Below are positions 1 to 64,000 of a stretch of DNA of 64,000 nt, one piece after another (within the stretch, counting starts at the first letter, position 1; every line of letters begins with the position of its first letter). Source of the DNA: Caballeronia insecticola (GTDB lineage: Bacteria; Pseudomonadota; Gammaproteobacteria; Burkholderiales; Burkholderiaceae); NCBI RefSeq assembly GCF_000402035.1, contig NC_021294.1, positions 62,001 to 126,000 on the forward strand, in the 5' to 3' direction. The notes beneath the pieces were generated by a model. It was not told the origin of the DNA, did not search any database, and saw only the letters and a list, made by a program, of their open reading frames with translations. A program made the translations under genes and the position numbers.

Positions 1-308
1 TGAATGCCCGCGTTGTTCACGAGAATATCGACTGCGCCGAACTGTTCGTGCGCGAAGCCGATCATCGCTTCGATTTCGGCGGGCTTGGTCATGTCGGCGG
101 GGTGATGCACGGCTTTGACGCCGGTCGCCTCGATCTGCTTCAGTGCGCCTTCAACGTCGCCGAAGCCGTTGAGCACGAGATTCGCGCCCGACTGCGCGAG
201 CGCCGTGGCGATGCCTAAGCCGATGCCGCTCGTCGAGCCGGTGACGAGCGCGGTCTTGCCGGCGAGCGATCGGTTCGATGCGGATGAGTTCGATGCGGTT
301 TGAGTCAT
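1..308 (-). CDS. bdhA: 3-hydroxybutyrate dehydrogenase, N-terminal part (runs off left edge)
   Basis: This is the first ~102 residues of a short-chain dehydrogenase/reductase; the rest lies outside the window. Reading from the ATG at 308 I see the Rossmann dinucleotide motif TGSTSGIGLGIA (about residues 20-31), then NGFGD, and the LVNNAGIQ motif just at the edge. These are typical of NAD-dependent (R)-3-hydroxybutyrate dehydrogenase, which oxidises 3-hydroxybutyrate to acetoacetate in the cytoplasm. The N-terminus carries a Ser/Asn/Ala-rich extension of about 15 residues. It lies 111 bp downstream of the GntP permease on the same strand, so both are probably transcribed from the sigma-54 promoter near 1930. 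The permease and divergent sigma-54 regulator support the 3-hydroxybutyrate assignment over a generic SDR. The catalytic Tyr/Lys lie outside the window and cannot be checked. Confidence 0.85.
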   Translation of the reverse strand, partial: MTQTASNSSASNRSLAGKTALVTGSTSGIGLGIATALAQSGANLVLNGFGDVEGALKQIEATGVKAVHHPADMTKPAEIEAMIGFAHEQFGAVDILVNNAGI

Positions 309-380
309 ACGCGGTTCTTTTCCTTCGGATTGGGTGGGCGTCCTGCGGGAGTGTGGAGCGTCACGCGCGCGGCGTGAATT

Positions 381-414
381 GGGGTTGCCGTGGGTTTCGC
401 CCCGCGGCAACCCC
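381..414 (-). other. intercistronic hairpin between permease and dehydrogenase genes
   Basis: The arms GGGGTTGCCG (381-390) and CGGCAACCCC (405-414) are perfect complements around a 14-nt loop. No T-tract follows on either strand, so it looks more like an mRNA-stabilising or differential-expression hairpin inside the operon than a terminator. Confidence 0.5.
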
Positions 415-419
415 CGGCA

Positions 420-1820
420 TCAGACGATGCCCGTCAGGTAATAGACCGTGATGACGAAGAACACCGCCAGCGTCTTGATGATCGTGACCGCGAAAATGTC
501 CTTGTACGACTCGCGGTGCGTAAGCCCCGTCACCGCGAGCAGCGTGATGACGGCGCCGTTGTGCGGCAGCGTGTCCATGCCGCCCGACGCCATCGCCACA
601 ACCCGGTGCAGCACTTCGAGCGGAATGTGCGCGGCCTGCGCGCCGGCGATGAACGTATCGGACATTGCGGCGAGCGCGATGCTCATGCCGCCCGACGCCG
701 AACCCGTGATGCCCGCGAGCGCGCTCACCGAAATCGCCGCGTTGACGAGCGGATTCGGAATGCTCTTCAGCGCATCCGACACGACGATGAACCCCGGCAA
801 CGCCGCGATCACGCCGCCGAAACCGTACTCGGAGGCGGTGTTCATTGCGGCGAGCAACGCGCCCGCAACGGCGGCGCGCGTGCCGCCCGCGAAACGCTCC
901 TTCACGCGCGGGAACGCGGTCAGCAGCACGAGCACGATGCCGAGCAAGAGCGCGCCTTCCACGGCCCAGATCGCGACGACCGTCTTGACCGCCGTCGTGA
1001 CCGGCGCGTGGACGCCGGGCAGCACTTCGGGCGCGACCGTGTAGCTCGCGCCGTACCACGTCGGAATCCACTTGGTCAGCGCGAAATTGGCGACGCCCAC
1101 GAGCACCAGCGGCGCAATCGCGAGCACCGGATTCGGCAGCGAAGTCGATTCGACGCGCTCCGGCTCGTTCACGAGCGACGTGCCGTAGCCTTCGCCCTTG
1201 GCCATCGCCGAGCGGCGGCGCCATTCGAGGAAGCTCAGCCCGACCACGATGATGAACAGCGAGCCGATCACGCCGAGCCACGGTGCGGCCCAGCCCGTCG
1301 TCTTGAAGAACGTGGTCGGGATGATGTTCTGGATCTGCGGCGTGCCGGGCAGCGAATCCATCGTGAACGAGAACGCGCCCAGCGCGATGGCGCCCGGCAT
1401 CAGACGCTTCGGGATATTGCTCTGGCGATACATTTCCGCCGCGAACGGATACACCGCGAACACGACGACGAACAGCGACACGCCGCCGTAGGTGAGCAGC
1501 GCGCACACCGCGACGATCACCGCATTGACGCGCGACTTGCCGATGTATCGAATGGCCGCGGCGACGATCGACTCGGAGAAGCCCGACAGCTCGATGACCT
1601 TGCCGAACACCGCGCCGAGCAGGAACACAGGGAAATAGAGCTTCACGAAGCCGACCATCTTCTCCATGAAGATGCCGGAAAACACCGGCGCGACGGCGGC
1701 GGGATCGGTGAGAAGGACGGCCGCGAGCGCGGCGATCGGCGCGAAAAGAATGACGCTGTAGCCGCGATAAGCGGCGAGCATCAGGAACGCCAGGGCGGCG
1801 AGCACGATGAGGAACGACAT
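420..1820 (-). CDS. GntP-family permease, probable 3-hydroxybutyrate transporter
   Basis: A 466-residue, very hydrophobic inner-membrane protein with about 12 membrane segments and the GntP-family layout. Family-like stretches include GVSLFVVVFAVYPFA, FTMDSLPGTPQIQN and the late GSASGGMSIALAAM. GntP proteins are proton symporters for gluconate and related hydroxy acids. Here the neighbours (3-hydroxybutyrate dehydrogenase downstream, sigma-54 activator divergent) point to (R)-3-hydroxybutyrate as substrate. The Pseudomonas aeruginosa PA2003-PA2005 region has, as I recall, the same three-gene set. The ATG at 1820 has GGAG five bases upstream. Transcription is likely sigma-54 dependent. The substrate is inferred from context only. 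Confidence 0.88.
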   Translation of the reverse strand: MSFLIVLAALAFLMLAAYRGYSVILFAPIAALAAVLLTDPAAVAPVFSGIFMEKMVGFVKLYFPVFLLGAVFGKVIELSGFSESIVAAAIRYIGKSRVNAVIVAVCALLTYGGVSLFVVVFAVYPFAAEMYRQSNIPKRLMPGAIALGAFSFTMDSLPGTPQIQNIIPTTFFKTTGWAAPWLGVIGSLFIIVVGLSFLEWRRRSAMAKGEGYGTSLVNEPERVESTSLPNPVLAIAPLVLVGVANFALTKWIPTWYGASYTVAPEVLPGVHAPVTTAVKTVVAIWAVEGALLLGIVLVLLTAFPRVKERFAGGTRAAVAGALLAAMNTASEYGFGGVIAALPGFIVVSDALKSIPNPLVNAAISVSALAGITGSASGGMSIALAAMSDTFIAGAQAAHIPLEVLHRVVAMASGGMDTLPHNGAVITLLAVTGLTHRESYKDIFAVTIIKTLAVFFVITVYYLTGIV

Positions 1821-1921
1821 TGAGTCTCCATGAGTGGTTATTCTTTGAAACGTCGTCCGCGCGCTTCTCCTGGAAGCCGCGGAAGTTCTTCAACGCGATG
1901 GTGACGCGCCGCGCGGGCGAA

Positions 1922-1937
1922 TGCAGCTTTCGTGCCA
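1922..1937 (-). promoter_or_regulatory. sigma-54 (-24/-12) promoter for the permease-dehydrogenase operon
   Basis: On the minus strand the sequence reads TGGCACG, four bases, then CTGCA. This matches the sigma-54 consensus TGGCACG-N4-TTGCW at all but one position, with correct GG-to-GC spacing. It lies about 100 bp upstream of the permease ATG, with three dyads further upstream that can serve as activator sites, and a GAYTGA-type sigma-54 activator is encoded divergently. Confidence 0.8.
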
Positions 1938-2010
1938 GCGTGCCGGGCTCAAGCCCGGCGGGCGGGAGCGGGTGCCGGTCGAGCATGACATCGCGAGATT
2001 TCAGCCGCGT

Positions 2011-2128
2011 GTCTCAAAATCGAGACGTCCGGCGTGTTCACCGAAGCCGATTTTGCCGCAAAAGATCAGTGTAGATGCGGATTGTGCACTCGTCTCAAAA
2101 TTGAGATATTGCGTCTCCAAAGAGAGAT
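2011..2128. promoter_or_regulatory. three GTCTC-type dyads, probable upstream activator sites
   Basis: Three related 16-bp dyads occur at 2011-2026 (GTCTCAAAATCGAGAC), 2092-2107 (GTCTCAAAATTGAGAT) and 2113-2128 (GTCTCCAAAGAGAGAT). The first has perfect 5-bp arms. The second and third start 21 bp apart, two helical turns, so would sit on the same DNA face. The first lies 74 bp upstream of the -24 element, a usual distance for a sigma-54 enhancer. The third ends 17 bp before the activator's ATG, so the regulator may also control itself. Binding by the neighbouring activator is inferred. Confidence 0.72.
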
Positions 2129-2145
2129 GAGGAGACTTCTGCGGC

Positions 2146-3600
<1,455 letters not shown>

Positions 3601-3710
3601 TCATTTTTTGCATTTCGACGCGTGTTCGTGCGCGCGCGAAATCGGCCCGACAGGTTCGCGTGGCATACTCCCGAAATCTAAAATAACGACCAAGAATCAA
3701 AGGTGTATCG

Positions 3711-3995
3711 ATGAAAAGCGGTGTGAAATTCGGGATGAAACCAGGCCGTGGATTCCGTCTTGCCGTCCTGGTTGCGGGCAGCGTCTGGGCGCTTGCCGGA
3801 TGCAGCAGCGCGCCGCCGCTTTTTTCCGCCGACGGCCGCCCGACGCAGCAGGTCCAATGCCCCGCGTACGGCGGATGGCGCAACTGCACGGACAACGCGA
3901 AAGTGTTGTGTCCGAGCGGCTACGACGTGCTCGATCAGTCGACCGAGAACAACCAGAATTCGCTGCTCGTCGCGTGCAAGGGCGCGAGCCAGTAA
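3711..3995 (+). CDS. small cysteine-containing lipoprotein, function unknown
   Basis: A 94-residue protein with a basic N-terminus, a hydrophobic segment and a lipobox LAGC near residue 30, so it is predicted to be lipidated and anchored in the envelope. The mature part has four further cysteines (VQCPAYGGWRNC, VLCPSGY, VACKG), suggesting two disulfides in the periplasm. I do not recognise the family. AAAGGTG lies a few bases before the ATG; an internal ATG at codon 9 would also leave a full signal peptide. It converges on the lipocalin gene, with only 13 bp between the stops. Confidence 0.75.
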   Translation: MKSGVKFGMKPGRGFRLAVLVAGSVWALAGCSSAPPLFSADGRPTQQVQCPAYGGWRNCTDNAKVLCPSGYDVLDQSTENNQNSLLVACKGASQ

Positions 3996-4008
3996 CGCGG
4001 CGGGCGTT

Positions 4009-4578
4009 TTATCCGTGCTGCGTTTCGCGCAGCATCGTGACGTCGTAGCCTAGCGCGCGCGTGCGCTCGATCAGCGAACGGCGCAGTTCCGCCGATGGCT
4101 TCGCGTCGCGCGTCAGAATCCATAGATATCGCCCGCTCGGCTCGCCGACGATCGACCACGAATAATCGTCGGCGTGATCGAGAATCCAGTAGTCGCCGAC
4201 ATAGAACGGACCGAAGAACGATACCTTCAGCTTCGCACCGTTCGATCCCGGAACGATCTTCGCGCGGCCTTCCGCCGAGCGATACCGTCCGGTAATTCCG
4301 CCTTGACGACATCCGTTGATGACTGAAACGAGGCCGTCTTCACGGCGCGCGTAGTTGGCGGTGACGGCTTCGCAGTTGCGTTCGAAGCGATTCTCGTAGC
4401 GCGCGAACTCGTGCCAGTGGCCAAGATAGCGGTCGAGATCGACAGCCTTCGACGGTTCCGGAACGTGCTCGTTGCCCGCCTTGCGAGCGCCATTCGATGC
4501 GCACGCTACGAGCGTGCCGAGTCCGCCGATCACGATCAGCGCCGCGGCGCCCCAAGCCAAGGATCTTTTGATTTTCAT
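4009..4578 (-). CDS. blc: bacterial lipocalin lipoprotein (Blc-like)
   Basis: A 189-residue lipoprotein. The signal peptide ends in lipobox LVAC (about residues 27-30). The mature protein begins with the lipocalin signature: YLGHWHEFARYENRFERNC matches the GxW block of outer-membrane lipocalin Blc. Later blocks such as GDYWILDHADDYSW and YLWILTR fit the eight-stranded barrel of the family. Blc-type lipocalins sit on the inner face of the outer membrane and bind lysophospholipids or fatty acids. The reading frame stays open upstream to 4773, but that part is compositionally unlike a protein; the ATG at 4578 places the signal peptide correctly. Confidence 0.88.
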   Translation of the reverse strand: MKIKRSLAWGAAALIVIGGLGTLVACASNGARKAGNEHVPEPSKAVDLDRYLGHWHEFARYENRFERNCEAVTANYARREDGLVSVINGCRQGGITGRYRSAEGRAKIVPGSNGAKLKVSFFGPFYVGDYWILDHADDYSWSIVGEPSGRYLWILTRDAKPSAELRRSLIERTRALGYDVTMLRETQHG

Positions 4579-5115
4579 GTCGCGCGTGCGAAAGAGTGTG
4601 CGAAGGCTGTCTGTGCAGCAAGCTTCGTTCCGTCCATCTCCGGCAGCGTTGGGCTCCCGAATATTCTCACCCTTGAGCTGGTCTACCGCGCGGCGCATGC
4701 TGGCGTCCGACGCGGCCGCAGCGTGCAAGTGCTTGCCTGCAATCAGTTTTGCGCTTACGGCAAGCGAGGGCAAAAGGCAAAACGCATGCCGCCCGACTGA
4801 CTCCCGTATTCGCTCACCTCACGCCGGGCAAGCGCAGCGCAATTTCCCCGGTTCATAAGAAAGTCGTAGGATAAAACCGATTCATCAGACATAAGGTTTT
4901 TGCATTCGACCAAAGCGAATGTCATTAGGAACAACGACTTGCATCAATCACTTAAACACGGAGCTGAGATGACTAAAATAATTCGGTATCCATATAGACG
5001 ATGAAGAGTGAGCCGCCCGCGCTACAAGGCACTCACCGTCGAGCGGCTCCCGAATCGCCTCACCTTTTTGACCCGGAGTATCCTCTCGCACTCTTTCTCT
5101 CGTTCGCCGTTCGCC
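4579..5115. other. divergent intergenic stretch
   Basis: No convincing gene is seen between the lipocalin and AEC transporter starts. Open frames here give Arg/Ala/Ser-rich translations typical of non-coding GC-rich DNA. The part from about 4860 to 5000 is AT-richer than its surroundings and probably holds the promoters, but I find no clear -35/-10 pair. Confidence 0.5.
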
Positions 5116-6078
5116 TTGTCATCCGCACTCACCTCGCTGCCTGCTCTGCTCAGTCCGCTCTTCACGATCATCCTTCCGGTGTTCGGTCTCATCTTTGCGG
5201 GCTATGGCTGCCGCAAGCTGAACAAGCTCGGACCCGCCGCCGCATCGGAACTGAATCGCTTCGTCGTGTATCTCGCGTTGCCCGCGCTGCTCTTCGACAT
5301 CATGGCGAAGACGCCCTGGAGCATGCTCGATCAGCCCGCGTTCATCGCGGCGTTCGGCATCGGCTCGGCGGTGATTTTTGTGCTGACGCTCGTCGTGCGA
5401 TTGATGCAGTCGCGGCATCTCTCCGACGCGAGCATCGACGGATTGAACGCCGCCTATCCAAACACCGGCTTCGTCGGCTTGCCGCTTTGTCTGCTCGCGT
5501 TCGGCAAGGAGAGTCTCGCGCCCGCCGTGATCGCGACGATCATGACCGTCTGCGTGTTGTTCGCCGTGGCGATCGTGCTGATCGAGCTTGGATTGCAAAC
5601 CGAGAAACACATCGGCGCGACGCTTACGCGCGTGGCGAAATCGCTCGCGAAGAATCCGCTGCTGATCGCGCCGCTCGCGGGCGCGTTGCTGAGCGGCTCC
5701 GGCGCGCGCGTGCCGGAAGGCGCCGAGGCTTTGCTCAAGCTGCTCGGCGGCGCGGCGAGTCCGTGCGCGCTTGTCGCGTTGGGACTGTTTCTCGGCGCGA
5801 AGGGCGAAGCGCGCGATACCAAAACGACCAGCGCGCTCGTCGCGCTCAAGCTCATCGCTCAGCCGCTGCTGACGTGGTGGCTCGCGTTTCATCTGTTCGG
5901 ACTGCCGCCGTTGTGGGCCAAGACCGCCGTGATCCTGAGCGCGCTGCCCACCGGCACCGGCCCGTTCATGCTCGCCGAGTTTTATCGACGGGAAGGCGGC
6001 GTGACATCGAGCACGATTCTCTTTTCGACCGTGCTTTCACTCGTCACGGTCACCGTGTGCCTCACGGCGATGCTCTGA
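5116..6078 (+). CDS. AEC-family (auxin efflux carrier-like) transporter
   Basis: A hydrophobic inner-membrane protein with about ten membrane segments in the AEC arrangement. Conserved stretches include the N-terminal ILPVFGLIFAGYGCRKL, ELNRFVVYLALPALLF, AYPNTGFVGLPL (the family's hallmark NxGFxGLPL) and the late ALPTGTGPFMLAEFY. Bacterial members export or import organic acids or small metabolites; no substrate can be named here. The frame is open from a GTG at 5008, but the first ~35 residues look non-coding. The TTG at 5116 gives 320 residues, close to the family norm. No candidate start has a convincing SD, so the start is uncertain. Confidence 0.83.
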   Translation: MSSALTSLPALLSPLFTIILPVFGLIFAGYGCRKLNKLGPAAASELNRFVVYLALPALLFDIMAKTPWSMLDQPAFIAAFGIGSAVIFVLTLVVRLMQSRHLSDASIDGLNAAYPNTGFVGLPLCLLAFGKESLAPAVIATIMTVCVLFAVAIVLIELGLQTEKHIGATLTRVAKSLAKNPLLIAPLAGALLSGSGARVPEGAEALLKLLGGAASPCALVALGLFLGAKGEARDTKTTSALVALKLIAQPLLTWWLAFHLFGLPPLWAKTAVILSALPTGTGPFMLAEFYRREGGVTSSTILFSTVLSLVTVTVCLTAML

Positions 6079-6100
6079 ACGCCGCGAACATCGCGCACGC

Positions 6101-6132
6101 AAAAAAAAGCCCGGCGCCGAGGGCGTCGGGCT
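6101..6132 (-). terminator. rho-independent terminator of the DUF4148 gene
   Basis: On the minus strand an 11-bp stem (AGCCCGACGCC pairing with GGCGCCGGGCT, one mismatch, 3-nt loop) is followed by eight T residues (A-run 6101-6108). It lies 74 bp past the stop of the minus-strand DUF4148 gene and between convergent genes. Confidence 0.8.
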
Positions 6133-6205
6133 AAAACCACCTTCTTTTCGACGGTGGAGGAGGGATGGCTCAGATGGCTTCCTCTGAATCTTGCAAGGCT
6201 GTCAC

Positions 6206-6445
6206 TCAGCGCGTGGCGCCGCCGTCGCGCAGATCGCCGCGCAGTTGCGCATGGCGTTCCTGATACGGACGCAATTGCGGATAACTCAGCGCATTGACGG
6301 CGTCCAGATCGCCCGCCCGACGGGCGCTCGCCAGTTCCGCCTTGACTTCGGCGCGAGTCTTGCCGCCATACGACGTTTGCGCGAATGCGGGCGCGGTAGC
6401 GAGAAGGGCCGAAATAAGCAGACCGCCGATGAGCGTGTTCTTCAT
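6206..6445 (-). CDS. DUF4148-type small secreted protein
   Basis: A 79-residue protein with a clear Sec signal peptide (MKNTLIGGLLISALLATAPAFA, cut after AFA) and a short mature part containing TRAEVKAELASARRAGDL. This resembles DUF4148, a family of small periplasmic proteins expanded in Burkholderia and relatives. The function of the family is unknown. AGGAGG lies nine bases before the ATG at 6445; a TTG nine bases further out is less likely. The gene ends in its own strong terminator, so it is probably monocistronic. Confidence 0.8.
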   Translation of the reverse strand: MKNTLIGGLLISALLATAPAFAQTSYGGKTRAEVKAELASARRAGDLDAVNALSYPQLRPYQERHAQLRGDLRDGGATR

Positions 6446-7165
6446 GCGTGACAACCTCCTGGATGCGTTTTGCGTCGTGGGTGACGCTTGAGAGGAAGTC
6501 TAGAAGCAATGCTATTGGACAAAAATACCGATTGAGCCAATACATTGTTGTCGGCAATGGTTCAATGCTGGCCCGCGATTCGCAAGCTGCGTCTATCTGT
6601 TACCTGCTTTGAGGCAGCGATTGTTGCCGATTTTGCAAGGACGATTACCGTCTCCCGCCATTTTTACGCAAACGCTTCATAGTTAAAGTCGACTTATCGA
6701 TCAAGATTTGTTGATCGAATAAATTGATTTGGGGATGTCACGTTCGCATCGCTTGCCTTGCCCGCCGCAGCCGGAGCGGCTCACGCCGCTGAGTCGCAAT
6801 CCCCGGCTTGCCAAGGTTCGGCGTCGCAGTGCAATGTTTCTTCGGCCATTAATGCACGCGTGCTTTCGGTCGAAATCGGTGCGCAAAACGTCTTATTTGG
6901 GCGCCTTGTTCCGTTTACGAATCAAAAACTAAACACGAAGGCGCTTAACCTCAACTTATCCACAGAAACTGTGGATAAGCATGGGGATAGTCGTCCAGGA
7001 ACCCCGCCACGACGCGGTTCGAACTAGATTGCTCGATTCTTCGCAAAAATAGGTCATCTCGCGTGCGCTATCGAAACACGCTGACCGCTTGAACCGCCTA
7101 TCATGTGCACGCGCGCCCTCGGTGGCGCGACCGATCCACGTTTCATCCTTTGACGGGGAGATGCC
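6446..7165. other. 720-bp gene-poor stretch with two dyads and a possible gene remnant
   Basis: No intact gene is supported. It holds an 8-bp inverted repeat (TCGATCAA 6697-6704, TTGATCGA 6711-6718) and a pair of inverted DnaA boxes at 6955-6979. One plus-strand frame (6728-7027) reads like the end of a signal peptide (ALPAAAGAAHAAES) followed by a short mature segment. It has no start codon with an SD, so it may be a decayed secreted-protein gene. Composition is AT-richer than the flanks. Confidence 0.5.
6955..6979. promoter_or_regulatory. perfect inverted pair of DnaA boxes
   Basis: TTATCCACA at 6956-6964 and TGTGGATAA at 6970-6978 are both exact matches to the strict DnaA-box consensus, in opposite orientation. 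Together they form an 11-bp perfect palindrome (CTTATCCACAG and CTGTGGATAAG) around an AAA loop. No dnaA, dnaN, parAB or repA gene is near, so this is not an obvious origin. It could titrate DnaA or regulate a neighbouring gene. Confidence 0.7.
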
Positions 7166-7717
7166 ATGGCATTGAAGATCGCGGTGGTCGTCGGAAGCCT
7201 GCGACGCGAATCGTTCAACAAGCAGCTTGCGCACGCGCTGGTCTCGCTCGCGCCGAGCGATTTCTCGTTCGAGTTTCTCGATATCGGCGGCCTGCCGCTC
7301 TACAGCCAGGACTACGACAGCGACTTTCCCGAGTCCGCGCGCGTGCTGAAGCAGAAGATCGCGGACGCCGACGGTCTGCTGATCGTCACGCCTGAATACA
7401 ATCGTTCGATACCCGGCGTGCTCAAAAACGCGCTCGACTGGGGCTCGCGGCCGTGGGGGCAGAGCGCGTGGGGCGGCAAGCCGGGCGCGATTATCGGCAC
7501 GTCGGTGGGGGCGATCGGGACGGCGATCGCGCAATCGCATTTGCGTGGCGTGTGCGCGTATCTCGATATCGTGCTGATGAATCAGCCGGAGATGTACATC
7601 AAGCACGACGATAAGCGCATCGATGCGAGCGGCAAGATCATCGCCGAAGACACGCGCAAATACTTGCAGACCTTCATGGACAAATACGTCGCGTGGGTGC
7701 GGGACCGCGCTGCTTAA
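7166..7717 (+). CDS. NADPH-dependent FMN reductase (flavodoxin fold)
   Basis: A 183-residue cytoplasmic flavoprotein of the NADPH-dependent FMN reductase / chromate-quinone reductase group. The phosphate-binding loop GSLRRESFN lies at residues 10-18, and the signature PEYNRSIPGVLKNALDW at ~76-92 is diagnostic of the ChrR/YieF-like family. A third block, GTSVGAIGTAIAQSHLR, contributes to the dimer and flavin site. Members reduce FMN, quinones or chromate by two-electron transfer and help against oxidative stress; the exact substrate cannot be read from the sequence. GGAG lies five bases before the ATG. It stands alone and ends at a strong hairpin. Confidence 0.9.
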   Translation: MALKIAVVVGSLRRESFNKQLAHALVSLAPSDFSFEFLDIGGLPLYSQDYDSDFPESARVLKQKIADADGLLIVTPEYNRSIPGVLKNALDWGSRPWGQSAWGGKPGAIIGTSVGAIGTAIAQSHLRGVCAYLDIVLMNQPEMYIKHDDKRIDASGKIIAEDTRKYLQTFMDKYVAWVRDRAA

Positions 7718-7753
7718 GCGTCTAGGCATTCATCCGGCGCGAAGGCGAAAACG

Positions 7754-7779
7754 AAACGGCCCGCGCGAGCGGGCCGTTT
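7754..7779. terminator. bidirectional terminator hairpin
   Basis: A perfect 11-bp stem (AAACGGCCCGC and GCGGGCCGTTT, loop GCGA) lies between the convergent FMN reductase and repeat-protein genes, with T-rich sequence on the outer side of each arm. Confidence 0.7.
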
Positions 7780-7806
7780 GTCTAAGGCCAGGCAACTAAG
7801 CGGCGA

Positions 7807-9213
7807 TCAAACGTGATGATGTCCCGTCACGCGATCCCAGCCGTGCCGCACGGCGGCCTTGAAGCGTTCCCACGTATCGCCTTCCGGATGCCGCGATTCC
7901 CAGTCGCGCTGCATCTCATATTCCATCTGATCGTCCCACGCGCGGCTGCGGAAGCGGTCGTCGTTGCCGAGCATCGCGCCGTAGCGATACGCGCCCTGAT
8001 AGTCCTCGTAAGGCTCGCCCGTCGCCGAATACTTCGAGTCGTAGTCAGCGCGGAAGTCTTCCTCGTACTCCATGTACTCGTTCGGCACGGTTTGCGGACC
8101 CACGCCGACAGCCGGTCCCGGACCCACGGGTCCAGCGGCCTGCGTTCCGGCGGACGCGATCACCGGATCCGGCGACGCTCCCATTCCCCGCGCGGCCGGT
8201 TCATCGAGCGGACTGAGCGGCTCGACCGCTCGCCAGTCGGATGCCGTGTCGGTGCGCACGCCCGGCAGCGGTTCGCGTTGATGCTGCATCGGCGGGACGG
8301 CGCCCGTCGTGCGCAGCGGATCGTGGCCCGACAGCGCGTCGCGTTCGGAGAGCGAATCGGCCGATAACGGATCGATGCCCGTCGTCGCGAGCGGGTCGCG
8401 GCCCGTCAGCGGATCGCGTCCGGCGAGCGGATCGCGCGCGGCGCGTTCGGTTTCGCTGCGCATCGATTGCGACTCCAGCGACTGTGATTGCATCGACTGA
8501 GACTGCGTTTGCGATTGCATACTGCGCCCGAGCAACGGATCGTCGGCGGGATCGCTGATGTAATCGCGCGGCTGGAGCGCTTCGGCGTCGCGTCGCGTGA
8601 GCGGGTCGCCCAGCGGATCGGCGAGCGGATCGAGCAGCGGTTCCGCGGCCGGGTCGCCGAGATCGGCGCGGGGATAAGCCCGTGCGCGCGGCGCTGTGAC
8701 ATTCGGATCGTTCACCGGATCGCGGCCCGGAACGGCGCTGCCGCGTCCGAGGCCGAGTTCGTCGAGCACGGAATGATCGCGCTCGTCGACGGCCGAAGCG
8801 GACATCGCCGCGGAACCGTGTTCGAGCGTGGACCAGCTTGCCGCGCGCTCGTCGATGTCGATCGCGCCTTGATCCGACAACGTCGCGCGGGCGATGTCCG
8901 CCTGCTCGACGCTCGGCGTATCCACCGCGACGAGGATCGCGCCGCGCCGCACGGCTTCCGAGTAGTGCGCGACTTCGGGCGGCTGATCGCGCCCACCGAA
9001 CAACATGCTGAAGAAGCGCTCGATGCTGGCGAGCATGCCTGGCTCCTGATGCGTTACGGCATCGGGCATGTCCGAGGGGGCGGCGGCGTCGTCGCGCTTG
9101 GGATTGGCCTGGAGTTCGATATCGGCGCGTGGAAAGCCCGCGGTGATGAGCGCCGAGCGAGCGTCCTCGGCCTGCGAGTAGGTGTCGAATACTCCGATGA
9201 CGGTGTGTCGCAT
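7807..9213 (-). CDS. stress-protein-17M-like domain protein with DPL and SQ repeats
   Basis: A 468-residue soluble protein. The N-terminus (TVIGVFDTYSQAEDARSAL and, near residue 90, RRGAILVAVDTPS) resembles the general stress protein 17M / YflT-type alpha-beta domain that usually forms a whole small protein. Residues ~155-320 are low complexity: repeated DPL units (EPLLDPLADPLGDPL, GRDPLTGRDPL) with an interposed Ser/Gln/Met block (SMQSQTQSQSMQSQ). The last ~90 residues are acidic and aromatic (YMEYEEDFRADYDSKY, then YRYGAMLGNDDRFRSRAW) and look like a separate folded domain. AGGAGG lies five bases before the ATG. Function unknown; a stress-related role is inferred from the N-terminal domain only. 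Confidence 0.8.
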   Translation of the reverse strand: MRHTVIGVFDTYSQAEDARSALITAGFPRADIELQANPKRDDAAAPSDMPDAVTHQEPGMLASIERFFSMLFGGRDQPPEVAHYSEAVRRGAILVAVDTPSVEQADIARATLSDQGAIDIDERAASWSTLEHGSAAMSASAVDERDHSVLDELGLGRGSAVPGRDPVNDPNVTAPRARAYPRADLGDPAAEPLLDPLADPLGDPLTRRDAEALQPRDYISDPADDPLLGRSMQSQTQSQSMQSQSLESQSMRSETERAARDPLAGRDPLTGRDPLATTGIDPLSADSLSERDALSGHDPLRTTGAVPPMQHQREPLPGVRTDTASDWRAVEPLSPLDEPAARGMGASPDPVIASAGTQAAGPVGPGPAVGVGPQTVPNEYMEYEEDFRADYDSKYSATGEPYEDYQGAYRYGAMLGNDDRFRSRAWDDQMEYEMQRDWESRHPEGDTWERFKAAVRHGWDRVTGHHHV

Positions 9214-9396
9214 TTGCGCCTCCTGCGGATGGGCGTCATATCAAATCGGCAACAGGGCGTCGCCGCACATGATTGCGTGTACGCAACCTGCGTGCCGGAT
9301 ATGCGCGATGCGCCGGAATGACACCGTGCAAGCGAAATGGCGCGGCGCTTTTACAAACGTGCGTGCAAAAGTCGACAAGGAGCCGGCAGGACGGCG

Positions 9397-11676
9397 CTAT
9401 CTGTCGATGGAGCGCGCGGCGCGTTCGCCGGACGTGGCGGCGTCGGCGCCCTGCATGCGTTCGCGGATGCCGCGCAGCAGCGAATCGAGCAGCGCGATGT
9501 CGAACGGTTTCGACAGCACGCGCGCGCCGACCTGCCGCGCACGGTCGAGCTCTTCCGCGTAGCCGGTGACGAGAATCACCGGGATGCGCGGTTCGAAGCG
9601 CTGCAACATCTCGGCGAGATCGATGCCGTTCATCTTCCCCGGCATGTGGATGTCGGAGAGCACGACATCGAACGGAAAAGCGGACCGCGCATCGGCGCGC
9701 GCGGCTTCGAGCACGGTGACGGCGGTGTCGGCGTTGAAGACGTAAGTGACTTGATGGCCCATCATCGAGAGCAGCGCCTCGGTGCCCGCGGCGACTTCCT
9801 CGTTGTCTTCCACGAGCAGCACGCGCAGGCCTTCGGCTTCCGGCGTCGCCGCGGGTTCCGCGCCGCGCGACGTGCCGCTCGTGCCCGTCGCTGCCGCGCG
9901 CGGCAAGTAGAGCCGTACGGCGGTGCCCGCGCCGGTTGCGCTGTCGATCGTCGCGAGCCCGCCCGCGCGCTCGCAGAACGCGAACACTTGCGGCAGGCCG
10001 AGCCCCGTGCCCATGCCCTTCGGCTTGGTCGTGAAGAGCGGCTCGAACGCGCGGCCGAGCACCTCCGCACTCATGCCGAAGCCCGTGTCTTCCAGCGAAA
10101 TCTGCACGAAATCGCCCGTGATCGGAAAGCCGTCTTCGTGACGGAAGCGCACGTTGTCGGCGCGCACGGTGAAGGTGCCGCCGTTCGGCATCGCGTCGCG
10201 CGCGTTGACGGCCACGTTGATGAGCGCGAGTTCCAGCTCGGCCGGATCGACGCGGATCGCCCCCACGTCCTCCGCCACTTCGACGTTCAGCGCCACCTTC
10301 GCTCCGAGCGACGCGCGCAGCAATTCACGCTCTGCCGACACCCATTTGCCGATGCCGATCGTCTCGCTGCGCAACGGCTGCTTGCGCGCGACGCCGAGCA
10401 ACTGGCGCGTGAGCGACTGGCCGCTCTTGAGGGCGCGCTCCATCGCCGTGAGTTCGCGGTCGAGTCCGGGCGCGCCGCGCCGCCGCGCGATCTGCACGTT
10501 CGTCGAGACGATCATCAGCAGATTGTTGAAGTCGTGCGCGACGCTGCCGACGAGATTGCCGAGCGCCTCCATCTTGCGCGCCTGCCGATACGCGGATTCG
10601 ATGGAACGGCGCATCGACGCTTCCGCCTGCCAGCGCTCCCACGCGTCTTCCTCGGTCGCGAGACGCCGCAACGACTGTCCGATCACAGCCCACAGCACGA
10701 TGCACGGCGCGAAGATCGACAGCGCCAGCACGCTCAGGTGCCGGTACCACGCGGACCAGATCGTCGCGATCGGATAGCCGCTCGATACGTAGATCGGATA
10801 CGTGCCGACGCGCCGGAACGCGACGATTTTCAGCTGATCGTCGAGCCCGGAGACCATCTTCACGACGCCGCTCCTGCGCCCCGCGCGATACGCATCGCGC
10901 AGCGGCGAACTGGCCGCGAGCGACATGCGCTCGGGCGGCCGCGGCGGATACCACGCGAGCACTTCGCCGTCCGAACGCGAGAGGCCGAGCGAGACGCTCG
11001 GGTTGTCGCCGATCAGTTCGCGATAAAAGTCGGCGAAATACGACGGACGCAGCGCAATCGACACCATGCCGTCGAACTTGCCCGTGCTTGTGCGCCGCGC
11101 GACCGCCGTGTTGAAGACCTGCTCGCCCGCGAGGCGCCCGACCATCACGCGCGAAATCTGCTCGATCTGCTGGCCGGCGCGCATGCCGCCGAAGTCGTCG
11201 CGGGCGGCGACGGAAACATCGGGCGTGGGATAGGTGCGGCTCGTGGCGAGCAACTGGCCGTCGGGGCCGAACACCGAGGCCGCCGCGACCTGCGGATAAG
11301 CGCCGCTGATCGCCTTCAGGCGTTGGTGGATCGTGGCGCCGTCGCGGCGGATGGCGGCGGCGTCGAGATCGTCGAGAAGATCGATGATGCGTTCGTTGAG
11401 CGTCACGTTCAGATCGAAGACCTTGAGCGCATGCTCTTCCGCGACGCGCGCATTGCGGGCGACCAGTTCCGAGGCATCGGCCACGCGCGTGTGATAGTCG
11501 GTCCACGCGGTCACGGCGACATAGACGCACGGCAGGACAACCGCCGCGACCAGCAGCGCGTAAAGCGTCATGCGCTGCGCGGCGAAATTGCGCTCCGGAA
11601 CCGCCGGGAAAGCCGGCTCCTCCCGCCGTGATTCCGCGGCGGGTTCGGCGTCGGACTCCTTACTGTGCAGCGTCAT
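9397..11676 (-). CDS. membrane hybrid sensor histidine kinase with C-terminal receiver
   Basis: About 759 residues. A first membrane segment lies near residues 37-57, followed by a ~260-residue periplasmic sensor that looks Cache-like (GAYPQVAAASVFGPDGQLLATS, TYPIYVSSGYP), and a second membrane segment at ~325-345. The kinase core has the phospho-acceptor box GSVAHDFNNLL, an N-box (NVAVNARDAMPNGG) and G-boxes (EDTGFGMS, GMGTGLGL). A receiver domain with DVVLSDIHMPG and KPF forms the C-terminus. It probably autophosphorylates and passes the phosphate to its own receiver. The ATG at 11676 is chosen because the upstream extension would begin at TTG and looks non-coding; neither start has a good SD. 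No separate response regulator is adjacent. Confidence 0.88.
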   Translation of the reverse strand: MTLHSKESDAEPAAESRREEPAFPAVPERNFAAQRMTLYALLVAAVVLPCVYVAVTAWTDYHTRVADASELVARNARVAEEHALKVFDLNVTLNERIIDLLDDLDAAAIRRDGATIHQRLKAISGAYPQVAAASVFGPDGQLLATSRTYPTPDVSVAARDDFGGMRAGQQIEQISRVMVGRLAGEQVFNTAVARRTSTGKFDGMVSIALRPSYFADFYRELIGDNPSVSLGLSRSDGEVLAWYPPRPPERMSLAASSPLRDAYRAGRRSGVVKMVSGLDDQLKIVAFRRVGTYPIYVSSGYPIATIWSAWYRHLSVLALSIFAPCIVLWAVIGQSLRRLATEEDAWERWQAEASMRRSIESAYRQARKMEALGNLVGSVAHDFNNLLMIVSTNVQIARRRGAPGLDRELTAMERALKSGQSLTRQLLGVARKQPLRSETIGIGKWVSAERELLRASLGAKVALNVEVAEDVGAIRVDPAELELALINVAVNARDAMPNGGTFTVRADNVRFRHEDGFPITGDFVQISLEDTGFGMSAEVLGRAFEPLFTTKPKGMGTGLGLPQVFAFCERAGGLATIDSATGAGTAVRLYLPRAAATGTSGTSRGAEPAATPEAEGLRVLLVEDNEEVAAGTEALLSMMGHQVTYVFNADTAVTVLEAARADARSAFPFDVVLSDIHMPGKMNGIDLAEMLQRFEPRIPVILVTGYAEELDRARQVGARVLSKPFDIALLDSLLRGIRERMQGADAATSGERAARSIDR

Positions 11677-12512
11677 TTTTGGCAGCGAATTGGAAACTTT
11701 TACTCGGGTGCTTCGAACAAAACGGCGGCCGCGGCCCGGCGGCACGGACAACAGCGCCGCCGCTTATGGGTTCTCGGCGGTGCAACCGCAACTAGGATGC
11801 ACGAAATATGCCGATGCAACCGGCGCGCTGCACACGGTTTTGGAGGAAAACCTCGGTCGCGCCGGATAGTTAGCGAGATTATCGGCAGCGCAAACGTACA
11901 CAAAAGCAGTAAGTCAGATCATTAAAACAAATACTGAGTAAAAATATCTCAAACTGGCTGTGATTCAATCATATTGATTCGCGCTGGGCGTTCTGGCGAG
12001 TTGCTTTGACATTCTGTTAGTCAGACAATGCACTCCTCTGACGGATGCGCCGTGCGCGCGTGCGTCGAAGATAAAAGCAAGACAAAAGCAGCTTCGCGGC
12101 GCGCACCGGGGAAATTCAGGCTCGCACGGCATACGCCGGAGAGCGCGCGACCGACGAGGAGAAAAAAGGCCAAGTCCGCGAACGCTGCGGATGATGCACG
12201 GGGCAGTCAACATGACGCCGTTCGAAATTCATTCCGCAGGGCGCGCGGCGCACACGGGGCGCATGCCCATTGCGCCGCGCACGCCCGCCGCATGGCGCGC
12301 CTACGCTCATATGCGCCGCGCCTGGCTGATCGCCGATGAATTCGCGGGCCGACAGCGTCCGCACATGCGCCGCGCGCGACAGCAATCGACGGTTCATTCG
12401 TAAAAGTCGCCATAAAGATCGCCGCCGCGCTGCCGTAATCCCATACGAGTGCACGCCGTGCGTTCCGACAGGACTGTTTCTGCCCGAAAACCGCTTACCG
12501 ATTCCGCCGACC
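11677..12512. other. 836-bp intergenic stretch without a supported gene
   Basis: Between the divergent hybrid kinase and cheY genes. The central part (about 11870-12030) is clearly AT-richer and may hold the promoters. Open frames in 12028-12480 give Arg/Ala/His-rich translations without SD sequences, so I do not call them genes. Confidence 0.5.
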
Positions 12513-12881
12513 ATGCCGTTGCCCATTGTCATTGCCGATGATTCCCTGCTCGCGCGCAAGGTGATGACGCGCGCGCTGCCCGAGGACTGGGACGTCGAGA
12601 TTTCCTACGCGACCAATGGGCGGGAGGCGCTCGAGCACTATCGGGCGGGCCGCGCATCGGTGATGTTCCTCGACCTGACGATGCCCGACATGACCGGCTA
12701 TCAGGTGCTCGACGCCTTGCAGCACGAGGACCTGAACACGTTCGTGATCGTCGTGTCGGCGGATGTGCAGCCGATGGCACAGGAGCGCGTGCGTGCGCTC
12801 GGCGCGATCGCGTTTCTGCCGAAGCCGGTGACGCCCGAAGCGCTGCGTCCCGTTTTGAAGGAGTACGGTCTCCATGGCTGA
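12513..12881 (+). CDS. CheY-like single-domain response regulator
   Basis: A 122-residue stand-alone receiver. The acidic pocket is D9/D10, the phospho-acceptor is D54 in MFLDLTMPDMTG, and the conserved lysine is K104 in FLPKPVTPE. No output domain is present, so it must act by protein contact. The reading frame is open well upstream, but the ATG at 12513 gives a canonical receiver N-terminus. Its last 8 bases overlap the cheC-like gene, which is translationally coupled, so the CheC protein is a probable phosphatase for this receiver. Together with the GGDEF gene downstream it looks like a small c-di-GMP or chemotaxis-like control unit. Confidence 0.88.
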   Translation: MPLPIVIADDSLLARKVMTRALPEDWDVEISYATNGREALEHYRAGRASVMFLDLTMPDMTGYQVLDALQHEDLNTFVIVVSADVQPMAQERVRALGAIAFLPKPVTPEALRPVLKEYGLHG

Positions 12882-13497
12882 AACCGCCCTGAACGAAGAT
12901 CAGCGCGACGCGCTGCAGGAAGTCGCCAACATGGCGATGGGACAGGCCGCCACGCGCTTGTCGAAGCTGCTCGGCACGTTCATCGAACTGTCGGTGCCGC
13001 GCGTGCGCGTGGTGAGTGTCGCCGACGCCTCCGAAGCGCTGCGCGAAATGACCGGCATCACCGATACCGTCACGGCCGTGCGCCAGGGCTTTCGCTCCGA
13101 CATCAAGGGCGAGGCGATCGTGCTCTGCAAGAGCGGCAGCGTCGATCAACTGTGCGCGCTCGTCGACGATCCGTACACCAAGTCCACCTACGAGGCAACG
13201 ACGCGCACCGAACTCGTCTTCGATGTCGCCACCGTGCTGATGGGCGCGTGCGTGTCGTGCATTCTGGACCGCCTCGGCCGCTCGCCGATCTTTTCGCCGC
13301 CGGGCATGCTCGGCTCGGACATCGGTCTCGACGAAGTCTTCCAGCCCGCGATGCTCGCGTGGAAGACCGCGCTCCTGCTCGAAGTGAACTTCGCGCTGGA
13401 AGACCACAGCTTCCGCGCGCATCTCGTGATGCTGATGGCCGAAGACGCCATCGCCCATATGAACGAGGCGCTCGACGCGCTTCTTTCGAGTCTCTGA
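12874..13497 (+). CDS. cheC: CheC-family CheY-P phosphatase
   Basis: A 207-residue CheC/CheX/FliY-type protein. The first active-site helix has the expected Glu and Asn (EVANMAMGQA, E16 and N19). The matching second helix reads DVATVLMGAC, so the pair there is D117 and T120 instead of Glu/Asn; probably only one catalytic site works. CheC proteins dephosphorylate CheY-P. AAGGAG lies ten bases before the ATG, inside the end of the CheY-like gene, with 8 bp of overlap. The partnership with that receiver is strongly suggested by the coupling. Neither CheD nor receptors are nearby. Confidence 0.87.
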   Translation: MAETALNEDQRDALQEVANMAMGQAATRLSKLLGTFIELSVPRVRVVSVADASEALREMTGITDTVTAVRQGFRSDIKGEAIVLCKSGSVDQLCALVDDPYTKSTYEATTRTELVFDVATVLMGACVSCILDRLGRSPIFSPPGMLGSDIGLDEVFQPAMLAWKTALLLEVNFALEDHSFRAHLVMLMAEDAIAHMNEALDALLSSL

Positions 13498-13511
13498 GCG
13501 GAAACGTGAGC

Positions 13512-14453
13512 ATGGACGAACTGAGGCACGTGCTGAGCGAACTCGTGATCGAGCGCGTGGGTTTCGGCATCTTCGTGCTCGACCGCGACTTGAACGTGCT
13601 GATGTGGAACCGGTTCATGGCGGACCACAGCGGCAAGTCGGCGGAGCAGGTGACCGGCAAGTCGATCTTCGCGAGTTTTCCCGAGCTGCCCCGCGTGTGG
13701 TTCACGCGCAAGGTGGAAAGCGTGTTCCAGCTCGGCAGCTTCACGTTCAGCTCGTGGGAACAGCGCCCGTATCTCTTCAAATTCGACCACGACCGGCCGA
13801 TTACCGGCGGCGTCGACTTCATGCAGCAGGACTGCACCTTCATGCCGCTCACGCACGAACGCGAAGTGCGCGCGGTCTGCGTGACGATTTCCGATGCGAC
13901 TCACGCGAGCATGATGCAGCGCGCCCGCGACGAAGCCGTGGCGAAACTGCAGGAATTCGCCGACCGCGACGGCCTGACGGGCATCGCGAACCGGCGCTAT
14001 TTCGAGCTGCGTCTGCGCGACGAATTTTCGCGCTGGCAGCGTTACGGCGGCGAGTTGTCGATGCTGCTGTTCGATCTCGACCACTTCAAGCGCATCAATG
14101 ACGACCTGGGCCACCTCGTCGGCGATACGGTGCTGCGCGTGATGGCCGAGCGCGTCGCGAAAAGCGTGCGCGTGCAGGACGTGTTCGGGCGCTTCGGCGG
14201 CGAGGAATTCGCGCTGCTGCTGCCGTGCACGAATTTCGAAGACGCCATGATCGTCGCGGAGAAGGTGCGGCGGGCGGTCGGCGAAACGCCCATCGACGTG
14301 CAGGGCGCGCGCGTGCCGGTCACGACGAGCGTCGGGGCGGCGCGCGCCCGGACCGGCGTCACGTCGTCTTACGAGGCGCTCATCAACGAGGCCGATGCGG
14401 CCCTCTACACGGCCAAGCGCGAAGGGCGCAATCGAGCGGTGGGGTTTGCCTGA
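13512..14453 (+). CDS. PAS-GGDEF diguanylate cyclase
   Basis: A 313-residue soluble protein. A PAS-like sensor covers residues ~8-125 (GFGIFVLDRDLNVLMWNRF). After a short helix comes the GGDEF domain with DGLTGIANRRYF, the metal-binding FDLDHFK and an intact GGEEF active site (229-233). The inhibitory I-site RVQD (R220, D223) sits exactly five residues before GGEEF, so product inhibition by c-di-GMP is expected. It should make c-di-GMP from two GTP in response to a signal sensed by the PAS domain or by the CheY/CheC pair. It follows cheC by 14 bp and is surely co-transcribed. A GTG at 13506 is an alternative start two codons upstream. Confidence 0.9.
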   Translation: MDELRHVLSELVIERVGFGIFVLDRDLNVLMWNRFMADHSGKSAEQVTGKSIFASFPELPRVWFTRKVESVFQLGSFTFSSWEQRPYLFKFDHDRPITGGVDFMQQDCTFMPLTHEREVRAVCVTISDATHASMMQRARDEAVAKLQEFADRDGLTGIANRRYFELRLRDEFSRWQRYGGELSMLLFDLDHFKRINDDLGHLVGDTVLRVMAERVAKSVRVQDVFGRFGGEEFALLLPCTNFEDAMIVAEKVRRAVGETPIDVQGARVPVTTSVGAARARTGVTSSYEALINEADAALYTAKREGRNRAVGFA

Positions 14454-14503
14454 GCATTCGTGATCGCCGCTGCGCCTTGTACGGCGCGGCCCCGGCGCAA
14501 TCG

Positions 14504-14529
14504 GGCAAAGTATTGATATACTCTTTGCC
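14504..14529. promoter_or_regulatory. dyad with embedded TATACT upstream of the hopanoid operon
   Basis: GGCAAAG (14504-14510) and CTTTGCC (14523-14529) are perfect inverted arms. TATACT at 14517-14522 lies between them and could be the -10 element for hpnD. No convincing -35 is seen at 16-18 bp, which would fit an activator-dependent or repressible promoter. Confidence 0.4.
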
Positions 14530-14677
14530 GCTTTCCGGCGCAGTCTTGGCCGGCTTGCGCCGGCTTCCTTCCTCGATCACCCTGCCAAGCGCCAGGTCGT
14601 TCCGCGCGCATCGGCTCATGTCGAAACCGGCGCCTGTTTCCTAAATTGCCCGTGGGGGCGCCACAGCGGAGTCCGTC

Positions 14678-15526
14678 TTGGCCGTTTCCAACATCATCGC
14701 TGACGATCCCGCACCCGACGCCGCGCAGGCGTCGTCGGGCAGCTCGTTCTATCTCGCGATGCGCATCCTTCCCGCCGCGCAGCGGGACGCGATGTATCAG
14801 ATCTACGCGTTCTGCCGCGCAGTGGACGATATCGCCGACGAAGGCGCCCTGCCGCGCCGCGAACGCGCCGTCGCGCTCGACCGCTGGCGCGAGGACATCG
14901 ACGCGTGCTATGCCGGCACGCCGAAGAAATCGCTCGAAGCCCTCACGCATCACATTCAGGCGTTCCAGCTTTCCCGCGACGACTTCCACGCCGTGATCGA
15001 CGGCATGGCAATGGACGCCGCCGGCGACATCGTCGCGCCCGACGAAGCCACGCTCGACCTCTATTGCGATCGCGTGGCGAGCGCCGTCGGCCGTCTGTCG
15101 GTGAGGATATTCGGGATGCACGAGGACGCCGGGCGGCGTCTCGCGCACCACCTCGGCCGCGCGCTGCAACTGACCAACATCCTGCGCGACATCGACGAAG
15201 ACGCCGCCATCGGCCGGGTGTATCTGCCGCGCGAACTGCTCGCGCGCGAAGGCATTTCGACCGCCGACGCGGCGAGCATCGTCGGCGATGCGCGGCTGCC
15301 GCGCGTGTGCGCCGTGCTCGCGGAGCGCGCCAAGGGTCATTACGCCCAGTCCGACGCGATCATGGCCGCCTCGCCGCGCGCTCAGGTGCGGGCGCCGCGC
15401 ATCATGTCGGCGGCATATCGCGCCGTGCTCGACGCCAATCTGAAACGCGGCTTCGACCTGCCGCGCACGCGCGTGCGCACGCCGCGTGCGCGCCTGCTGT
15501 GGATCGTGGCGCGCAACCTGATCTGA
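14678..15526 (+). CDS. hpnD: presqualene diphosphate synthase HpnD
   Basis: A 282-residue cytoplasmic head-to-head prenyl synthase. The two Asp-rich, Mg-binding motifs are visible: DDIADE (50-55) and NILRDIDEDA (167-176). The linker DRVASAVGRLSVRIFG is typical of HpnD rather than phytoene synthase. It condenses two farnesyl diphosphates to presqualene diphosphate, the first committed hopanoid step. The start is TTG with GGAG seven bases upstream; no in-frame ATG precedes the conserved region. The stop overlaps the next ATG by one base, so hpnE is translationally coupled. hpnC, which in many hopanoid operons precedes hpnD, is not present upstream. Confidence 0.93.
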   Translation: MAVSNIIADDPAPDAAQASSGSSFYLAMRILPAAQRDAMYQIYAFCRAVDDIADEGALPRRERAVALDRWREDIDACYAGTPKKSLEALTHHIQAFQLSRDDFHAVIDGMAMDAAGDIVAPDEATLDLYCDRVASAVGRLSVRIFGMHEDAGRRLAHHLGRALQLTNILRDIDEDAAIGRVYLPRELLAREGISTADAASIVGDARLPRVCAVLAERAKGHYAQSDAIMAASPRAQVRAPRIMSAAYRAVLDANLKRGFDLPRTRVRTPRARLLWIVARNLI

Positions 15527-16812
15527 TGTCCGGGCGGGTGTTCGTCGTCGGCGCGGGCATTTCGGGCCTCGCCGCCGCGGTCCAGGCGCAACGGCGCGGC
15601 GCGCGCGTCGTGCTGCACGAAGCGGCGCCGCATGCGGGCGGCCGCTGCCGCTCCTACTTCGACTCGAAGCTCGGCGTCACCGTCGATAACGGCAACCATC
15701 TGCTGTTGTCCGGCAATGAATCTGCGATGGCATATCTGCGCGCAATCGGCGCAGCGGATACGCTGACCGGGCCGGCGCAGGCCGACTATCCGTTTTTCGA
15801 TGTCGCGAGCGGCGACGCATGGACCGTCCGCATGTCGCCGGGACGCCTGCCGCGCTGGATTTTCGACGCCGACGCACGCGTGCCCGGCACGCAGCCCGCC
15901 GATTATCTGTCGTTCCTGCCGCTTTTCTGGGCGAAGCCGGGGCGTACGGTGGAGGAAGCGGCGCGCGGCAAGGACCGCGTCTGGAGTCTGCTCGTGCGTC
16001 CGCTGCTGCGCACGATGCTCAACGCCGACCCGTCCGAGGCGAGCGCCGCGCTGGCCGCGAGCCTGCTGCGCGAGACGGTCGCGGCGGGCGGTCAGGCGTG
16101 CCGTCCGCTCGTCGCGAAGAGCGGCTTGTCGCATTCGTTCGTCGAGCCTGCGCTGCGTCTGCTGCAATACGGCGGCGCGGAAATCCGGCTCGGCTCGCGC
16201 GTCGCGGGCATCGGGGTATCGGGCACGGATTCGAAGGAGCGTGTAAGCTCGCTGGCTTTCGAAGGCGGCGCCGAGCCGATCGCGCTTGCGCCGGGCGACG
16301 GCGTCGTGCTCGCGGTGCCGCCCGACGCCGCGCGCCGGCTTGTGCCGGACCTGAGCGCGCCCGACGAAACGCGGGCGATCGTCACGTTGCATTTCGCCGT
16401 GGACGTGCCGCGCGGTACGGCCGCAGCCCCGCCGATGACGTGTCTGGTCAACGGCATGGCGGACTGGATCTTCGTGGCCGACGGACGGCTCTCGGTCACG
16501 CTCGCGGATGCCGGACGCCGGCTCGCGACGCCGCACGAAGAACTCGCGCGGGCGGTGTGGCGCGAAACCGCGCAGGCGCTGCGTCTGCCCGCCGGGCCGA
16601 CGCCGCCGTGGCAGGTCGTGGCGGAGGAACACGCGACGTTCGCCGCGGTGCCCGCGCAGGAAGGCTTGCGGGCCGCGACGCGCACGCGGTGGCCCAATCT
16701 CACGCTCGCGGGCGACTGGACGGCGACCGGCCTGCCCGCGACGATCGAAGGCGCGATCCGCTCCGGCCACAAGGCCGCGGACACGCTGTTGAACCCATCG
16801 ATGGAACGCTGA
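15526..16812 (+). CDS. hpnE: hydroxysqualene dehydroxylase HpnE
   Basis: A 428-residue FAD-dependent amine-oxidase-fold enzyme. The N-terminal dinucleotide-binding motif GAGISGLAAA (9-18) is followed by HAGGRCRSY, the usual FAD ribose/pyrophosphate contact. The C-terminal NLTLAGDWTATGLPATIEGA is the second FAD-binding block of the squalene-associated desaturase group. With HpnC and HpnD it completes squalene synthesis by reducing hydroxysqualene. ATG overlaps the hpnD stop by one base, and its own TGA overlaps the shc start by one base, so expression is tightly coupled. Membrane association is likely because the substrate is a hydrocarbon. Confidence 0.93.
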   Translation: MSGRVFVVGAGISGLAAAVQAQRRGARVVLHEAAPHAGGRCRSYFDSKLGVTVDNGNHLLLSGNESAMAYLRAIGAADTLTGPAQADYPFFDVASGDAWTVRMSPGRLPRWIFDADARVPGTQPADYLSFLPLFWAKPGRTVEEAARGKDRVWSLLVRPLLRTMLNADPSEASAALAASLLRETVAAGGQACRPLVAKSGLSHSFVEPALRLLQYGGAEIRLGSRVAGIGVSGTDSKERVSSLAFEGGAEPIALAPGDGVVLAVPPDAARRLVPDLSAPDETRAIVTLHFAVDVPRGTAAAPPMTCLVNGMADWIFVADGRLSVTLADAGRRLATPHEELARAVWRETAQALRLPAGPTPPWQVVAEEHATFAAVPAQEGLRAATRTRWPNLTLAGDWTATGLPATIEGAIRSGHKAADTLLNPSMER

Positions 16813-18791
16813 TGAACGATTTATCCTTGTCGGCCGTGGGCGCGCGGGTATCCGCCGCCGGGCTCGAAACCGCAGTCAACAAGGCCACCGATGCGCTGCT
16901 CGCGGCGCAACATCCGGACGGCTACTGGCTCTACGAACTCGAAGCGGACGCAACCATCCCCGCTGAATATGTGCTGCTCGTCCATTATCTCGGCGAGACG
17001 GCCGACGAAAAGCTGGAAGCGAAGATCGGCCGCTATCTGCGTCGCATCCAGCGCGAGGACGGCGGCTGGCCGCTTTTCACCGACGGCGCGATGGACGTCT
17101 CCGCGACGGTGAAGGCGTATTTCGCGCTGAAGATGATCGGCGATTCCCCCGACGCCGAGCACATGCAGCGCGCGCGCGGTGCGATTCTCGCTGCGGGCGG
17201 CGCGGAAAAGGTGAACGTGTTCACGCGCATCCTGCTCGCGCTGTTCGGCGTGGTGTCGTGGCGCGCGGTACCGATGATGCCCGTCGAGATCATGCGTCTG
17301 CCGATGTGGTTTCCGTTTCATCTGTCGAAGGTGTCGTACTGGGCGCGCACGGTGATCGTGCCGCTGCTCGTGCTCAACGCGAAGCGCCCGCGGGCGCGCA
17401 ATCCGCGCGGCGTCCGCATCGACGAAGTGTTCACGAATCCGCCCGTCAACGCCGGCATGCCGGCCCGCTCCGGGCATCAGAAGCGCGGCTGGTTCGCGCT
17501 GTTCCGCGTGGTGGATGCCGTGCTGCGCGCAGCCGATCCGCTGTTCCCGAAGGCCGGCCGCGAGCGCGCGATCAATGAAGCCGTGCGTTTCGTCGACGAG
17601 CGCCTGAACGGCGAGGACGGCCTCGGCGCGATTTTCCCGGCGATGGCCAACTCCGTCATGATGTACGACGTGCTCGGCTACCCGCCCGAGCATCCGAACC
17701 GCGCGATCGCGCGCAAATCGCTCGACAAACTGCTGATCGTCGATGAAGCCGACGACGGCGAAGCGTATTGCCAGCCGTGCCTCTCGCCGGTGTGGGACAC
17801 GTCGCTCGCGGCGCATGCGCTGCTCGAAACCGGCATGCCGAAGGCGCGCGCGGCGGTATCGCGCGGCCTCGAATGGCTGCTGCCGCTGCAGATTCTCGAC
17901 GTGCGCGGCGACTGGGTCTCGCGCCGTCCGAACGTGCGTCCCGGCGGCTGGGCATTCCAGTTCGCGAACCCGCATTACCCGGACGTCGACGATACGGCCG
18001 TCGTCGCCATGGCGATGGAACGCGCCGATCGCGAGAACGGCACCGCGATGTACGGCGAATCGATCGCGCGGGCGCGCGAATGGGTCGTCGGCATGCAGAG
18101 CAGCGACGGCGGCTGGGGCGCGTTCGAGCCGGAGAACACGCAGTTCTACCTGAACAACATCCCGTTTTCGGATCACGGCGCGCTGCTCGACCCGCCGACC
18201 GTCGATGTCTCCGCGCGCTGCCTTTCGATGCTCGCGCAGCTCGGCGAAACGTCGGCGAACAGCGAACCGGCGCGGCGCGCGTACGACTACATCGTGAAGG
18301 ATCAGGAGCGCGACGGCAGCTGGTACGGACGCTGGGGCATGAATTACATCTACGGCACCTGGTCGGCGATGTGCGCGCTCAACGCGGCAGGCGTCGCGCC
18401 GACGGATTCGCGCATGAAGCGCGCCGCCGACTGGCTGATCGGCATCCAGAACGCCGACGGCGGCTGGGGCGAGGACGGCGACAGCTATAAGCTCGACTAT
18501 CGCGGCTACGAGCAGGCGCCGAGCACGGCGTCGCAGACGGCGTGGGCGCTGCTCGGGCTGATGGCGGCGGGGCTCGTCGAGCATCCGGCGGTGGCGCGCG
18601 GCGTCGGCTATCTGACGCGCACGCAGCAGGATCACGGTCTCTGGGACGAAACGCGCTTCACCGCGACGGGCTTCCCGCGCGTGTTTTATCTGCGCTATCA
18701 CGGCTATCGCAAATTCTTCCCGCTGTGGGCGCTTGCGCGCTATCGCAATCTCACGCGCGAAGGCATCACCCGCGTCTCGGCGGCGATGTGA
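16812..18791 (+). CDS. shc: squalene-hopene cyclase
   Basis: A 659-residue class II terpene cyclase that folds squalene and makes hopene and diplopterol at the inner membrane. The protonating motif DVDDTA lies at residues 391-396. Several QW repeats that stabilise the alpha-barrels are visible: QREDGGWPLF (~80), QSSDGGWGAFE (~434), QERDGSWYGRWG (~498) and QNADGGWGED (~550). Length is normal for the family (about 630-680). It starts on the base where the hpnE stop ends. The 3' end overlaps hpnG by four bases. Also called hpnF. Confidence 0.96.
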   Translation: MNDLSLSAVGARVSAAGLETAVNKATDALLAAQHPDGYWLYELEADATIPAEYVLLVHYLGETADEKLEAKIGRYLRRIQREDGGWPLFTDGAMDVSATVKAYFALKMIGDSPDAEHMQRARGAILAAGGAEKVNVFTRILLALFGVVSWRAVPMMPVEIMRLPMWFPFHLSKVSYWARTVIVPLLVLNAKRPRARNPRGVRIDEVFTNPPVNAGMPARSGHQKRGWFALFRVVDAVLRAADPLFPKAGRERAINEAVRFVDERLNGEDGLGAIFPAMANSVMMYDVLGYPPEHPNRAIARKSLDKLLIVDEADDGEAYCQPCLSPVWDTSLAAHALLETGMPKARAAVSRGLEWLLPLQILDVRGDWVSRRPNVRPGGWAFQFANPHYPDVDDTAVVAMAMERADRENGTAMYGESIARAREWVVGMQSSDGGWGAFEPENTQFYLNNIPFSDHGALLDPPTVDVSARCLSMLAQLGETSANSEPARRAYDYIVKDQERDGSWYGRWGMNYIYGTWSAMCALNAAGVAPTDSRMKRAADWLIGIQNADGGWGEDGDSYKLDYRGYEQAPSTASQTAWALLGLMAAGLVEHPAVARGVGYLTRTQQDHGLWDETRFTATGFPRVFYLRYHGYRKFFPLWALARYRNLTREGITRVSAAM

Positions 18792-19522
18792 ACGCGCCCG
18801 ACGCCCGTTCCGCCCGCGCATTCCGTCACGCGGCGCCGGGCTTGCCCGTCGTGGCCGTCACCGGCATGGCGTTCGAGGCGAAGATCGTGCGCGGGCGCGG
18901 TGTCGATGTCGTGTTCGCGGCGCGCGCCGACTGGCTCGAACGCGCGCTCTCCGATGCAATCGCGCGCGGCTGCTCGGGCATCATCAGCTTCGGCACGGCG
19001 GGCGGGCTCGCGCCGGAACTCACGCCGGGCGCGCTGATCGTCGCAGACAGCGTGTGCGGGCCGTTCGGCGAGCTTCGGACCGATGCGGCGTGGTCGGCAC
19101 GTATCTTCGATGCATTCGCGGGCACGCCCGTCGCGCGCGTCACGCAGCGCGGCGTGATCGCCGGCGTCACCGCGCCGGTGAAGAGCGAGACCGAAAAGCG
19201 CTCGCTGCATTCGTCGACGGGGGCGCTCGCCGTCGACATGGAATCGCACATTGCCGGGGCCATTGCCACCGCGCGCGGCCTGCCGTTTGCCGTATGCCGC
19301 GCGGTCGTCGATCCGGCGTGGCGCACGCTGCCGCCCGCCGCCACGGCCGGTCTGCGCGACGACGGCACGACCGCCATCCTCCCGATTCTCCGCGAACTGC
19401 TGCATGAGCCTTCGCAGCTTGGCGCGCTGCTGAGCCTCGCTTCGGACGCCCGCCACGCCCGCGCAACGCTGGTTCAGGCGCGCCATGCGCTCGAAACCGC
19501 GCGGGCGCTTGCATTCGACTGA
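18788..19522 (+). CDS. hpnG: adenosylhopane phosphorylase/nucleosidase HpnG
   Basis: A 244-residue purine-nucleoside-phosphorylase-like protein. The motif GTAGGLAPEL matches the phosphate-loop region, and VDMESHIAGAIA carries the conserved Met-Glu of the MTA/SAH nucleosidase fold. HpnG removes adenine from adenosylhopane on the route to bacteriohopanetetrol, after HpnH. Start is GTG, overlapping the shc stop as GTGA, so it is translated by reinitiation. It is the last gene of the hpnD-hpnE-shc-hpnG operon. The N-terminus is somewhat Ala/Arg-rich before the conserved VVAVTGMAFEAKI. Confidence 0.9.
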   Translation: MNAPDARSARAFRHAAPGLPVVAVTGMAFEAKIVRGRGVDVVFAARADWLERALSDAIARGCSGIISFGTAGGLAPELTPGALIVADSVCGPFGELRTDAAWSARIFDAFAGTPVARVTQRGVIAGVTAPVKSETEKRSLHSSTGALAVDMESHIAGAIATARGLPFAVCRAVVDPAWRTLPPAATAGLRDDGTTAILPILRELLHEPSQLGALLSLASDARHARATLVQARHALETARALAFD

Positions 19523-19549
19523 TTTGCTGCCCTCCGTCTTGCTTTCTGC

Positions 19550-19587
19550 GGGTTAACCCTCAATTCCGTATAATAAGGGAAAACCCT
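19550..19587 (+). promoter_or_regulatory. promoter region with two palindromes before the thioesterase gene
   Basis: A perfect TATAAT lies at 19569-19574, about 80 bp before the thioesterase ATG. It is flanked by a perfect 10-bp palindrome GGGTTAACCC (19550-19559) and by AGGG-AAAA-CCCT (19576-19587). No good -35 at standard spacing is seen, so the palindromes may be operator or activator sites. Confidence 0.45.
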
Positions 19588-19652
19588 AATCATCCGCGCG
19601 CGGTTTCCTGTTTGTTCGGAGCTGCGTCGCAGCAGGAAAGAGAGGCAAGCAA

Positions 19653-20126
19653 ATGAATTTTCATACTCGCAAATGGGTCAAGCCGGAAGACCTGAATCCG
19701 AACGGCACGTTATTCGGCGGCAGCCTGCTGCGCTGGATCGATGAAGAAGCCGCCATCTATGCCATTTCGCAGCTGGGCAATCAGCGCGTCGTGACCAAGT
19801 TCATGTCGGAGATCAATTTCGCCAGTTCGGCGCGGCAGGGCGACATCATCGAACTCGGTATAACGGCGACGCATTTCGGCCGCACTTCGATCACGCTGCG
19901 CGCGGAAGTGCGCAACAAGATCACGCGCAAGAGCATTCTGACCGTCGAGAAGATGGTGTTCGTGAACCTGGACGAGCAGGGCGAGCCCGCGCCGCATGGC
20001 CGCACGGCCATTCGTTATGCCGATGAACTGTTCGAAGCGTATCGCCGCGATCAGCGCACGGTGGAAGCGCCCAAAGCATCAGGCGACGATTTCGTCGAAC
20101 GGGAAGCCGAAGAAGCGGCTCACTGA
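19653..20126 (+). CDS. acyl-CoA thioesterase, hotdog fold
   Basis: A 157-residue single hotdog domain of the YciA/acyl-CoA hydrolase group. The diagnostic opening NPNGTLFGGSLLRWIDEEAA includes the asparagine and the GG turn before the catalytic Asp region. FMSEINFASSARQGDII and GRTSITLRAEV follow the family pattern. It hydrolyses acyl-CoA thioesters in the cytoplasm, probably as a hexamer; chain-length preference cannot be read. GAGAGG precedes the ATG by seven bases. It has its own promoter and terminator and so seems independent of the hopanoid operon upstream. Confidence 0.88.
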   Translation: MNFHTRKWVKPEDLNPNGTLFGGSLLRWIDEEAAIYAISQLGNQRVVTKFMSEINFASSARQGDIIELGITATHFGRTSITLRAEVRNKITRKSILTVEKMVFVNLDEQGEPAPHGRTAIRYADELFEAYRRDQRTVEAPKASGDDFVEREAEEAAH

Positions 20127-20131
20127 ACGCA

Positions 20132-20157
20132 GAAACGGGCGCCTCGGCGCCCGTTTC
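20132..20157. terminator. rho-independent terminator
   Basis: A perfect 12-bp stem (GAAACGGGCGCC and GGCGCCCGTTTC, 2-nt spacer) is followed by GTTTTGT on the plus strand, just past the thioesterase stop and 30 bp before the convergent mlaA stop. It probably serves the plus-strand gene. Confidence 0.78.
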
Positions 20158-20187
20158 GTTTTGTATCGCTTCGTTCGACTCGACGGC

Positions 20188-21165
20188 TTATTTGACGGCT
20201 GGTTGCGCTTCAGGATCCTGATACTGCGGCACGTCTTGCTCCTTGCCCGAACTCGGCGCGCTTTCCTGCGGCGCGGGCGATTTCCCGCCGACACCACCCG
20301 CCGGCGACGCCGCCGCGCCCGGATCGACGTAACTCGGCAAGCCCTGCTTCTCGCTGTTGCCGCCGCTTTCGCCGGGTGCGCCGCTGCCTTCCGGTGCGCT
20401 GGCGCCATCGGGAGCGGAAACGCCTTCATCGCCGTAATCCGGCAGCGTCGCCGCGCCGCCGCCCGTCAGCAGATACTGGCGGCGCTGCATGTAGGCATCG
20501 CGCACGAAGGCGTATTTATCCAGCGCGGCCGCCGAAAGCAGGTCGGTCGCGCCGATCAAGTCCGCACGCGCGCTCACGAAATTCACGCCGAACAGCGGCC
20601 AGCGGATTTCCGCCTCGGAATAGCTCAGCGGATTCACGCGCCAGTCGACCGCCCAGGTGGTGGCGTCGCGGAACGAACTCGGTCCGAGCAGCGGCAGCAC
20701 GAGATACGGCCCCGAGGCGATGCCGTAGTGCCCGAGCGTCAGGCCGAAATCCTGATGATGCTTCGGCAGACCCGCCGGCGACGCGATATCGATCAAACCG
20801 CCGATGCCGAATACCGAGTTCATCGCGATACGCATCAGATCCTGCGTTGCGTCGGTGATCTTCAGCTGCAGCAGGTTGTTCGCGAAGTTGGAGAAATCGC
20901 CGAGATTCGAGAAGAAATTGCTGACGGCAGTGCGGAACGGGCTCGGCGTGTAATCGACGTAGAACTGCGCGACGGGCTTCGCGACGTAGGTGTCGAGCGT
21001 GTCGTTGAACGTGAAGATCTTGCGGTTCATCGGCTCGAGCGGATCTTTCGGATTGCGGTCCGGGCCGGTCGCGCAGCCGGCGGTCGCCAGCGCGCCCGCA
21101 ATCATCAGGCTCATTCCCAACTTACGCACTGCAGGAGCGGTCAACGCCGTCGATCCCGACTTCAT
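20188..21165 (-). CDS. mlaA: MlaA/VacJ-family outer-membrane lipoprotein, hopanoid-linked copy
   Basis: A 325-residue lipoprotein with lipobox ATAGC near residue 30. The mature part carries the MlaA signature ([18 protein letters not shown], then [12 protein letters not shown]). MlaA removes mislocalised phospholipids from the outer leaflet. The C-terminal ~85 residues are a Gly/Ala/Ser/Pro-rich tail with three similar short motifs (LPDYGDE, LPSYVDP, VPQYQDP). Its ATG overlaps the hpnN stop as ATGA, with GAGGA eight bases upstream, so it is translationally coupled to the hopanoid exporter. That coupling suggests this copy serves hopanoid or lipid traffic together with HpnN/HpnM, which is an inference. 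Confidence 0.92.
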
Positions 21166-23822
21166 TCTTCAATTCCTCTTAGGTTGTCATGTCGTTGCGC
21201 CGCGCGCAGTTTCGCACGGTCGGCCGCGCGCACGCGGCGCGGCTTGCCCATCAGGACCGGCTGGAACACCACGGCGCCGACCAGCGTGCAGAAGAGCGAC
21301 AGCGCCAGAAGCCGGCCCATGCTGGATGTGCCGGGATGATGCGAAAACCACAGGCTGCCGAACGCCGTGGCGGTCGTGGCGGCGCTGAACATCACGGCAT
21401 GGGTCAGGCTCGATTGCAGCAGCCGCGTCTGGCCGGAGCGCCACGCCATCACGAAATAGATCTTGAACGCCACGCCCACGCCCAGCATGAGCGGCAACGC
21501 GATGATGTTGGCGAAATTGAGCGGCATCCTGAAGACGACGCACAACTCCAGCGTGACGATCGCGGAGACGAGCAACGGTACCAAAGTTCTTAAAACATCG
21601 CCGAAACGGCGCAGCGCGATCCACAACAGCACCGCGATTGCAATGAGCGAATACGCCGCCGCCTGCTCGAACGCCTTGATGATGGTCTCGGCCGAATGGC
21701 GCACGGAGATCGGGCCGCCGATCGCTTCGGGCTCGGCCTTCTGCACGGCATCGGCGAAGTGGGCGAGCAGCGTGTCGTCGTTGGGATCGACGCCGGGCGG
21801 GATCTTCGGCGAGACGCTGACGAGCGCCTGGCCCTGCGGCGTCACCCAGCTCTCGACCATCTGCGGCGGCAGCGTTGCGCGAGTGATTTCGGTCGGCGTC
21901 AGCAGCGCGCGCAGTTGCGCGAGCGCGAGGCGCAGCGGCTCGGCCATCGCGTGCTCGGCGCGGTCGCGCGCGGCGGCGTCGGCCTGGGCCAGCTTCGCGA
22001 GCGTCTCGGACAGATGCTTCGCTTCCTTGTCGCCCGGGCCGGGATGTTCGTCGGCGGCGAGCGAAAGCTGGTTCGACACGCGCTTCAACGCAGCGACGCG
22101 CACTTCGTCCGACACCGGCGACGCCGTCTGCTGATCGAGCGCCGGCAGCAGTTGATCCGCGGCGGCCTTGATGAGTTCGAGCTTCTTCGGCTGATCGGAC
22201 GGAATCAGCGACGACAGCGTCGTCGCGCGCTCCACTTCCGGCAGCTTTTGCAGCTTCGCGGCGATGCGGTCCGCGTCCGCGAGCGAGGCGCCGAGCACGG
22301 CGACGTCGTTGACCGCGCCTTCGGGCGAATCCTTGAGCGAGGTGAGCGTCGCCATCGATTCGGTGTGCGGATCCTTCAGATGCAGCGGATTGAAGTCGAA
22401 ACGCAACTGGAACAGCAGCGGCAGCGCGCCGATCACGACCACGAGCGTGCCGATCAGCACCGGCTTGCGATGCTTGTCGAGGAATTCGTCGACGGGTGCG
22501 AGCACCGGAAAGCCCGGCGAGTGCGCTTCGCCCGGCGGCGCGAACACCTTGATGAGCGCGGGCAGCAGCGTCATGTTGGTCACGTACGCGACGAACATGC
22601 CGACGCCCGCGATCAGCCCGAGTTCCGACACGCCGCGATACGCGGTCGGCAAAAACGAGAAGAAGCTCGCGGCGGTCGCGGTGGCGGCGAGCGTGAGCGG
22701 CACAGCGACATGGCGCGCGGTTTCCGCGAGCGAGACATCGAGGCGCTTGTGCTTGAAGCGCTCCTCGCGATATTTCACGCCGAACTGAATGCCGAAGTCG
22801 ACGCCCAGCCCGACGAACAGCACCATGAACGCCACCGAGATCATGTTGAGCGCGTGGACCATCATGAGGCCGAGCGCGGCGGTGATCGCGAGGCCTACGA
22901 ACAGCGTGATGAACACCGCGAGAATCATGCGCTTGGAACGCAGCGCGACCCACAGGATCATCAGCACGACGAGGAACGTGAGCACGCCGTTGAGCGCGGC
23001 GCCGTCCTGCACGGACGCGAATTCCTCGTCGGCAAGCGGCTGCGCGCCGGTCAGATGAAGCGTCGCACCATACTTTTTGTCGATGCCGAGTTCCGCCGCC
23101 TTCGCGCGAATTTCCTCGGAAGTGCCCGCCGCCGCCTTCAGCGCGTTGAAGTTCAGCTCCGGAAGCACGGTGACGAACGCGCGCCCGGGCGCATCGCTCT
23201 TCGACGAATCCGCCAGCGCGCGCCACGAGAACGCTGCGGGCTGATTGGAGAGCACGCGGTCGAGCACGGTCGCGCTTCTGCCGAGCAGACCGGCCATCTG
23301 GCCGAGATTGACCTGACCCGTCAGCAACGGCAGATTCAGGGTGGTGTAAAGCGTCTGCGCGAGACCGGTGAGCGTCGGGTCGTGCGCGAGCGTGTTGATG
23401 AGCGGCCGCGCCGAGGCGAGTTGCTTCGTGACCTGCTCGACCTTATCGACGGGCAGATAAAGCAAGCCGTTGTGTTCGAAGAACGCGCCGCCTTCCGGTT
23501 GCGACACCGACTTGAACCGGTCCGGCTCTTTGGCGAGCGCGGCGGCGAGTTCGTTTGCGGCGGCATCGGCGAATTCCTGCGCGGGCGCTTCGACCACGAT
23601 CAGCAGGGTCGCGCCGCGCTGCGGAAAGGCGTCGTCGATGGCTTTACTGCGTGCCGCCCATTCGGGTTCCGTCTCGATCAGCTGACTGACGTCGGTGCTG
23701 ATCTTGAAGTGATGGAAGACATAAGTTGAGCTCAACACGCCGAGCAGCAGCGAAACGGCGATAATCCACGCCGGGCGGCGGATGGCAAGTGTGACGAAGC
23801 GAGTAATGTTGGACGTCAGCAT
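21162..23822 (-). CDS. hpnN: hopanoid RND transporter HpnN
   Basis: An 886-residue RND/MMPL-type inner-membrane protein. One membrane helix near the N-terminus ([16 protein letters not shown]) is followed by a large periplasmic domain, a block of about five helices ([16 protein letters not shown] to [17 protein letters not shown]), a second periplasmic domain and a final helix block ending at residue ~860. [18 protein letters not shown] is a conserved RND helix motif. HpnN moves hopanoids to the outer membrane using the proton gradient. It is divergent from hpnM (MlaC-like carrier) across 260 bp and coupled to mlaA downstream. Confidence 0.93.
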
Positions 23823-24082
23823 GAAGACGCTACCTGGTGTGTCCTGTTATTTTTGCGCGTGCGAAGCGCCATTGCATGATGACGACCGCCTGAAGTACAG
23901 ATCATGTCCGCGATACGATGCGGCTGCCGCGCAAGTATAGCGGGCGCGTCGGAACAGTCCGTGCTTGAACTGTTGCGCCGCTGCGGTGTCGGTATACTGA
24001 CCTCGCCGCCATTCTGCCGCTGCCGCAAGGCTTCAGGCCGCTGAGCCCGCGCCACCAAAAACCTGATTAGAGAACGGGTGCC

Positions 24083-24709
24083 ATGAAACGCTATCTGTCT
24101 GTTTGCTTCGCTTTCCTCCTTGCCTCCGCATTCTTTGCGAACGGAGCGCTCGCACAATCCGCACAATCGAGTCCCGATGCCGTCGTGAAGGGCGCCGTCG
24201 AGGGCACCGTCGACGCGATGAAGGCGGACCCGCAGGCGCGCGGCGGCGACATGGCGAAGATCACGCAGCTTGTCGAGACGCGCTTTTTGCCCGCCACCGA
24301 CTTCCAGCGCACGACGCGCATCGCGGTCGGCAAGGCGTGGGCGAGCGCCACGCCCGAGCAGCAGAAGCAGCTTTACGACCAGTTCCAGACGCTGCTGGTT
24401 CACACCTACGCCGCGTCGCTGTCGCAACTGCGCGATCAGGACGTGAAGTTCAAGTTCGACGCGCCCAACGTCGACGCCAACACCCGAGACACGGTCGTCG
24501 AGTCGCACGTCATTTCCACCGGCGGCGACAATCCGGTGCGCTATCGCCTGCAAAAGACGCCGCAGGGCTGGAAAATCTACGACATCGACATGATGGGCGC
24601 TTGGCTCATTCAGGTCTATCAGCAACAATTCGCGGGTCAGTTGCAAAAGGGCGGCGTCGACGCCCTGATCAAGTTCCTCTCCGAGCACAACGCCCGTTCC
24701 GCGGGCTAA
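24083..24709 (+). CDS. hpnM: HpnM, MlaC-family periplasmic lipid carrier
   Basis: A 208-residue protein with a Sec signal peptide (cut after GALA, about residue 24) and an MlaC/Ttg2D-like fold. Typical stretches are FLPATDFQRTTRIAVGKAWASATPEQQ and WKIYDIDMMGAWLIQVYQQQF. MlaC proteins carry lipids across the periplasm. Position, divergent from hpnN-mlaA, marks it as the hopanoid-associated HpnM rather than the MlaC of the core Mla system, although it may handle other lipids too. The ATG at 24083 is preceded by GGGTG. Confidence 0.9.
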   Translation: MKRYLSVCFAFLLASAFFANGALAQSAQSSPDAVVKGAVEGTVDAMKADPQARGGDMAKITQLVETRFLPATDFQRTTRIAVGKAWASATPEQQKQLYDQFQTLLVHTYAASLSQLRDQDVKFKFDAPNVDANTRDTVVESHVISTGGDNPVRYRLQKTPQGWKIYDIDMMGAWLIQVYQQQFAGQLQKGGVDALIKFLSEHNARSAG

Positions 24710-24751
24710 AAAACGCGCCTTCGACGCGTCTCTTTCCGGCCGGGCCGGGCG

Positions 24752-25390
24752 TCATGTGCGGCGATGTTCCACCGCGAATTTGATCAGCTCGGCCTGCCCG
24801 TCGATATCCAGTTTGCGCTTCAAATTCAGCCGGTGCGTTTCCACCGTACGCACCGACAGTCCGTGCTGCTGCGCGATTTGCTTGCTGGACAAGCCTTCCG
24901 CCAATGCGTCGAGAATTTCCAGTTCGCGCGGCGTCAGGCGTTCGAGCGGCGTCTGCATCGAACGTGCCTGGATCATCCGAGCGGCAATGCCCGCGCTGAA
25001 GAAGGTCTTGCCGGCGAGCACGGCGTCGATCGCCTGAATGATTTCCGTCGACGGCGAATCCTTCAGCACATAGCCGCTCGCGCCCGCGCGCACCGCCTGC
25101 GTCACGTATTCGATGTTGTCGTGCATCGACAACATCAGCACGCGAATGCCCGGAAAGCGCTCGTGAAAACGCGCCGCCAGTTGAATGCCGCTCATGCCGG
25201 CCATGCCCACGTCCATGAGTACGAGATCGGGCGGATTCGCTTCGTCGGCGGCGAGCGCGAGCGCTTCGGCGGCGTTGCCCGCCTCGCCGGTCACGCGCAG
25301 ATGCGGCACGGAATCGAGCCGCGCGCGCAGGCCGTCGCGTACGAGCGGGTGATCGTCCACGAGGATGATGCGGGCGGGTTCAGCGCTCAT
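24752..25390 (-). CDS. NarL/FixJ-type response regulator
   Basis: A 212-residue regulator. The receiver has DDHPLVRDGL, the phospho-acceptor in LVLMDVGMAGMSG and the lysine in YVLKDS. The C-terminal LuxR-type helix-turn-helix is LTPRELEILDALAEGLSSKQIA. Its first 11 bases lie within the end of the upstream sensor kinase gene, so the two form a coupled pair. The divergent cstA-ybdD operon and TACGT repeats between suggest it controls peptide or pyruvate uptake; this is an inference from position. Confidence 0.92.
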   Translation of the reverse strand: MSAEPARIILVDDHPLVRDGLRARLDSVPHLRVTGEAGNAAEALALAADEANPPDLVLMDVGMAGMSGIQLAARFHERFPGIRVLMLSMHDNIEYVTQAVRAGASGYVLKDSPSTEIIQAIDAVLAGKTFFSAGIAARMIQARSMQTPLERLTPRELEILDALAEGLSSKQIAQQHGLSVRTVETHRLNLKRKLDIDGQAELIKFAVEHRRT

Positions 25391-26819
25391 CGGTGCGTTC
25401 CTGGGTGGGTTCCTTTAGATTCGGCGCGGCGAGCGGCAGCGGCACCGTCGCGGCGATGACCGTGCGGCCGAGTTGCGAACTGATCGCCAGTGTGCCGCCG
25501 AGCGTGTCGAGCCGCTCGCGCATGTTGCGCAAGCCGACGCCGCTCGCCGGGTCGGAAAGCGCGCTTTGCGCGTCGAAGCCGCGGCCGTTGTCGGTGATGT
25601 CGAGTGTGACGGCGTGCGTCGCGATATCGAGCGTCAGCGCCGCGCGCGTGGCGTGCGCGTGGCGCGCGATGTTGGTCAGCGCTTCCTGCGCGATGCGAAA
25701 GAGCACCGTGTTGACGGGGTCGGGAAGCGTCGTGGTTTGCGCCGCACAAGGCGCGCCGTTCGCCATCCATGCGAAATGCGCCTCGATGCCGTCCTGCCCG
25801 TCGAATTCGCGCGCGAGTTGTTCGAGCGCGGCGGCGAGGCCGAGATCGTCGAGCATCGCGGGACGCAGCGCGTGCGAGATGCGGCGCACTTCGCGCAGCG
25901 TGCCGGAGAGCCGTCCGAGGCTCGTGGCGAGCGCGGCTTCGGCGGTCGGTTCGCGCGCCGCGCTGCGTTCGAAGCGCGCGAGCGCCGATTCGAGCAGCAG
26001 TTTCACCGAGACGAGCATCTGGCTGATGCCGTCGTGCAGTTCGCGCGACAGCCGCGCGCGTTCCTGTTCCTGCGATTCGACCACCTGCCGCGCGAGGCGC
26101 TTCAGCTTGGCGTCGGCGCTGCGATGCTCGCTGATGTTGAGCACCGCCCCGCACAGCGCGATGACCGCGAGCGCCGCGAGCGCGATTGCGCCGATCCACA
26201 TCAACGTCCGCGCGATATTCGCGGCCGCCTGCGCATCGATGCGCGTGAGCGTCGTTTCGACATCCTCCAGATAAATGCCCGTGCCGATCATCCAGCCCCA
26301 GCGTTCGAGCGGCACGACGTAGCCGAGCTTGGGCGCAAGCTTGCCGGTGGACGGACGCCGCCACACGTAGCGCACATAGCCGCCGCCGCGCGACGCCTGC
26401 GTGATGAGCTCTTGGATGGTCAGCGCGCCGTTCGGATCGCGCATGAGCCACAGATCGCGGCCGACGAGATCGGGCTGGCGCGGATGCATCAGCGACGTGC
26501 CGCGCATCGTGTAGACGAAAAAGTAGCCGTCCTGGCCGAAGTCGAGCCGTTGCAGCGCGTCGAGCGCGAGGCGGCGGCGCTCGTCGTCGCTGCGCGGATC
26601 GCCGGCGGGCGCGTCGTAATACGGCGCGATCGTGCTCCTGGCGATCTCGACGTAATGCTGCAACTCGTTCTCCTTGCTCGACATATATGCGGCCTGCATC
26701 GTCTCGTGCTGCGCCTGCGCGAGCGATTCCGCCTGCTGCCGCACGCCGTACGTGATGCCGCCGATCGCCAGTGCGAACGGCACGATCGCCAGCAGGAAGA
26801 TTTTTGCCTTGAGATTCAT
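25380..26819 (-). CDS. Cache-domain sensor histidine kinase (HisKA_3 type)
   Basis: A 479-residue inner-membrane kinase. Membrane segments lie at ~6-27 and ~208-228, with a single Cache-type periplasmic sensor between them (DGYFFVYTMRGTSLMHPRQPDLVG, GYVVPLERWGWMIGTGIYLEDV), a fold that binds small organic acids. The cytoplasmic half has the HisKA_3 dimerisation box (ERARLSRELHDGISQMLV, phospho-acceptor His) and an HATPase domain (ITDNGRGFD, GVGLRNMRERL). The partner response regulator overlaps its 3' end. The substrate class fits the divergent CstA, which transports pyruvate or peptides. Confidence 0.92.
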   Translation of the reverse strand: MNLKAKIFLLAIVPFALAIGGITYGVRQQAESLAQAQHETMQAAYMSSKENELQHYVEIARSTIAPYYDAPAGDPRSDDERRRLALDALQRLDFGQDGYFFVYTMRGTSLMHPRQPDLVGRDLWLMRDPNGALTIQELITQASRGGGYVRYVWRRPSTGKLAPKLGYVVPLERWGWMIGTGIYLEDVETTLTRIDAQAAANIARTLMWIGAIALAALAVIALCGAVLNISEHRSADAKLKRLARQVVESQEQERARLSRELHDGISQMLVSVKLLLESALARFERSAAREPTAEAALATSLGRLSGTLREVRRISHALRPAMLDDLGLAAALEQLAREFDGQDGIEAHFAWMANGAPCAAQTTTLPDPVNTVLFRIAQEALTNIARHAHATRAALTLDIATHAVTLDITDNGRGFDAQSALSDPASGVGLRNMRERLDTLGGTLAISSQLGRTVIAATVPLPLAAPNLKEPTQERTDER

Positions 26820-26839
26820 CGGCTCGAATGCGTTTCTCG

Positions 26840-26870
26840 CTACGTGATTCTACGTAGCGCGGGTACGTAG
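26840..26870. promoter_or_regulatory. TACGT repeats in the kinase/cstA divergent promoter region
   Basis: TACGT occurs at 26841, 26851 and 26864. The second forms the perfect palindrome CTACGTAG (26850-26857), and the third is its mirror TACGTAG. Spacing of 10 bp between the first two is one helical turn. This is the only repeated pattern I see in the 167-bp divergent region, so it is a candidate site for the adjacent NarL-type regulator. Confidence 0.45.
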
Positions 26871-26986
26871 TTGTGCGCTTGTGGCGGTCTGGGGGAAGGC
26901 GAATACTACCGCCCAATGCGCTGCTATGGCGCATGGACCGCCACCGAGGGCTTACCCCGAGGGCCAACAATACTCAAGGAGACACC

Positions 26987-29071
26987 ATGAATCGGGCTTC
27001 CGGATTCCTGGTCTGGATCGCGCTCGCGCTGCTGGGCGCGTTCGCATTCGGCACCATCGCGCTCGCGCACGGCGAGCGTATCAGCGCACTGTGGATCGTC
27101 ATCGCGGCGGTCTGCGTGTATCTCATCGCTTACCGCTTCTATTCGCGCTTCATCGCGGCGAAGGTGCTGCAACTCGACGGCCTGCGCATGACGCCGGCCG
27201 TGCGTCACAACGACGGCCTCGACTACGTACCGACCAACAAGTACGTGCTGTTCGGCCATCACTTCGCGGCGATCGCGGGCGCGGGTCCGCTGGTCGGCCC
27301 GGTGCTCGCCGCGCAGATGGGCTACACGCCCGGCATGCTGTGGATTCTCGGCGGCGTGGTGTTCGCGGGCGCGGTGCAGGATTTCGTCATACTGTTCATC
27401 TCGACGCGCCGCGACGGCCGTTCGCTCGGCGATCTCATCAAGATGGAACTCGGCACCGTGCCGGGCGTGATCGCGCTGTTCGGTGCGTTCCTCATCATGG
27501 TGATCATTCTTGCGGTGCTGGCGCTGATCGTCGTGAAGGCGCTGACGAATTCGCCGTGGGGCACGTTCACCGTGGCCGCGACCATTCCGATCGCGCTCTT
27601 CATGGGCATCTATACGCGGTACATCCGGCCGGGGCGGATCGGCGAGGTGTCGATCATCGGCTTTATCGGCCTGATGCTCGCGATCACGTATGGCGGACAA
27701 GTCGCCGAATCGGCCACGCTCGCGCCGTACTTCACATTCACCGGCACGCAGCTCGTGTGGATTCTGATCGGCTACGGCTTCGTCGCGTCGGTGCTGCCGG
27801 TGTGGCTGCTGCTCGCGCCGCGTGACTATCTCTCGACCTTTCTCAAGATCGGCACGATTCTCGGCCTCGCGATCGGCATTCTGATCGTCGCGCCTGAACT
27901 GAAGATGCCGGCGTTCACGAAATTCGTCGATGGCTCGGGTCCGGTCTGGTCGGGCAACCTGTTCCCGTTCCTCTTTATCACCATTGCGTGTGGCGCGGTG
28001 TCGGGCTTCCACGCGCTGATCGCGTCGGGCACGACGCCCAAGATGATCGACAACGAAGTGAACATGCGCTTCATCGGCTACGGCGCGATGCTGATGGAAT
28101 CGTTCGTCGCGATCATGGCGCTGGTCGCTGCGTGCGTGATCGAGCCGGGCGTCTATTTCGCGATGAACAGCCCCGCCGCGATGCTCGGCACCACGCCGGA
28201 AGCCGTCGCGCAGACCGTGACGGGCTGGGGCTTCATGCTGACGCCGGACATGCTGACATCGACGGCGAAGGCGGTCGGCGAGACGACCATCGTCGCGCGC
28301 GCGGGCGGCGCTCCGACGCTCGCGGTCGGCATGGCGCAGATTCTTCATCAGGTGATCGGTGGCCCTACGATGATGGCCTTCTGGTACCACTTCGCGATTC
28401 TGTTCGAGGCGCTGTTCATCCTGACCGCCGTCGATGCAGGCACGCGCGCCGGCCGTTTCATGCTGCAGGATCTGCTCGGCACGTTCCATCCGGCGCTGCG
28501 TCGGACGGAATCGCTGCCGGCGAATCTGGTCGCGACGGGCCTGTGCGTGGCCGCGTGGGGCTACTTCCTGTATCAGGGCGTGGTCGATCCGTTCGGCGGC
28601 ATCAACACGCTGTGGCCGCTGTTCGGCATCTCGAACCAGATGCTGGCGGGTATCGCGCTGATGCTCGGCACCGTCGTGCTGTTCAAGATGAAGCGCGAAC
28701 GCTACGCCTGGGTCACGCTCCTGCCGACGGTATGGCTGCTCCTGTGCACGTTGACGGCCGGCTGGCAAAAAATCTTCGACGCGAATCCGAAGGTCGGCTT
28801 CCTCGCCCACGCGGGCAAGCTGCGCGACGCTTACGATGCGGGCAAGGTGATGGCGCCGGCGAAGTCGCTGGCGGAAATGCAGCGCATCATCTTCAATGAT
28901 TATGTGGATGCGGCGCTCGCGGGCCTCTTCATCTTCGTGGTGTTGAGCATTGCGGTGTATGGCGTGTTGTCGGTGCTGCGAGCGCGCCGCGAAGCGAAGC
29001 CGACGGTGCGCGAGACGCCGTTCGAGGCGATGCCGGCGGGCGCGGGCGCGGCGGTGCGCTCGGGACATTGA
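26987..29071 (+). CDS. cstA: CstA-family carbon starvation transporter
   Basis: A 694-residue inner-membrane protein with at least 16 hydrophobic segments and the CstA signature. NKYVLFGHHFAAIAGAGPLVGPVLAAQMG near residue 80 is the family's most conserved block, and GGINTLWPLFGISNQMLA lies near the C-terminus. Family members import pyruvate (BtsT) or peptides (CstA). The upstream AAGGAGA lies six bases before the ATG at 26987; the open frame further upstream looks non-coding. It is followed by the small ybdD gene, the usual partner, and divergent from a Cache-type two-component system likely to control it. Confidence 0.95.
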   Translation: MNRASGFLVWIALALLGAFAFGTIALAHGERISALWIVIAAVCVYLIAYRFYSRFIAAKVLQLDGLRMTPAVRHNDGLDYVPTNKYVLFGHHFAAIAGAGPLVGPVLAAQMGYTPGMLWILGGVVFAGAVQDFVILFISTRRDGRSLGDLIKMELGTVPGVIALFGAFLIMVIILAVLALIVVKALTNSPWGTFTVAATIPIALFMGIYTRYIRPGRIGEVSIIGFIGLMLAITYGGQVAESATLAPYFTFTGTQLVWILIGYGFVASVLPVWLLLAPRDYLSTFLKIGTILGLAIGILIVAPELKMPAFTKFVDGSGPVWSGNLFPFLFITIACGAVSGFHALIASGTTPKMIDNEVNMRFIGYGAMLMESFVAIMALVAACVIEPGVYFAMNSPAAMLGTTPEAVAQTVTGWGFMLTPDMLTSTAKAVGETTIVARAGGAPTLAVGMAQILHQVIGGPTMMAFWYHFAILFEALFILTAVDAGTRAGRFMLQDLLGTFHPALRRTESLPANLVATGLCVAAWGYFLYQGVVDPFGGINTLWPLFGISNQMLAGIALMLGTVVLFKMKRERYAWVTLLPTVWLLLCTLTAGWQKIFDANPKVGFLAHAGKLRDAYDAGKVMAPAKSLAEMQRIIFNDYVDAALAGLFIFVVLSIAVYGVLSVLRARREAKPTVRETPFEAMPAGAGAAVRSGH

Positions 29072-29104
29072 GTGCCATTGAGTGCATTGAGTGCCATTCA
29101 GTGC
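29068..29104 (+). repeat. short tandem repeat between cstA and ybdD
   Basis: About four copies of a 9-10-base unit, TTGAGTGCCA, TTGAGTGCA, TTGAGTGCCA and TTCAGTGC, run directly from the cstA stop codon to just before the ybdD SD. It probably arose by slippage. Confidence 0.75.
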
Positions 29105-29118
29105 TTTAGGAGTTTGAA

Positions 29119-29313
29119 ATGTTCAGCGATCTTCGACAAGCCGGCCGCTATCTCGGCCAGACGATGCGCCTGATGGTCGGCATGCCCGACTACGACGCCT
29201 ACGTCACGCACATGCAGACGACGCACCCCGACAAACCGATGATGAGCTACGCGGAGTTTTTCCGCGAGCGGCAGGAAGCGAGGTATGGATCGGGGGCGGG
29301 GAAGTGCTGTTGA
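29119..29313 (+). CDS. ybdD: YbdD/YjiX-family small protein
   Basis: A 64-residue protein matching the YbdD/YjiX family (formerly DUF466): [20 protein letters not shown] and [23 protein letters not shown] are the conserved core. Such genes nearly always follow cstA or btsT and are thought to be needed for transporter function. AGGAG lies about six bases before the ATG. It ends the operon at a strong terminator 31 bp past its stop. Confidence 0.92.
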
Positions 29314-29343
29314 TGTGATGCGGTTTTGCAGGTGATGGATGAG

Positions 29344-29375
29344 AACGCGACGGTGGGAGCCGTCGCGTTTTTCTT
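29344..29375 (+). terminator. rho-independent terminator of cstA-ybdD
   Basis: The 10-bp stem AACGCGACGG / CCGTCGCGTT with loop TGGGAG is followed by TTTCTT on the plus strand. Confidence 0.85.
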
Positions 29376-29401
29376 ATGGTGCGTGCGTGGAAATGTCCGT
29401 T

Positions 29402-29448
29402 TTGCCTAACCCATTCGGACGAGGGTAAAATGACCACTTTAAAATGAC
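29402..29448 (+). promoter_or_regulatory. toxin-antitoxin promoter with AAAATGAC repeat
   Basis: TTGCCT (29402-29407) and TAAAAT (29426-29431), spaced 18 bp, form a plausible sigma-70 promoter. AAAATGAC occurs at 29427-29434 and 29441-29448, 14 bp apart and overlapping the -10, where an autoregulating antitoxin would bind. Confidence 0.45.
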
Positions 29449-29461
29449 TATAGGCGCTATC

Positions 29462-29698
29462 ATGACTGTCAAGCGAGTGTCGAAATCGGAGTTCAAGGCC
29501 AAAGCGCTTGAATACTTTCGTCACGTGGAATCGACAGGAGAACGAATGATTGTGACAGACCATGGAAAGCCGGTGCTCGAAGTCCGGCGCTACGAGAATT
29601 CATCGCTCACGCCGCTGGAGGAATTGCGTGGCAGCGTGTTGTTTTACAACGATCCTGAGGAACCGGTGGGACTGGAGGACTGGGAGCTGCTTCCATGA
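29462..29698 (+). CDS. Phd/YefM-type antitoxin
   Basis: A 78-residue protein with the Phd/YefM fold: MTVKRVSKSEFKAKALEYFRHVE is the DNA-binding N-terminal half and GERMIVTDHGKPVLEV the second strand pair. The C-terminus (PVGLEDWELLP) would wrap and block the toxin. The stop overlaps the toxin start by four bases, the usual antitoxin-first coupling. The frame is open six codons further upstream to an ATG at 29444, but the ATG at 29462 matches family N-termini better. It probably represses its own promoter through the AAAATGAC repeats. Confidence 0.88.
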   Translation: MTVKRVSKSEFKAKALEYFRHVESTGERMIVTDHGKPVLEVRRYENSSLTPLEELRGSVLFYNDPEEPVGLEDWELLP

Positions 29699-30090
29699 TC
29701 GTATTGGATACGCATGCGCTTCTATGGTGGGTTGAGGGTGCAGGGTTGAGCAAGCGGGCCAGCGCCGCGATCGACCGGGAAATCGAAGACGAGGGCGAAA
29801 TTGTCGTCTCAACCATGACCGCGTGGGAAGTCATGCTTCTGGTCAAGAAGGGGCGACTGGGCCTTGCCATGGATGTTGGCGGTTGGTTCGACAAGGTCAG
29901 CAGAATCAACGGTGTACGTTTCGCACCTGTGGATCGGAACATTGCGCTCGCATCGGCTGATCTGCCGGGCAACTTTCATCAAGATCCCGCGGATCGAATG
30001 ATCGTTGCGACCGCTCGCACGCTGTCCGCTCCGTTGGTGACGAAAGACAGGCAGATTCGAAGCTACGAGCACGTCAAGACCATCTGGTGA
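29695..30090 (+). CDS. VapC-like PIN-domain toxin
   Basis: A 131-residue PIN-domain ribonuclease. The acidic metal-binding residues are all present: D5 (VLDTHALLWW), E45 (TAWEV), D97/D100 (DPADRMIVATA) and D118 (TKDRQI). PIN toxins cleave tRNA or rRNA and arrest growth unless bound by antitoxin. It is translationally coupled to the Phd-type antitoxin. The pair sits between the cstA-ybdD terminator and the hpnH terminator, followed by an AT-rich 200-bp stretch unlike its neighbours, which suggests acquisition as a cassette. Confidence 0.9.
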   Translation: MIVLDTHALLWWVEGAGLSKRASAAIDREIEDEGEIVVSTMTAWEVMLLVKKGRLGLAMDVGGWFDKVSRINGVRFAPVDRNIALASADLPGNFHQDPADRMIVATARTLSAPLVTKDRQIRSYEHVKTIW

Positions 30091-30318
30091 CGCAAAACCA
30101 GCGACTGGACGTTTTGTGGCTTTTTTGACAAATTAGATGAATCTGATTCAACTCTATTTATTTAGAATGACTAAATATTTATTTGATGGATAAGTGTTTC
30201 GCTTCAGAAGATCAACGATGGCAACTTCATCATAGGTTTTCAGACGCAGCCTGGGGGCGGTGCTGGTGTGCGCTGGCAGATCGGCTGACACGAGCGGGGC
30301 CTAACACCGTTCCAGCCC

Positions 30319-30356
30319 AAAACAAAAAGGGCGGATGACCCCAGTCACCCGCCCTT
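30319..30356 (-). terminator. rho-independent terminator of ispH-hpnH
   Basis: On the minus strand a 13-bp stem with one mismatch (AAGGGCGGGTGAC / GTCATCCGCCCTT) is followed by TTTGTTTTGG, 26 bp past the hpnH stop. Confidence 0.85.
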
Positions 30357-30382
30357 CGCATCCCACAAGCTCGACGCAGAAC

Positions 30383-31537
30383 TCAGTTCACCGCAGCCGC
30401 CGTCTTCGACCCCTTGTTCTTCTGCATCCGACCGATCTCTTCCAGCTTGATCTCGACGTGCTTCGAGAACACATACTCCGCCGGGCGCTGCTTGTCGATC
30501 GGCAGATCCTTCGCAAAGGCGCCCGTTGTGCGCGGGCCCGAAAGCGCGATCTTCGCGGCCTTCAGCGGATGCGCCACCGTATCCATCACGGCAGTCGCCT
30601 CGAAGCCGCAGTGGACCATGCAGTCCGCGCACTTTTCATACTTGCCTGTGCCGTACTTGTCCCAGTCGGTGGTTTCCATCAGTTCCTTGAAGGTCTTCAC
30701 ATAACCTTCGCCGACCAGATAGCACGGCTTTTGCCAGCCGAACACCGTACGCGCCGGGTTGCCCCACGGCGTGCACTGATACGTCTGGTTGCCGGCCAGG
30801 AAATCGAGGAACAGCGTCGACTGGCTGAACGACCAGTTCTTGCCGTTGTTGCCGCGCTTGAAGATCTCGCGGAACAGGTTCTTCGTCTTGTCGCGGTTCA
30901 GGAAGTGTTGCTGATCCGGCGCGCGCTCGTACGCGTAGCCCGGCGAAACCGTGATGCCGTCCACGCCGATCGGGCCGAGCGTGTCGAAGAACTTCGCCAC
31001 ACGTTCGGGTTCCGCGTCGTTGAACAGCGTGCAGTTGATGTTCACGCGGAAGCCGCGGCGCTTCGCTTCCTTGATGGCCGCGACGGCCTTGTCGTAGGTG
31101 CCCGGCTGCGACACCGAGTGATCGTGCGCTTCACGGTCGCCGTCGAGGTGAACGGACCAGACGAAGTACGGGCTCGGCTCGTAATCGTCCATCTTCTTTT
31201 CCATCAGCAGCGCGTTCGTGCAGAGATAGACGAACTTCTTGCGCGCCATGATGCCCTTCACGATCTGCGGCATTTCCTTGTGCAGGAGCGGCTCGCCGCC
31301 CGCGATCGACACGACCGGCGCGCCGCATTCATCGACGGCGCCGAGACACTCTTCGAGCGACAGGCGCTGATTCAGGATGGGATCCGGATAGTCGATCTTG
31401 CCGCAACCGTTACACGCGAGGTTGCAGCGGAACAGCGGTTCCAGCATCAGCGCGAGCGGGTAGCGCTTGTTGCGCGAAAAGTGCTGGCGAAAGATATAGG
31501 CGCCAACGCGGACTTTCTGGAGCATCGGGATAGACAA
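30383..31537 (-). CDS. hpnH: adenosylhopane synthase HpnH (radical SAM)
   Basis: A 384-residue radical SAM enzyme that attaches a 5'-deoxyadenosyl group to diploptene, the first step of hopanoid side-chain growth. The iron-sulfur motif is CNLACNGC (C38, C42, C45), and SIAGGEPLLH is the SAM-binding GGE block. The start is TTG at 31537: GGAG lies nine bases upstream and the resulting MSIPMLQKVRVGAY matches the family N-terminus, while the next ATG would be too far from the SD. The GGAG directly follows the ispH stop, so the two genes are coupled with 13 bp between. Confidence 0.94.
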   Translation of the reverse strand: MSIPMLQKVRVGAYIFRQHFSRNKRYPLALMLEPLFRCNLACNGCGKIDYPDPILNQRLSLEECLGAVDECGAPVVSIAGGEPLLHKEMPQIVKGIMARKKFVYLCTNALLMEKKMDDYEPSPYFVWSVHLDGDREAHDHSVSQPGTYDKAVAAIKEAKRRGFRVNINCTLFNDAEPERVAKFFDTLGPIGVDGITVSPGYAYERAPDQQHFLNRDKTKNLFREIFKRGNNGKNWSFSQSTLFLDFLAGNQTYQCTPWGNPARTVFGWQKPCYLVGEGYVKTFKELMETTDWDKYGTGKYEKCADCMVHCGFEATAVMDTVAHPLKAAKIALSGPRTTGAFAKDLPIDKQRPAEYVFSKHVEIKLEEIGRMQKNKGSKTAAAVN

Positions 31538-31550
31538 TTGTCTGATCTCC

Positions 31551-32513
31551 TTATTCTTCGCGAATCGCCGTGGCCGCGACGGCGGCAAGCGGCTGCATGA
31601 GTTTCGCGGGGAGTTTGAATTCGACCTTTTCCTCGCGGCCGTCCATCGTCGAGACTTCGACGTGGCCGAACGCGCGCAGGGCATCGATCACATGTTTGAC
31701 CATTTCCTCGGGCGCCGAAGCGCCCGCCGTGATACCGACCGTCTGCACATTGGCAAACCACTCCGGCCTGATCTCCGAACCGTCCGCGACGAGGTAGCTC
31801 GGCACGCCGCTCTCGGCGCCGATTTCCCGCAGACGATTCGAATTGGAACTGTTGGTAGCGCCGACCACGAGCAGCACGTCCACCTGGCTCGACAACTCGC
31901 GCACGGCGGCCTGGCGATTTTGCGTTGCATAGCAGATGTCGCGCGTGTCCGGCCCGACGATATCCGTGAAGCGCCGCTGCAAGGCATCGATGATGCCACG
32001 CGTGTCGTCCACGGACAGCGTGGTCTGCGTGACGTACGCCACGGGCGCATCGGTTTCGAGCGTCAGTTTCGCGACCTCGGCTTCGCTCTGCACGAGCACC
32101 ACCTTGCCCGGAATCTGGCCGATCGTGCCTTCCACCTCGGGATGCCCCGCGTGACCGATCAGAATGAGCGTGCGCCCCTGCGATACATACTGGCGGCCCT
32201 GCACATGAACCTTCGTGACGAGCGGGCAGGTCGCGTCGAGCACGTCGAGGCCGCGCGTCTCCGCGTCTTTCTCGACACTCCGCGCCACGCCGTGCGCGCT
32301 GAAAATGGCGACTGCGCCGTGCGGCACTTCATCGAGTTCTTCGACGAAGCGAGCGCCCTTGCCGCGCAGATTATCGACGACATGACGGTTATGAACGATC
32401 TCGTGACGCACATAAACCGGTGCGCCATGTCGTTCGAGGGCCCGATCGACGATTTCGATCGCACGGACCACGCCCGCACAAAAGCCGCGGGGTTGAGCAA
32501 GGATGATACGCAT
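31551..32513 (-). CDS. ispH: 4-hydroxy-3-methylbut-2-enyl diphosphate reductase IspH
   Basis: A 320-residue iron-sulfur enzyme of the last step in the MEP pathway, producing IPP and DMAPP. The cluster cysteines are C12 (GFCAGV), C96 (DATCPLV) and C194 (ICYATQNR). Substrate-binding H41, H74 and H124 and the catalytic E126 (GHPEVEG) are in place, as is [10 protein letters not shown]. The ATG at 32513 gives the standard N-terminus [14 protein letters not shown]. It lies directly upstream of hpnH and is probably a second ispH copy dedicated to hopanoid synthesis; whether another exists on the chromosome cannot be seen here. Confidence 0.96.
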
Positions 32514-32993
32514 ATTCGAACGAACTCCGACTGACGCGGGTTTCGGGTTAGCGGCGCGAAGCTCGCACTTTCCCGTGAATCGGGCCAAAAAGGCCGGGAA
32601 AGCAGACCGGAAAAAAAGACACAGTGGTATCGGTCTGCGCGCCTAAGATGACCGCGTATTCTATCGCGTTCCCTTTTTGGGTGCTCAATGCCTGCGCCGC
32701 TATGCGTCGCGCCGCGCATCACGCAAATACGGCGATTTTCAGAACCCAGTAAACTGTCGATCGCTTCGGGCCGCGCGCCCGTGAGGCTCGCGCAACGCTG
32801 CCGCGTATAACGGCGTGCGGGCCTGCTCCATCGCGCTGTCCCCGTTTTGTATTTTTGGCGCAACGCATAGCCGCTGCGCATCGCCGGAATGGCCGGGCCG
32901 TTCCCATCGTAACGCCCGGATTTGGCGGGGCCGGATCGCACCGTGGTCGCGGCAGCCGGTCGCGCGTTTTCCAAAAAGCTTTTTACTTATCTC
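32514..32993. other. 480-bp divergent region between ispH and hpnB
   Basis: No gene is supported. On the minus strand TAGAAT (32658-32663) with TTGAGC (32683-32688), 19 bp apart, is a possible weak ispH promoter. The rest gives only Arg/Ala-rich spurious frames. The hpnB promoter is not obvious. Confidence 0.4.
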
Positions 32994-34196
32994 ATGCTAT
33001 TAATCGCCTGGTTGTCTTTTCTGATCTGGATCGTGCTGCTTTTCGCGCGCGGCGGTTTCTGGCGTGCCGAGCCCGCGGCGGCGCTGTCCGAGACGACGAT
33101 CCACGCTGTCGGCAATGCCGAGATCGCGCGCCGCGGCGCGTGGCCGGCGCTCGTCGCTGTCGTGCCTGCGCGTAACGAAGCCGATGTCATCGGGCGCGCG
33201 GTCGGCTCGTTGCTCAAGCAGGACTATGCGGGCGCGTTCCACGTGATCGTCGTCGATGACCATAGTACTGACGGCACCGCCAGCGTCGCACTCGCCGCCG
33301 CGCGCGACCTCGGTCTCGAAGACCGGCTGACGGTGCTGACCGCGCAGCCGCTGCCGCCGGGCTGGTCGGGCAAGGTGTGGGCGCAGTCGCAGGGCATCGG
33401 CGCGATCGATTCGCTCGGGTTGCCCGCCGAATACCTCATGCTCACCGACGCCGACATCTACCATCCGGCCGATGCCGCGACGCAACTCGTCGCGCGTACG
33501 ATTCTCGAAGACCGCGACCTCGTTTCGCTGATGGTGCGTCTGCGTGCCGATTCGCTCTGGGAAAAGGCGCTGATCCCGGCGTTCGTGTTCTTCTTCGCCA
33601 AGCTTTATCCGTTCGCGTGGGTCAACGACGTGAAGAAACCGACGGCGGGCGCAGCCGGCGGCTGCATGCTGGTGCGCCGCTCGGCGCTGGTGGAGGCGGG
33701 CGGCATCGAATCGATCCGTCAGGAACTGATCGACGACTGCAGCCTCGCTGCGCGCATCAAGCATCGTACGGGCCGCAGCGCCGCGCGGCCGATTCGCCTC
33801 GATCTCGCCGAGGGCAGCGAATCGCTGCGTCCGTACGACAGCTGGCGCGATGTCTGGAACATGATCGCGCGCACGGCGTTCACGCAACTGCGTTATTCGC
33901 CGCTGCTGCTGGTCGGCACGGTGATCGGCATGGCGATCATCTATCTCGCGCCGCCGGTGCTCGCCCTGACGATGGGCGCACGCGCCTGGCCCGCGTGCGC
34001 CGCGTGGGCGTTCATGTGCATCGCTTACGGGCCGATGCTGCGCTACTACCGGAGATCGCTGCTGTGGGCGCCGCTGTTGCCGCTCGTCGCGTTGTTCTAC
34101 GTGAGCGCGACGATCGGCTCGGCCGTGCGTTACTGGAGCGGGAAGGGCGGACAGTGGAAGGCGCGCGTACAGGCGCCGACGCAGGAAGGTTCCTGA
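32994..34196 (+). CDS. hpnB: hopene-associated glycosyltransferase HpnB
   Basis: About 400 residues. An N-terminal membrane helix (LIAWLSFLIWIVLLFARGGFWR) is followed by a GT2 (GT-A) domain with VPARNEADVIGRAVGSLLKQDY, the metal-binding LTDADIYHPADA (DxD-like) and DDCSLAARIKHR. Two or three helices form the C-terminus. It resembles HpnB, proposed to transfer a sugar to hopanoid head groups at the inner membrane; acceptor and donor are unproven. ATG 32994 matches family N-termini, but no SD is visible; a TTG at 32922 would add 24 residues. It converges with the next gene, 12 bp apart. Confidence 0.88.
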   Translation: MLLIAWLSFLIWIVLLFARGGFWRAEPAAALSETTIHAVGNAEIARRGAWPALVAVVPARNEADVIGRAVGSLLKQDYAGAFHVIVVDDHSTDGTASVALAAARDLGLEDRLTVLTAQPLPPGWSGKVWAQSQGIGAIDSLGLPAEYLMLTDADIYHPADAATQLVARTILEDRDLVSLMVRLRADSLWEKALIPAFVFFFAKLYPFAWVNDVKKPTAGAAGGCMLVRRSALVEAGGIESIRQELIDDCSLAARIKHRTGRSAARPIRLDLAEGSESLRPYDSWRDVWNMIARTAFTQLRYSPLLLVGTVIGMAIIYLAPPVLALTMGARAWPACAAWAFMCIAYGPMLRYYRRSLLWAPLLPLVALFYVSATIGSAVRYWSGKGGQWKARVQAPTQEGS

Positions 34197-34208
34197 CGCA
34201 AAGGGGTC

Positions 34209-34760
34209 TTACTTCTGCGTCAACAGGGCGTATAGCTCAATAACCATGCTCGGCGAAAACGTGAACGGCACCCAGCCGTGTCCGTTGTGACGCATCAGCA
34301 GAAGCCGGTCGCCATTGGCGGACTTCTGCGCTGCCATGAGCGGATTCTTGGTCGCCGCGAAGCGCCAGCCCGGCGCGATGCCGGCCGGCTGCTCGACGGA
34401 CATCGACGCCCGCACATTCGACAATTCCTCGATCAGCTCCGACACGCCTTCCGGGCTCAGCTTCACCGATTTTCCCGCGATGGTCATTTCGATGGCGTTT
34501 TGCTCCGGACGCGACACCACGAGCGTGGGCGGCTCGTTCAGCGCGGGCGGTTCAGCGGGCGCAGGTACGTTGTCGGGCGGGGCCGTCCGGCCCAGTGCGG
34601 GCGGCTCGGCGGGTGCGGTTTCATCGGCATGCGCTGGCGCGGCGGCTGCCGATTGCGTCGATGTAGCGAACGGCTGAGCCGGGGCGGGCGATGCGGTGGC
34701 GATCTGAAGGAGCGCGTCGAGGCTCGACTCCAGCGTGCCGAGCTGGTCATGTAGATTCAT
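34209..34760 (-). CDS. uncharacterised protein with Ala/Pro-rich linker
   Basis: A 183-residue soluble protein of unknown function. The first ~25 residues (NLHDQLGTLESSLDALLQIA) form a helix. Residues 26-78 are an Ala/Pro linker with repeated AEPPALG/AEPPALN units. The last ~100 residues look folded (NAIEMTIAGKSVKLSPEGVSELIEELSNVRASM, then APGWRFAATKNPLMAAQ and GWVPFTFSPSMVIELYALL). No signal peptide. I do not recognise the family; the layout suggests a phasin- or inhibitor-like small protein, but that is a guess. No clear SD at 34760. Confidence 0.7.
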   Translation of the reverse strand: MNLHDQLGTLESSLDALLQIATASPAPAQPFATSTQSAAAAPAHADETAPAEPPALGRTAPPDNVPAPAEPPALNEPPTLVVSRPEQNAIEMTIAGKSVKLSPEGVSELIEELSNVRASMSVEQPAGIAPGWRFAATKNPLMAAQKSANGDRLLLMRHNGHGWVPFTFSPSMVIELYALLTQK

Positions 34761-34920
34761 GCGAGTGTGTCTGTTGTCTTGCGAGCGTGCGGCGAGGCAC
34801 CGATTCTACCTGCTCACATTTGGCGAAGCCGGCACAGGTTGTAACCAATTGCACCGAACGTGCGGATTCCACGACAGTTTTTCTGCGTGAGACAGGCGTG
34901 CCCGGCATTCATGTGCCCAG

Positions 34921-34954
34921 AAACAAAACCGGCATCTCCGTGGAGATGCCGGTT
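34921..34954 (-). terminator. rho-independent terminator of icd
   Basis: A perfect 13-bp stem (AACCGGCATCTCC and GGAGATGCCGGTT, two-base spacer) is followed on the minus strand by TTTTGTTT, about 40 bp past the icd stop. Confidence 0.88.
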
Positions 34955-34992
34955 CGTCGAGGCGCATCCGGCTTCGATGCGCCCGTGCGTGC

Positions 34993-37245
34993 TTACTTCG
35001 CGCGCGCCTCTGCATCGGCCAGCGCGGCGTTGAGCGTCTTGCTCGGACGCATCACGGCTTCGAGCTTCTTCTCGTCCGGCTTGTAGTAGCCGCCGATGTC
35101 CGCTTCCTGACCTTGCACGGCCGCGAGTTCGTCGACGATCTTCTGCTCGTTCTCAGTCAGCGTCTTCGCGAGCGGCGCGAACAGTTCGGCGAGTTCGCGG
35201 TCTTCCGTCTGCTGCGCGAGTTCCTGCGCCCAGTAGGTAGCGAGATAGAACTGGCTGCCGCGATTGTCCAACTGGCCGGTCTTCGGCGACGGGCTCTTGT
35301 TGTTGTCGAGCAGCTTGCCGGTGGCGGCGTCGAGCGCCTTCGCAACGAGCTTCGCACGCGCGTTGTTATGCTTGATGCCGAGTTCTTCCAGCGACACCGC
35401 CAGCGCGAGGAATTCGCCGAGCGAGTCCCAGCGCAGGTGGTTTTCCTGCACGAGTTGCTGCACGTGCTTCGGTGCCGAGCCGCCCGCGCCGGTCTCGTAC
35501 AAGCCGCCGCCTGCCATCAGCGGAACGATCGACAGCATCTTCGCGCTGGTGCCGAGTTCCATGATCGGGAACAGGTCCGTCAGATAGTCGCGCAGGATGT
35601 TACCGGTAGCCGAGATCGTGTCCATGCCGCGGATCACGCGTTCGAGCGTGTAACGCATTGCGCGCACTTGCGACATGATGTGGATTTCGAGGCCGGTGAG
35701 GTCGTAGTCCTTCAGGTACGTTTCGACCTTCTTGATCAGTTCGTTTTCGTGCGGACGATACGGGTCGAGCCAGAACACCGCGGGCATGCCCGAATTCTTC
35801 ACGCGCGTCACGGCGAGCTTGACCCAGTCGCGGATCGGCGCGTCCTTGACGAGGCACATGCGCCAGATGTCGCCCTTCTCGACTTGCTGCGTCAGCGCCT
35901 CGATGACTTCGCCCGACGCGTTGTCGACGATGCGCGCCGTGCCGTCTTCCGGAATCTCGAAGGTCTTGTCGTGCGAGCCGTACTCTTCGGCCTTCTGCGC
36001 CATCAGACCGACGTTCGGGACCGTGCCCATGGTCTTCGGGTCGAACGCGCCGTTGGTCTTGCAGAAGTTGATGATTTCCTGATAGATGCGCGCAAACGTG
36101 CTTTCCGGGATCAGGCACTTGGTGTCCTGCGGACGGCCGTCGGCGCCCCACATCTTGCCGCCGGCGCGGATCATCGCGGGCATGGAGGCATCGACGATCA
36201 CGTCGTTCGGTGCGTGCAGGTTCGAGATGCCCTTGGCCGAATCGACCATTGCGAGCATCGGGCGATGCTCGTGGCACGCGTGCATGTCGCGGATGACTTC
36301 ATCGCGCTGCGATTCCGGCAGCGCCTCGATTTTCGAGTACAGATCGACGAGACCGTTGTTCACGTTGACGCCGAGTTCCTCGAACAGCTTCGCGTGCTTG
36401 GCGAACGCGTCCTTGTAGAACACCTTCACGGCGTGGCCGAAAACGATCGGGTGCGACACCTTCATCATGGTCGCCTTGACGTGCAGCGACAGCATGACGC
36501 CGGTCTTGCGCGCGTCTTCCATCTGGTCTTCGTAGAACTGCACGAGCGCGTTCTTGCTCATGAACATGCTGTCGACGATCTCGCCTTCCTGCAGCGTGAC
36601 CTTCGGCTTGAGCACGATGGTCTCGCCGCGCTTCGTGACGAGTTCCATGCGCACTTCGCGGGCGCGGTCGTTCGTGATCGACTTTTCGCCGTGATAGAAG
36701 TCGCCGTGCTTCATGTGCGCGACGTGCGTGCGCGAAGCCATGCTCCACTCGCCCATGCTGTGCGGATGCTTCTTCGCGTAGTTCTTGACCGCGAGCGGCG
36801 CGCGGCGGTCCGAGTTGCCTTCGCGCAGCACCGGGTTCACGGCCGAGCCGAGGCACTTCGAATAGCGCGCGCGGATGGCTTTCTCTTCGTCGTTCTTCGG
36901 CTCTTCGGGGTAGTCGGGCAGCTTGTAGCCCTTCGACTGCAGTTCCTTGATCGCGCTGATCAGCTGATGCAGCGACGCGCTGATGTTCGGCAGCTTGATG
37001 ATGTTGGTGTCGGCGTCTTGCGTGAGTTCGCCGAGATGCGCGAGGTTGTCCGGCACCTTTTGCTCGTCGGTCAGAAATTCGCCGAACTCGCCGAGGATGC
37101 GGCCCGCGACGGAAATGTCGCTCGTTTCGATGTTCACGCCCGCCGGCGCGACGAAGGTGCGGATGATCGGCAGAAAGGCGCTGGTCGCGAGCAGCGGGGC
37201 TTCGTCGGTCAGGGTGTAGATGATGGTGGGTTGCTGGTTACTCAT
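34993..37245 (-). CDS. icd: NADP-dependent isocitrate dehydrogenase, monomeric type
   Basis: A 750-residue single-chain isocitrate dehydrogenase, about twice the length of the dimeric enzyme and unrelated to it in layout. The opening [26 protein letters not shown] and the blocks [23 protein letters not shown] and [21 protein letters not shown] are typical. It oxidises isocitrate to 2-oxoglutarate with NADP in the TCA cycle. The ATG at 37245 fits the family; the frame runs on upstream but looks non-coding. A candidate promoter and a TCTTATACAAGA dyad lie about 150-190 bp upstream. It has its own terminator, so it is monocistronic. Confidence 0.95.
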
Positions 37246-37392
37246 CGCTTGTCTCGACATCCGAAAACAGGTTGGGAAAAAACCGCCGGCCTCAAATCGC
37301 CTTTCCGGCAACAAACCGCTATTCTGCCTGAAATTGCGTGACGCGCGTGCGAAAGAAGCCTTGCACGGACGGCCAAAACGGGCGTTTTTCTT

Positions 37393-37433
37393 GCTATATC
37401 AAATACTTAGATTTTTTCAAGTCTTATACAAGA
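37393..37433 (-). promoter_or_regulatory. icd promoter and adjacent near-palindrome
   Basis: On the minus strand TTGAAA (37415-37420) and TATAGC (37393-37398) are 16 bp apart. Directly upstream is TCTTGTATAAGA (37422-37433), a 12-bp dyad with one mismatch. A TCTTATATAAGA-like motif is, as I recall, a GntR-family site seen before TCA-cycle and propionate genes in betaproteobacteria. Confidence 0.45.
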
Positions 37434-37492
37434 GTTGCGTTCCGGCGTCTTCGTTGCGGCAGCCGGAACGTTTCACGAAATGATTTCGCGCA

Positions 37493-38503
37493 TCACCCGG
37501 CGAAATAGCCGTTTGCGCGGAACCAGTCGAGCGCGTCCTTCAGCCCCTCGCGATACGGACGCGCGCCGTATCCCAGTTCGCGTTCGGCCTTGGCCGAGGT
37601 GAAGTACATCTTGTTCTTCGACATGCGCAGCGCGTCCACGGTGACGAACGGCTCTTTGCCGCTGAACTTCGCGAACAGTTCCGCGCCGACCGCGAGCGGA
37701 TAGAGCGGCCCGCGCGGCAGCTTGATGGTCGGCGGCTTGCGCCCGACGAAGCCCGCGATATCCGCCAGCATCTGCTGCAACGGCAGGTTTTCGCCGCCGA
37801 GAATGTACCGTTCGCCGATCTTGCCGCGTTCCAGCGCGAGAAAATGCCCGTTCGCGACGTCATCGACGTGCACGAGGTTCAGGCCGGTATCGACGAACGC
37901 CGGAATCTTGCCCGTCGCCGCTTCGAGGATGATGCGCCCGGTCGGCGTCGGGCGCACGTCGCGCGGGCCGATCGGCGTCGACGGATTGACGATCACCGCA
38001 GGCAGCGCGTTTTGGGCGACCATGCGCTCGACCGCGCGCTCGGCCAGCACCTTGCTGCGCTTGTAGGCGCCGATCGTGCTCGCCGCATCGGAGGGTTTGG
38101 TTTCGTCGACGATCGCGCCGGAACTCGTCACCTTGAGCGTCGCGACGCTGCTCGTATAGACGATGCGCTCGACGCCTTCGGCCAGCGCCGCGCGCATGGT
38201 CGCCTCGGTGCCTTCGAGGTTGGCGCGCTCGATTTCGCTCGGGTCCGGCGCCCAGATGCGGTAATCCGCCGCGACGTGGAAAAGGAAGCGCACGCCTTTG
38301 AGCGCGGCGCGCATCGAGGCTTCGTCGCGCATGTCGCCGACGACGATCTCCGCGTCCAGCGCCTCGACGTTCTTGCGCGGACTCGTCGCGCGCACAAGCA
38401 CGCGCACGTCGAAGCCGCGTGCGATGGCGAGCCGCGCGACCGCGGACCCGACAAATCCCGATGCGCCCGTGACAAGCACGCGAGAGCCGGAAAAATCAGT
38501 CAT
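37493..38503 (-). CDS. hpnA: hopanoid-associated sugar epimerase HpnA
   Basis: A 336-residue extended SDR. The NAD-binding loop VTGASGFVGSAVA lies at residues 11-23, and the catalytic Tyr/Lys pair is YKRSK. FHVAADYRIWAPDPSEIERANLEGT is typical of HpnA. The family is found in hopanoid clusters and is thought to act on nucleotide-sugar or NAD-dependent head-group steps; the reaction is not defined by sequence. GAGG lies several bases before the ATG. It is upstream of icd on the same strand but separated by 247 bp with a separate promoter. Confidence 0.92.
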   Translation of the reverse strand: MTDFSGSRVLVTGASGFVGSAVARLAIARGFDVRVLVRATSPRKNVEALDAEIVVGDMRDEASMRAALKGVRFLFHVAADYRIWAPDPSEIERANLEGTEATMRAALAEGVERIVYTSSVATLKVTSSGAIVDETKPSDAASTIGAYKRSKVLAERAVERMVAQNALPAVIVNPSTPIGPRDVRPTPTGRIILEAATGKIPAFVDTGLNLVHVDDVANGHFLALERGKIGERYILGGENLPLQQMLADIAGFVGRKPPTIKLPRGPLYPLAVGAELFAKFSGKEPFVTVDALRMSKNKMYFTSAKAERELGYGARPYREGLKDALDWFRANGYFAG

Positions 38504-38675
38504 TCTTACCTCGTTGAAAACGCACGCGCGGCCGCGTTTCGTAACAACTGCCGCGCAAAAAGAGTTTGGGCGAGCGGCCGCAAACCTAGGTGTGACAAGG
38601 GCTTGCCGGTCATGCTATGGTCCGTGCCTGCTGCCGGTGCGAGGCCGCGCAAAACATGAACACAACCGGTGAACG

Positions 38676-41600
38676 ATGCCTCAAGACACTCGGAACCTAA
38701 CCTCCTGGATCTACCTCGCCATCGCGATCGCGCTTGCCGCCGTGTTCGCCATCGATCTGCTCACGCCCATGCGTGTCGCGATCTGGGTGTTCTACGTGCT
38801 GCCTGTCGTCCTGTGCGTGTGGGCGAACCGGCCGGCTATGCCGATCGTCGTTGCCACGGTTTCGTCGGCGCTGATGATCGCGGGCTACGTATTCTCCTCC
38901 GCCGACGCAAGCGCGAACCCCGAAGTGCTGCAACTCAATCGCGCGATGGGCATTGTCGTGCTGCTCGTGCTCGCGGCGGTGGCGCATCTGTATATCAAAT
39001 CGCGGCTCGCGGTTCAACGCACGGCCTGGCTGCAGCAGGGCATCGTGCAGCTTGCGCTGCAACTGCGCGGCGAGCAGTCTCCGGATTCGATCGGCGCGAG
39101 CGTGCTGCGTTCGATCGTGCCGTACGTCGATGCCAAAGTGGCTGTGGTCTATGCGCTCGAAGGCGAGGTGCTCGTGCGCGTGGCGGCGTGGGCGTTGCCG
39201 GACGAGGACAGCGCGCCGCGCCGGATTGCGCGGGGCGAAGGGCTCGTCGGCCAGGCGCTCGCCGATGCGCGCGTGCTCGAACTGCGCGACGCTTCCGCGC
39301 ACTATCTGAGAACCGGTTCCGCGCTGGGGAAAGCGGCGGCGTCGCGTGTCGTGATCGCGCCGCTCTACGCCGACGGCGACGTGGCCGGCGCGATCGAGCT
39401 GGGTTTCGTCGGCGTCGAAGGCCGTTTCGACGATGCCCGCGCGCTGCTCGACATGGCCGCGGAGCCGATCGGCGTTGCGCTGCGCTCGGCGAAGTATCGT
39501 GCGCGTCTCGTCGAACTGCTGGATGAAACGCAGCGCCAGAGCGAGGAAATGCAGGTGCAGCAGGAAGAGCTGCGCGTGTCGAACGAGGAACTGGAGGAGC
39601 GCGGCCGGGCGTTGCAGGATTCGCAGGCGCGGCTGGAGCAGCAGCAGGCGGAACTGGAACAGACCAATGTCCAGCTCGAAGAACACACGCAGCATCTGGA
39701 GCGGCAGAAGGCCGAGCTTTTGCAGGCGCAGCAGGAACTGACCGCGAACGCGCTGGAAATGGAGCGCGCGAGCCAGTACAAGTCGGAGTTCCTCGCGAAC
39801 ATGTCGCACGAGTTGCGCACGCCGCTCAACAGCTCGCTGATTCTCGCGAAGCTCCTGCAGGACAACAAGCAAGGCAATCTCACCGACGAACAGGTGCGGT
39901 TCGCCGCGACGATTCATTCGTCGAACAGCGATCTGCTCTCGCTCATCAACGACATTCTCGATCTGTCGAAAGTCGAGGCCGGTCAGATGGACGTGCAATT
40001 CGCGCCCGCCGCCGTCGATTCGATCCTGGAGGCACTGAAGCAGTCCTTCGCGCCCGTCGCGCAGAACAAGGGCCTCGAATTCATCACCGAACACGGCGAG
40101 AACGTGCCGCAGTATTTCGTCACGGACAGCCAGCGGCTGCTGCAAGTGCTGCGCAATCTGCTGTCGAACGCGTTCAAGTTCACCGAGCGCGGCAGCGTGA
40201 CGGTCGCGGTGCAGCGCGCAAGCGACAATGCGCTGCGTTTCGAGGTGCGCGATACGGGCATCGGCATCGCGCGGGAAAAGCAGGACATGATCTTCCAGGC
40301 GTTCCAGCAGGCCGACGGCACCACGAGCCGCAGATACGGCGGCAGCGGCCTCGGACTGTCGATCTCGCGCGAATTTTCGCGTCTGCTGGGCGGCACGGTC
40401 GCGGTAACGAGCGAACCGGGCAAGGGCAGCGTGTTTTCCGTGACGCTGCCGATCGCCGCGCGCGAGGGCACCGTCGTCGCGAAGCTCGACACGCTCACGC
40501 AGACGGGCGAGCCCGCGCCCGCGGCCATGCAGCAAGCCGCGCCCGCGCCGGTCAAGGCACCGCCGCCTCAGCCGCCCATGCCAATGCCGTCTACGATGCC
40601 CGAGCCGATGCCTATCGCCGACGACCGCGCCGAACGGAAGCATCCGGATCGCGCGATTCTCGTCATCGAGGACGATCAGACGTTCGCGCGCATTCTCTAC
40701 GATCTCGCCCACGAGCTCGAATTCGACTGCGTGCACGCCGCCACCGCGACGCAAGGCGTGGAACTCGCGCGCTCGATGCAGCCGAGCGGCATCCTGCTCG
40801 ACATCGGCTTGCCGGACCAGTCCGGTCTCACGGTGCTCGAATGGCTCAAGCACGATCCGCTCACGCGTCATATTCCGATCCATATCGTGTCCGCGACCGA
40901 TCACGCCGATGTCGCGCTGCATCTCGGCGCGATCGGCTACACGCTCAAGCCGAGCGCGCGCGACGATCTCGCAACCGCGATCCGCAAGCTCGAAGCGCGT
41001 TCGTCGCAGGGCATGCGCCGCGTGCTCGTCGTGGAGGACGATCCGGCGCTGCGCCAGAGCATCCACGCGCTGCTCGCGAGCGAGACGGTGGCGATCGTCG
41101 AGGCGGGGTCGATTGCCGAGGCGCTCGACGAAATGCAGCGCGCGTCCTTCGATTGCGTCGTGATGGATCTCGCGCTGCCCGACGGCTCCGGCTACGAACT
41201 GCTCGAACGCGTGTCGACGAGCGGCGGCCCCGCGTCGCCGCCGGTGATCGTCTATACGGGACGGCTGCTGTCGCAGGAAGAAGAGCAGCGCCTGCGCCGT
41301 TATTCGAAATCGATCATCATCAAGGGGGCGAAGTCGCCGGAGCGTCTGCTCGACGAAGTGACGCTGTTCCTGCACAGCGTCGAGAGCGCGTTGCCGCCGG
41401 AACAGCAGCGCATGCTGCGCGCGGCGCGTCAGCGCGACGACGTGTTCGAAGGCCGCACGATCCTCCTCGCCGAGGACGACGTGCGCAACATCTTCGCGCT
41501 CTCGCGCGTGATCGAGCCGCTCGGCGCCACGCTCGAAATCGCGCGCAACGGGCGCGAGGCGCTCGAAGCGCTTGCGCGCCGCAGCGACATCGACCTCGTT

Positions 41601-41822
41601 CTGATGGACGTGATGATGCCCGAGATGGACGGCCTGACCGCGATGACCGAAATTCGCAAGCAGGCGCAGCATGCGCGGCTGCCGATCATCGCGCTGACGG
41701 CGAAGGCAATGCCGAGCGACCGCCAGAAATGTCTCGAAGCGGGTGCGGACGATTACATATCCAAGCCCATCGATGTGGATAAGCTCGTCTCGCTGTGCCG
41801 CGTATGGCTGCGGCAACGATGA
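38676..41822 (+). CDS. membrane GAF hybrid histidine kinase with three receiver domains
   Basis: A 1048-residue protein. Three or four membrane helices lie in residues ~10-112, then a GAF domain (~120-272) and a long Gln/Glu-rich coiled coil (~285-368). The kinase core has phospho-acceptor H378 (NMSHELRTPLN) and ATP boxes RDTGIGI and GGSGLGLSI. A Pro-rich linker (~615-645) leads to three tandem receivers with LLDIGLPD, VMDLALPD and LMDVMMPE acceptor regions. The GAF and coiled coil may relay a small-molecule or CheB/CheR signal. No PAS domain is seen. Its TGA overlaps the cheR ATG as ATGA, so translation is coupled. Confidence 0.92.
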   Translation: MPQDTRNLTSWIYLAIAIALAAVFAIDLLTPMRVAIWVFYVLPVVLCVWANRPAMPIVVATVSSALMIAGYVFSSADASANPEVLQLNRAMGIVVLLVLAAVAHLYIKSRLAVQRTAWLQQGIVQLALQLRGEQSPDSIGASVLRSIVPYVDAKVAVVYALEGEVLVRVAAWALPDEDSAPRRIARGEGLVGQALADARVLELRDASAHYLRTGSALGKAAASRVVIAPLYADGDVAGAIELGFVGVEGRFDDARALLDMAAEPIGVALRSAKYRARLVELLDETQRQSEEMQVQQEELRVSNEELEERGRALQDSQARLEQQQAELEQTNVQLEEHTQHLERQKAELLQAQQELTANALEMERASQYKSEFLANMSHELRTPLNSSLILAKLLQDNKQGNLTDEQVRFAATIHSSNSDLLSLINDILDLSKVEAGQMDVQFAPAAVDSILEALKQSFAPVAQNKGLEFITEHGENVPQYFVTDSQRLLQVLRNLLSNAFKFTERGSVTVAVQRASDNALRFEVRDTGIGIAREKQDMIFQAFQQADGTTSRRYGGSGLGLSISREFSRLLGGTVAVTSEPGKGSVFSVTLPIAAREGTVVAKLDTLTQTGEPAPAAMQQAAPAPVKAPPPQPPMPMPSTMPEPMPIADDRAERKHPDRAILVIEDDQTFARILYDLAHELEFDCVHAATATQGVELARSMQPSGILLDIGLPDQSGLTVLEWLKHDPLTRHIPIHIVSATDHADVALHLGAIGYTLKPSARDDLATAIRKLEARSSQGMRRVLVVEDDPALRQSIHALLASETVAIVEAGSIAEALDEMQRASFDCVVMDLALPDGSGYELLERVSTSGGPASPPVIVYTGRLLSQEEEQRLRRYSKSIIIKGAKSPERLLDEVTLFLHSVESALPPEQQRMLRAARQRDDVFEGRTILLAEDDVRNIFALSRVIEPLGATLEIARNGREALEALARRSDIDLVLMDVMMPEMDGLTAMTEIRKQAQHARLPIIALTAKAMPSDRQKCLEAGADDYISKPIDVDKLVSLCRVWLRQR

Positions 41823-42676
41823 ACGATTCGACCCTGCACATGACCGAAAGCACGCACGACGAAGACGCGACGTTCGACATCGAACTGAAGCTGCTCCTCG
41901 AAGCGATCTACCTGCGCTATCAGCACGACTTCCGGCATTACTCCGTGAGTTCGCTGCGGCGCAGGCTCGCGCAGGCGGTGCAGGATCTGAATCTGCCGAC
42001 GCTTTCGCAATTGCAGGAGCGCATCCTGCGCGATCCGGCGCTGTTCGCGCGGCTGTTTCAGTACCTCACGGTGCAGGTCAGCGAGATGTTCCGCGACCCG
42101 CAGTATTTCCGCGCGATCCGCGAGCAGGTCGTGCCGATTCTGCAGACGTATCCGTCGATCAAGGTCTGGGTCGCGGGATGCAGCAGCGGCGAGGAACTGT
42201 GGTCGCTCGCGGTGCTGTTCGCCGAGGAGAAGATCGCGGACCGCACCGTGTTCTACGCGACGGATATCAACGCCGACGCGCTGCGTCAGGCCGAAAATGG
42301 TATTTATCCGCTCGAACGCATGGCCAGCTTCAGCCAGAACTATCTGGCGGCGGGCGGCAAGCGGTCGCTGTCGGACTACTATCACGCGGCTTATGGAGCG
42401 GCGAAGTTCTCGCAGACGCTCAAGTCGCGCGTAGTGTTCGCGGATCATAGCCTCGCCACCGACAGCGTGTTTCTCGAAGCGCATCTGGTGTCGTGCCGCA
42501 ATGTGCTGATCTATTTCGATCGCGCTTTGCAGGATCGCGCGCTCGGCCTGTTCAGCGATTCGCTCGTGCGGCGCGGGTTTCTCGGTCTCGGCAGCAAGGA
42601 GAGCCTGCGTTTTTCGAAGTACGCGGACCGCTTTGCGGACTTCAATCCGCGCGAGCGGCTTTACCAGAAGGTGTGA
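41819..42676 (+). CDS. CheR-type methyltransferase
   Basis: A 285-residue CheR homologue that would transfer methyl groups from SAM to glutamates. The N-terminal helical domain (IYLRYQHDFRHYSVSSLRRRL) is followed by the SAM-binding domain with VWVAGCSSGEELWSLA, FYATDINADALRQA and VSCRNVLIYFD, all characteristic. No chemoreceptor is encoded in the operon, so the substrate may be the coiled coil of the upstream kinase or another protein; this is speculative. The start overlaps the kinase stop as ATGA. Confidence 0.92.
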   Translation: MNDSTLHMTESTHDEDATFDIELKLLLEAIYLRYQHDFRHYSVSSLRRRLAQAVQDLNLPTLSQLQERILRDPALFARLFQYLTVQVSEMFRDPQYFRAIREQVVPILQTYPSIKVWVAGCSSGEELWSLAVLFAEEKIADRTVFYATDINADALRQAENGIYPLERMASFSQNYLAAGGKRSLSDYYHAAYGAAKFSQTLKSRVVFADHSLATDSVFLEAHLVSCRNVLIYFDRALQDRALGLFSDSLVRRGFLGLGSKESLRFSKYADRFADFNPRERLYQKV

Positions 42677-42678
42677 CG

Positions 42679-43275
42679 ATGTTCGACGCAGCGCGCATCG
42701 GAGCAGTCGTGATCGGCGCATCGGCGGGCGGCGTCGAGGCGCTCAACCTGTTGCTGCCGGTGCTGCCGAAAGCGTTCGCGGCACCGGTGCTCGTCGTCGT
42801 GCACGTGCGGCAAGGGCAGCCGAGCCTGTTGCCGGGGCTGTTCGCCGCGCGCTGCGCGCTCGCCATCGAAGAACCGTTCGACAAGGACGAGATCGCGCCG
42901 GGCACCGTGTATTTCGCGCCGCCGGGCTATCACATGCTCGTTGAGGCGGAAGGCGGCGCGGCGCCGTCGATCGCGCTGTCGATCGACCCGCCGGTGCGCT
43001 TCTCGCGGCCGTCGGTGGACGTGCTGTTCGAGTCGGCGGCGCATGCCTATGGCGAGCGGCTGCTCAGCATCGTCCTGTCCGGCGCCAACGACGACGGCGC
43101 CCGCGGCGCGCGCACGATTCGCGAAGCGGGCGGCGCGTGCTGGGCGCAAGACCCGGCGACGGCCACCGCTCCCGCGATGCCGCTCGCGGCCATTGCGGCG
43201 GACGCCGCGAACGAAGTGCTCACGCTGGAACAGATGGCGATGCGGCTCACGCAATACGTGGACCACTCGAAATGA
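42679..43275 (+). CDS. stand-alone CheB-type methylesterase (no receiver)
   Basis: A 198-residue catalytic CheB domain. The triad can be placed at S15 (GASAGG), H42 (VVHVRQG) and D138 or D139 (LSGANDDGARG). Classical CheB has a regulatory receiver in front; here it is absent, so activity cannot be switched by direct phosphorylation. It would reverse methylation set by the CheR two bases upstream. The ATG of the next open frame overlaps its stop, but the downstream kinase more likely starts at 43296. Confidence 0.92.
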   Translation: MFDAARIGAVVIGASAGGVEALNLLLPVLPKAFAAPVLVVVHVRQGQPSLLPGLFAARCALAIEEPFDKDEIAPGTVYFAPPGYHMLVEAEGGAAPSIALSIDPPVRFSRPSVDVLFESAAHAYGERLLSIVLSGANDDGARGARTIREAGGACWAQDPATATAPAMPLAAIAADAANEVLTLEQMAMRLTQYVDHSK

Positions 43276-43295
43276 AAGAGGCAAGGAGTCTCCAG

Positions 43296-44435
43296 ATGAC
43301 GCAACCCATCCACGTGCTGATCGTCGACGACATCCGCAACAACATCACCGCGCTCGAAGCGTCGCTTGCGCGGCCGGATTTGTCGGTGCTGAAAGCCGAA
43401 TCGGGACCGGCCGCGCTCGAGCTTCTGCTCAAGCACGAAGTCGCGCTCGCCATTCTCGATGTCAACATGCCCGGCATGGACGGCTTCGAACTGGCCGAAC
43501 TGATGCGCGGCAGCCCGCGCACCGCGCACGTGCCGATCATCTTTCTCACGGCGACCGCGCAGGACGCGAGCCGCACGTTCCGCGGTTACGAAGCGGGCGC
43601 GGTGGACTTTCTCTACAAGCCGTTCGATTCGCGCATCCTGAATTCGAAGGTCGATGTGTTCATCCAGATGGAACGCCAGAAGCAGCAACTCGCGACGCAA
43701 CTCGCGACCGTGCAGCAACTGCTCGACGCAAACGAAATGCTGATGGCCGTGCTCGGCCACGATCTGCGCACGCCGTTGTCGGCGGTGATCGCGTCGGCGG
43801 AATATCTCGCGCGTTTCGTGCAGGACGAGAACGTCGCGAATATCGGCACGCGCATCAAGTCGAGCGGCATGCGCATGGTGCGCATGGTCGATCAGTTGCT
43901 GAACCTCGCGCGCCTGCGCGGCGGCCGCGTGACTTTGCAGCCGCGCGCGGTGGAACTGATGACGCTCGCGAAAAATATCGTCGATGAATACGAGGCGCGC
44001 GTCGGGCGCGGGCGCATCTTCGTGCTGCGTCAGGGCGACACGCTGCTGCAGGGCGACGGCGATCTGCTGTCGCAGGTGTTTTCGAACCTTATCGGCAACG
44101 CGTTGCAACACGGGCTCGAAGGCTCGGCGATTCAGGTGCGCCTTGACGGCAATGCCGACGCCGTCACCATCGTGGTGCAGAACGCCGGCGAAATTCCCGC
44201 CGAAATTCTGCCGACGATCTTCGCGCCGTATCGCTCGGGGCAACGCCAGAACGAATCGAGCGGCCTCGGTCTCGGGCTCTACATCACGCGGGAGATTGCG
44301 CAGATGCACGGCGGCGACGTCCGGGTGAAGTCGACGTCCGAAGCGGGCACGATTTTCGAAGTCACGTTGCCGCGCGTGCTGCACCCGCGTGCCGGCGAGC
44401 ACGCCGATCACGCGCAGCCGTTCCGTCTCAGTTGA
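43296..44435 (+). CDS. receiver-histidine kinase fusion protein
   Basis: About 379 residues, soluble. An N-terminal receiver (VLIVDDIRNNITALE, acceptor in AILDVNMPGMDG, lysine in FLYKPF) is fused to a histidine kinase core (AVLGHDLRTPLSAVI, FSNLIGNALQHG, GLGLGLYITREIA). Such proteins act as relays: phosphorylation of the receiver alters the kinase. AAGGAG lies seven bases before the ATG at 43296, favouring it over the ATG at 43272, which overlaps the cheB stop. It is the last gene of the four-gene operon. It could receive phosphate from the upstream hybrid kinase. Confidence 0.9.
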   Translation: MTQPIHVLIVDDIRNNITALEASLARPDLSVLKAESGPAALELLLKHEVALAILDVNMPGMDGFELAELMRGSPRTAHVPIIFLTATAQDASRTFRGYEAGAVDFLYKPFDSRILNSKVDVFIQMERQKQQLATQLATVQQLLDANEMLMAVLGHDLRTPLSAVIASAEYLARFVQDENVANIGTRIKSSGMRMVRMVDQLLNLARLRGGRVTLQPRAVELMTLAKNIVDEYEARVGRGRIFVLRQGDTLLQGDGDLLSQVFSNLIGNALQHGLEGSAIQVRLDGNADAVTIVVQNAGEIPAEILPTIFAPYRSGQRQNESSGLGLGLYITREIAQMHGGDVRVKSTSEAGTIFEVTLPRVLHPRAGEHADHAQPFRLS

Positions 44436-44500
44436 AGCGCTCGCGGGCGCGCGTGTCTACAATGCGCCCTATCGACGAACAACGAACGATGGAGAACGCA

Positions 44501-44797
44501 ATGCCGGGCCCGGATCTGAACACGAGAATCGAAACCTATTACGTGCGCGTGCGGGGCGTCGTGCAGGGCGTGGGTTTCAGGCATCACACGGTGAGGCGCG
44601 CGCATGAGCTTGGCGTGCGCGGCTGGGTCGCCAATCTCGACGACGGCTCGGTCGAAGCGATCGTCCAGGGCGCGGCCAATCAGGTCGATCTGATGCTCGA
44701 ATGGCTGCGACGCGGGCCGCCGCATGCCCGCGTTACCGACTTCGTCAGCGAAGAGCGTCACATCGAGAAGCGTTATGAACGCTTCGAACAACATTAA
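44501..44797 (+). CDS. acyP: acylphosphatase
   Basis: A 98-residue enzyme with the acylphosphatase signature: VRVRGVVQGVGFRHHTVRRAHELGVRGWVANLDDGSVEAI, in which the GVGFR loop carries the catalytic Arg and VANLDDGSVE the catalytic Asn. It hydrolyses carboxyl-phosphate bonds such as acetyl phosphate and acylphosphates. GGAG lies six bases before the ATG at 44501; an ATG at 44489 would add four residues. The stop codon overlaps that of the convergent egtD gene by two bases. Confidence 0.9.
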   Translation: MPGPDLNTRIETYYVRVRGVVQGVGFRHHTVRRAHELGVRGWVANLDDGSVEAIVQGAANQVDLMLEWLRRGPPHARVTDFVSEERHIEKRYERFEQH

Positions 44798-45762
44798 CGC
44801 GCAACGAGCAGACTCTCCGCGAACTGCCATTCCTCATCACGCCATTGATGCGTGCATTCGAATCCCGCATCGGCGGCGATCGGCGCGACCTCTTCAGCCG
44901 CGTACTTGTGGCTGCTCTCCGTCCAGATCGTCTCGCCCTCGCGGAATTCCGCGCGCAGATCTGCGCCGCGCACGCGCACGGACAGCGCGCGTTTCGCCCG
45001 CAAATGCATCTCGATGCTGCGCGCATCCGGGTTGAAACGTGCGACGTGCTCGAACGCATCGAGCGGAAAATCGCCGCCCAACTCGCGGTTGATGCGCGCG
45101 AGCATGTTCAGGTTGAACGCGGCCGTAACGCCGATCGGATCGTCGTACGCGGCAATCAGCGTCGGCAGCGGTTTGATGAGATCGGTGCCGAGCAGGAGCG
45201 CGTCGCCGGGTTGCAGCATGCCGCGGATCGAGCGCAGAAAGCGCGTCGCCGCGAGCCGCGCGAAATTGCCGATGGTGCTGCCGAGAAAGAGCACGAGCAG
45301 CCGTTCGCCTTCACTGCGTTTCGAACTGACTTCCGATAATCCCGCGAGGTAATCGCGCTCGTGTCCGACGATCGATACGCGCTCGATGTCGCTCAGTTCG
45401 CGGCGGCACAACTGCAGAGCGGTGCGCGAAATTTCAATCGGATGGTAAGCAGTGGGCTGCTTCTTACACAGGGCTTCGAGAATGCGGCGCGTCTTGCGGC
45501 CGCTGCCGCTGCCGAGTTCCGCGACCTTGATGTCGCCCGGCATGGCCGCGACGATATCCGTCGCGTGGTCTTTCAGCACGCGCTCTTCGGCGCGCGTCAC
45601 GCCGTATTCGGGCAACGCGGTGATCACCTCGAAAAGCGCGGAGCCCACTTCGTCATACAGATACATCGAGGGCAATTCTTTCTGCGGATGTTTGCTGAGG
45701 CCGGCGTGGACGGCTTCGGCGAAAGCGTTGGAAAAGCGAGGCGATAGGGCTGGTTGAGTCAT
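44794..45762 (-). CDS. egtD: L-histidine N-alpha-methyltransferase EgtD
   Basis: A 322-residue SAM-dependent methyltransferase that makes hercynine, the first step of ergothioneine synthesis. The SAM loop VAELGSGSGRKTRRIL and the downstream GSTIGNF, AYDDPIGVTAAFNLNMLARINRELG and WTESSHKY match EgtD. GGAG lies five bases before the ATG at 45762; the open frame above is non-coding. No egtB is next to it here, although the two are commonly neighbours. It is convergent with acylphosphatase, with overlapping stops. Confidence 0.9.
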   Translation of the reverse strand: MTQPALSPRFSNAFAEAVHAGLSKHPQKELPSMYLYDEVGSALFEVITALPEYGVTRAEERVLKDHATDIVAAMPGDIKVAELGSGSGRKTRRILEALCKKQPTAYHPIEISRTALQLCRRELSDIERVSIVGHERDYLAGLSEVSSKRSEGERLLVLFLGSTIGNFARLAATRFLRSIRGMLQPGDALLLGTDLIKPLPTLIAAYDDPIGVTAAFNLNMLARINRELGGDFPLDAFEHVARFNPDARSIEMHLRAKRALSVRVRGADLRAEFREGETIWTESSHKYAAEEVAPIAADAGFECTHQWRDEEWQFAESLLVAR

Positions 45763-46203
45763 GACGTCTCCATCGATGCGGCGTTTTCTTCGCATGCCGT
45801 TCTTGTCGGAACCGGCACGGCGCGTGTTGCGGCGGATGCAATGACGTGAGCGGCGCAGGATCGCGCATGACGCCGCCCGGACTTCGGAAGCGGACCGGAA
45901 CGATGCCGGACCGCCAAAGGATCGCCGATCAGCGTGACCGGCAAAGGACAACTTCGAACCACCGCGCGAGAAACCGTTCGAGCGGACTCAAGGCGCACTC
46001 AAACGCGGATTCAAAACAGGCTCACTCAGCGCGTTTCATGCCTGAATGCGAAGCATGATGGAAGCAAAAAGCGGGCACGCCCGCCAACTTTCATTTGAAG
46101 CGAATCTTGAAGAACGGCGGCGGGCTCCGTTTAGAATGCGCCATTCCCGGCAGATTAATTTCATTCGGCTTGCGTTTTCACTTCGCGCTTCGCGCCACAC
46201 TCG
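45763..46203. other. 441-bp divergent region between egtD and rarD-like gene
   Basis: No gene is supported. TAGAAT at 46131-46136 with TTGAAG at 46106-46111 (19-bp spacer) is a possible promoter for the rarD-like gene. No trace of egtB is visible. Confidence 0.4.
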
Positions 46204-47181
46204 ATGAATCAGCATGAACTGGGGCGCGGCATCGCGCTGTCCGTCGCCGCTTCCGCGCTGTTCGCGCTCATGTCCGGCTATACGAAGTGGCTCGCTCCGC
46301 TGGATGGCCTCGATATTTTCGCGTGGCGTATCGTCTGGACGCTGCCCGGCGCGCTCGCACTCGTTGCGCTGCGAAACCGCTGGCCGCAATTATGCGCGCT
46401 CGTTTTGAAGCTCGCCAAAACCCCGCATCTGCTGCTGGCGTATGCGGTTGTCGCCGCGCTGCTCGGCCTGCAATTGTGGATTTTTCTATGGGCGCCGCTG
46501 CACGGGCGCGCGCTCGAAGTGTCGCTCGGCTATTTTCTTTTGCCGCTCGCGATGGTGCTGCTCGGCCGCTTTCATTACGGCGAGCGCCTCGACGGTTTCC
46601 AATGGGCGGGCGTTGCGGCGGCGACGGTGGGCGTCGCGCACGAACTGATCGTCACGCATGCGTTCGCGTGGCCGACGCTCGTCGTGATGCTGGGCTATCC
46701 GCCTTATTTCATGATCCGGCGGCGGCTCAATGCCGATCCGCTCGTGTCGTTCGCGGTGGAAATCATGCTGATCGCGCCCGTCGCGTTGATCATGCTGTTC
46801 GCGCGCGGCTCGTTCGCGCAGGTCGCGCCCACGCCGCATCTCTGGATGCTGCTCTTGCCCGGCTTAGGTGCGTTGAGCACCATTGCGCTTGCTTCGTATT
46901 TGCGCGCGAGCCGGCATCTGCCGATCGCGCTCTTCGGCATTCTCGGCTACGTGGAGCCGGTGCTGCTGGTGGGCGTCGCGGTGCTGCTGCTCGGCGAACC
47001 GTTTTCGATGCGGCAGCTTGGCACCTACGTGCCGATCTGGATCGCAGTGGTGTTGACGGGCGTGCACAGCGCGCGTCTCCTGATGCGCGAGCGCACGCGC
47101 CGCGCCACGCTGCCGATGAGCGAACATCACGCGAGCGCGGAGCACGAGACCGTCGCGGAAGAAATCGAGCGCGTCGGCTGA
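46204..47181 (+). CDS. rarD: RarD-like EamA-family exporter
   Basis: A 325-residue inner-membrane protein of the drug/metabolite superfamily with ten helices. The N-terminal ALFALMSGYTKWLAPLDGLDIFAWRIVWTLPG matches RarD. Residues like SLGYFLLPLAMVLLGRFHYGERL sit at the end of the first half, and YVEPVLLVGVAVLLLGEPFS closes the second. Substrate unknown. No SD is visible before the ATG. Its TGA abuts the stop of the convergent Mpo1-like gene with no intervening base. Confidence 0.88.
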   Translation: MNQHELGRGIALSVAASALFALMSGYTKWLAPLDGLDIFAWRIVWTLPGALALVALRNRWPQLCALVLKLAKTPHLLLAYAVVAALLGLQLWIFLWAPLHGRALEVSLGYFLLPLAMVLLGRFHYGERLDGFQWAGVAAATVGVAHELIVTHAFAWPTLVVMLGYPPYFMIRRRLNADPLVSFAVEIMLIAPVALIMLFARGSFAQVAPTPHLWMLLLPGLGALSTIALASYLRASRHLPIALFGILGYVEPVLLVGVAVLLLGEPFSMRQLGTYVPIWIAVVLTGVHSARLLMRERTRRATLPMSEHHASAEHETVAEEIERVG

Positions 47182-47697
47182 TCAATGCGCGGTGCGCGTT
47201 CGGGCTTGGGTTTGGATCGCATCGTGAAGATCGCGCCGAATGCCGAGTCCGGACAGCACTTCGACGAGTATAAAAAGCGGTCCGATCAGAAGCCCGACGA
47301 TATCGTCGACGAATGCCGGCTTGCGATGTTCATAGCGAACATGCCCGATGAACTGAAACGCCCAGCCGATCACGAACATGCCGATGCCGAGCGCGAGCCA
47401 GATCGGCGTGGGCTGCGCTGCCGCCCATCGACCGAATGCCGCGCTCAGTGCCGAGACAATCCCCATGCCGATGCCGAGCGGCACGTCGAGCCAGAGATAG
47501 TAGAGCGTGGCGAGCGCGAACAGCAGCCATGCGGGCGTCAGCGCGAATGTGCCTGAAAAGACGGGCCACGCGGGGCGACTCAGCAACGCCGCGATAGCCA
47601 GCACGATGAGCGGAATGCCGACGAAATGCGTCGCGACATTGCGTTTGTCGCGATGATAATCGGCGTACTGCGACAACTGATCGGTCAGCGTGCGCAT
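47182..47697 (-). CDS. Mpo1-like (DUF962) membrane protein
   Basis: A 171-residue membrane protein of the Mpo1/YGL010w family. The opening SQYADYHRDKRNVATHFVGIPLIV contains the conserved histidines (H16, H25), and WAFQFIGHVRYEHRKPAFVDDIVGLLIGPLFILVEV contains the second histidine set. The yeast homologue is an Fe-dependent dioxygenase of 2-hydroxy fatty acids in alpha-oxidation. 2-Hydroxy fatty acids are common in Burkholderia lipids, so a similar role is plausible. AAGGAG lies nine bases before the ATG. Confidence 0.9.
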   Translation of the reverse strand: MRTLTDQLSQYADYHRDKRNVATHFVGIPLIVLAIAALLSRPAWPVFSGTFALTPAWLLFALATLYYLWLDVPLGIGMGIVSALSAAFGRWAAAQPTPIWLALGIGMFVIGWAFQFIGHVRYEHRKPAFVDDIVGLLIGPLFILVEVLSGLGIRRDLHDAIQTQARTRTAH

Positions 47698-47817
47698 GAC
47701 GGGCGTCTCCTTCGTGTTCTTTTCGTTCGTCTATTCCACGAATGATAAGCCGCATGGCGACGGCGGCAAGTAGAGCATTTCCTTTAGTGTCTTTAGTGCC
47801 GCGACGCTTCAGCCGAT

Positions 47818-47845
47818 AAAAAAAAGCGAGCCCGCAGGCTCGCTT
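47818..47845 (-). terminator. rho-independent terminator
   Basis: On the minus strand the 9-bp stem AAGCGAGCC / GGCTCGCTT (loop TGCG) is followed by a run of T residues (A-run 47818-47825). It ends the 47910-48383 gene. Confidence 0.85.
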
Positions 47846-47909
47846 GAATTCAACGCACTGGTTTGTCTTTATGCAATGCCAGTACGCGATGCGATGACGA
47901 CGGCCTCCC

Positions 47910-48383
47910 TTACTTCTTCGCCGCGTCGATCTTCGCATCGGCGGCCGACTTGTTTGCGTCGCTTTGTGCCTCGACTTTTTCCTTGTCGGCCTTCGCTTGC
48001 GCCACGTTGGCATCCTTCGCTGCGTCCTGCTTTTTCTTGTCGGCCTTGGTTTGTGCAGCGTGCTTCTTCTTGTTGGCTTTAGCCTGTGCCTTGGCGGCGT
48101 CGCCGCGCGCGTCGGAGGCTTGCTCCGGCGTGGTCGCCTGCGCTACTTTCGCGGCTTCCTTGTTGGCATCGGCCTGCGCCGATGCCTTGTCCTCGTTTGC
48201 GGAGGCTTGCGCCTTCGCGGCATCGTGCTGCGCGTCCGCCTTCTTTTTGTTCGCGGTTGCTTGAGCCTCGGCCTTTTCCTGGTTGGCCTTCAGTTGCGCC
48301 TTGCCTGCGTCGGTCGTGGCCGTTTGAGCGAACACGGTGGTGACGAGCATGGCGGATGCGAGAGCAGCGACAATCTTCTTCAT
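47910..48383 (-). CDS. secreted Ala/Lys/Gln-rich helical repeat protein
   Basis: A 157-residue protein with a signal peptide (cut after VFA, about residue 19). The mature part is almost only Ala, Lys, Asn, Asp, Gln and Glu in repeating units like KAEAQATANKKKADAQ and KAQAKANKKKHAAQ. It should form one long charged helix or coiled coil in the periplasm. There are no Cys or aromatic residues in the mature region. GGGAG lies nine bases before the ATG. It looks like TolA-like or LEA-like helical proteins. Function unknown. Confidence 0.8.
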   Translation of the reverse strand: MKKIVAALASAMLVTTVFAQTATTDAGKAQLKANQEKAEAQATANKKKADAQHDAAKAQASANEDKASAQADANKEAAKVAQATTPEQASDARGDAAKAQAKANKKKHAAQTKADKKKQDAAKDANVAQAKADKEKVEAQSDANKSAADAKIDAAKK

Positions 48384-48783
48384 GGTTTCAAACTCCCTTG
48401 ATCTTTTATGTAGGACGCGTGGCGCATGACGCCGCGCTGAGGGTGAAAACGCCGCGTCCGTGAATATCGTTGACGATTATCCGGTGACAAAAAGTAACCA
48501 ATCGCGAGCAGATGAAACGGCATGCGGTAAAGGCGTCTTAAGTCGTTGGGTTTATCCTCGCGCCTTACCGAGGCAAGGGAAAAAGTTGTTACGATCGCGC
48601 GAATTCGATTCGATTTGTAACTTTTATCGATAATGATTCGTTATCCGAAATTATTCTCGCCTAAGCGATTTCCGGCTATTTGTAATCGTTGAAATGCGCG
48701 GTTACCAAACGCTGCAGTTATTTTTTAGCCGGTTGCTTAAGATGCGCTACATGAACCCGGCTAAACGGGAATTGGAGAAACTC
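48384..48783. other. 400-bp AT-rich regulatory stretch
   Basis: No gene is supported between two divergent secreted-protein genes. Composition is AT-richer than average. It contains a Fur-box-like sequence GATAATGATTCGTTATC (48629-48645) and a 9-bp hairpin (TTTAGCCGG 48724-48732, CCGGCTAAA 48757-48765) in what is probably the leader of the next gene, ending 18 bp before its ATG. Confidence 0.5.
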
Positions 48784-49125
48784 ATGAAACGCGCAGCACT
48801 TGTCTTGGTGATGATTGGAAGTTTGACAGTGGCAGGCCAGGCATCGGCGCACGGATACGGCGGCGGCTATGGCGGTGGTCATGGCGGCGGCGGAGATGGC
48901 GGCGCGATCGTCGGTGCATTGATCGGCGGTGCGGTGCTTGGGGCGCTCGTGACTTCGGTCGCCAACGCGCAGCCGGTGTACGCACAACCCGCGCAGCAGG
49001 TCTATGAACAACCGGTTTATGCGCAGCAACCGGTGTATGCCCAACCGGCGTACGCCCAGCCCGCGCAGCCGCCGGGCTACTGCTACGACAACTATCGCCG
49101 CGCCTACGTGCCGTGCGGCTATTGA
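48784..49125 (+). CDS. secreted Gly-rich / YAQP-repeat protein
   Basis: A 113-residue protein with a signal peptide (cut after ASA, about residue 22). The mature part opens with His/Gly repeats (HGYGGGYGGGHGGGGDGG), then a glycine-zipper-like hydrophobic segment (GALIGGAVLGALVTSV), then tandem PVYAQP units. The C-terminus YCYDNYRRAYVPCGY has two cysteines. The zipper suggests outer-membrane association. Family and function unknown. GGAG lies six bases before the ATG. His-rich glycine repeats could bind metal, consistent with the Fur-like site upstream, but this is speculative. Confidence 0.8.
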   Translation: MKRAALVLVMIGSLTVAGQASAHGYGGGYGGGHGGGGDGGAIVGALIGGAVLGALVTSVANAQPVYAQPAQQVYEQPVYAQQPVYAQPAYAQPAQPPGYCYDNYRRAYVPCGY

Positions 49126-49264
49126 GCACATATTGATCGCTTGAGTCGGCGAGACCCGGAAGACTACGAAGTCGCGGCACGTGCTTTGCGCTAAAGGAAA
49201 TACGGTCGCGTGATAGCGAAGAAGTCACATATCGCGACCGACACGCAAACTTTGGAGACTTTCG

Positions 49265-49657
49265 ATGAACGCGACTACGAAAAAACTGGTGATCTCGGCG
49301 CTGGTGTTAGGACTGTCCGGCGGTGTCTATGCGCAAGCGGGCGGCGGCGGCGGTGCAGGCGGCGGCAGTGCGGGCGGCGCGGCAGCGGGCGGCTCGATGG
49401 GAGCAGGCGGTAACGGCTCGTCGGGTGCCGGTTCGGCGGCGGGCGGCAAGGGCGGCGGCGTCGGAATGAGTGGCACCGGCGTGGGCGGTTCGTCGGACGG
49501 CACCGCGGGCACGGGCGCCAAGAGCGGCATGAGCAACGACGCCACCAACGGCATGAGCCAGGATCAAGGCACGATCAAGCGCAGCGCGCCGAACAACGGC
49601 AACATGAATTCGGGCGGCACGCCCGCGAAGGGCAGCGGTACGCAGAAGGCTTACTGA
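49265..49657 (+). CDS. secreted Gly/Ala/Ser-rich protein
   Basis: A 130-residue protein with signal peptide NATTKKLVISALVLGLSGGVYA, then an extremely Gly-rich mature part (AGGGGGAGGGSAGGAAAGGS) ending in a polar tail (QGTIKRSAPNNGNMNSGG). It is probably intrinsically disordered and extracytoplasmic. Function unknown. Similar Gly-rich secreted proteins recur in Burkholderia genomes; it lies 139 bp after another low-complexity gene and may share regulation with it. Confidence 0.75.
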   Translation: MNATTKKLVISALVLGLSGGVYAQAGGGGGAGGGSAGGAAAGGSMGAGGNGSSGAGSAAGGKGGGVGMSGTGVGGSSDGTAGTGAKSGMSNDATNGMSQDQGTIKRSAPNNGNMNSGGTPAKGSGTQKAY

Positions 49658-49772
49658 TATGCGAGCGCGCACGCAGGCTCGATCGCCGCAGTCGCAACAA
49701 TGCGATGCGGCATCCGCCCGGTGCGGCGCTCAATATAAGACTAAGGTTGATGCGCCGTGACAGGCGCGAGAT

Positions 49773-50336
49773 TCACTGACCGCTCGCCGACGCAGCATCG
49801 GCAGACGCAGCGGGTTCGAATGTCTTCACGCGCAGGCTGACTTTTTCGGCATAGGCGCGCGAGCCGCCGTAGCTTTTCAGCGCGGCGTCGAGGTCGCCCT
49901 GTGCGTTTTTCATATAACCGTGCAGGATCGCCGAGCCGGCTTCGATGTTGTCTTCAGGGTCCGTCAGATCGATATTGCGCACGAGTTTCTTGTGCGCCGA
50001 CGGCACCACTTGCATGAGCCCGGTCGCGTTATTCGGCCCGATGGCCGTTTCCTTGAAGCGCGATTCGATGGAAATGATCGCGAGCAACAGCGCCGGCGGA
50101 AGCGAATATTTCGACGACGACGACATCACCGCAGTCGCGATGGTCTGCGCCTTCTCCCGCGCCACGCCGAATTTGCGCGTCAAAAACTCCGAAATCTTGT
50201 GATTGGCCTGCTCCGCCTTCGCGTCTTGCTGAGCGGACGCGTCGCTGGCGGCGAGCGCGTTTTCCTGAGCGAACGCGGTGTGCGCGGTGCTCAGCGAGAT
50301 GGCAAGGGCGGCGAAGGTGACGAGAAAACGGCGCAT
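49773..50336 (-). CDS. SLT-type lytic transglycosylase
   Basis: A 187-residue protein with a signal peptide (cut after AFA, about residue 23) and a C-terminal lysozyme-like SLT domain. LLLAIISIESRFKETAIGPNNATGLMQVVPSAHKKL contains the catalytic Glu and the GLMQV motif; SYGGSRAYAEKV follows the usual AYNxG position. It cleaves the MurNAc-GlcNAc bond of peptidoglycan, giving an anhydro-muropeptide. Length is short; no LysM or other binding domain. Monocistronic. Confidence 0.88.
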   Translation of the reverse strand: MRRFLVTFAALAISLSTAHTAFAQENALAASDASAQQDAKAEQANHKISEFLTRKFGVAREKAQTIATAVMSSSSKYSLPPALLLAIISIESRFKETAIGPNNATGLMQVVPSAHKKLVRNIDLTDPEDNIEAGSAILHGYMKNAQGDLDAALKSYGGSRAYAEKVSLRVKTFEPAASADAASASGQ

Positions 50337-50441
50337 CGGAAGGTGAGATCAAAGAAGAGTCGCATTATATCCCCATAAAAATTCCTTGTGGATCATGGAC
50401 TTGTCTTAAATCTGATGTTTCGTTTCCACAATCGGAATGAT

Positions 50442-51851
50442 TTACGTGCGTTCCGCGCGCTTCCCGGACGGCGCCGAAATGCCTTCGCCTGCGTCCACGG
50501 AGAGGCGCGCGAACATCGGCAGCGAAGCCAGAACTACGAGCGCCGTCGCGATGAAAGCGCAGGCGAGTTGCCAGCGCTCCGTGTGCGCGCTACCGGTGAC
50601 GAGCATCGTCGCCTGGATCGTGCCGGCCGCGACGGTCACGCCCACAGCCTTCATCAACTGCTGCGCGGTGCCCTGAAACGACGTCGCGGCAGCGAGGCGC
50701 GGCTTCGGGACGTCGGCGAAGGCGAGTGCGCCCATCGTCGCGAAGCTGAGCGAGCGGCCGAATCCGCCGAGCAGCAACAGCACGAAGATCGCGGCGGCGG
50801 GCCAGGCCTGCGACATCGTCGAGCAGACGAGCAACACGGCCGCGAAGCACACGCTGCCCGCGCACAGCACCGTGCGCACCGAGAAGCGTCTTAGTGCGAG
50901 CGCGGTCATCGGGCGCATGCAGAACGAGCCGAGCGCGCTCGCGAACGTGACGAGGCCGCTGGATGTCGCGCTGTAGCCGAAGCCGGTTTGCAGCGTGAGC
51001 GGCACGAGGAACGGCAGCGCGCCCGCGCCCGCGCGAAACAGGCTGCCGGCGATGGTCGCGGCATGGAATGTCGGGATCGACAGCAGCGAGAAGTCGATCG
51101 CCGGATTGGCTACGCGGCGGCAATGCAGCACCGTCGCGCGAAAGAGCAGCAGACCGACCGCGACGCCGATCCACGGCACGCCCGGCGGCAGCACGCCGCG
51201 CCCCGCGCTTTCGATGCCGATCATAAACAGACTGAGCGATGCGCCCGACAACACCATGCCGCGCAGATCGGGCGGCGTGCGGCTTTCGGGCGGCGAGGGC
51301 GGCAGCAGTTTCCACGTCAGCAGCATGCCCGCGATACCGACCGGCGCGTTGACCCAGAAGATGCTGCGCCAACTGAGCGCGTCGGTGAGAAAGCCGCCGA
51401 GCGGCGGACCGAGCAGCGGACCGACGAGCGCGGGCATGGTGAGCCACGTCGTCGCCTGAAGCAGTTCTTCGCGCTTGACGCCACGAAACAGGATCAGCCG
51501 GCCGACGGGCACCATCATCGCGCCGCCCAGTCCCTGTACGACGCGCGCGGCCAGCAATTGCGGCAGGTTCATCGCGGCGGCGCAGGCGATCGATGCCAGC
51601 GTGAAGGTCGCGATCGCCCACATGAACACGCGCCGCGCGCCGAAGCGGTCGGCCACCCAGCCGCTTGCGGGAATGAACACCGTCAGCGCGACGAGATACG
51701 CGGTGATCGCGCTGCTCAGATGAACGGGATCGACCTGAAGATCGCGGGCCATCGTCGGGATGGCGGTCGCGACGATCGTTCCGTCCATGTTCTGCATGAA
51801 TAGCGCACTGGCGACGACGGCCGCAGTGAGGCGGAAATTTCCGCCTTTCAC
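50442..51851 (-). CDS. MFS drug-efflux transporter (DHA2-like)
   Basis: About 469 residues with ~14 membrane helices. The opening ALFMQNMDGTIVATAIPTMARDL and WVADRFGARRVF are motifs of the EmrB/QacA (DHA2) family of proton-driven multidrug exporters. Substrates unknown. The frame is open far upstream to 52319 but that stretch overlaps the HD-domain gene in another frame; the GTG at 51851 gives a normal start (VKGGNFRLTAAVV). No SD is obvious there, so the start is uncertain. No regulator or MFP is adjacent. Confidence 0.88.
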   Translation of the reverse strand: MKGGNFRLTAAVVASALFMQNMDGTIVATAIPTMARDLQVDPVHLSSAITAYLVALTVFIPASGWVADRFGARRVFMWAIATFTLASIACAAAMNLPQLLAARVVQGLGGAMMVPVGRLILFRGVKREELLQATTWLTMPALVGPLLGPPLGGFLTDALSWRSIFWVNAPVGIAGMLLTWKLLPPSPPESRTPPDLRGMVLSGASLSLFMIGIESAGRGVLPPGVPWIGVAVGLLLFRATVLHCRRVANPAIDFSLLSIPTFHAATIAGSLFRAGAGALPFLVPLTLQTGFGYSATSSGLVTFASALGSFCMRPMTALALRRFSVRTVLCAGSVCFAAVLLVCSTMSQAWPAAAIFVLLLLGGFGRSLSFATMGALAFADVPKPRLAAATSFQGTAQQLMKAVGVTVAAGTIQATMLVTGSAHTERWQLACAFIATALVVLASLPMFARLSVDAGEGISAPSGKRAERT

Positions 51852-51978
51852 GATGCGTCGCTCGCGTAGGCGTTGAAGGCTTGCTGCAAGACGCGTTGCA
51901 GGGCGTGCGGGAAAAAAGATGATGGCATGCCGCCAGTCTAGCGCGAGAAGCGCACGGGCGTTTCCAGACGCCGTGCCC

Positions 51979-52527
51979 TCAAACCCGCGCGACGCTTGCC
52001 GCCATCTCCATGAAATACGGCAGCGCGGGCGTGACGCGTTGTGCGTCTTTCGCTTCGTCGTCCCAGCGGCGCAGCGCGAGCGCATCTTTGGCGTAGGGCT
52101 TCGCGAGAAACGCGTGCGCTTCATCGGCATCGAAGACGCCGCCCTGCAATTGCAGGCTCCGCACGGAATCGGCGGAAAGCCGCGCATGATACGACGCATC
52201 GATCGCGCACAGGCAGCGCTTCGCATCGACGTGCAGGCGGATCGGTTCGAGCACGGCATCGGAAAACAGCGGCCGCAGGAACGGCAGCGCGAAGTACTGA
52301 TGCAGATCGTCGATGCCACGCTCGCTCGGCGTCTCGCCTTGCTGATTCAGCAGATGCCCGAGGTCGTGCAGCAACGCCGCGACGATGAGTTCGCGGCTCG
52401 CGCCCGCCTGTTGCGCAAGCGTCGCGCTTTGCAGCGCGTGCTGCAATTGCGTGACCGGTTCGCCGCTATAGGCGATCGAGCCGTAACGATCGAAGAGATG
52501 CTGAATGTCGTCGAGGGAAAGCGCCAT
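51979..52527 (-). CDS. PhnZ-like HD-domain protein
   Basis: A 182-residue HD-fold protein. SIAYSGEPVTQLQHALQSATLA, AALLHDLGHLLNQQG and the later HVDAKRC match the HD oxygenase PhnZ and the related phosphonate-operon HDIG proteins, mixed-valent di-iron enzymes that cleave 2-amino-1-hydroxyethylphosphonate. No PhnY or phosphonate transporter is near. It might act on another substrate. It lies upstream of the MFS gene on the same strand, 127 bp apart. Confidence 0.83.
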   Translation of the reverse strand: MALSLDDIQHLFDRYGSIAYSGEPVTQLQHALQSATLAQQAGASRELIVAALLHDLGHLLNQQGETPSERGIDDLHQYFALPFLRPLFSDAVLEPIRLHVDAKRCLCAIDASYHARLSADSVRSLQLQGGVFDADEAHAFLAKPYAKDALALRRWDDEAKDAQRVTPALPYFMEMAASVARV

Positions 52528-52623
52528 CGTCACGAAGCCTTGAAGTGCGTATGCTGGAAGCGAAATCCCGGGATTGTCGCGCGCCTTTATGACGCGACGA
52601 TGGCGCAACGCGAGGACCACGCG

Positions 52624-52944
52624 ATGCCTTTCTCCTTCAGCCGGCGTCCCGAACTTGCCGGACTCGATCTGCGCTCGCGCCGTGAAGTGCGCCGCATTGC
52701 GTGGCATTTCGCGCAACGGCACTGGACGCTGCACGCGCCCGCGTTCGCGTGGATTGTCTTCGTGCTGCTGCATTCGCGTTATGGCCTCGTGCCGGAACGG
52801 CGTGATTATTTGCTGATGACGCTGGTCATTTTTATCGTGGCGGTGGTCAATATCAGGCTGCATATCGCGCGTTATCTGAAGCCCGCGCGTGCCATCTTCG
52901 ACTTGCTGGGCGATGCGGCAGCGCGCATCGTGACGGGGCGATAG
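52624..52944 (+). CDS. small membrane protein, 2TM-type
   Basis: A 106-residue protein with a basic N-terminal part (RSRREVRRIAWHFAQRHWTLH) and two hydrophobic segments (APAFAWIVFVLLHS and YLLMTLVIFIVAVVNIRLHI), so it is probably an inner-membrane protein with both ends inside. GAGGA lies seven bases before the ATG at 52624. No family recognised; it resembles the 2TM domain set often found near kinases, which is weak evidence. Confidence 0.68.
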   Translation: MPFSFSRRPELAGLDLRSRREVRRIAWHFAQRHWTLHAPAFAWIVFVLLHSRYGLVPERRDYLLMTLVIFIVAVVNIRLHIARYLKPARAIFDLLGDAAARIVTGR

Positions 52945-53031
52945 AGAGCGTGTTGCATTGCCGCATCGTGCGAAGAGACCCTGATTTTCGCGTGTTACGA
53001 TGCTCGGCGACCCGTATCCACCGGACGCAAG

Positions 53032-53607
53032 ATGGCAACGCTATATCAGACGCTCGGCGTGGACGAGCACGCCACCGAAGAAGAAATCAAGCGCGCGTAT
53101 CGCAAGGCTGCGATGCGCTGTCATCCCGATCGCAACGCGGGAAACGAAGACGCCGCCCGCGCGAAATTCCAGGAGTTGAAGGAAGCCTACGCGATCCTCT
53201 CCGATCCCGCGCAACGCGAAGTGTACGACCGCATCTTCGCCGAAGAGATGCAACGCTGGGAAGCGCGCGTGCGTCAGGAAGAAGCGGAACGCGAAGCGCG
53301 TGAAGCGAAAGAGCGTGAAGCACGCGAGGCGCTTTATGCGGAACGTGTATCGCTGGCCATGCGGTTCGCATCGCAAGGCCATAACCGCGATGTCGTGTTC
53401 GGCGTGTTGCTCGGCGCGCAATGCGACGAAGCCACGGCAAGACAGATCGCCGATAGCGCGATCGCGTTGCATGAATCGCGTCAGGAGCGTGAAGAACGCG
53501 AGGAAGAGCCTTTGATGGAAAAGAAGGAAGCCGCCACCGCTGACGCTGCTAATCCGCTGGGCGCAATGTGGTTTCAGTTCCTCATCCTCAACAACCTGCG
53601 TCTTTAG
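53032..53607 (+). CDS. DnaJ-domain protein
   Basis: A 191-residue protein with an N-terminal J domain (residues ~3-67) containing the HPD motif (RCHPDRN), needed to stimulate DnaK. Residues ~70-110 are a highly charged Glu/Arg helix. The C-terminal part (VFGVLLGAQCDEATARQIADSAIALHES) is not a known substrate-binding domain; the Gly/Phe and zinc-finger regions of DnaJ are missing. It probably recruits DnaK to particular clients. It converges on the following small gene. Confidence 0.88.
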   Translation: MATLYQTLGVDEHATEEEIKRAYRKAAMRCHPDRNAGNEDAARAKFQELKEAYAILSDPAQREVYDRIFAEEMQRWEARVRQEEAEREAREAKEREAREALYAERVSLAMRFASQGHNRDVVFGVLLGAQCDEATARQIADSAIALHESRQEREEREEEPLMEKKEAATADAANPLGAMWFQFLILNNLRL

Positions 53608-53693
53608 TTTAGTTTTGTGTTGCTGACGCAAGGAACGCACTGTGTTCGAGCGGGGCGGCAAGAAATCGAATTAACCCTTGAAGAAATTGCGCT

Positions 53694-53942
53694 TCAGGCC
53701 GCGAGCCTCTCGCTGCGCATGTTGCGTTGCCTCGGCGCAGGCGGATAAACGCACCAGTGTCCGTCGTCGTGACGGAAGAAAAATAGCGCACGTGCCGCCT
53801 TGCCATGACACGTCTCGATGCAGACATAACGCCGTCCGTCTGAACGCGTGCGGCTGAATTGCCGCACATGAACCGGCAGGCTTCCCGGCGCGAGCCATTT
53901 TTCGACCTGGTAACGAAGGGACTGCTCTTTCGCGCATTTCAT
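53694..53942 (-). CDS. small conserved-looking protein with Trp/Cys motifs
   Basis: An 82-residue protein. Its composition is protein-like: EQSLRYQVEKWLAPGSLPVHVRQFSRTRSDGRRYVCIETC followed by FFFRHDDGHWCVYPPAP. I believe similar small proteins occur in Burkholderia, but no function is known. The ATG at 53942 is chosen because 15 further upstream residues are not convincing. No strong SD. It is convergent with the dnaJ-like gene. Confidence 0.6.
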   Translation of the reverse strand: MKCAKEQSLRYQVEKWLAPGSLPVHVRQFSRTRSDGRRYVCIETCHGKAARALFFFRHDDGHWCVYPPAPRQRNMRSERLAA

Positions 53943-54311
53943 TTCAGTCTCCAGCACGCGGCATTCATGATCGGGTTTACGGCGCAAATGGCAGCCGATT
54001 TAACATCGATCGATAAAACTCCTGCCGCAACGCATCACGTTCCTCAGAAAGCACTTTAACTCTACGCCCGTATTCGAGAGCGGAGCCCGTTTTTGCGAAA
54101 TAGCAACAGCATGCAAACAACGGGTAAAAAGTGCGCTTCATCACGCCCGATTCACGCACGGCGCCTAAGCGCCCATGGACGTATCCTCATACAACGCGAT
54201 GCAAGGTTATGTACGCGAACGGTCATATCAATGGCCCGGTGCGTACGCTAACCGTCACTCGGAGTGGAAGCGATTCGCGTGCCTGAACGGCGCGGAATGC
54301 GGCAGCACGAG
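53943..54311. other. 369-bp intergenic stretch
   Basis: No gene, terminator or clear promoter recognised. Open frames on either strand lack SDs and have poor composition. Confidence 0.4.
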
Positions 54312-54674
54312 TCAGAGCGGGCGCGCAAAGCTCAGTTCGTGGCCGTCGGGATCGGTGAGATGGAAATAGCGCTCGTTCCACGGTGCATCGCGTGGTTCGA
54401 ATTGCGGCTCGATGCCATGCGCTTTTGCGCGGCGGTAGAAGGCGTCCACATCGGATACGTAGATGATGACGCGGCCCCAGAATCCGATCGGGGCATGCGT
54501 CTCGCCGGTGAGATTGAGAAACGAACTGCCGAGCGCGAATGAGGTGAACGCTTCGTTCTCACCGCCATGCACGATGCGAAAGCCGAGCGCCCGGTAAAAG
54601 CGTACGGCGCGCGCCATATCGTGCGTGGCGAGCGTGATCGCGCTCAGGCTTTCGATGTCCCCGGACGATTCCAT
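54312..54674 (-). CDS. VOC-family (glyoxalase/bleomycin-resistance) protein
   Basis: A 120-residue vicinal-oxygen-chelate protein. The two beta-alpha-beta units are SAITLATHDMARAVRFYRALGFR and GRVIIYVSDVDAFYRRA, ending in YFHLTDPDGHELSFARPL, a standard VOC C-terminal block. Family members bind metal and act in isomerisation, dioxygenation or drug binding; nothing points to a specific substrate. It follows the next upstream gene by 10 bp and is probably co-transcribed with it. Confidence 0.88.
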   Translation of the reverse strand: MESSGDIESLSAITLATHDMARAVRFYRALGFRIVHGGENEAFTSFALGSSFLNLTGETHAPIGFWGRVIIYVSDVDAFYRRAKAHGIEPQFEPRDAPWNERYFHLTDPDGHELSFARPL

Positions 54675-54684
54675 GCGCGCGATG

Positions 54685-55008
54685 TCACCCCGGATGATGG
54701 TGATGCGACACGAGCGACAGCACCGAGAGATCCGGATGCGTGCCATCGACGATGCTCTTGCCGATGTGCCGCGCATCGTCCACGGCGTCTTGCGCGGTCT
54801 TGTATTCGTCGTCGCCGTCGGCGTGAAAGTGCACCGCGTCGCCGGGTACGTTCGCATTCGCGCCAGGCCTGCAAACATGGCCGATATAGACGAAGCGTTC
54901 CGTCGCGCGCGGCGGCGCATGTTCGGGCGTTGGCTTGAGGTGCGGCAGCACGTGAATCTCGAAGCCTTCGTAGTCGAAGACGCGCCATTGAGCGGGATCG
55001 TCAGGCAT
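54685..55008 (-). CDS. uncharacterised His-rich small protein, upstream of VOC gene
   Basis: A 107-residue soluble protein with a His-rich C-terminus (SLVSHHHHPG). Its core is FDYEGFEIHVLPHLKP, FVYIGHVCRPGANANVPGDAVHFHADGDDEY and AVDDARHIGKSIVDG. The family is not recognised, though it looks folded and conserved. GGAGG lies five bases before the ATG, a strong initiation signal. The spacing of 10 bp to the VOC gene suggests one operon. Confidence 0.78.
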   Translation of the reverse strand: MPDDPAQWRVFDYEGFEIHVLPHLKPTPEHAPPRATERFVYIGHVCRPGANANVPGDAVHFHADGDDEYKTAQDAVDDARHIGKSIVDGTHPDLSVLSLVSHHHHPG

Positions 55009-55221
55009 GATCGCCTCCTTGGTTGTGGTTCGCTCGCCAGTCAACGTTACTCCACTTTTACGCCTGTTGGCGCGCGGAATCCAACGTCGCGGCTTCGTCA
55101 GACGAAATGCATCCGCGCAGAAATTGACACGATTTTCACACGCGACGGATACTCTCCGATGCACTTCGCGCTTCGTCCTTCGAGCGCATCCGTCTGCCGT
55201 TTCCCTTCTCCGGGGGGCGCC

Positions 55222-57468
55222 GTGAAGCCGAGTACGACACCCGCCTCGACCCCTCGCGGCGTGCGCATGCGTGTCATGCCGCGCCTGGCCGCGCTCGTCG
55301 GCGACATGACCGCGGGCACCGTCTCCACACTCGTCATGCTGTGCTACGCGATGAGCCTCGGCACGCTCATCTTCAGCGCCGATCTCGCGCGCTATGCCGA
55401 ACTCGGCGTGCCCACGGCGCTCGTCAGTTGCATCGTGACTGCGTTCGTCATCGCGCTGACGAGTTCGATGCGCATGAACATTGGCGGGCCGGACAGCAAC
55501 GCGACGGCGTTTCTCGTCGGCGTAGCGGCGGGCGTGGCGAGCAGCGTGCGCGCGAACGGCGGCACGCCCACGGTTATTCTGTTGACGGTGCTCGTCGCGA
55601 TCGCGCTGTGCTCGCTCGTCACAGGGCTGATTCTCTTTGCGATCGGCTCGTCGAAGAAAAGCCGCTCGTTGCAGTTTCTGCCCTATCCGGTGATGGGCGG
55701 CTTTCTCGCGGGCACGGGCTATTTGCTGATCGCGGGCGCGTTTCGCGTGCTGACGGGCGTCGCGCTCGACTGGCACACATTGCCGATGCTCGCGCGCCTT
55801 CATTGGCTTGCGTGGTTGCCCGCGGTGTTCGTCGGCGCACTTGCGACGATCCTCGCGCAGACCTGGCGTCACGCGGCTGCGTTGCCGCTCACGCTTGCCA
55901 TCGGCATTGCGCTCTTCTATGGACTGCTGCAAGTCGCGGGCATCACGCCCGACGATGCGCGCAGCATGGGCCTTCTGCTTCAGCACGTGCCGATGCACGC
56001 GCTGCATATTCCCGAGCTGCATCTGCCTTCGTCGCTGGCGGCGGGCGAGATCGACTGGCGCGCGATCGTCGCGCATTTGCCCGAGACGCTCATCGTCACG
56101 TCGGTGTCGGCGATCACGATCATCATGAACTCGACCGCGATGGGCGCGGCCACTGGACAGGACATCGATCTCAATCGCGAGATGCGCGCGGCGGGCCTCG
56201 CGAACATCGCGAGCGGCCTGCTCGGCGGCATGGTCGGCTATCAGTCGTACAACCGCTCGATGCTCAATGCGCGCGCCGGCGCGACGAGCCGTGTCGCGGG
56301 CGTGTTCGCCGCGCTCACGTGCCTGTTCGTGCTGATCGCATCGCCCGATCTCGTTTCGTTGTTTCCGGTGCCGGTGCTCGTCGGCATGCAGATCTACATG
56401 GGCCTGCGGCTCATGATGGACTGGCTCGTCGGCGCTTATCGCAAGCTCACGTGGCACGAATATCTGCTTGTGCCGCTGATTCTCGCGGTGATTGCGTTCT
56501 ATGGCGTGATCGCGGGTGTCGTCGCGGGCGTGGTCGTGGCGTGCGTGACCTTTGCGCTGCTGTATGGCCGCGCGGGCTGCGTGCGCATGGAGTTCGACGG
56601 CCGCACGCGCACGTCGAACGTCGAACGCAGCATCGAGGAGACGCGCCTTCTGATCGATCGCGGCGACGAGATTTGCGGCGTCTGTCTGCAAGGCTTTCTC
56701 TTCTTCGGTTCCGCGAACTCGATGCTGCAACGGATCCGCGAGCGCATTCGTTCGCACAAGCCGAAGCCCGTGCGTTTCGTCGTGCTCGACTTCGCGTGGA
56801 CCAACGGCATGGATGCGTCGGTGTCGCTTGCGTTCGTGAAGCTGCGTCAGGCGTGCGCCGCGATCGGTGCGGAACTCGTGCTCACCGCGCTGCCGCGTAA
56901 TTCGCGCGCGTTGCTCGGCCGTACCGGCACGCTCGCGCTCGGCATCCACGAGTTCGATTCGCTCGACGCGGGACTCGAATGGATCGAAGCGCAACAACTC
57001 GCCGCGCACACGAGCGCGCCGCTATGCGCGCCCGCCGCCGATTTCCGCACGATGCTCGCGCCGCATTTCACGGAGCGCGCGCTCACGCAACTGGCCGCGT
57101 TGCTCGACGTGCGCGAGATCGGCGCGGGCGAGGCGCTGTTTCGTCGCGGCGACGCGGGCGATGCGTTGTATATCGTCGAAGCGGGGCGCGTGACGGTATC
57201 GCTGCCGCTCGCGGACGGGCGCTCGGTGCGGCTGCGCTCGTTCGGACCGGGGACGATCATCGGCGAGATGGCCGTGTACACGAACGCGCCGCGTAGCGCG
57301 GATGTCGTCGCCGACGAACCCGCGCGTCTCAGACGCATGACGCTTGCCGCGCTGCGCCGACTGGAACTCGACGATCCGCTGACCGCGCAGGAATGGCACC
57401 GCTTTGTCGTGAAGATGATGGCCTCGCGTCTTGCTGTCGCGGACGAAGCGTTGCGTGCGGCGTCGTGA
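55222..57468 (+). CDS. SulP-family anion transporter with STAS-like and cNMP-binding domains
   Basis: About 748 residues. The membrane part (residues ~20-450) is SulP-like, with YAMSLGTLIFS, MRMNIGGPDSNATAFL, QFLPYPVMGGFLAGTGYLL and the ATGQDIDLNREMRAAGLANI block. A STAS-like domain follows (~475-600, CLQGFLFFGSANSMLQRIRE and VVLDFAWTNGMDASV). A cyclic-nucleotide-binding domain closes the protein (~620-745, GEALFRRGDAGDALYIVEAGRV, GTIIGEMAVYTNAPRSADVVAD). The tail suggests transport gated by cAMP or c-di-GMP. Anion unknown (sulfate, bicarbonate, dicarboxylate). The GTG at 55222 has a G-rich SD; an ATG at 55159 is an alternative. Confidence 0.87.
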   Translation: MKPSTTPASTPRGVRMRVMPRLAALVGDMTAGTVSTLVMLCYAMSLGTLIFSADLARYAELGVPTALVSCIVTAFVIALTSSMRMNIGGPDSNATAFLVGVAAGVASSVRANGGTPTVILLTVLVAIALCSLVTGLILFAIGSSKKSRSLQFLPYPVMGGFLAGTGYLLIAGAFRVLTGVALDWHTLPMLARLHWLAWLPAVFVGALATILAQTWRHAAALPLTLAIGIALFYGLLQVAGITPDDARSMGLLLQHVPMHALHIPELHLPSSLAAGEIDWRAIVAHLPETLIVTSVSAITIIMNSTAMGAATGQDIDLNREMRAAGLANIASGLLGGMVGYQSYNRSMLNARAGATSRVAGVFAALTCLFVLIASPDLVSLFPVPVLVGMQIYMGLRLMMDWLVGAYRKLTWHEYLLVPLILAVIAFYGVIAGVVAGVVVACVTFALLYGRAGCVRMEFDGRTRTSNVERSIEETRLLIDRGDEICGVCLQGFLFFGSANSMLQRIRERIRSHKPKPVRFVVLDFAWTNGMDASVSLAFVKLRQACAAIGAELVLTALPRNSRALLGRTGTLALGIHEFDSLDAGLEWIEAQQLAAHTSAPLCAPAADFRTMLAPHFTERALTQLAALLDVREIGAGEALFRRGDAGDALYIVEAGRVTVSLPLADGRSVRLRSFGPGTIIGEMAVYTNAPRSADVVADEPARLRRMTLAALRRLELDDPLTAQEWHRFVVKMMASRLAVADEALRAAS

Positions 57469-57529
57469 GACGGAGAACGGGTACGCGATCTGCTTGACGT
57501 TTAACGCTCCCTCAGCGAGACAAACGACC

Positions 57530-58057
57530 ATGATCCGCAGACTCCGCATACCGCTCATGTTGATGCTGGTCTTTGCCACGGGCGGTCTTCATGCAGAGAC
57601 CGCCCCGCAGTCGATCGCGATGCCCGACTGCACGCTGATCGACGACAACGCCGCCTACAACGACGCGCAAACCAATCGCACGCAAGCCGAACGTCTCGCG
57701 ATGACAAGCGCCGCCCTGCGCGACGATGTTCAGCAACGCGGACTCTTTCGCGTCGCCGACAACGACCAGGCGCGCGATCTGATCGCATCGCTGCAAGGTG
57801 CGCAGGACCTGAGCGCGTGCAACGGCTGCGAGTTGCGCGTGGCGAAGCAACTGGGCACATCGCGCGTCGGCGTGTGCTGGGTGCAGAAGATCAGCAACCT
57901 CATCCTCAACATCAATCTGCGCGTGGAAGACGCGGCGAGCGGCAAGATGCTGTTCCAGCGTTCGGTCGACATGCGCGGCAACACCGACCAGTCGTGGCGG
58001 CGCGCGGCAAAGGCGCTCGTCGATCTGCTCGCCGGCGATCCCTCCGCGACGCGCTGA
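57530..58057 (+). CDS. DUF2380-type secreted protein
   Basis: A 175-residue protein with a signal peptide (cut after LHA, about residue 22). The mature part (IAMPDCTLIDDNAAYND, then GLFRVADN, CNGCELRVAKQLGTSRVGVCWVQKISNLILNINLRVEDAASGKMLFQRSVDMRGNTD read in segments) fits DUF2380, a family of periplasmic proteins with a nucleotide-binding-like fold and unknown role. Four Cys are present. It lies 61 bp after the SulP gene, so co-transcription is possible. Confidence 0.75.
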   Translation: MIRRLRIPLMLMLVFATGGLHAETAPQSIAMPDCTLIDDNAAYNDAQTNRTQAERLAMTSAALRDDVQQRGLFRVADNDQARDLIASLQGAQDLSACNGCELRVAKQLGTSRVGVCWVQKISNLILNINLRVEDAASGKMLFQRSVDMRGNTDQSWRRAAKALVDLLAGDPSATR

Positions 58058-58196
58058 ACTTCCACAACGCGTCGCACGCTGCCGAATTCGGGAATTTCTC
58101 CCGGCCCCGGGCGTTGCCACCTCGATGCTTATTGGGCTAAGTTGGCCTTGCTTCCCGATGAATCGAAGGATCGAACCGCAACAGCCGGAGACGAAC

Positions 58197-59261
58197 ATGC
58201 CTGTCAGATTCAAGGCGGCGCGCATTGCCTGCGCGTCGGCCCTCGCGCCATCGCTTGCCCTTGCTGCAAGCCTCGCGCATGCCGCCGCGCCGACCGCCTA
58301 TGTGACGACCGAAAGCGCCGGCGTCGGCGTGATCGATCTCGACAACCTGTCGCTTGCGAAGACCTATGACGTCGGCAAGGACGGCCCGCGCGGCCTCTCG
58401 CTGAACAAGGACGGCACGCGTCTGTATGTCGCGAACAAGACGACGAGCGATCTCTCGGAGATCGATACCGCGAGCGGAAAAGTCGTGCGCCGCGTGAAGA
58501 TCGGCAAGAATCCGGAGTTCGTGCGCGTGTTCGGCAGCAATGCCTATGTGACTTACGAGCCTGGCGAAAGCGGTGGTCCGCCCAAGCCCGGCGAGCCCGA
58601 GAAAGACGACGACGATGCCAACTCGCCGCCGGCCGAAATCGCGATCGTCGATCTGAAGACGATGAAAGTCACGCACTCCGTCAAGAGCGGCCACGAAACC
58701 GAAGGCATGGAATTTTCGCCCGACGGCAAGCTGATTCTCGTGACCAACGAGGGCGACGATACGGTGTCGGTCTATCGCGTCGGCACGGGCAAGCCGGTGC
58801 GCACGGTGAAGCTCGCGAAGGGCTCGCGTCCGCGCGGCATCAAGGCTTCGCCGGACGGCAAGCAGTATGTCGTCACGCTGGAGAACGCGAACAAGTTCGT
58901 CGTGCTCGACGGCGGCAGCCTCAAGACCGTCAAGACCGTCGATACGAAGACAGGCCCGTATGGCGTGTCGTTCGATCCGTCGGGCAAACGTCTTCTGATC
59001 GCGGCATCGCGCGACAAGACGCTGCAGGTCTTCAATGGCGCTACGTACGAACATATGCAGGACGTGCCCGTTGGTCAGCGTTGCTGGCACTTCAGCTTCA
59101 CGCCCGACGGCTCGAAGCTGCTGCTCGCGTGCGGCCGCTCGAACGCGGTCTATGTGCTCGACGGCGCCGACTACAAGGAGATCAAGCAGATCGGCGATTT
59201 GCCGCTCGCGTGGGGCATCGTGACGTATCCGACGGCGGCGGGGTCGATCGTCGGACGCTGA
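58197..59261 (+). CDS. periplasmic YVTN-type beta-propeller protein
   Basis: A 354-residue protein with a signal peptide (cut after AHA, about residue 29) and seven-bladed beta-propeller repeats of the YVTN kind (GTRLYVANKTTSDLSEID, GKLILVTNEGDDTVSVYR, GKQYVVTLENANKFVVLD, GKRLLIAASRDKTLQVFN, GSKLLLACGRSNAVYVLD). An acidic, Pro-rich insert sits at ~125-143 (GGPPKPGEPEKDDDDANS). Relatives accompany PQQ-dependent dehydrogenases. GGAG lies six bases before the ATG at 58197. Its partner is unknown. Confidence 0.86.
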   Translation: MPVRFKAARIACASALAPSLALAASLAHAAAPTAYVTTESAGVGVIDLDNLSLAKTYDVGKDGPRGLSLNKDGTRLYVANKTTSDLSEIDTASGKVVRRVKIGKNPEFVRVFGSNAYVTYEPGESGGPPKPGEPEKDDDDANSPPAEIAIVDLKTMKVTHSVKSGHETEGMEFSPDGKLILVTNEGDDTVSVYRVGTGKPVRTVKLAKGSRPRGIKASPDGKQYVVTLENANKFVVLDGGSLKTVKTVDTKTGPYGVSFDPSGKRLLIAASRDKTLQVFNGATYEHMQDVPVGQRCWHFSFTPDGSKLLLACGRSNAVYVLDGADYKEIKQIGDLPLAWGIVTYPTAAGSIVGR

Positions 59262-59286
59262 TTCGCCCTGTAGCAAAGCACGCAGG

Positions 59287-59317
59287 ATGGCCGCCACACG
59301 CGGCCATTTCGCTTTTT
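59287..59317 (+). terminator. rho-independent terminator of the propeller gene
   Basis: An 8-bp perfect stem (ATGGCCGC / GCGGCCAT, 5-nt loop) is followed by TTCGCTTTTT, 26 bp past the stop. Confidence 0.8.
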
Positions 59318-59401
59318 GCGGCGCGTCGTTGCGCGATCCGCTCCTTGTCACATCCCGTTGCGCTGCTAGTATCCGCTTTAAGCTCGCCTGCAAGGATTGT
59401 C

Positions 59402-59812
59402 ATGCTCACCTTGGCCGGAGCATTCGAAGAAATCTGCGATTCGCCCATGCGCAAGCGCGTTTTGATCGCGGTTCAAGGCGATCGCGGCAATTGCCGCTGG
59501 TTGCCTGCGTCGATCGGCAAACACGGCGAATTCCGTTGCGCTCCCGGATCGGACGTCGATATCGAACTCGACGACGAAGCCGCCGATGCCGTTCGCCTGT
59601 TCGACGCCGGTTCGCTGTCGTCGTGCGCGCTGATCGTGCATCTCGGCGCGGTCGGTGTCGGCGCGCTGATTCTCGGCCCCGAATCGCCGACCGACGCCAT
59701 GCGCATGATGGAACAGCTGAAGGCCAACGCGCTCGAACGCTTCGTCGAAAACTATCTCGCCGAGCTTCGGCAGCGGCGGCCCGCGAAGGTTTATCCGTTC
59801 CGGCCGCGCTGA
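59402..59812 (+). CDS. uncharacterised 136-residue protein
   Basis: A soluble protein with no signal peptide or recognised domain. Its composition is protein-like (SPMRKRVLIAVQGDRGNCRWLPASIGKHGEFRCAPGSDVD read in parts, then LIVHLGAVGVGALILGPESPTDAMRMMEQLKANALERFVENYLAELRQRR). AAGGA lies five bases before the ATG at 59402. It ends 12 bp before the stop of the convergent TonB receptor gene. Confidence 0.68.
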   Translation: MLTLAGAFEEICDSPMRKRVLIAVQGDRGNCRWLPASIGKHGEFRCAPGSDVDIELDDEAADAVRLFDAGSLSSCALIVHLGAVGVGALILGPESPTDAMRMMEQLKANALERFVENYLAELRQRRPAKVYPFRPR

Positions 59813-59824
59813 GTCTTCATCGTT

Positions 59825-62185
59825 TCACTTCCACGCGTAACGCATTCCCACCCACACGCCGCGCGGCGCGCCGACGCCGAGAAACTGCTCGTTGGTCGTG
59901 TCCGCGCCGTTGAAGGTATGGTTCGGGCCGTTGAAGAAGTTCTCGCCGAGAATCGCGAAGTTCGCGTACCGCTTGTTCAGCAGGTTCTTCACCGTTGCGT
60001 ACACCTGCAATTGCTTGGTGACGTTGTAGGTCGTGTCGAGATCGATGAGAAAGTAGCCCGCGACAGTGCCGTTCGTGTCCTGATTGTTTTCGTCGCCGCG
60101 CGCGAAGATATTGCTCCGATACGTGAGATTCGTGCCGATATTCCAGCGCGCGATCGGGTTGTAGTCGAGGCGTAGTTTCACGGTGTTGGCCGGAATGCCC
60201 GGAATGCGATCGCCCGAATGCACGGTGATGTTGCCGTCGTCGTCCGCGCTCGAATTGCTGGCGCTGCTTTCGATCCATGTCGAACGATACGTCGCGTTCA
60301 CGTAGCTATAACTCGCCGCGACGCCGAGCGGCCCCCATTGCGTGCGGCCCGCGAGTTCGAAGCCTTGCCGGCGCGTCTTGCCGACGTTCTGAAAATAGCC
60401 GAGCGTGCTCGCCGCGCCCTGACTGCTGACGAACTGAATATCGTCGGTCAGCGTCGTGCTGTAGGCTGCGGCGCTCCACGTCGTATGCGCGCCGATACGG
60501 CCGCGCGCCCCAACTTCGAACGTCTTCGAGATCACCGGCTTCAAGTCCGGATCGGCGATGAAGTCGTTCGGCAGCGAGCAGGGCGCTTCCGGGTCCGCGC
60601 ACGCGAGTTCGATGGCGGTCGGCGAGCGCATGCCTTCGTTATACGTGGCGTAGGCCGTGAAATACGGCGTCGGATTCCAGTTGAAGCCCACGGCCGGATT
60701 GAAGCGCGAAAACGTATGCCGTCCGTCGAGCAGCGGCTGCACGCCGCTTTCATCGCCGATGGTCGCCTTCGACCAGTTGTAGCGGCCGGCGAGCGTCATC
60801 GACCATTGTTCCGTGAACGACAGCGTGTTCTCGAAGTAGATGCCCCAGTTCTCGTTGCGCGTCTTGGCGTCGGTTGTCGGCGCGAACGGACCCGTGCCGA
60901 TGGTCGCGCGCGAATCGGTGAATTCCGCCGGCTGCGAGGATTGCGTGAAGTGCGAATTGGCGAAGTCGCCCGCGGCGCCGAGAATCAGCTGGTTGTCCAT
61001 GCCGAACAGCTTGTTGAGCAGCGTGAGTTGCAGGCTCGCGCCGTAGCTGTCGGTCACGATCACCGACTGATCGTTGGTGGCCTGCGTGAGTTCGTCGGCG
61101 TCGTCGCCATCGGGATCGAAATCGTCGTTGACGTTGCTGCTCACGTTCTTGTTGCGATAGTGCCGGTAATACACGTTGCCGCTCAACTGAATGTTCGGCG
61201 TGATGTAGTGCTCCGCGTTGATCGTCAGATAGCCGACCTGGTTTTCGTTCGTATCGGGGAACGTGTAGGCCTGCCGGAAGTTGTCCATGAACGAGCGCGG
61301 AATCGTCTGCGAGCCGTTCAGCGTGTTGTCGGCGCCGCCCATTGACACGGAAATGGTCGTATCGGCGTCCGTGTAGCGCAGCTTGCCGAACGCCTGCCGC
61401 AGACGGCTCGAATTGTGATCCGCCCAGCCGTTGTCGTTCGTGACGTTCGCGGTGAAGTAGTAATCGAGGTGATCGCCGATCACGCCGCCCTGTTCAATCT
61501 GCGCGGCCTTGCGGCCAAACGAACCGAAGCTCAGGTCCACATTGCCGCCCGGATTGCTGCGGCCGTTCTTGGTCTGCACCGCGATCGCGCCGCCCAGCGT
61601 GTTCAGGCCGAAGGTCGGATTCGAGCCGGGGATGATCTGCATCGTCTGGATCGCGGCCTGCGGAATCAGGTCCCAGTTGACGACATCGCCGAACGGTTCG
61701 TTGATGCGCACGCCGTCCATGAACACCGATAATCCCTGCGGCGTGCCGAGCAAGGGCGACGCCGTGAAGCCGCGATACAGGATGTCGGTTTGCGACGCGT
61801 TGCCCTGCGCGTCGTTGGTATCGACGCTCACGACGTTCTTCTGCAAGTAATCGGTGGCGGTCTGCGAATGCTGCGATTGGATTTCGCTGCCCTTGATCGT
61901 CTGCACGTTGGCGGGCACTTTTTCGAGCGGCGTGCCGACGCCCACGAGCGGCGTCGTGCCGACGACGATGATCGAAGGCAGCTCCGTATTCGGCGGCGTA
62001 CCGGCCTGCGCGACGGAAGCCGGCGCCGATGCAGCCGCGGGCGCTTCGGCCGCGTCGGTGGCGGGCGGCGTCTGCGCCCACGCGGCCACCGTGATGCTCG
62101 CGAACGCGCTGCCGAACACGAGCCTGAGACCGGCTCGGGGTTTGAACGGATGCGCGGGCGCGGGCAGGCGCTGCATGCTCTTCAT
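59825..62185 (-). CDS. TonB-dependent outer-membrane receptor
   Basis: A 786-residue receptor. After a signal peptide (cut after WA, about residue 37) and an Ala/Pro-rich linker come a TonB-box-like ELPSIIVVG, the plug domain (VPANVQTIKGSEIQSQ, then GLSVFMDGVRINEPFGDVVNWDLIP and GGAIAVQTKNGR) and a 22-strand barrel ending with GVWVGMRYAWK. It imports a large or scarce ligand (siderophore, vitamin, sugar or cofactor) using the Ton system; the ligand cannot be named. GGAG precedes the ATG at 62185. It is divergent from a UhpB-like sensor kinase. Confidence 0.93.
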   Translation of the reverse strand: MKSMQRLPAPAHPFKPRAGLRLVFGSAFASITVAAWAQTPPATDAAEAPAAASAPASVAQAGTPPNTELPSIIVVGTTPLVGVGTPLEKVPANVQTIKGSEIQSQHSQTATDYLQKNVVSVDTNDAQGNASQTDILYRGFTASPLLGTPQGLSVFMDGVRINEPFGDVVNWDLIPQAAIQTMQIIPGSNPTFGLNTLGGAIAVQTKNGRSNPGGNVDLSFGSFGRKAAQIEQGGVIGDHLDYYFTANVTNDNGWADHNSSRLRQAFGKLRYTDADTTISVSMGGADNTLNGSQTIPRSFMDNFRQAYTFPDTNENQVGYLTINAEHYITPNIQLSGNVYYRHYRNKNVSSNVNDDFDPDGDDADELTQATNDQSVIVTDSYGASLQLTLLNKLFGMDNQLILGAAGDFANSHFTQSSQPAEFTDSRATIGTGPFAPTTDAKTRNENWGIYFENTLSFTEQWSMTLAGRYNWSKATIGDESGVQPLLDGRHTFSRFNPAVGFNWNPTPYFTAYATYNEGMRSPTAIELACADPEAPCSLPNDFIADPDLKPVISKTFEVGARGRIGAHTTWSAAAYSTTLTDDIQFVSSQGAASTLGYFQNVGKTRRQGFELAGRTQWGPLGVAASYSYVNATYRSTWIESSASNSSADDDGNITVHSGDRIPGIPANTVKLRLDYNPIARWNIGTNLTYRSNIFARGDENNQDTNGTVAGYFLIDLDTTYNVTKQLQVYATVKNLLNKRYANFAILGENFFNGPNHTFNGADTTNEQFLGVGAPRGVWVGMRYAWK

Positions 62186-62360
62186 CGTCGTCTCCTCTTC
62201 TTTTCCGATCCACGCATCGAGAATGTTTCTTTGAATGAAAGCGTCGCATAAGAATGAGCGCGTGCACCGGGAGCTTTTCCCGATCGCGCAGGGAAGCGTT
62301 CCCAATCGCGTTCCAGGCACCCCGCCGCACGACGAAGCGGTGCGTAGAATGCATTCCGTG

Positions 62361-63401
62361 ATGCCAACCGAATCCCTGCCCACTCTCGCGAAAGATGCTG
62401 AGCGCCGCGCGCCGGTCTGGCGCGATCTCGCGCTTGTGCTCGCGTTGACGTTGGTGGCCGGCGCGCTCTTCGCGAGATTCGACTTCAGCGAATACGCGTA
62501 TCGCCTGACGCGCAGCGCCGAGCGCTTTCAGGTCGATGAATTGCCGCCGACGCTCGTCGTGCTCGCGATCGGCTTCGCCTGGTTCGCGTGGCGGCGCTAT
62601 CGCGAGGCGCAATCGGAAGTGCGCAGGCGGCGCGCGCTCGAAGAGGAAGCGGAACATCTGCTGGCCGAGAACCGGCGGCTCGCGAGTCAGGCGCTCGCCG
62701 CGCAGGAAACCGAGCGGCGTCATCTCGCGCGCGAACTGCACGACGAACTCGGCCAATACCTCAACGCGATGTCGCTCGATGCGGGCCGTATCCGCGATCT
62801 GTCGGCGCAACGCGAGGCGGAGATTCATCGGCTGTCGCTGGCGCTGATGCAAAGCGCGACGCACGTGTATCGCGAGATCGGCGGAATGATCCGCAAGCTG
62901 CGGCCCATCGGGCTCGATGAATTCGGCTTGCCCACCGCGCTCGAACATTGCGTCGACGGATGGCGCGAGCGGCTGCCCGACGCGAGCTTTACGCTGGCCG
63001 TGGAAGGCGATTTCGACAATCTGAGCGATGCGCTCAACATCACGCTTTACCGGCTCGTGCAGGAAGGGCTGACGAACGTGTCGAAGTTCGCGCGGAGTTC
63101 ACGCGTGGAGATTTATCTGGCGCGCGCGCCGGGCAATGCGCAGGGCGCGGGCGAGATCGTCGTGACGATGGCCGACGACGGCCCCGGCGTCGATCTCGCG
63201 AAGCCGCGCGCGGGCCTCGGGCTGATCGGCATGCGCGAGCGCGTGGAAGCGCTCGGCGGCGAGTTTCATCTGGCAAGCGAACCGGGCGCGGGCTTTCTGT
63301 TCGGCGCGCGCGTGCCGGCTCAGGCGGGACTGCCGCTGCCCATCGAACCGAACGAAGCGGTGAACGCGGCGTCGGCGGAGCCGGTGAAATCGGCGAAGTG
63401 A
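62361..63401 (+). CDS. membrane sensor histidine kinase, HisKA_3 type
   Basis: About 346 residues. Two membrane helices (DLALVLALTLVAGALFARF and LPPTLVVLAIGFAWFAW) enclose a very short periplasmic loop, so it probably senses the membrane or a partner such as the neighbouring receptor. The dimerisation box is ETERRHLARELHDELGQYL (phospho-acceptor His), and the HATPase has TMADDGPGVDL and GLGLIGMRERVEALGG. ATG 62361 or 62349 are both possible; neither has an SD. Its 3' end overlaps the convergent response regulator gene by 82 bp. Confidence 0.88.
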   Translation: MPTESLPTLAKDAERRAPVWRDLALVLALTLVAGALFARFDFSEYAYRLTRSAERFQVDELPPTLVVLAIGFAWFAWRRYREAQSEVRRRRALEEEAEHLLAENRRLASQALAAQETERRHLARELHDELGQYLNAMSLDAGRIRDLSAQREAEIHRLSLALMQSATHVYREIGGMIRKLRPIGLDEFGLPTALEHCVDGWRERLPDASFTLAVEGDFDNLSDALNITLYRLVQEGLTNVSKFARSSRVEIYLARAPGNAQGAGEIVVTMADDGPGVDLAKPRAGLGLIGMRERVEALGGEFHLASEPGAGFLFGARVPAQAGLPLPIEPNEAVNAASAEPVKSAK

Positions 63402-64000
63402 AGGCCGAGACGATTGGCGATCTGCGCAAGCTGCACGCCGTTGTCCGCGCCGAATTTCTGGCGAATCACGGACTGATGATTCGCCACCGTCTTCTGGCTC
63501 AAACCCAGTTTCTCCGCGATGCTCGGCAACGTATAACCCTGCACAAGCAGACGCAGCACTTCGAACTCGCGCGCCGATAGCTGGCGTCCGGGCGGTCCTT
63601 CCTGGATCGTCGCGCGCAACGCGAGCGCCTGCGAAATATCCGGGCTCAGATAACAGACGCGCCGCGCGACCGAGCGCACCGCTTCGACGAGCACATCGGG
63701 CGCGCTTGCTTTCGTGACATAACCGCGCGCACCGGCATCGAGCGCGCGGCGCACGAAGATCGCTTCCTCGTGCACACTGAAGATCAGCACGTGCGCGTGC
63801 GGCTCGCGCGCGAGCATGCGCCGCATCGCTTCGATGCCGCTTGCACCGGGCAACGCGAGATCCATCACGACGACATCCGGCTGCAACGCACAGAACTTCT
63901 GATAAGCCTCGGCCGCGTTGGCCGCTTCGCCCGCGACGTTCACATCGGGGCTGAGTTCGAGCAGACGCTTGTAGCCTTCACGGACGACCGCGTGATCGTC
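63320..64000 (-). CDS. NarL/FixJ-type response regulator (runs off right edge)
   Basis: The visible 226 residues begin inside the receiver (DDHAVVREGYKRLLELSPD), with the acceptor Asp in VVVMDLALPGASG and the lysine in YVTKASA. The LuxR-type HTH is LSAREFEVLRLLVQGYTLPSIAEKLGLSQKTVANH. Only a few N-terminal residues lie beyond the window. After the HTH a tail of about 20 residues (FTGSADAAFTASFGSMGSGS) is encoded opposite the end of the sensor kinase gene. It is the likely partner of that kinase and may control the TonB receptor. Confidence 0.9.
   Translation of the reverse strand, partial: DDHAVVREGYKRLLELSPDVNVAGEAANAAEAYQKFCALQPDVVVMDLALPGASGIEAMRRMLAREPHAHVLIFSVHEEAIFVRRALDAGARGYVTKASAPDVLVEAVRSVARRVCYLSPDISQALALRATIQEGPPGRQLSAREFEVLRLLVQGYTLPSIAEKLGLSQKTVANHQSVIRQKFGADNGVQLAQIANRLGLHFADFTGSADAAFTASFGSMGSGSPA

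Follow-up and report, generated by a model that had tools for sequence, protein, structure and literature searches.

Gene content of the operon

We examined a 64,000-nucleotide stretch of the Caballeronia insecticola genome (C4:62001-126000, here referred to as the window) and identified four genes in a row, all on the forward strand, encoding a hybrid kinase (K1), a CheR, a receiver-less CheB and a REC-kinase (K2). The features, in window positions, are as follows.

38676..41822, + strand: K1, hybrid sensor histidine kinase, 1048 aa (Pfam, L093 alignment, AF2 model)
38688..39065, + strand: K1 N-terminal membrane part, helices 5-29, 36-49, 55-74 and 82-130 (AF2, hydropathy)
39075..39482, + strand: K1 GAF domain, residues 134-269 (PF13185, 4.9e-11)
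39540..39602, + strand: K1 EE-heptad helix, residues 289-309 (SEEMQVQQEELRVSNEELEER), candidate methylation helix (conservation, AF2)
39780..39983, + strand: K1 HisKA, residues 369-436 (PF00512, 1e-18; SHELRTP at 377)
39807-39809, + strand: codon of the K1 phospho-acceptor H378 (SHELRTP motif at 377)
40125..40454, + strand: K1 HATPase_c, residues 484-593 (PF02518, 2.8e-31)
40654..41819, outer limits approximate, + strand: three K1 receivers with acceptor-type D709, D831 and D978 (PF00072, motifs)
41819..42676, + strand: cheR, CheR-type methyltransferase of the kinase-linked clade, 285 aa (PF01739/PF03705, tree, Foldseek)
42679..43275, + strand: cheB, methylesterase domain without a receiver, 198 aa (PF01339, 2.1e-55)
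43296..44435, + strand: K2, REC-histidine kinase in the CfcD position, 379 aa (PF00072, PF00512, PF02518)

K1 and cheR are coupled by an ATGA overlap (41819-41822) and cheB starts 2 bp past the cheR stop, while the start of K2 was taken as the ATG at 43296, 20 bp past the cheB stop, with earlier in-frame starts also possible. Searches for promoter-like sites (3 versus 0.7 expected) and terminator-like sites (3 versus 4.6 expected) gave nothing decisive.

Pfam matches (GAF_2, HisKA, HATPase_c and three Response_reg stretches), AF2 helices and hydropathy showed the domain order of K1 to be four TM helices, GAF, coil, HisKA, HATPase and three successive receivers. In the AF2 model, which covers residues 1-620, the helix 251-338 is continuous, with a block pLDDT of at least 90 over 271-310. 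The cheR product carries CheR_N and CheR domains and showed a TM score of 0.80 (Foldseek, query-normalised) with B. subtilis CheR (5ftw). CheB_methylest is the sole Pfam domain in the 198 aa of the cheB product, the N-terminal receiver of the canonical two-domain CheB being absent, and the protein could be aligned to 3sft as well as to the C-terminal portion of full-length CheB chains. K2 consists of Response_reg, HisKA and HATPase_c. Active-type motifs were detected in K1 (H378, D709, D831 and D978) and in CheR/CheB (AGCSSGEE; GASAGG, H42 and GANDDG), specific residues of which we take to be catalytic. The preliminary description of this DNA had been correct in the kinase-CheR-CheB-kinase order and its coordinates, the tight coupling, the membrane GAF kinase with a long coil and three receivers, the CheB without a receiver and the receiver-kinase fusion as the fourth gene.

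Comparison with known systems

PMC4951495 describes the cfcABCDE cluster of Pseudomonas putida KT2440, with the hybrid kinase CfcA, the CheR CfcB, the CheB CfcC and CfcD, which has a REC domain. All our identity figures for cfc were measured against P. putida strain 31303, whose locus L093 is taken to be the cfc locus, judged by species and gene order. K1 showed 51% identity to the L093 kinase in a 955-column alignment running from just before the GAF domain to the last receiver; CheR, CheB and K2 showed 57%, 45% and 34% identity to their counterparts, that of K2 being the fourth gene. Judging from these alignments the window operon is homologous to the cfc cluster but has a different sensor part, and K1 is most likely a CfcA homologue with a different sensor end. 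Both share the gene order GAF-HK-REC3, CheR, CheB, REC-HK, whereas the cfc-type kinase carries CHASE3 and K1 has four TM helices and no Pfam match to CHASE3. Among 8 relatives checked, the sensor end was CHASE3 in 5 and 4HB_MCP_1 in 2, one of the latter below the curated cut-off, and an unlinked K1 paralogue in the same genome carries CHASE3. Also unlike cfc, the next ORF past K2 is not a receiver. No close CfcR-like receiver was found in the same genome by receiver similarity; the search gave 27 matches, and the best-scoring one outside the operon was 36% identical to the K2 receiver.

According to PMC4574943, RsbM of Bacillus cereus methylates the hybrid kinase RsbK on the signalling helix before HisKA. 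The window shares with RsbK-RsbM(-RsbY) a GAF hybrid kinase, the pre-HisKA helix and an adjoining methyltransferase gene. On the other hand, that system has one receiver, no paired CheB and the PP2C output RsbY, whereas the window operon combines three receivers with a dedicated CheB and a REC-kinase. No REC-PP2C (RsbY) was seen among the window ORFs neighbouring the kinase, which were read by eye, and the name RsbM was absent among the 120 matches listed in the protein search. An RsbY-like REC-SpoIIE gene lies upstream in three Bacillota relatives. RsbK was the one kinase shown as a CheR-type substrate in the literature searched.

Two other systems share both enzymes. CheB-CheR-coil-PAS(-kinase) fusions, 3 of 5 checked having a kinase domain, also share the tandem EE-heptad coil, but are single polypeptides with a CheR of another branch. 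Canonical chemosensory pathways have MCPs with E/Q pairs seven residues apart, whereas MCP, CheA and CheW are missing from the window operon.

The EE-heptad helix

The K1 helix holds three EE pairs at exact seven-residue spacing (290/291, 297/298 and 304/305). Over 26 kinases these positions were 0.97 identical, compared with 0.49 at the other b/c coil positions in 311-365, 0.68 in the kinase core and 0.46 in the GAF domain. The earlier claim of a Gln/Glu-rich coil is right and can be made more precise: EE conservation is confined to 290-308 and does not span all of 285-365. Of the 290 stop-to-stop frames in the window that reach 100 aa, counted over all six reading frames, only the K1 frame contains EE-x5-EE. 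Among the matches listed, the motif occurs in 69/74 and 64/67 cheR-linked kinases by two counts; heptad-phase-preserving shuffles of the 74 linked kinases gave a mean of 16 and a maximum of 25. Only 1/42 other kinases in related loci had it, that one being a split module kinase, and kinases adjoining CheB-CheR bifunctional proteins were mostly without it (present in 3/18). These EE heptads recur behind CheR in 21/23 CheB-CheR fusion proteins, and 6 of the genome's own 13 MCPs have E/Q pairs at the same spacing. The literature consulted, mainly titles and abstract openings, held nothing on EE heptads common to kinase-linked and fused CheRs.

Raw counts of EE-x5-EE, among the matches listed, were 69/74 in linked kinases versus 7/29 in unlinked kinases from genomes without a module CheR (7/31 when the unlinked L193 and L194, both without the motif, are added), and 13/17 in unlinked kinases with a module CheR elsewhere in the genome. 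All four E were present in 46/74 linked versus 3/29 unlinked kinases (family-level p 0.0012), the helix window having been located without using E positions. Kinases were sorted into these groups manually by their coordinates, leaving out matches that start past about query residue 40 and lower-scoring rows. The contrast is confounded by kinase subfamily, and the kinase tree gave only 7 well-supported independent linked/unlinked pairs, with which the phylogenetically controlled contrast is underpowered. On average, EE-x5-EE favoured the linked kinase in 1.3 of these pairs, the unlinked one in 0.7 and neither in 5.0; for the EE triple the figures were 2.3, 1.0 and 3.7, and neither result was significant. 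The use of linkage to predict EE pairs, despite its strong raw counts, was unsupported on independent pairs and was dropped.

We read the operon, at a probability of roughly 0.74, as coding for a two-component system that is tuned by methylation and operates with no MCP, CheW or CheA. Perhaps, although we regard this as unlikely, the EE helix is structural instead, its E, N, Q and R setting the coiled-coil register while CheR and CheB work on another part of K1 or on K2. Q295, R300, N303, E307 and N331 were as conserved as the EE pairs over the 26 kinases, so a structural role is possible for the helix; the independent-pair test without significant excess and the 7/29 kinases that keep EE-x5-EE in genomes without a module CheR are also in its favor. 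On the other hand, the EE pairs are spaced as in MCPs and occur again in CheB-CheR fusions, which belong to a separate clade; in genomes lacking a module CheR, many kinases have a QQRELQQTNDQLEQ-type helix with no EE; and RsbK is methylated on the pre-HisKA helix (PMC4574943).

Chemotaxis genes and related loci

A profile search found no MCP or CheW match in the 64-kb window. The 13 PF00015 matches and 6 PF01584 matches of the genome, CheA-type frames included, all lie outside it, which bears out the earlier statement that MCP, CheA and CheW are absent from the window, and the nearest MCP is about 40 kb away from the operon. The genome has two chemosensory clusters (C1:134-140 kb and C4:1154-1160 kb), both with a CheR and a CheB of their own.

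A survey of phylogenetic spread, as the preliminary description had proposed, showed that the module is not peculiar to this genome, related loci being spread over about 12 phyla as judged by record titles. A hybrid kinase lies at most 3 kb upstream of cheR in 67/71 related loci with room upstream. CheB was found in 59/72 loci and not found in 13/72, so that reversibility would not be universal. No MCP or CheW match (0/80) was detected in the sequence stretch covered at related loci. In a CheR tree of 80 module CheRs including that of the window, 19 canonical and 23 fusion CheRs, the module CheRs form one side of a branch with a support of 99. They have an insert with SLSDYY in place of the RGxGxxxGxVR-like loop seen in most of the canonical CheRs compared; the MCP pentapeptide is bound in this region (PMC2577667).

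It is rather improbable that the operon CheR and CheB modify one or more of the 13 MCPs and so couple two pathways. The genome does have those MCPs and two chemosensory clusters, and both enzymes match canonical folds or families; yet the clusters already have CheR and CheB, the related loci show no MCP or CheW match in the stretch covered, the canonical loop is missing from a separate CheR clade, and PMC4951495, citing a 2013 paper, states that a chemotaxis role of the P. putida CheB/CheR pair was ruled out. That CheR and CheB are scaffolds or vestiges no longer mattering for the kinase is very improbable: the crinkle phenotype persisted in one assay in P. putida mutants of the remaining cfc genes (an unpublished statement in PMC4951495) and CheB was not found in 13/72 loci, but the motifs are intact here, 32 columns are invariant over 44 aligned CheRs, CheR stays beside the kinase across about 12 phyla, and distances among the kinases correlate with those among the CheRs (r 0.82).

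The proposal that CheR and CheB modify the kinase and not an MCP is supported by the conservation of the MCP-free operon, the separate loop-less CheR clade, the EE conservation, the same motif in CheB-CheR fusions and the RsbM/RsbK precedent (PMC4574943). Counting against it are the unchanged crinkle phenotype of the P. putida mutants, the loci in which CheB was not found and the scarcity of EE-x5-EE in kinases adjoining CheB-CheR bifunctional proteins. The idea is also less new than first supposed: PMC4951495 names the cluster cfcABCDE, and PMC4574943, with reference to a 2012 paper, already describes RsbK-M modules as widespread.

Proposed mechanism and implications

The sequence itself shows the order of the genes, their domains and intact motifs, the conservation, the clade and the motif spacing, on which the following model of the methylation-tuned kinase is built. 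We infer that K1, with its membrane part and GAF domain, would dimerise via the long helix joining GAF to the phospho-acceptor helix, that CheR would methylate glutamates of the three EE pairs on the outer helix face (candidates 290/291, 297/298 and 304/305), and that the receiver-less CheB would reverse this by demethylating the same glutamates. Methylation would alter helix packing, or the contact of the helix with K1's own receivers, and so set kinase activity and gain, the sign of which we infer together with the output. Phosphate would pass through the K1 receivers and K2 to that output, which may be c-di-GMP synthesis in some relatives.

The gene set and the conserved EE helix in about a dozen phyla suggest that methylation serves to tune some ordinary sensor kinases, much as it does chemoreceptors. 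As methylation of RsbK by RsbM was already shown (PMC4574943), the principle is not new; the new part is the dedicated CheB, the breadth across phyla and the shared EE signature. We give even odds to a broader view in which two-component kinases in general have a tuning layer of reversible glutamate methylation and chemoreceptors are no special case. On this view one CheR clade, mostly accompanied by a receiver-less CheB, would have spread across about a dozen phyla together with kinases bearing an MCP-like EE-heptad methylation helix of their own, and the CheB-CheR-kinase fusions would be a second design with the same helix. If true, stress and c-di-GMP signalling could gain chemotaxis-like adaptation, many bacteria would use methylation adaptation in regulating genes and controlling c-di-GMP, and "chemotaxis protein" annotations of kinase-linked CheR/CheB would be misleading. 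The exact EE-heptad signature points to the kinases and residues worth testing, and since it fixes the residues, the role of kinase-linked CheR/CheB becomes a one-peptide mass-spectrometry question.

Operon structure and genomic setting

The extent of the four-gene operon in the preliminary description (38676-44435) was borne out, as was the tight coupling of its genes: K1, the hybrid sensor kinase, and cheR share an ATGA overlap, and 2 bp separate cheR from cheB, which lacks a receiver as had been claimed.

38676-41822: K1, hybrid kinase of 1048 residues, with four predicted membrane helices, GAF, a long helix, HisKA, HATPase_c and three receivers
43296: start of K2, the REC-kinase encoded by the fourth gene, 20 bp past cheB, provided that this ATG is its start

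The HisKA of K1 carries H378, and its receivers carry aspartates 709, 831 and 978. Matches in the whole genome (6.96 Mb) comprised 6 CheW, 13 MCP, 4 CheR and 3 CheB, of which only the operon's own CheR and CheB lie inside the window (C4:62001-126000), and thus the reported absence of MCP and CheW from the window held. Two chemosensory clusters, one on C1 and another on C4 outside the window, each have their own CheR and CheB; therefore, the operon CheR/CheB is a third, separate pair. The observation of the operon as a whole was confirmed. Downstream of and outside the operon, the ORF list, judged by eye, had an acylphosphatase-like neighbour (44432-44797, +) and an EgtD-like methyltransferase (44794-45951, -).

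Conservation of the module across bacteria

Relatives were found by scanning a genome collection with a CheR alignment, the best 80 loci being kept, and their neighbouring genes were scored with purpose-built HMMs. This survey of phylogenetic spread, which had been proposed earlier, gave at least 80 loci in about 12 phyla, a lower bound since only the best 80 were kept. As read from record titles, these were Pseudomonadota, Myxococcota, Planctomycetota, Verrucomicrobiota, Bdellovibrionota, Bacteroidota, Cyanobacteriota, Gemmatimonadota, Calditrichota, Bacillota, Acidobacteriota and Desulfobacterota-type lineages. Within 3 kb of cheR, 67 of the 71 loci with upstream room encode a hybrid kinase or the receiver part of one, and CheB was present within 6 kb in 59 of the 72 with downstream room (not found in 13), while no MCP or CheW match was detected at any of the 80 (E up to 1e-4; at most ~9 kb on each side).

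The first receiver gene past cheR in the 72 loci was REC-HK (34), REC-HK-REC (11), REC-GGDEF (7), a bare receiver match (7) or another form (6), with none in 7. At L062 (10189-11430, scored as a bare receiver) and L103 (9698-11647, scored as REC-REC), the downstream gene encodes an HWE-type kinase with a receiver, replacing the HisKA kinase, which may point to a connection with alphaproteobacterial stress signalling. At L111, a later gene encodes a REC-PAS-PilZ protein. Three Bacillota loci (L113, L128 and L135; about 3.9-5.2 kb), at which no CheB was seen, have a REC-SpoIIE phosphatase gene directly upstream of the kinase, an RsbY-like design. In Candidatus Burkholderia humilis (L083), the module is spread over several broken reading frames and has therefore apparently decayed.

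CheR and CheB enzymes

The CheRs of these kinase-linked modules (80 tree rows, window included) formed one side of a branch with a support of 99 in a FastTree tree that has long branches, L008 among them; 23 fusion, 19 canonical and 2 bifunctional CheRs fell elsewhere. Module CheRs lack the RGxGxxxGxVR-like loop present in most canonical CheRs shown, in the region where PMC2577667 places the MCP pentapeptide-binding residues. They also have an insert ending in SLSDYY, part of which is common to the two bifunctional CheRs. The CheR model (pLDDT 92.5) was closest to B. subtilis CheR (5ftw, TM 0.80), and the operon CheB agrees with solved methylesterase domains. Kinase and CheR distances were correlated (r 0.82, 57 rows, 0 of 500 permutations), a figure that includes shared species history.

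The EE-heptad helix of the kinase

In the AF2 model of K1 residues 1-620 (pTM 0.48), a monomer that says nothing on the dimer, residues 251-338 form one unbroken helix leaving GAF. Block pLDDT is at least 90 for 271-310; at 334-359 confidence is low. The helix has Glu pairs spaced by seven, and the six residues EE290/291, EE297/298 and EE304/305 showed a mean identity of 0.97 among 26 module kinases, compared with 0.49 for other b/c heptad positions (311-365), 0.68 for the kinase core and 0.46 for GAF. Non-EE residues of the helix are invariant too.

Two such pairs (EE-x5-EE) were found in 69 of 74 cheR-linked kinases from the sampled genomes, against 16 (maximum 25) in shuffles holding every residue in its heptad phase, and three in 49, against 1.3 (maximum 5). 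Kinases of the named loci gave 64 and 51 of 67, respectively; among the other kinases of those loci only 1 of 42 had EE-x5-EE, namely L069, a split module kinase. In MCPs, E/Q pairs at heptad spacing are the methylated residues, and by the pattern used they were present in 6 of the 13 MCPs of this genome.

EE-x5-EE was found in 7 of 29 kinases (7 of 31 with two further rows) from genomes without a module CheR, which mostly belong to other subfamilies. These raw counts suggest that the pairs fade where the module CheR is absent, but on independent pairs, no significant association with cheR linkage was obtained.

CheB-CheR fusions and bifunctional proteins

More distant CheR matches were CheB-CheR proteins continuing into PAS, with kinase domains too in 3 of 5 checked. 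Their CheRs sit on another branch than module CheRs, and 21 of 23 have EE-x5-EE in the post-CheR segment, mostly as at least four pairs in a row, e.g. EELQSTNEELETSKEELQSVNEEL. L320, L321, L322, L038-L044 and L046-L056 are CheB-CheR-coil-PAS(-kinase) proteins with EELxxxN heptad runs, and the coil precedes PAS_10 in the five scanned. Of the 23, the two that lack EE-x5-EE, L037 (668 aa) and L045 (683 aa), have shorter reading frames than all the others. Of the comparative arguments that these CheRs act on EE heptads, the strongest is that the same signature occurs beside CheR in two designs, module and fusions. Near HK-REC kinases (L188, L189 and sampled genomes), CheB-CheR bifunctional proteins of ~560-740 aa were also detected; most kinases beside such proteins have a different helix repeat, TEELQQTNAQMEEQQQ, and 3 of 18 have EE-x5-EE.

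Relation to RsbK/RsbM and the cfc cluster

If it holds, the proposed mechanism amounts to a variation on the RsbK/RsbM principle known from B. cereus, and the cluster itself already has a name in P. putida. In B. cereus, as described in PMC4574943, RsbM methylates the signalling helix of the hybrid kinase RsbK, and this methylation together with the RsbK receiver holds the pathway off; according to the same source, RsbM has no paired methylesterase, and loss of the sole CheB left regulation unaffected (data not shown there). The arrangement in the window is of the same kind, with three receivers and its own CheB.

The P. putida cfcABCDE cluster is reported in PMC4951495 to have the gene order of the window operon, with CfcB and CfcC as the CheB/CheR pair. 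The same paper states that activity of the diguanylate cyclase CfcR requires CfcA H496, cites a 2013 study excluding a chemotaxis role of CfcB/CfcC, and mentions, as unpublished, that mutants of other cfc genes retained the crinkle phenotype. CfcA/CfcR are reportedly salt-responsive (2022 study, cited in PMC10950880). K1 showed 51% identity to the kinase of P. putida 31303 (L093, taken as the cfc locus) from just before GAF through the last receiver, although the sensor ends differ, with CHASE3 in P. putida and four membrane helices in K1.

That CheR/CheB act on the operon kinase itself rather than on an MCP, as the preliminary description had proposed, is plausible and better founded than could be known then; we infer methylation of K1, its sign and adaptation. 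Counting against it are the 13 of 72 loci at which CheB was not found, the scarcity of EE-x5-EE in kinases beside bifunctional proteins, the invariance of non-EE helix residues and the non-significant association on independent pairs. An unlinked K1 paralogue in the same genome (C3:1255000-1269000; L179 4992-8558, -; CHASE3-GAF-HK-REC3, 1189 aa) retains EE-x5-EE, with no cheR close by, and is possibly a second substrate of the window's CheR.
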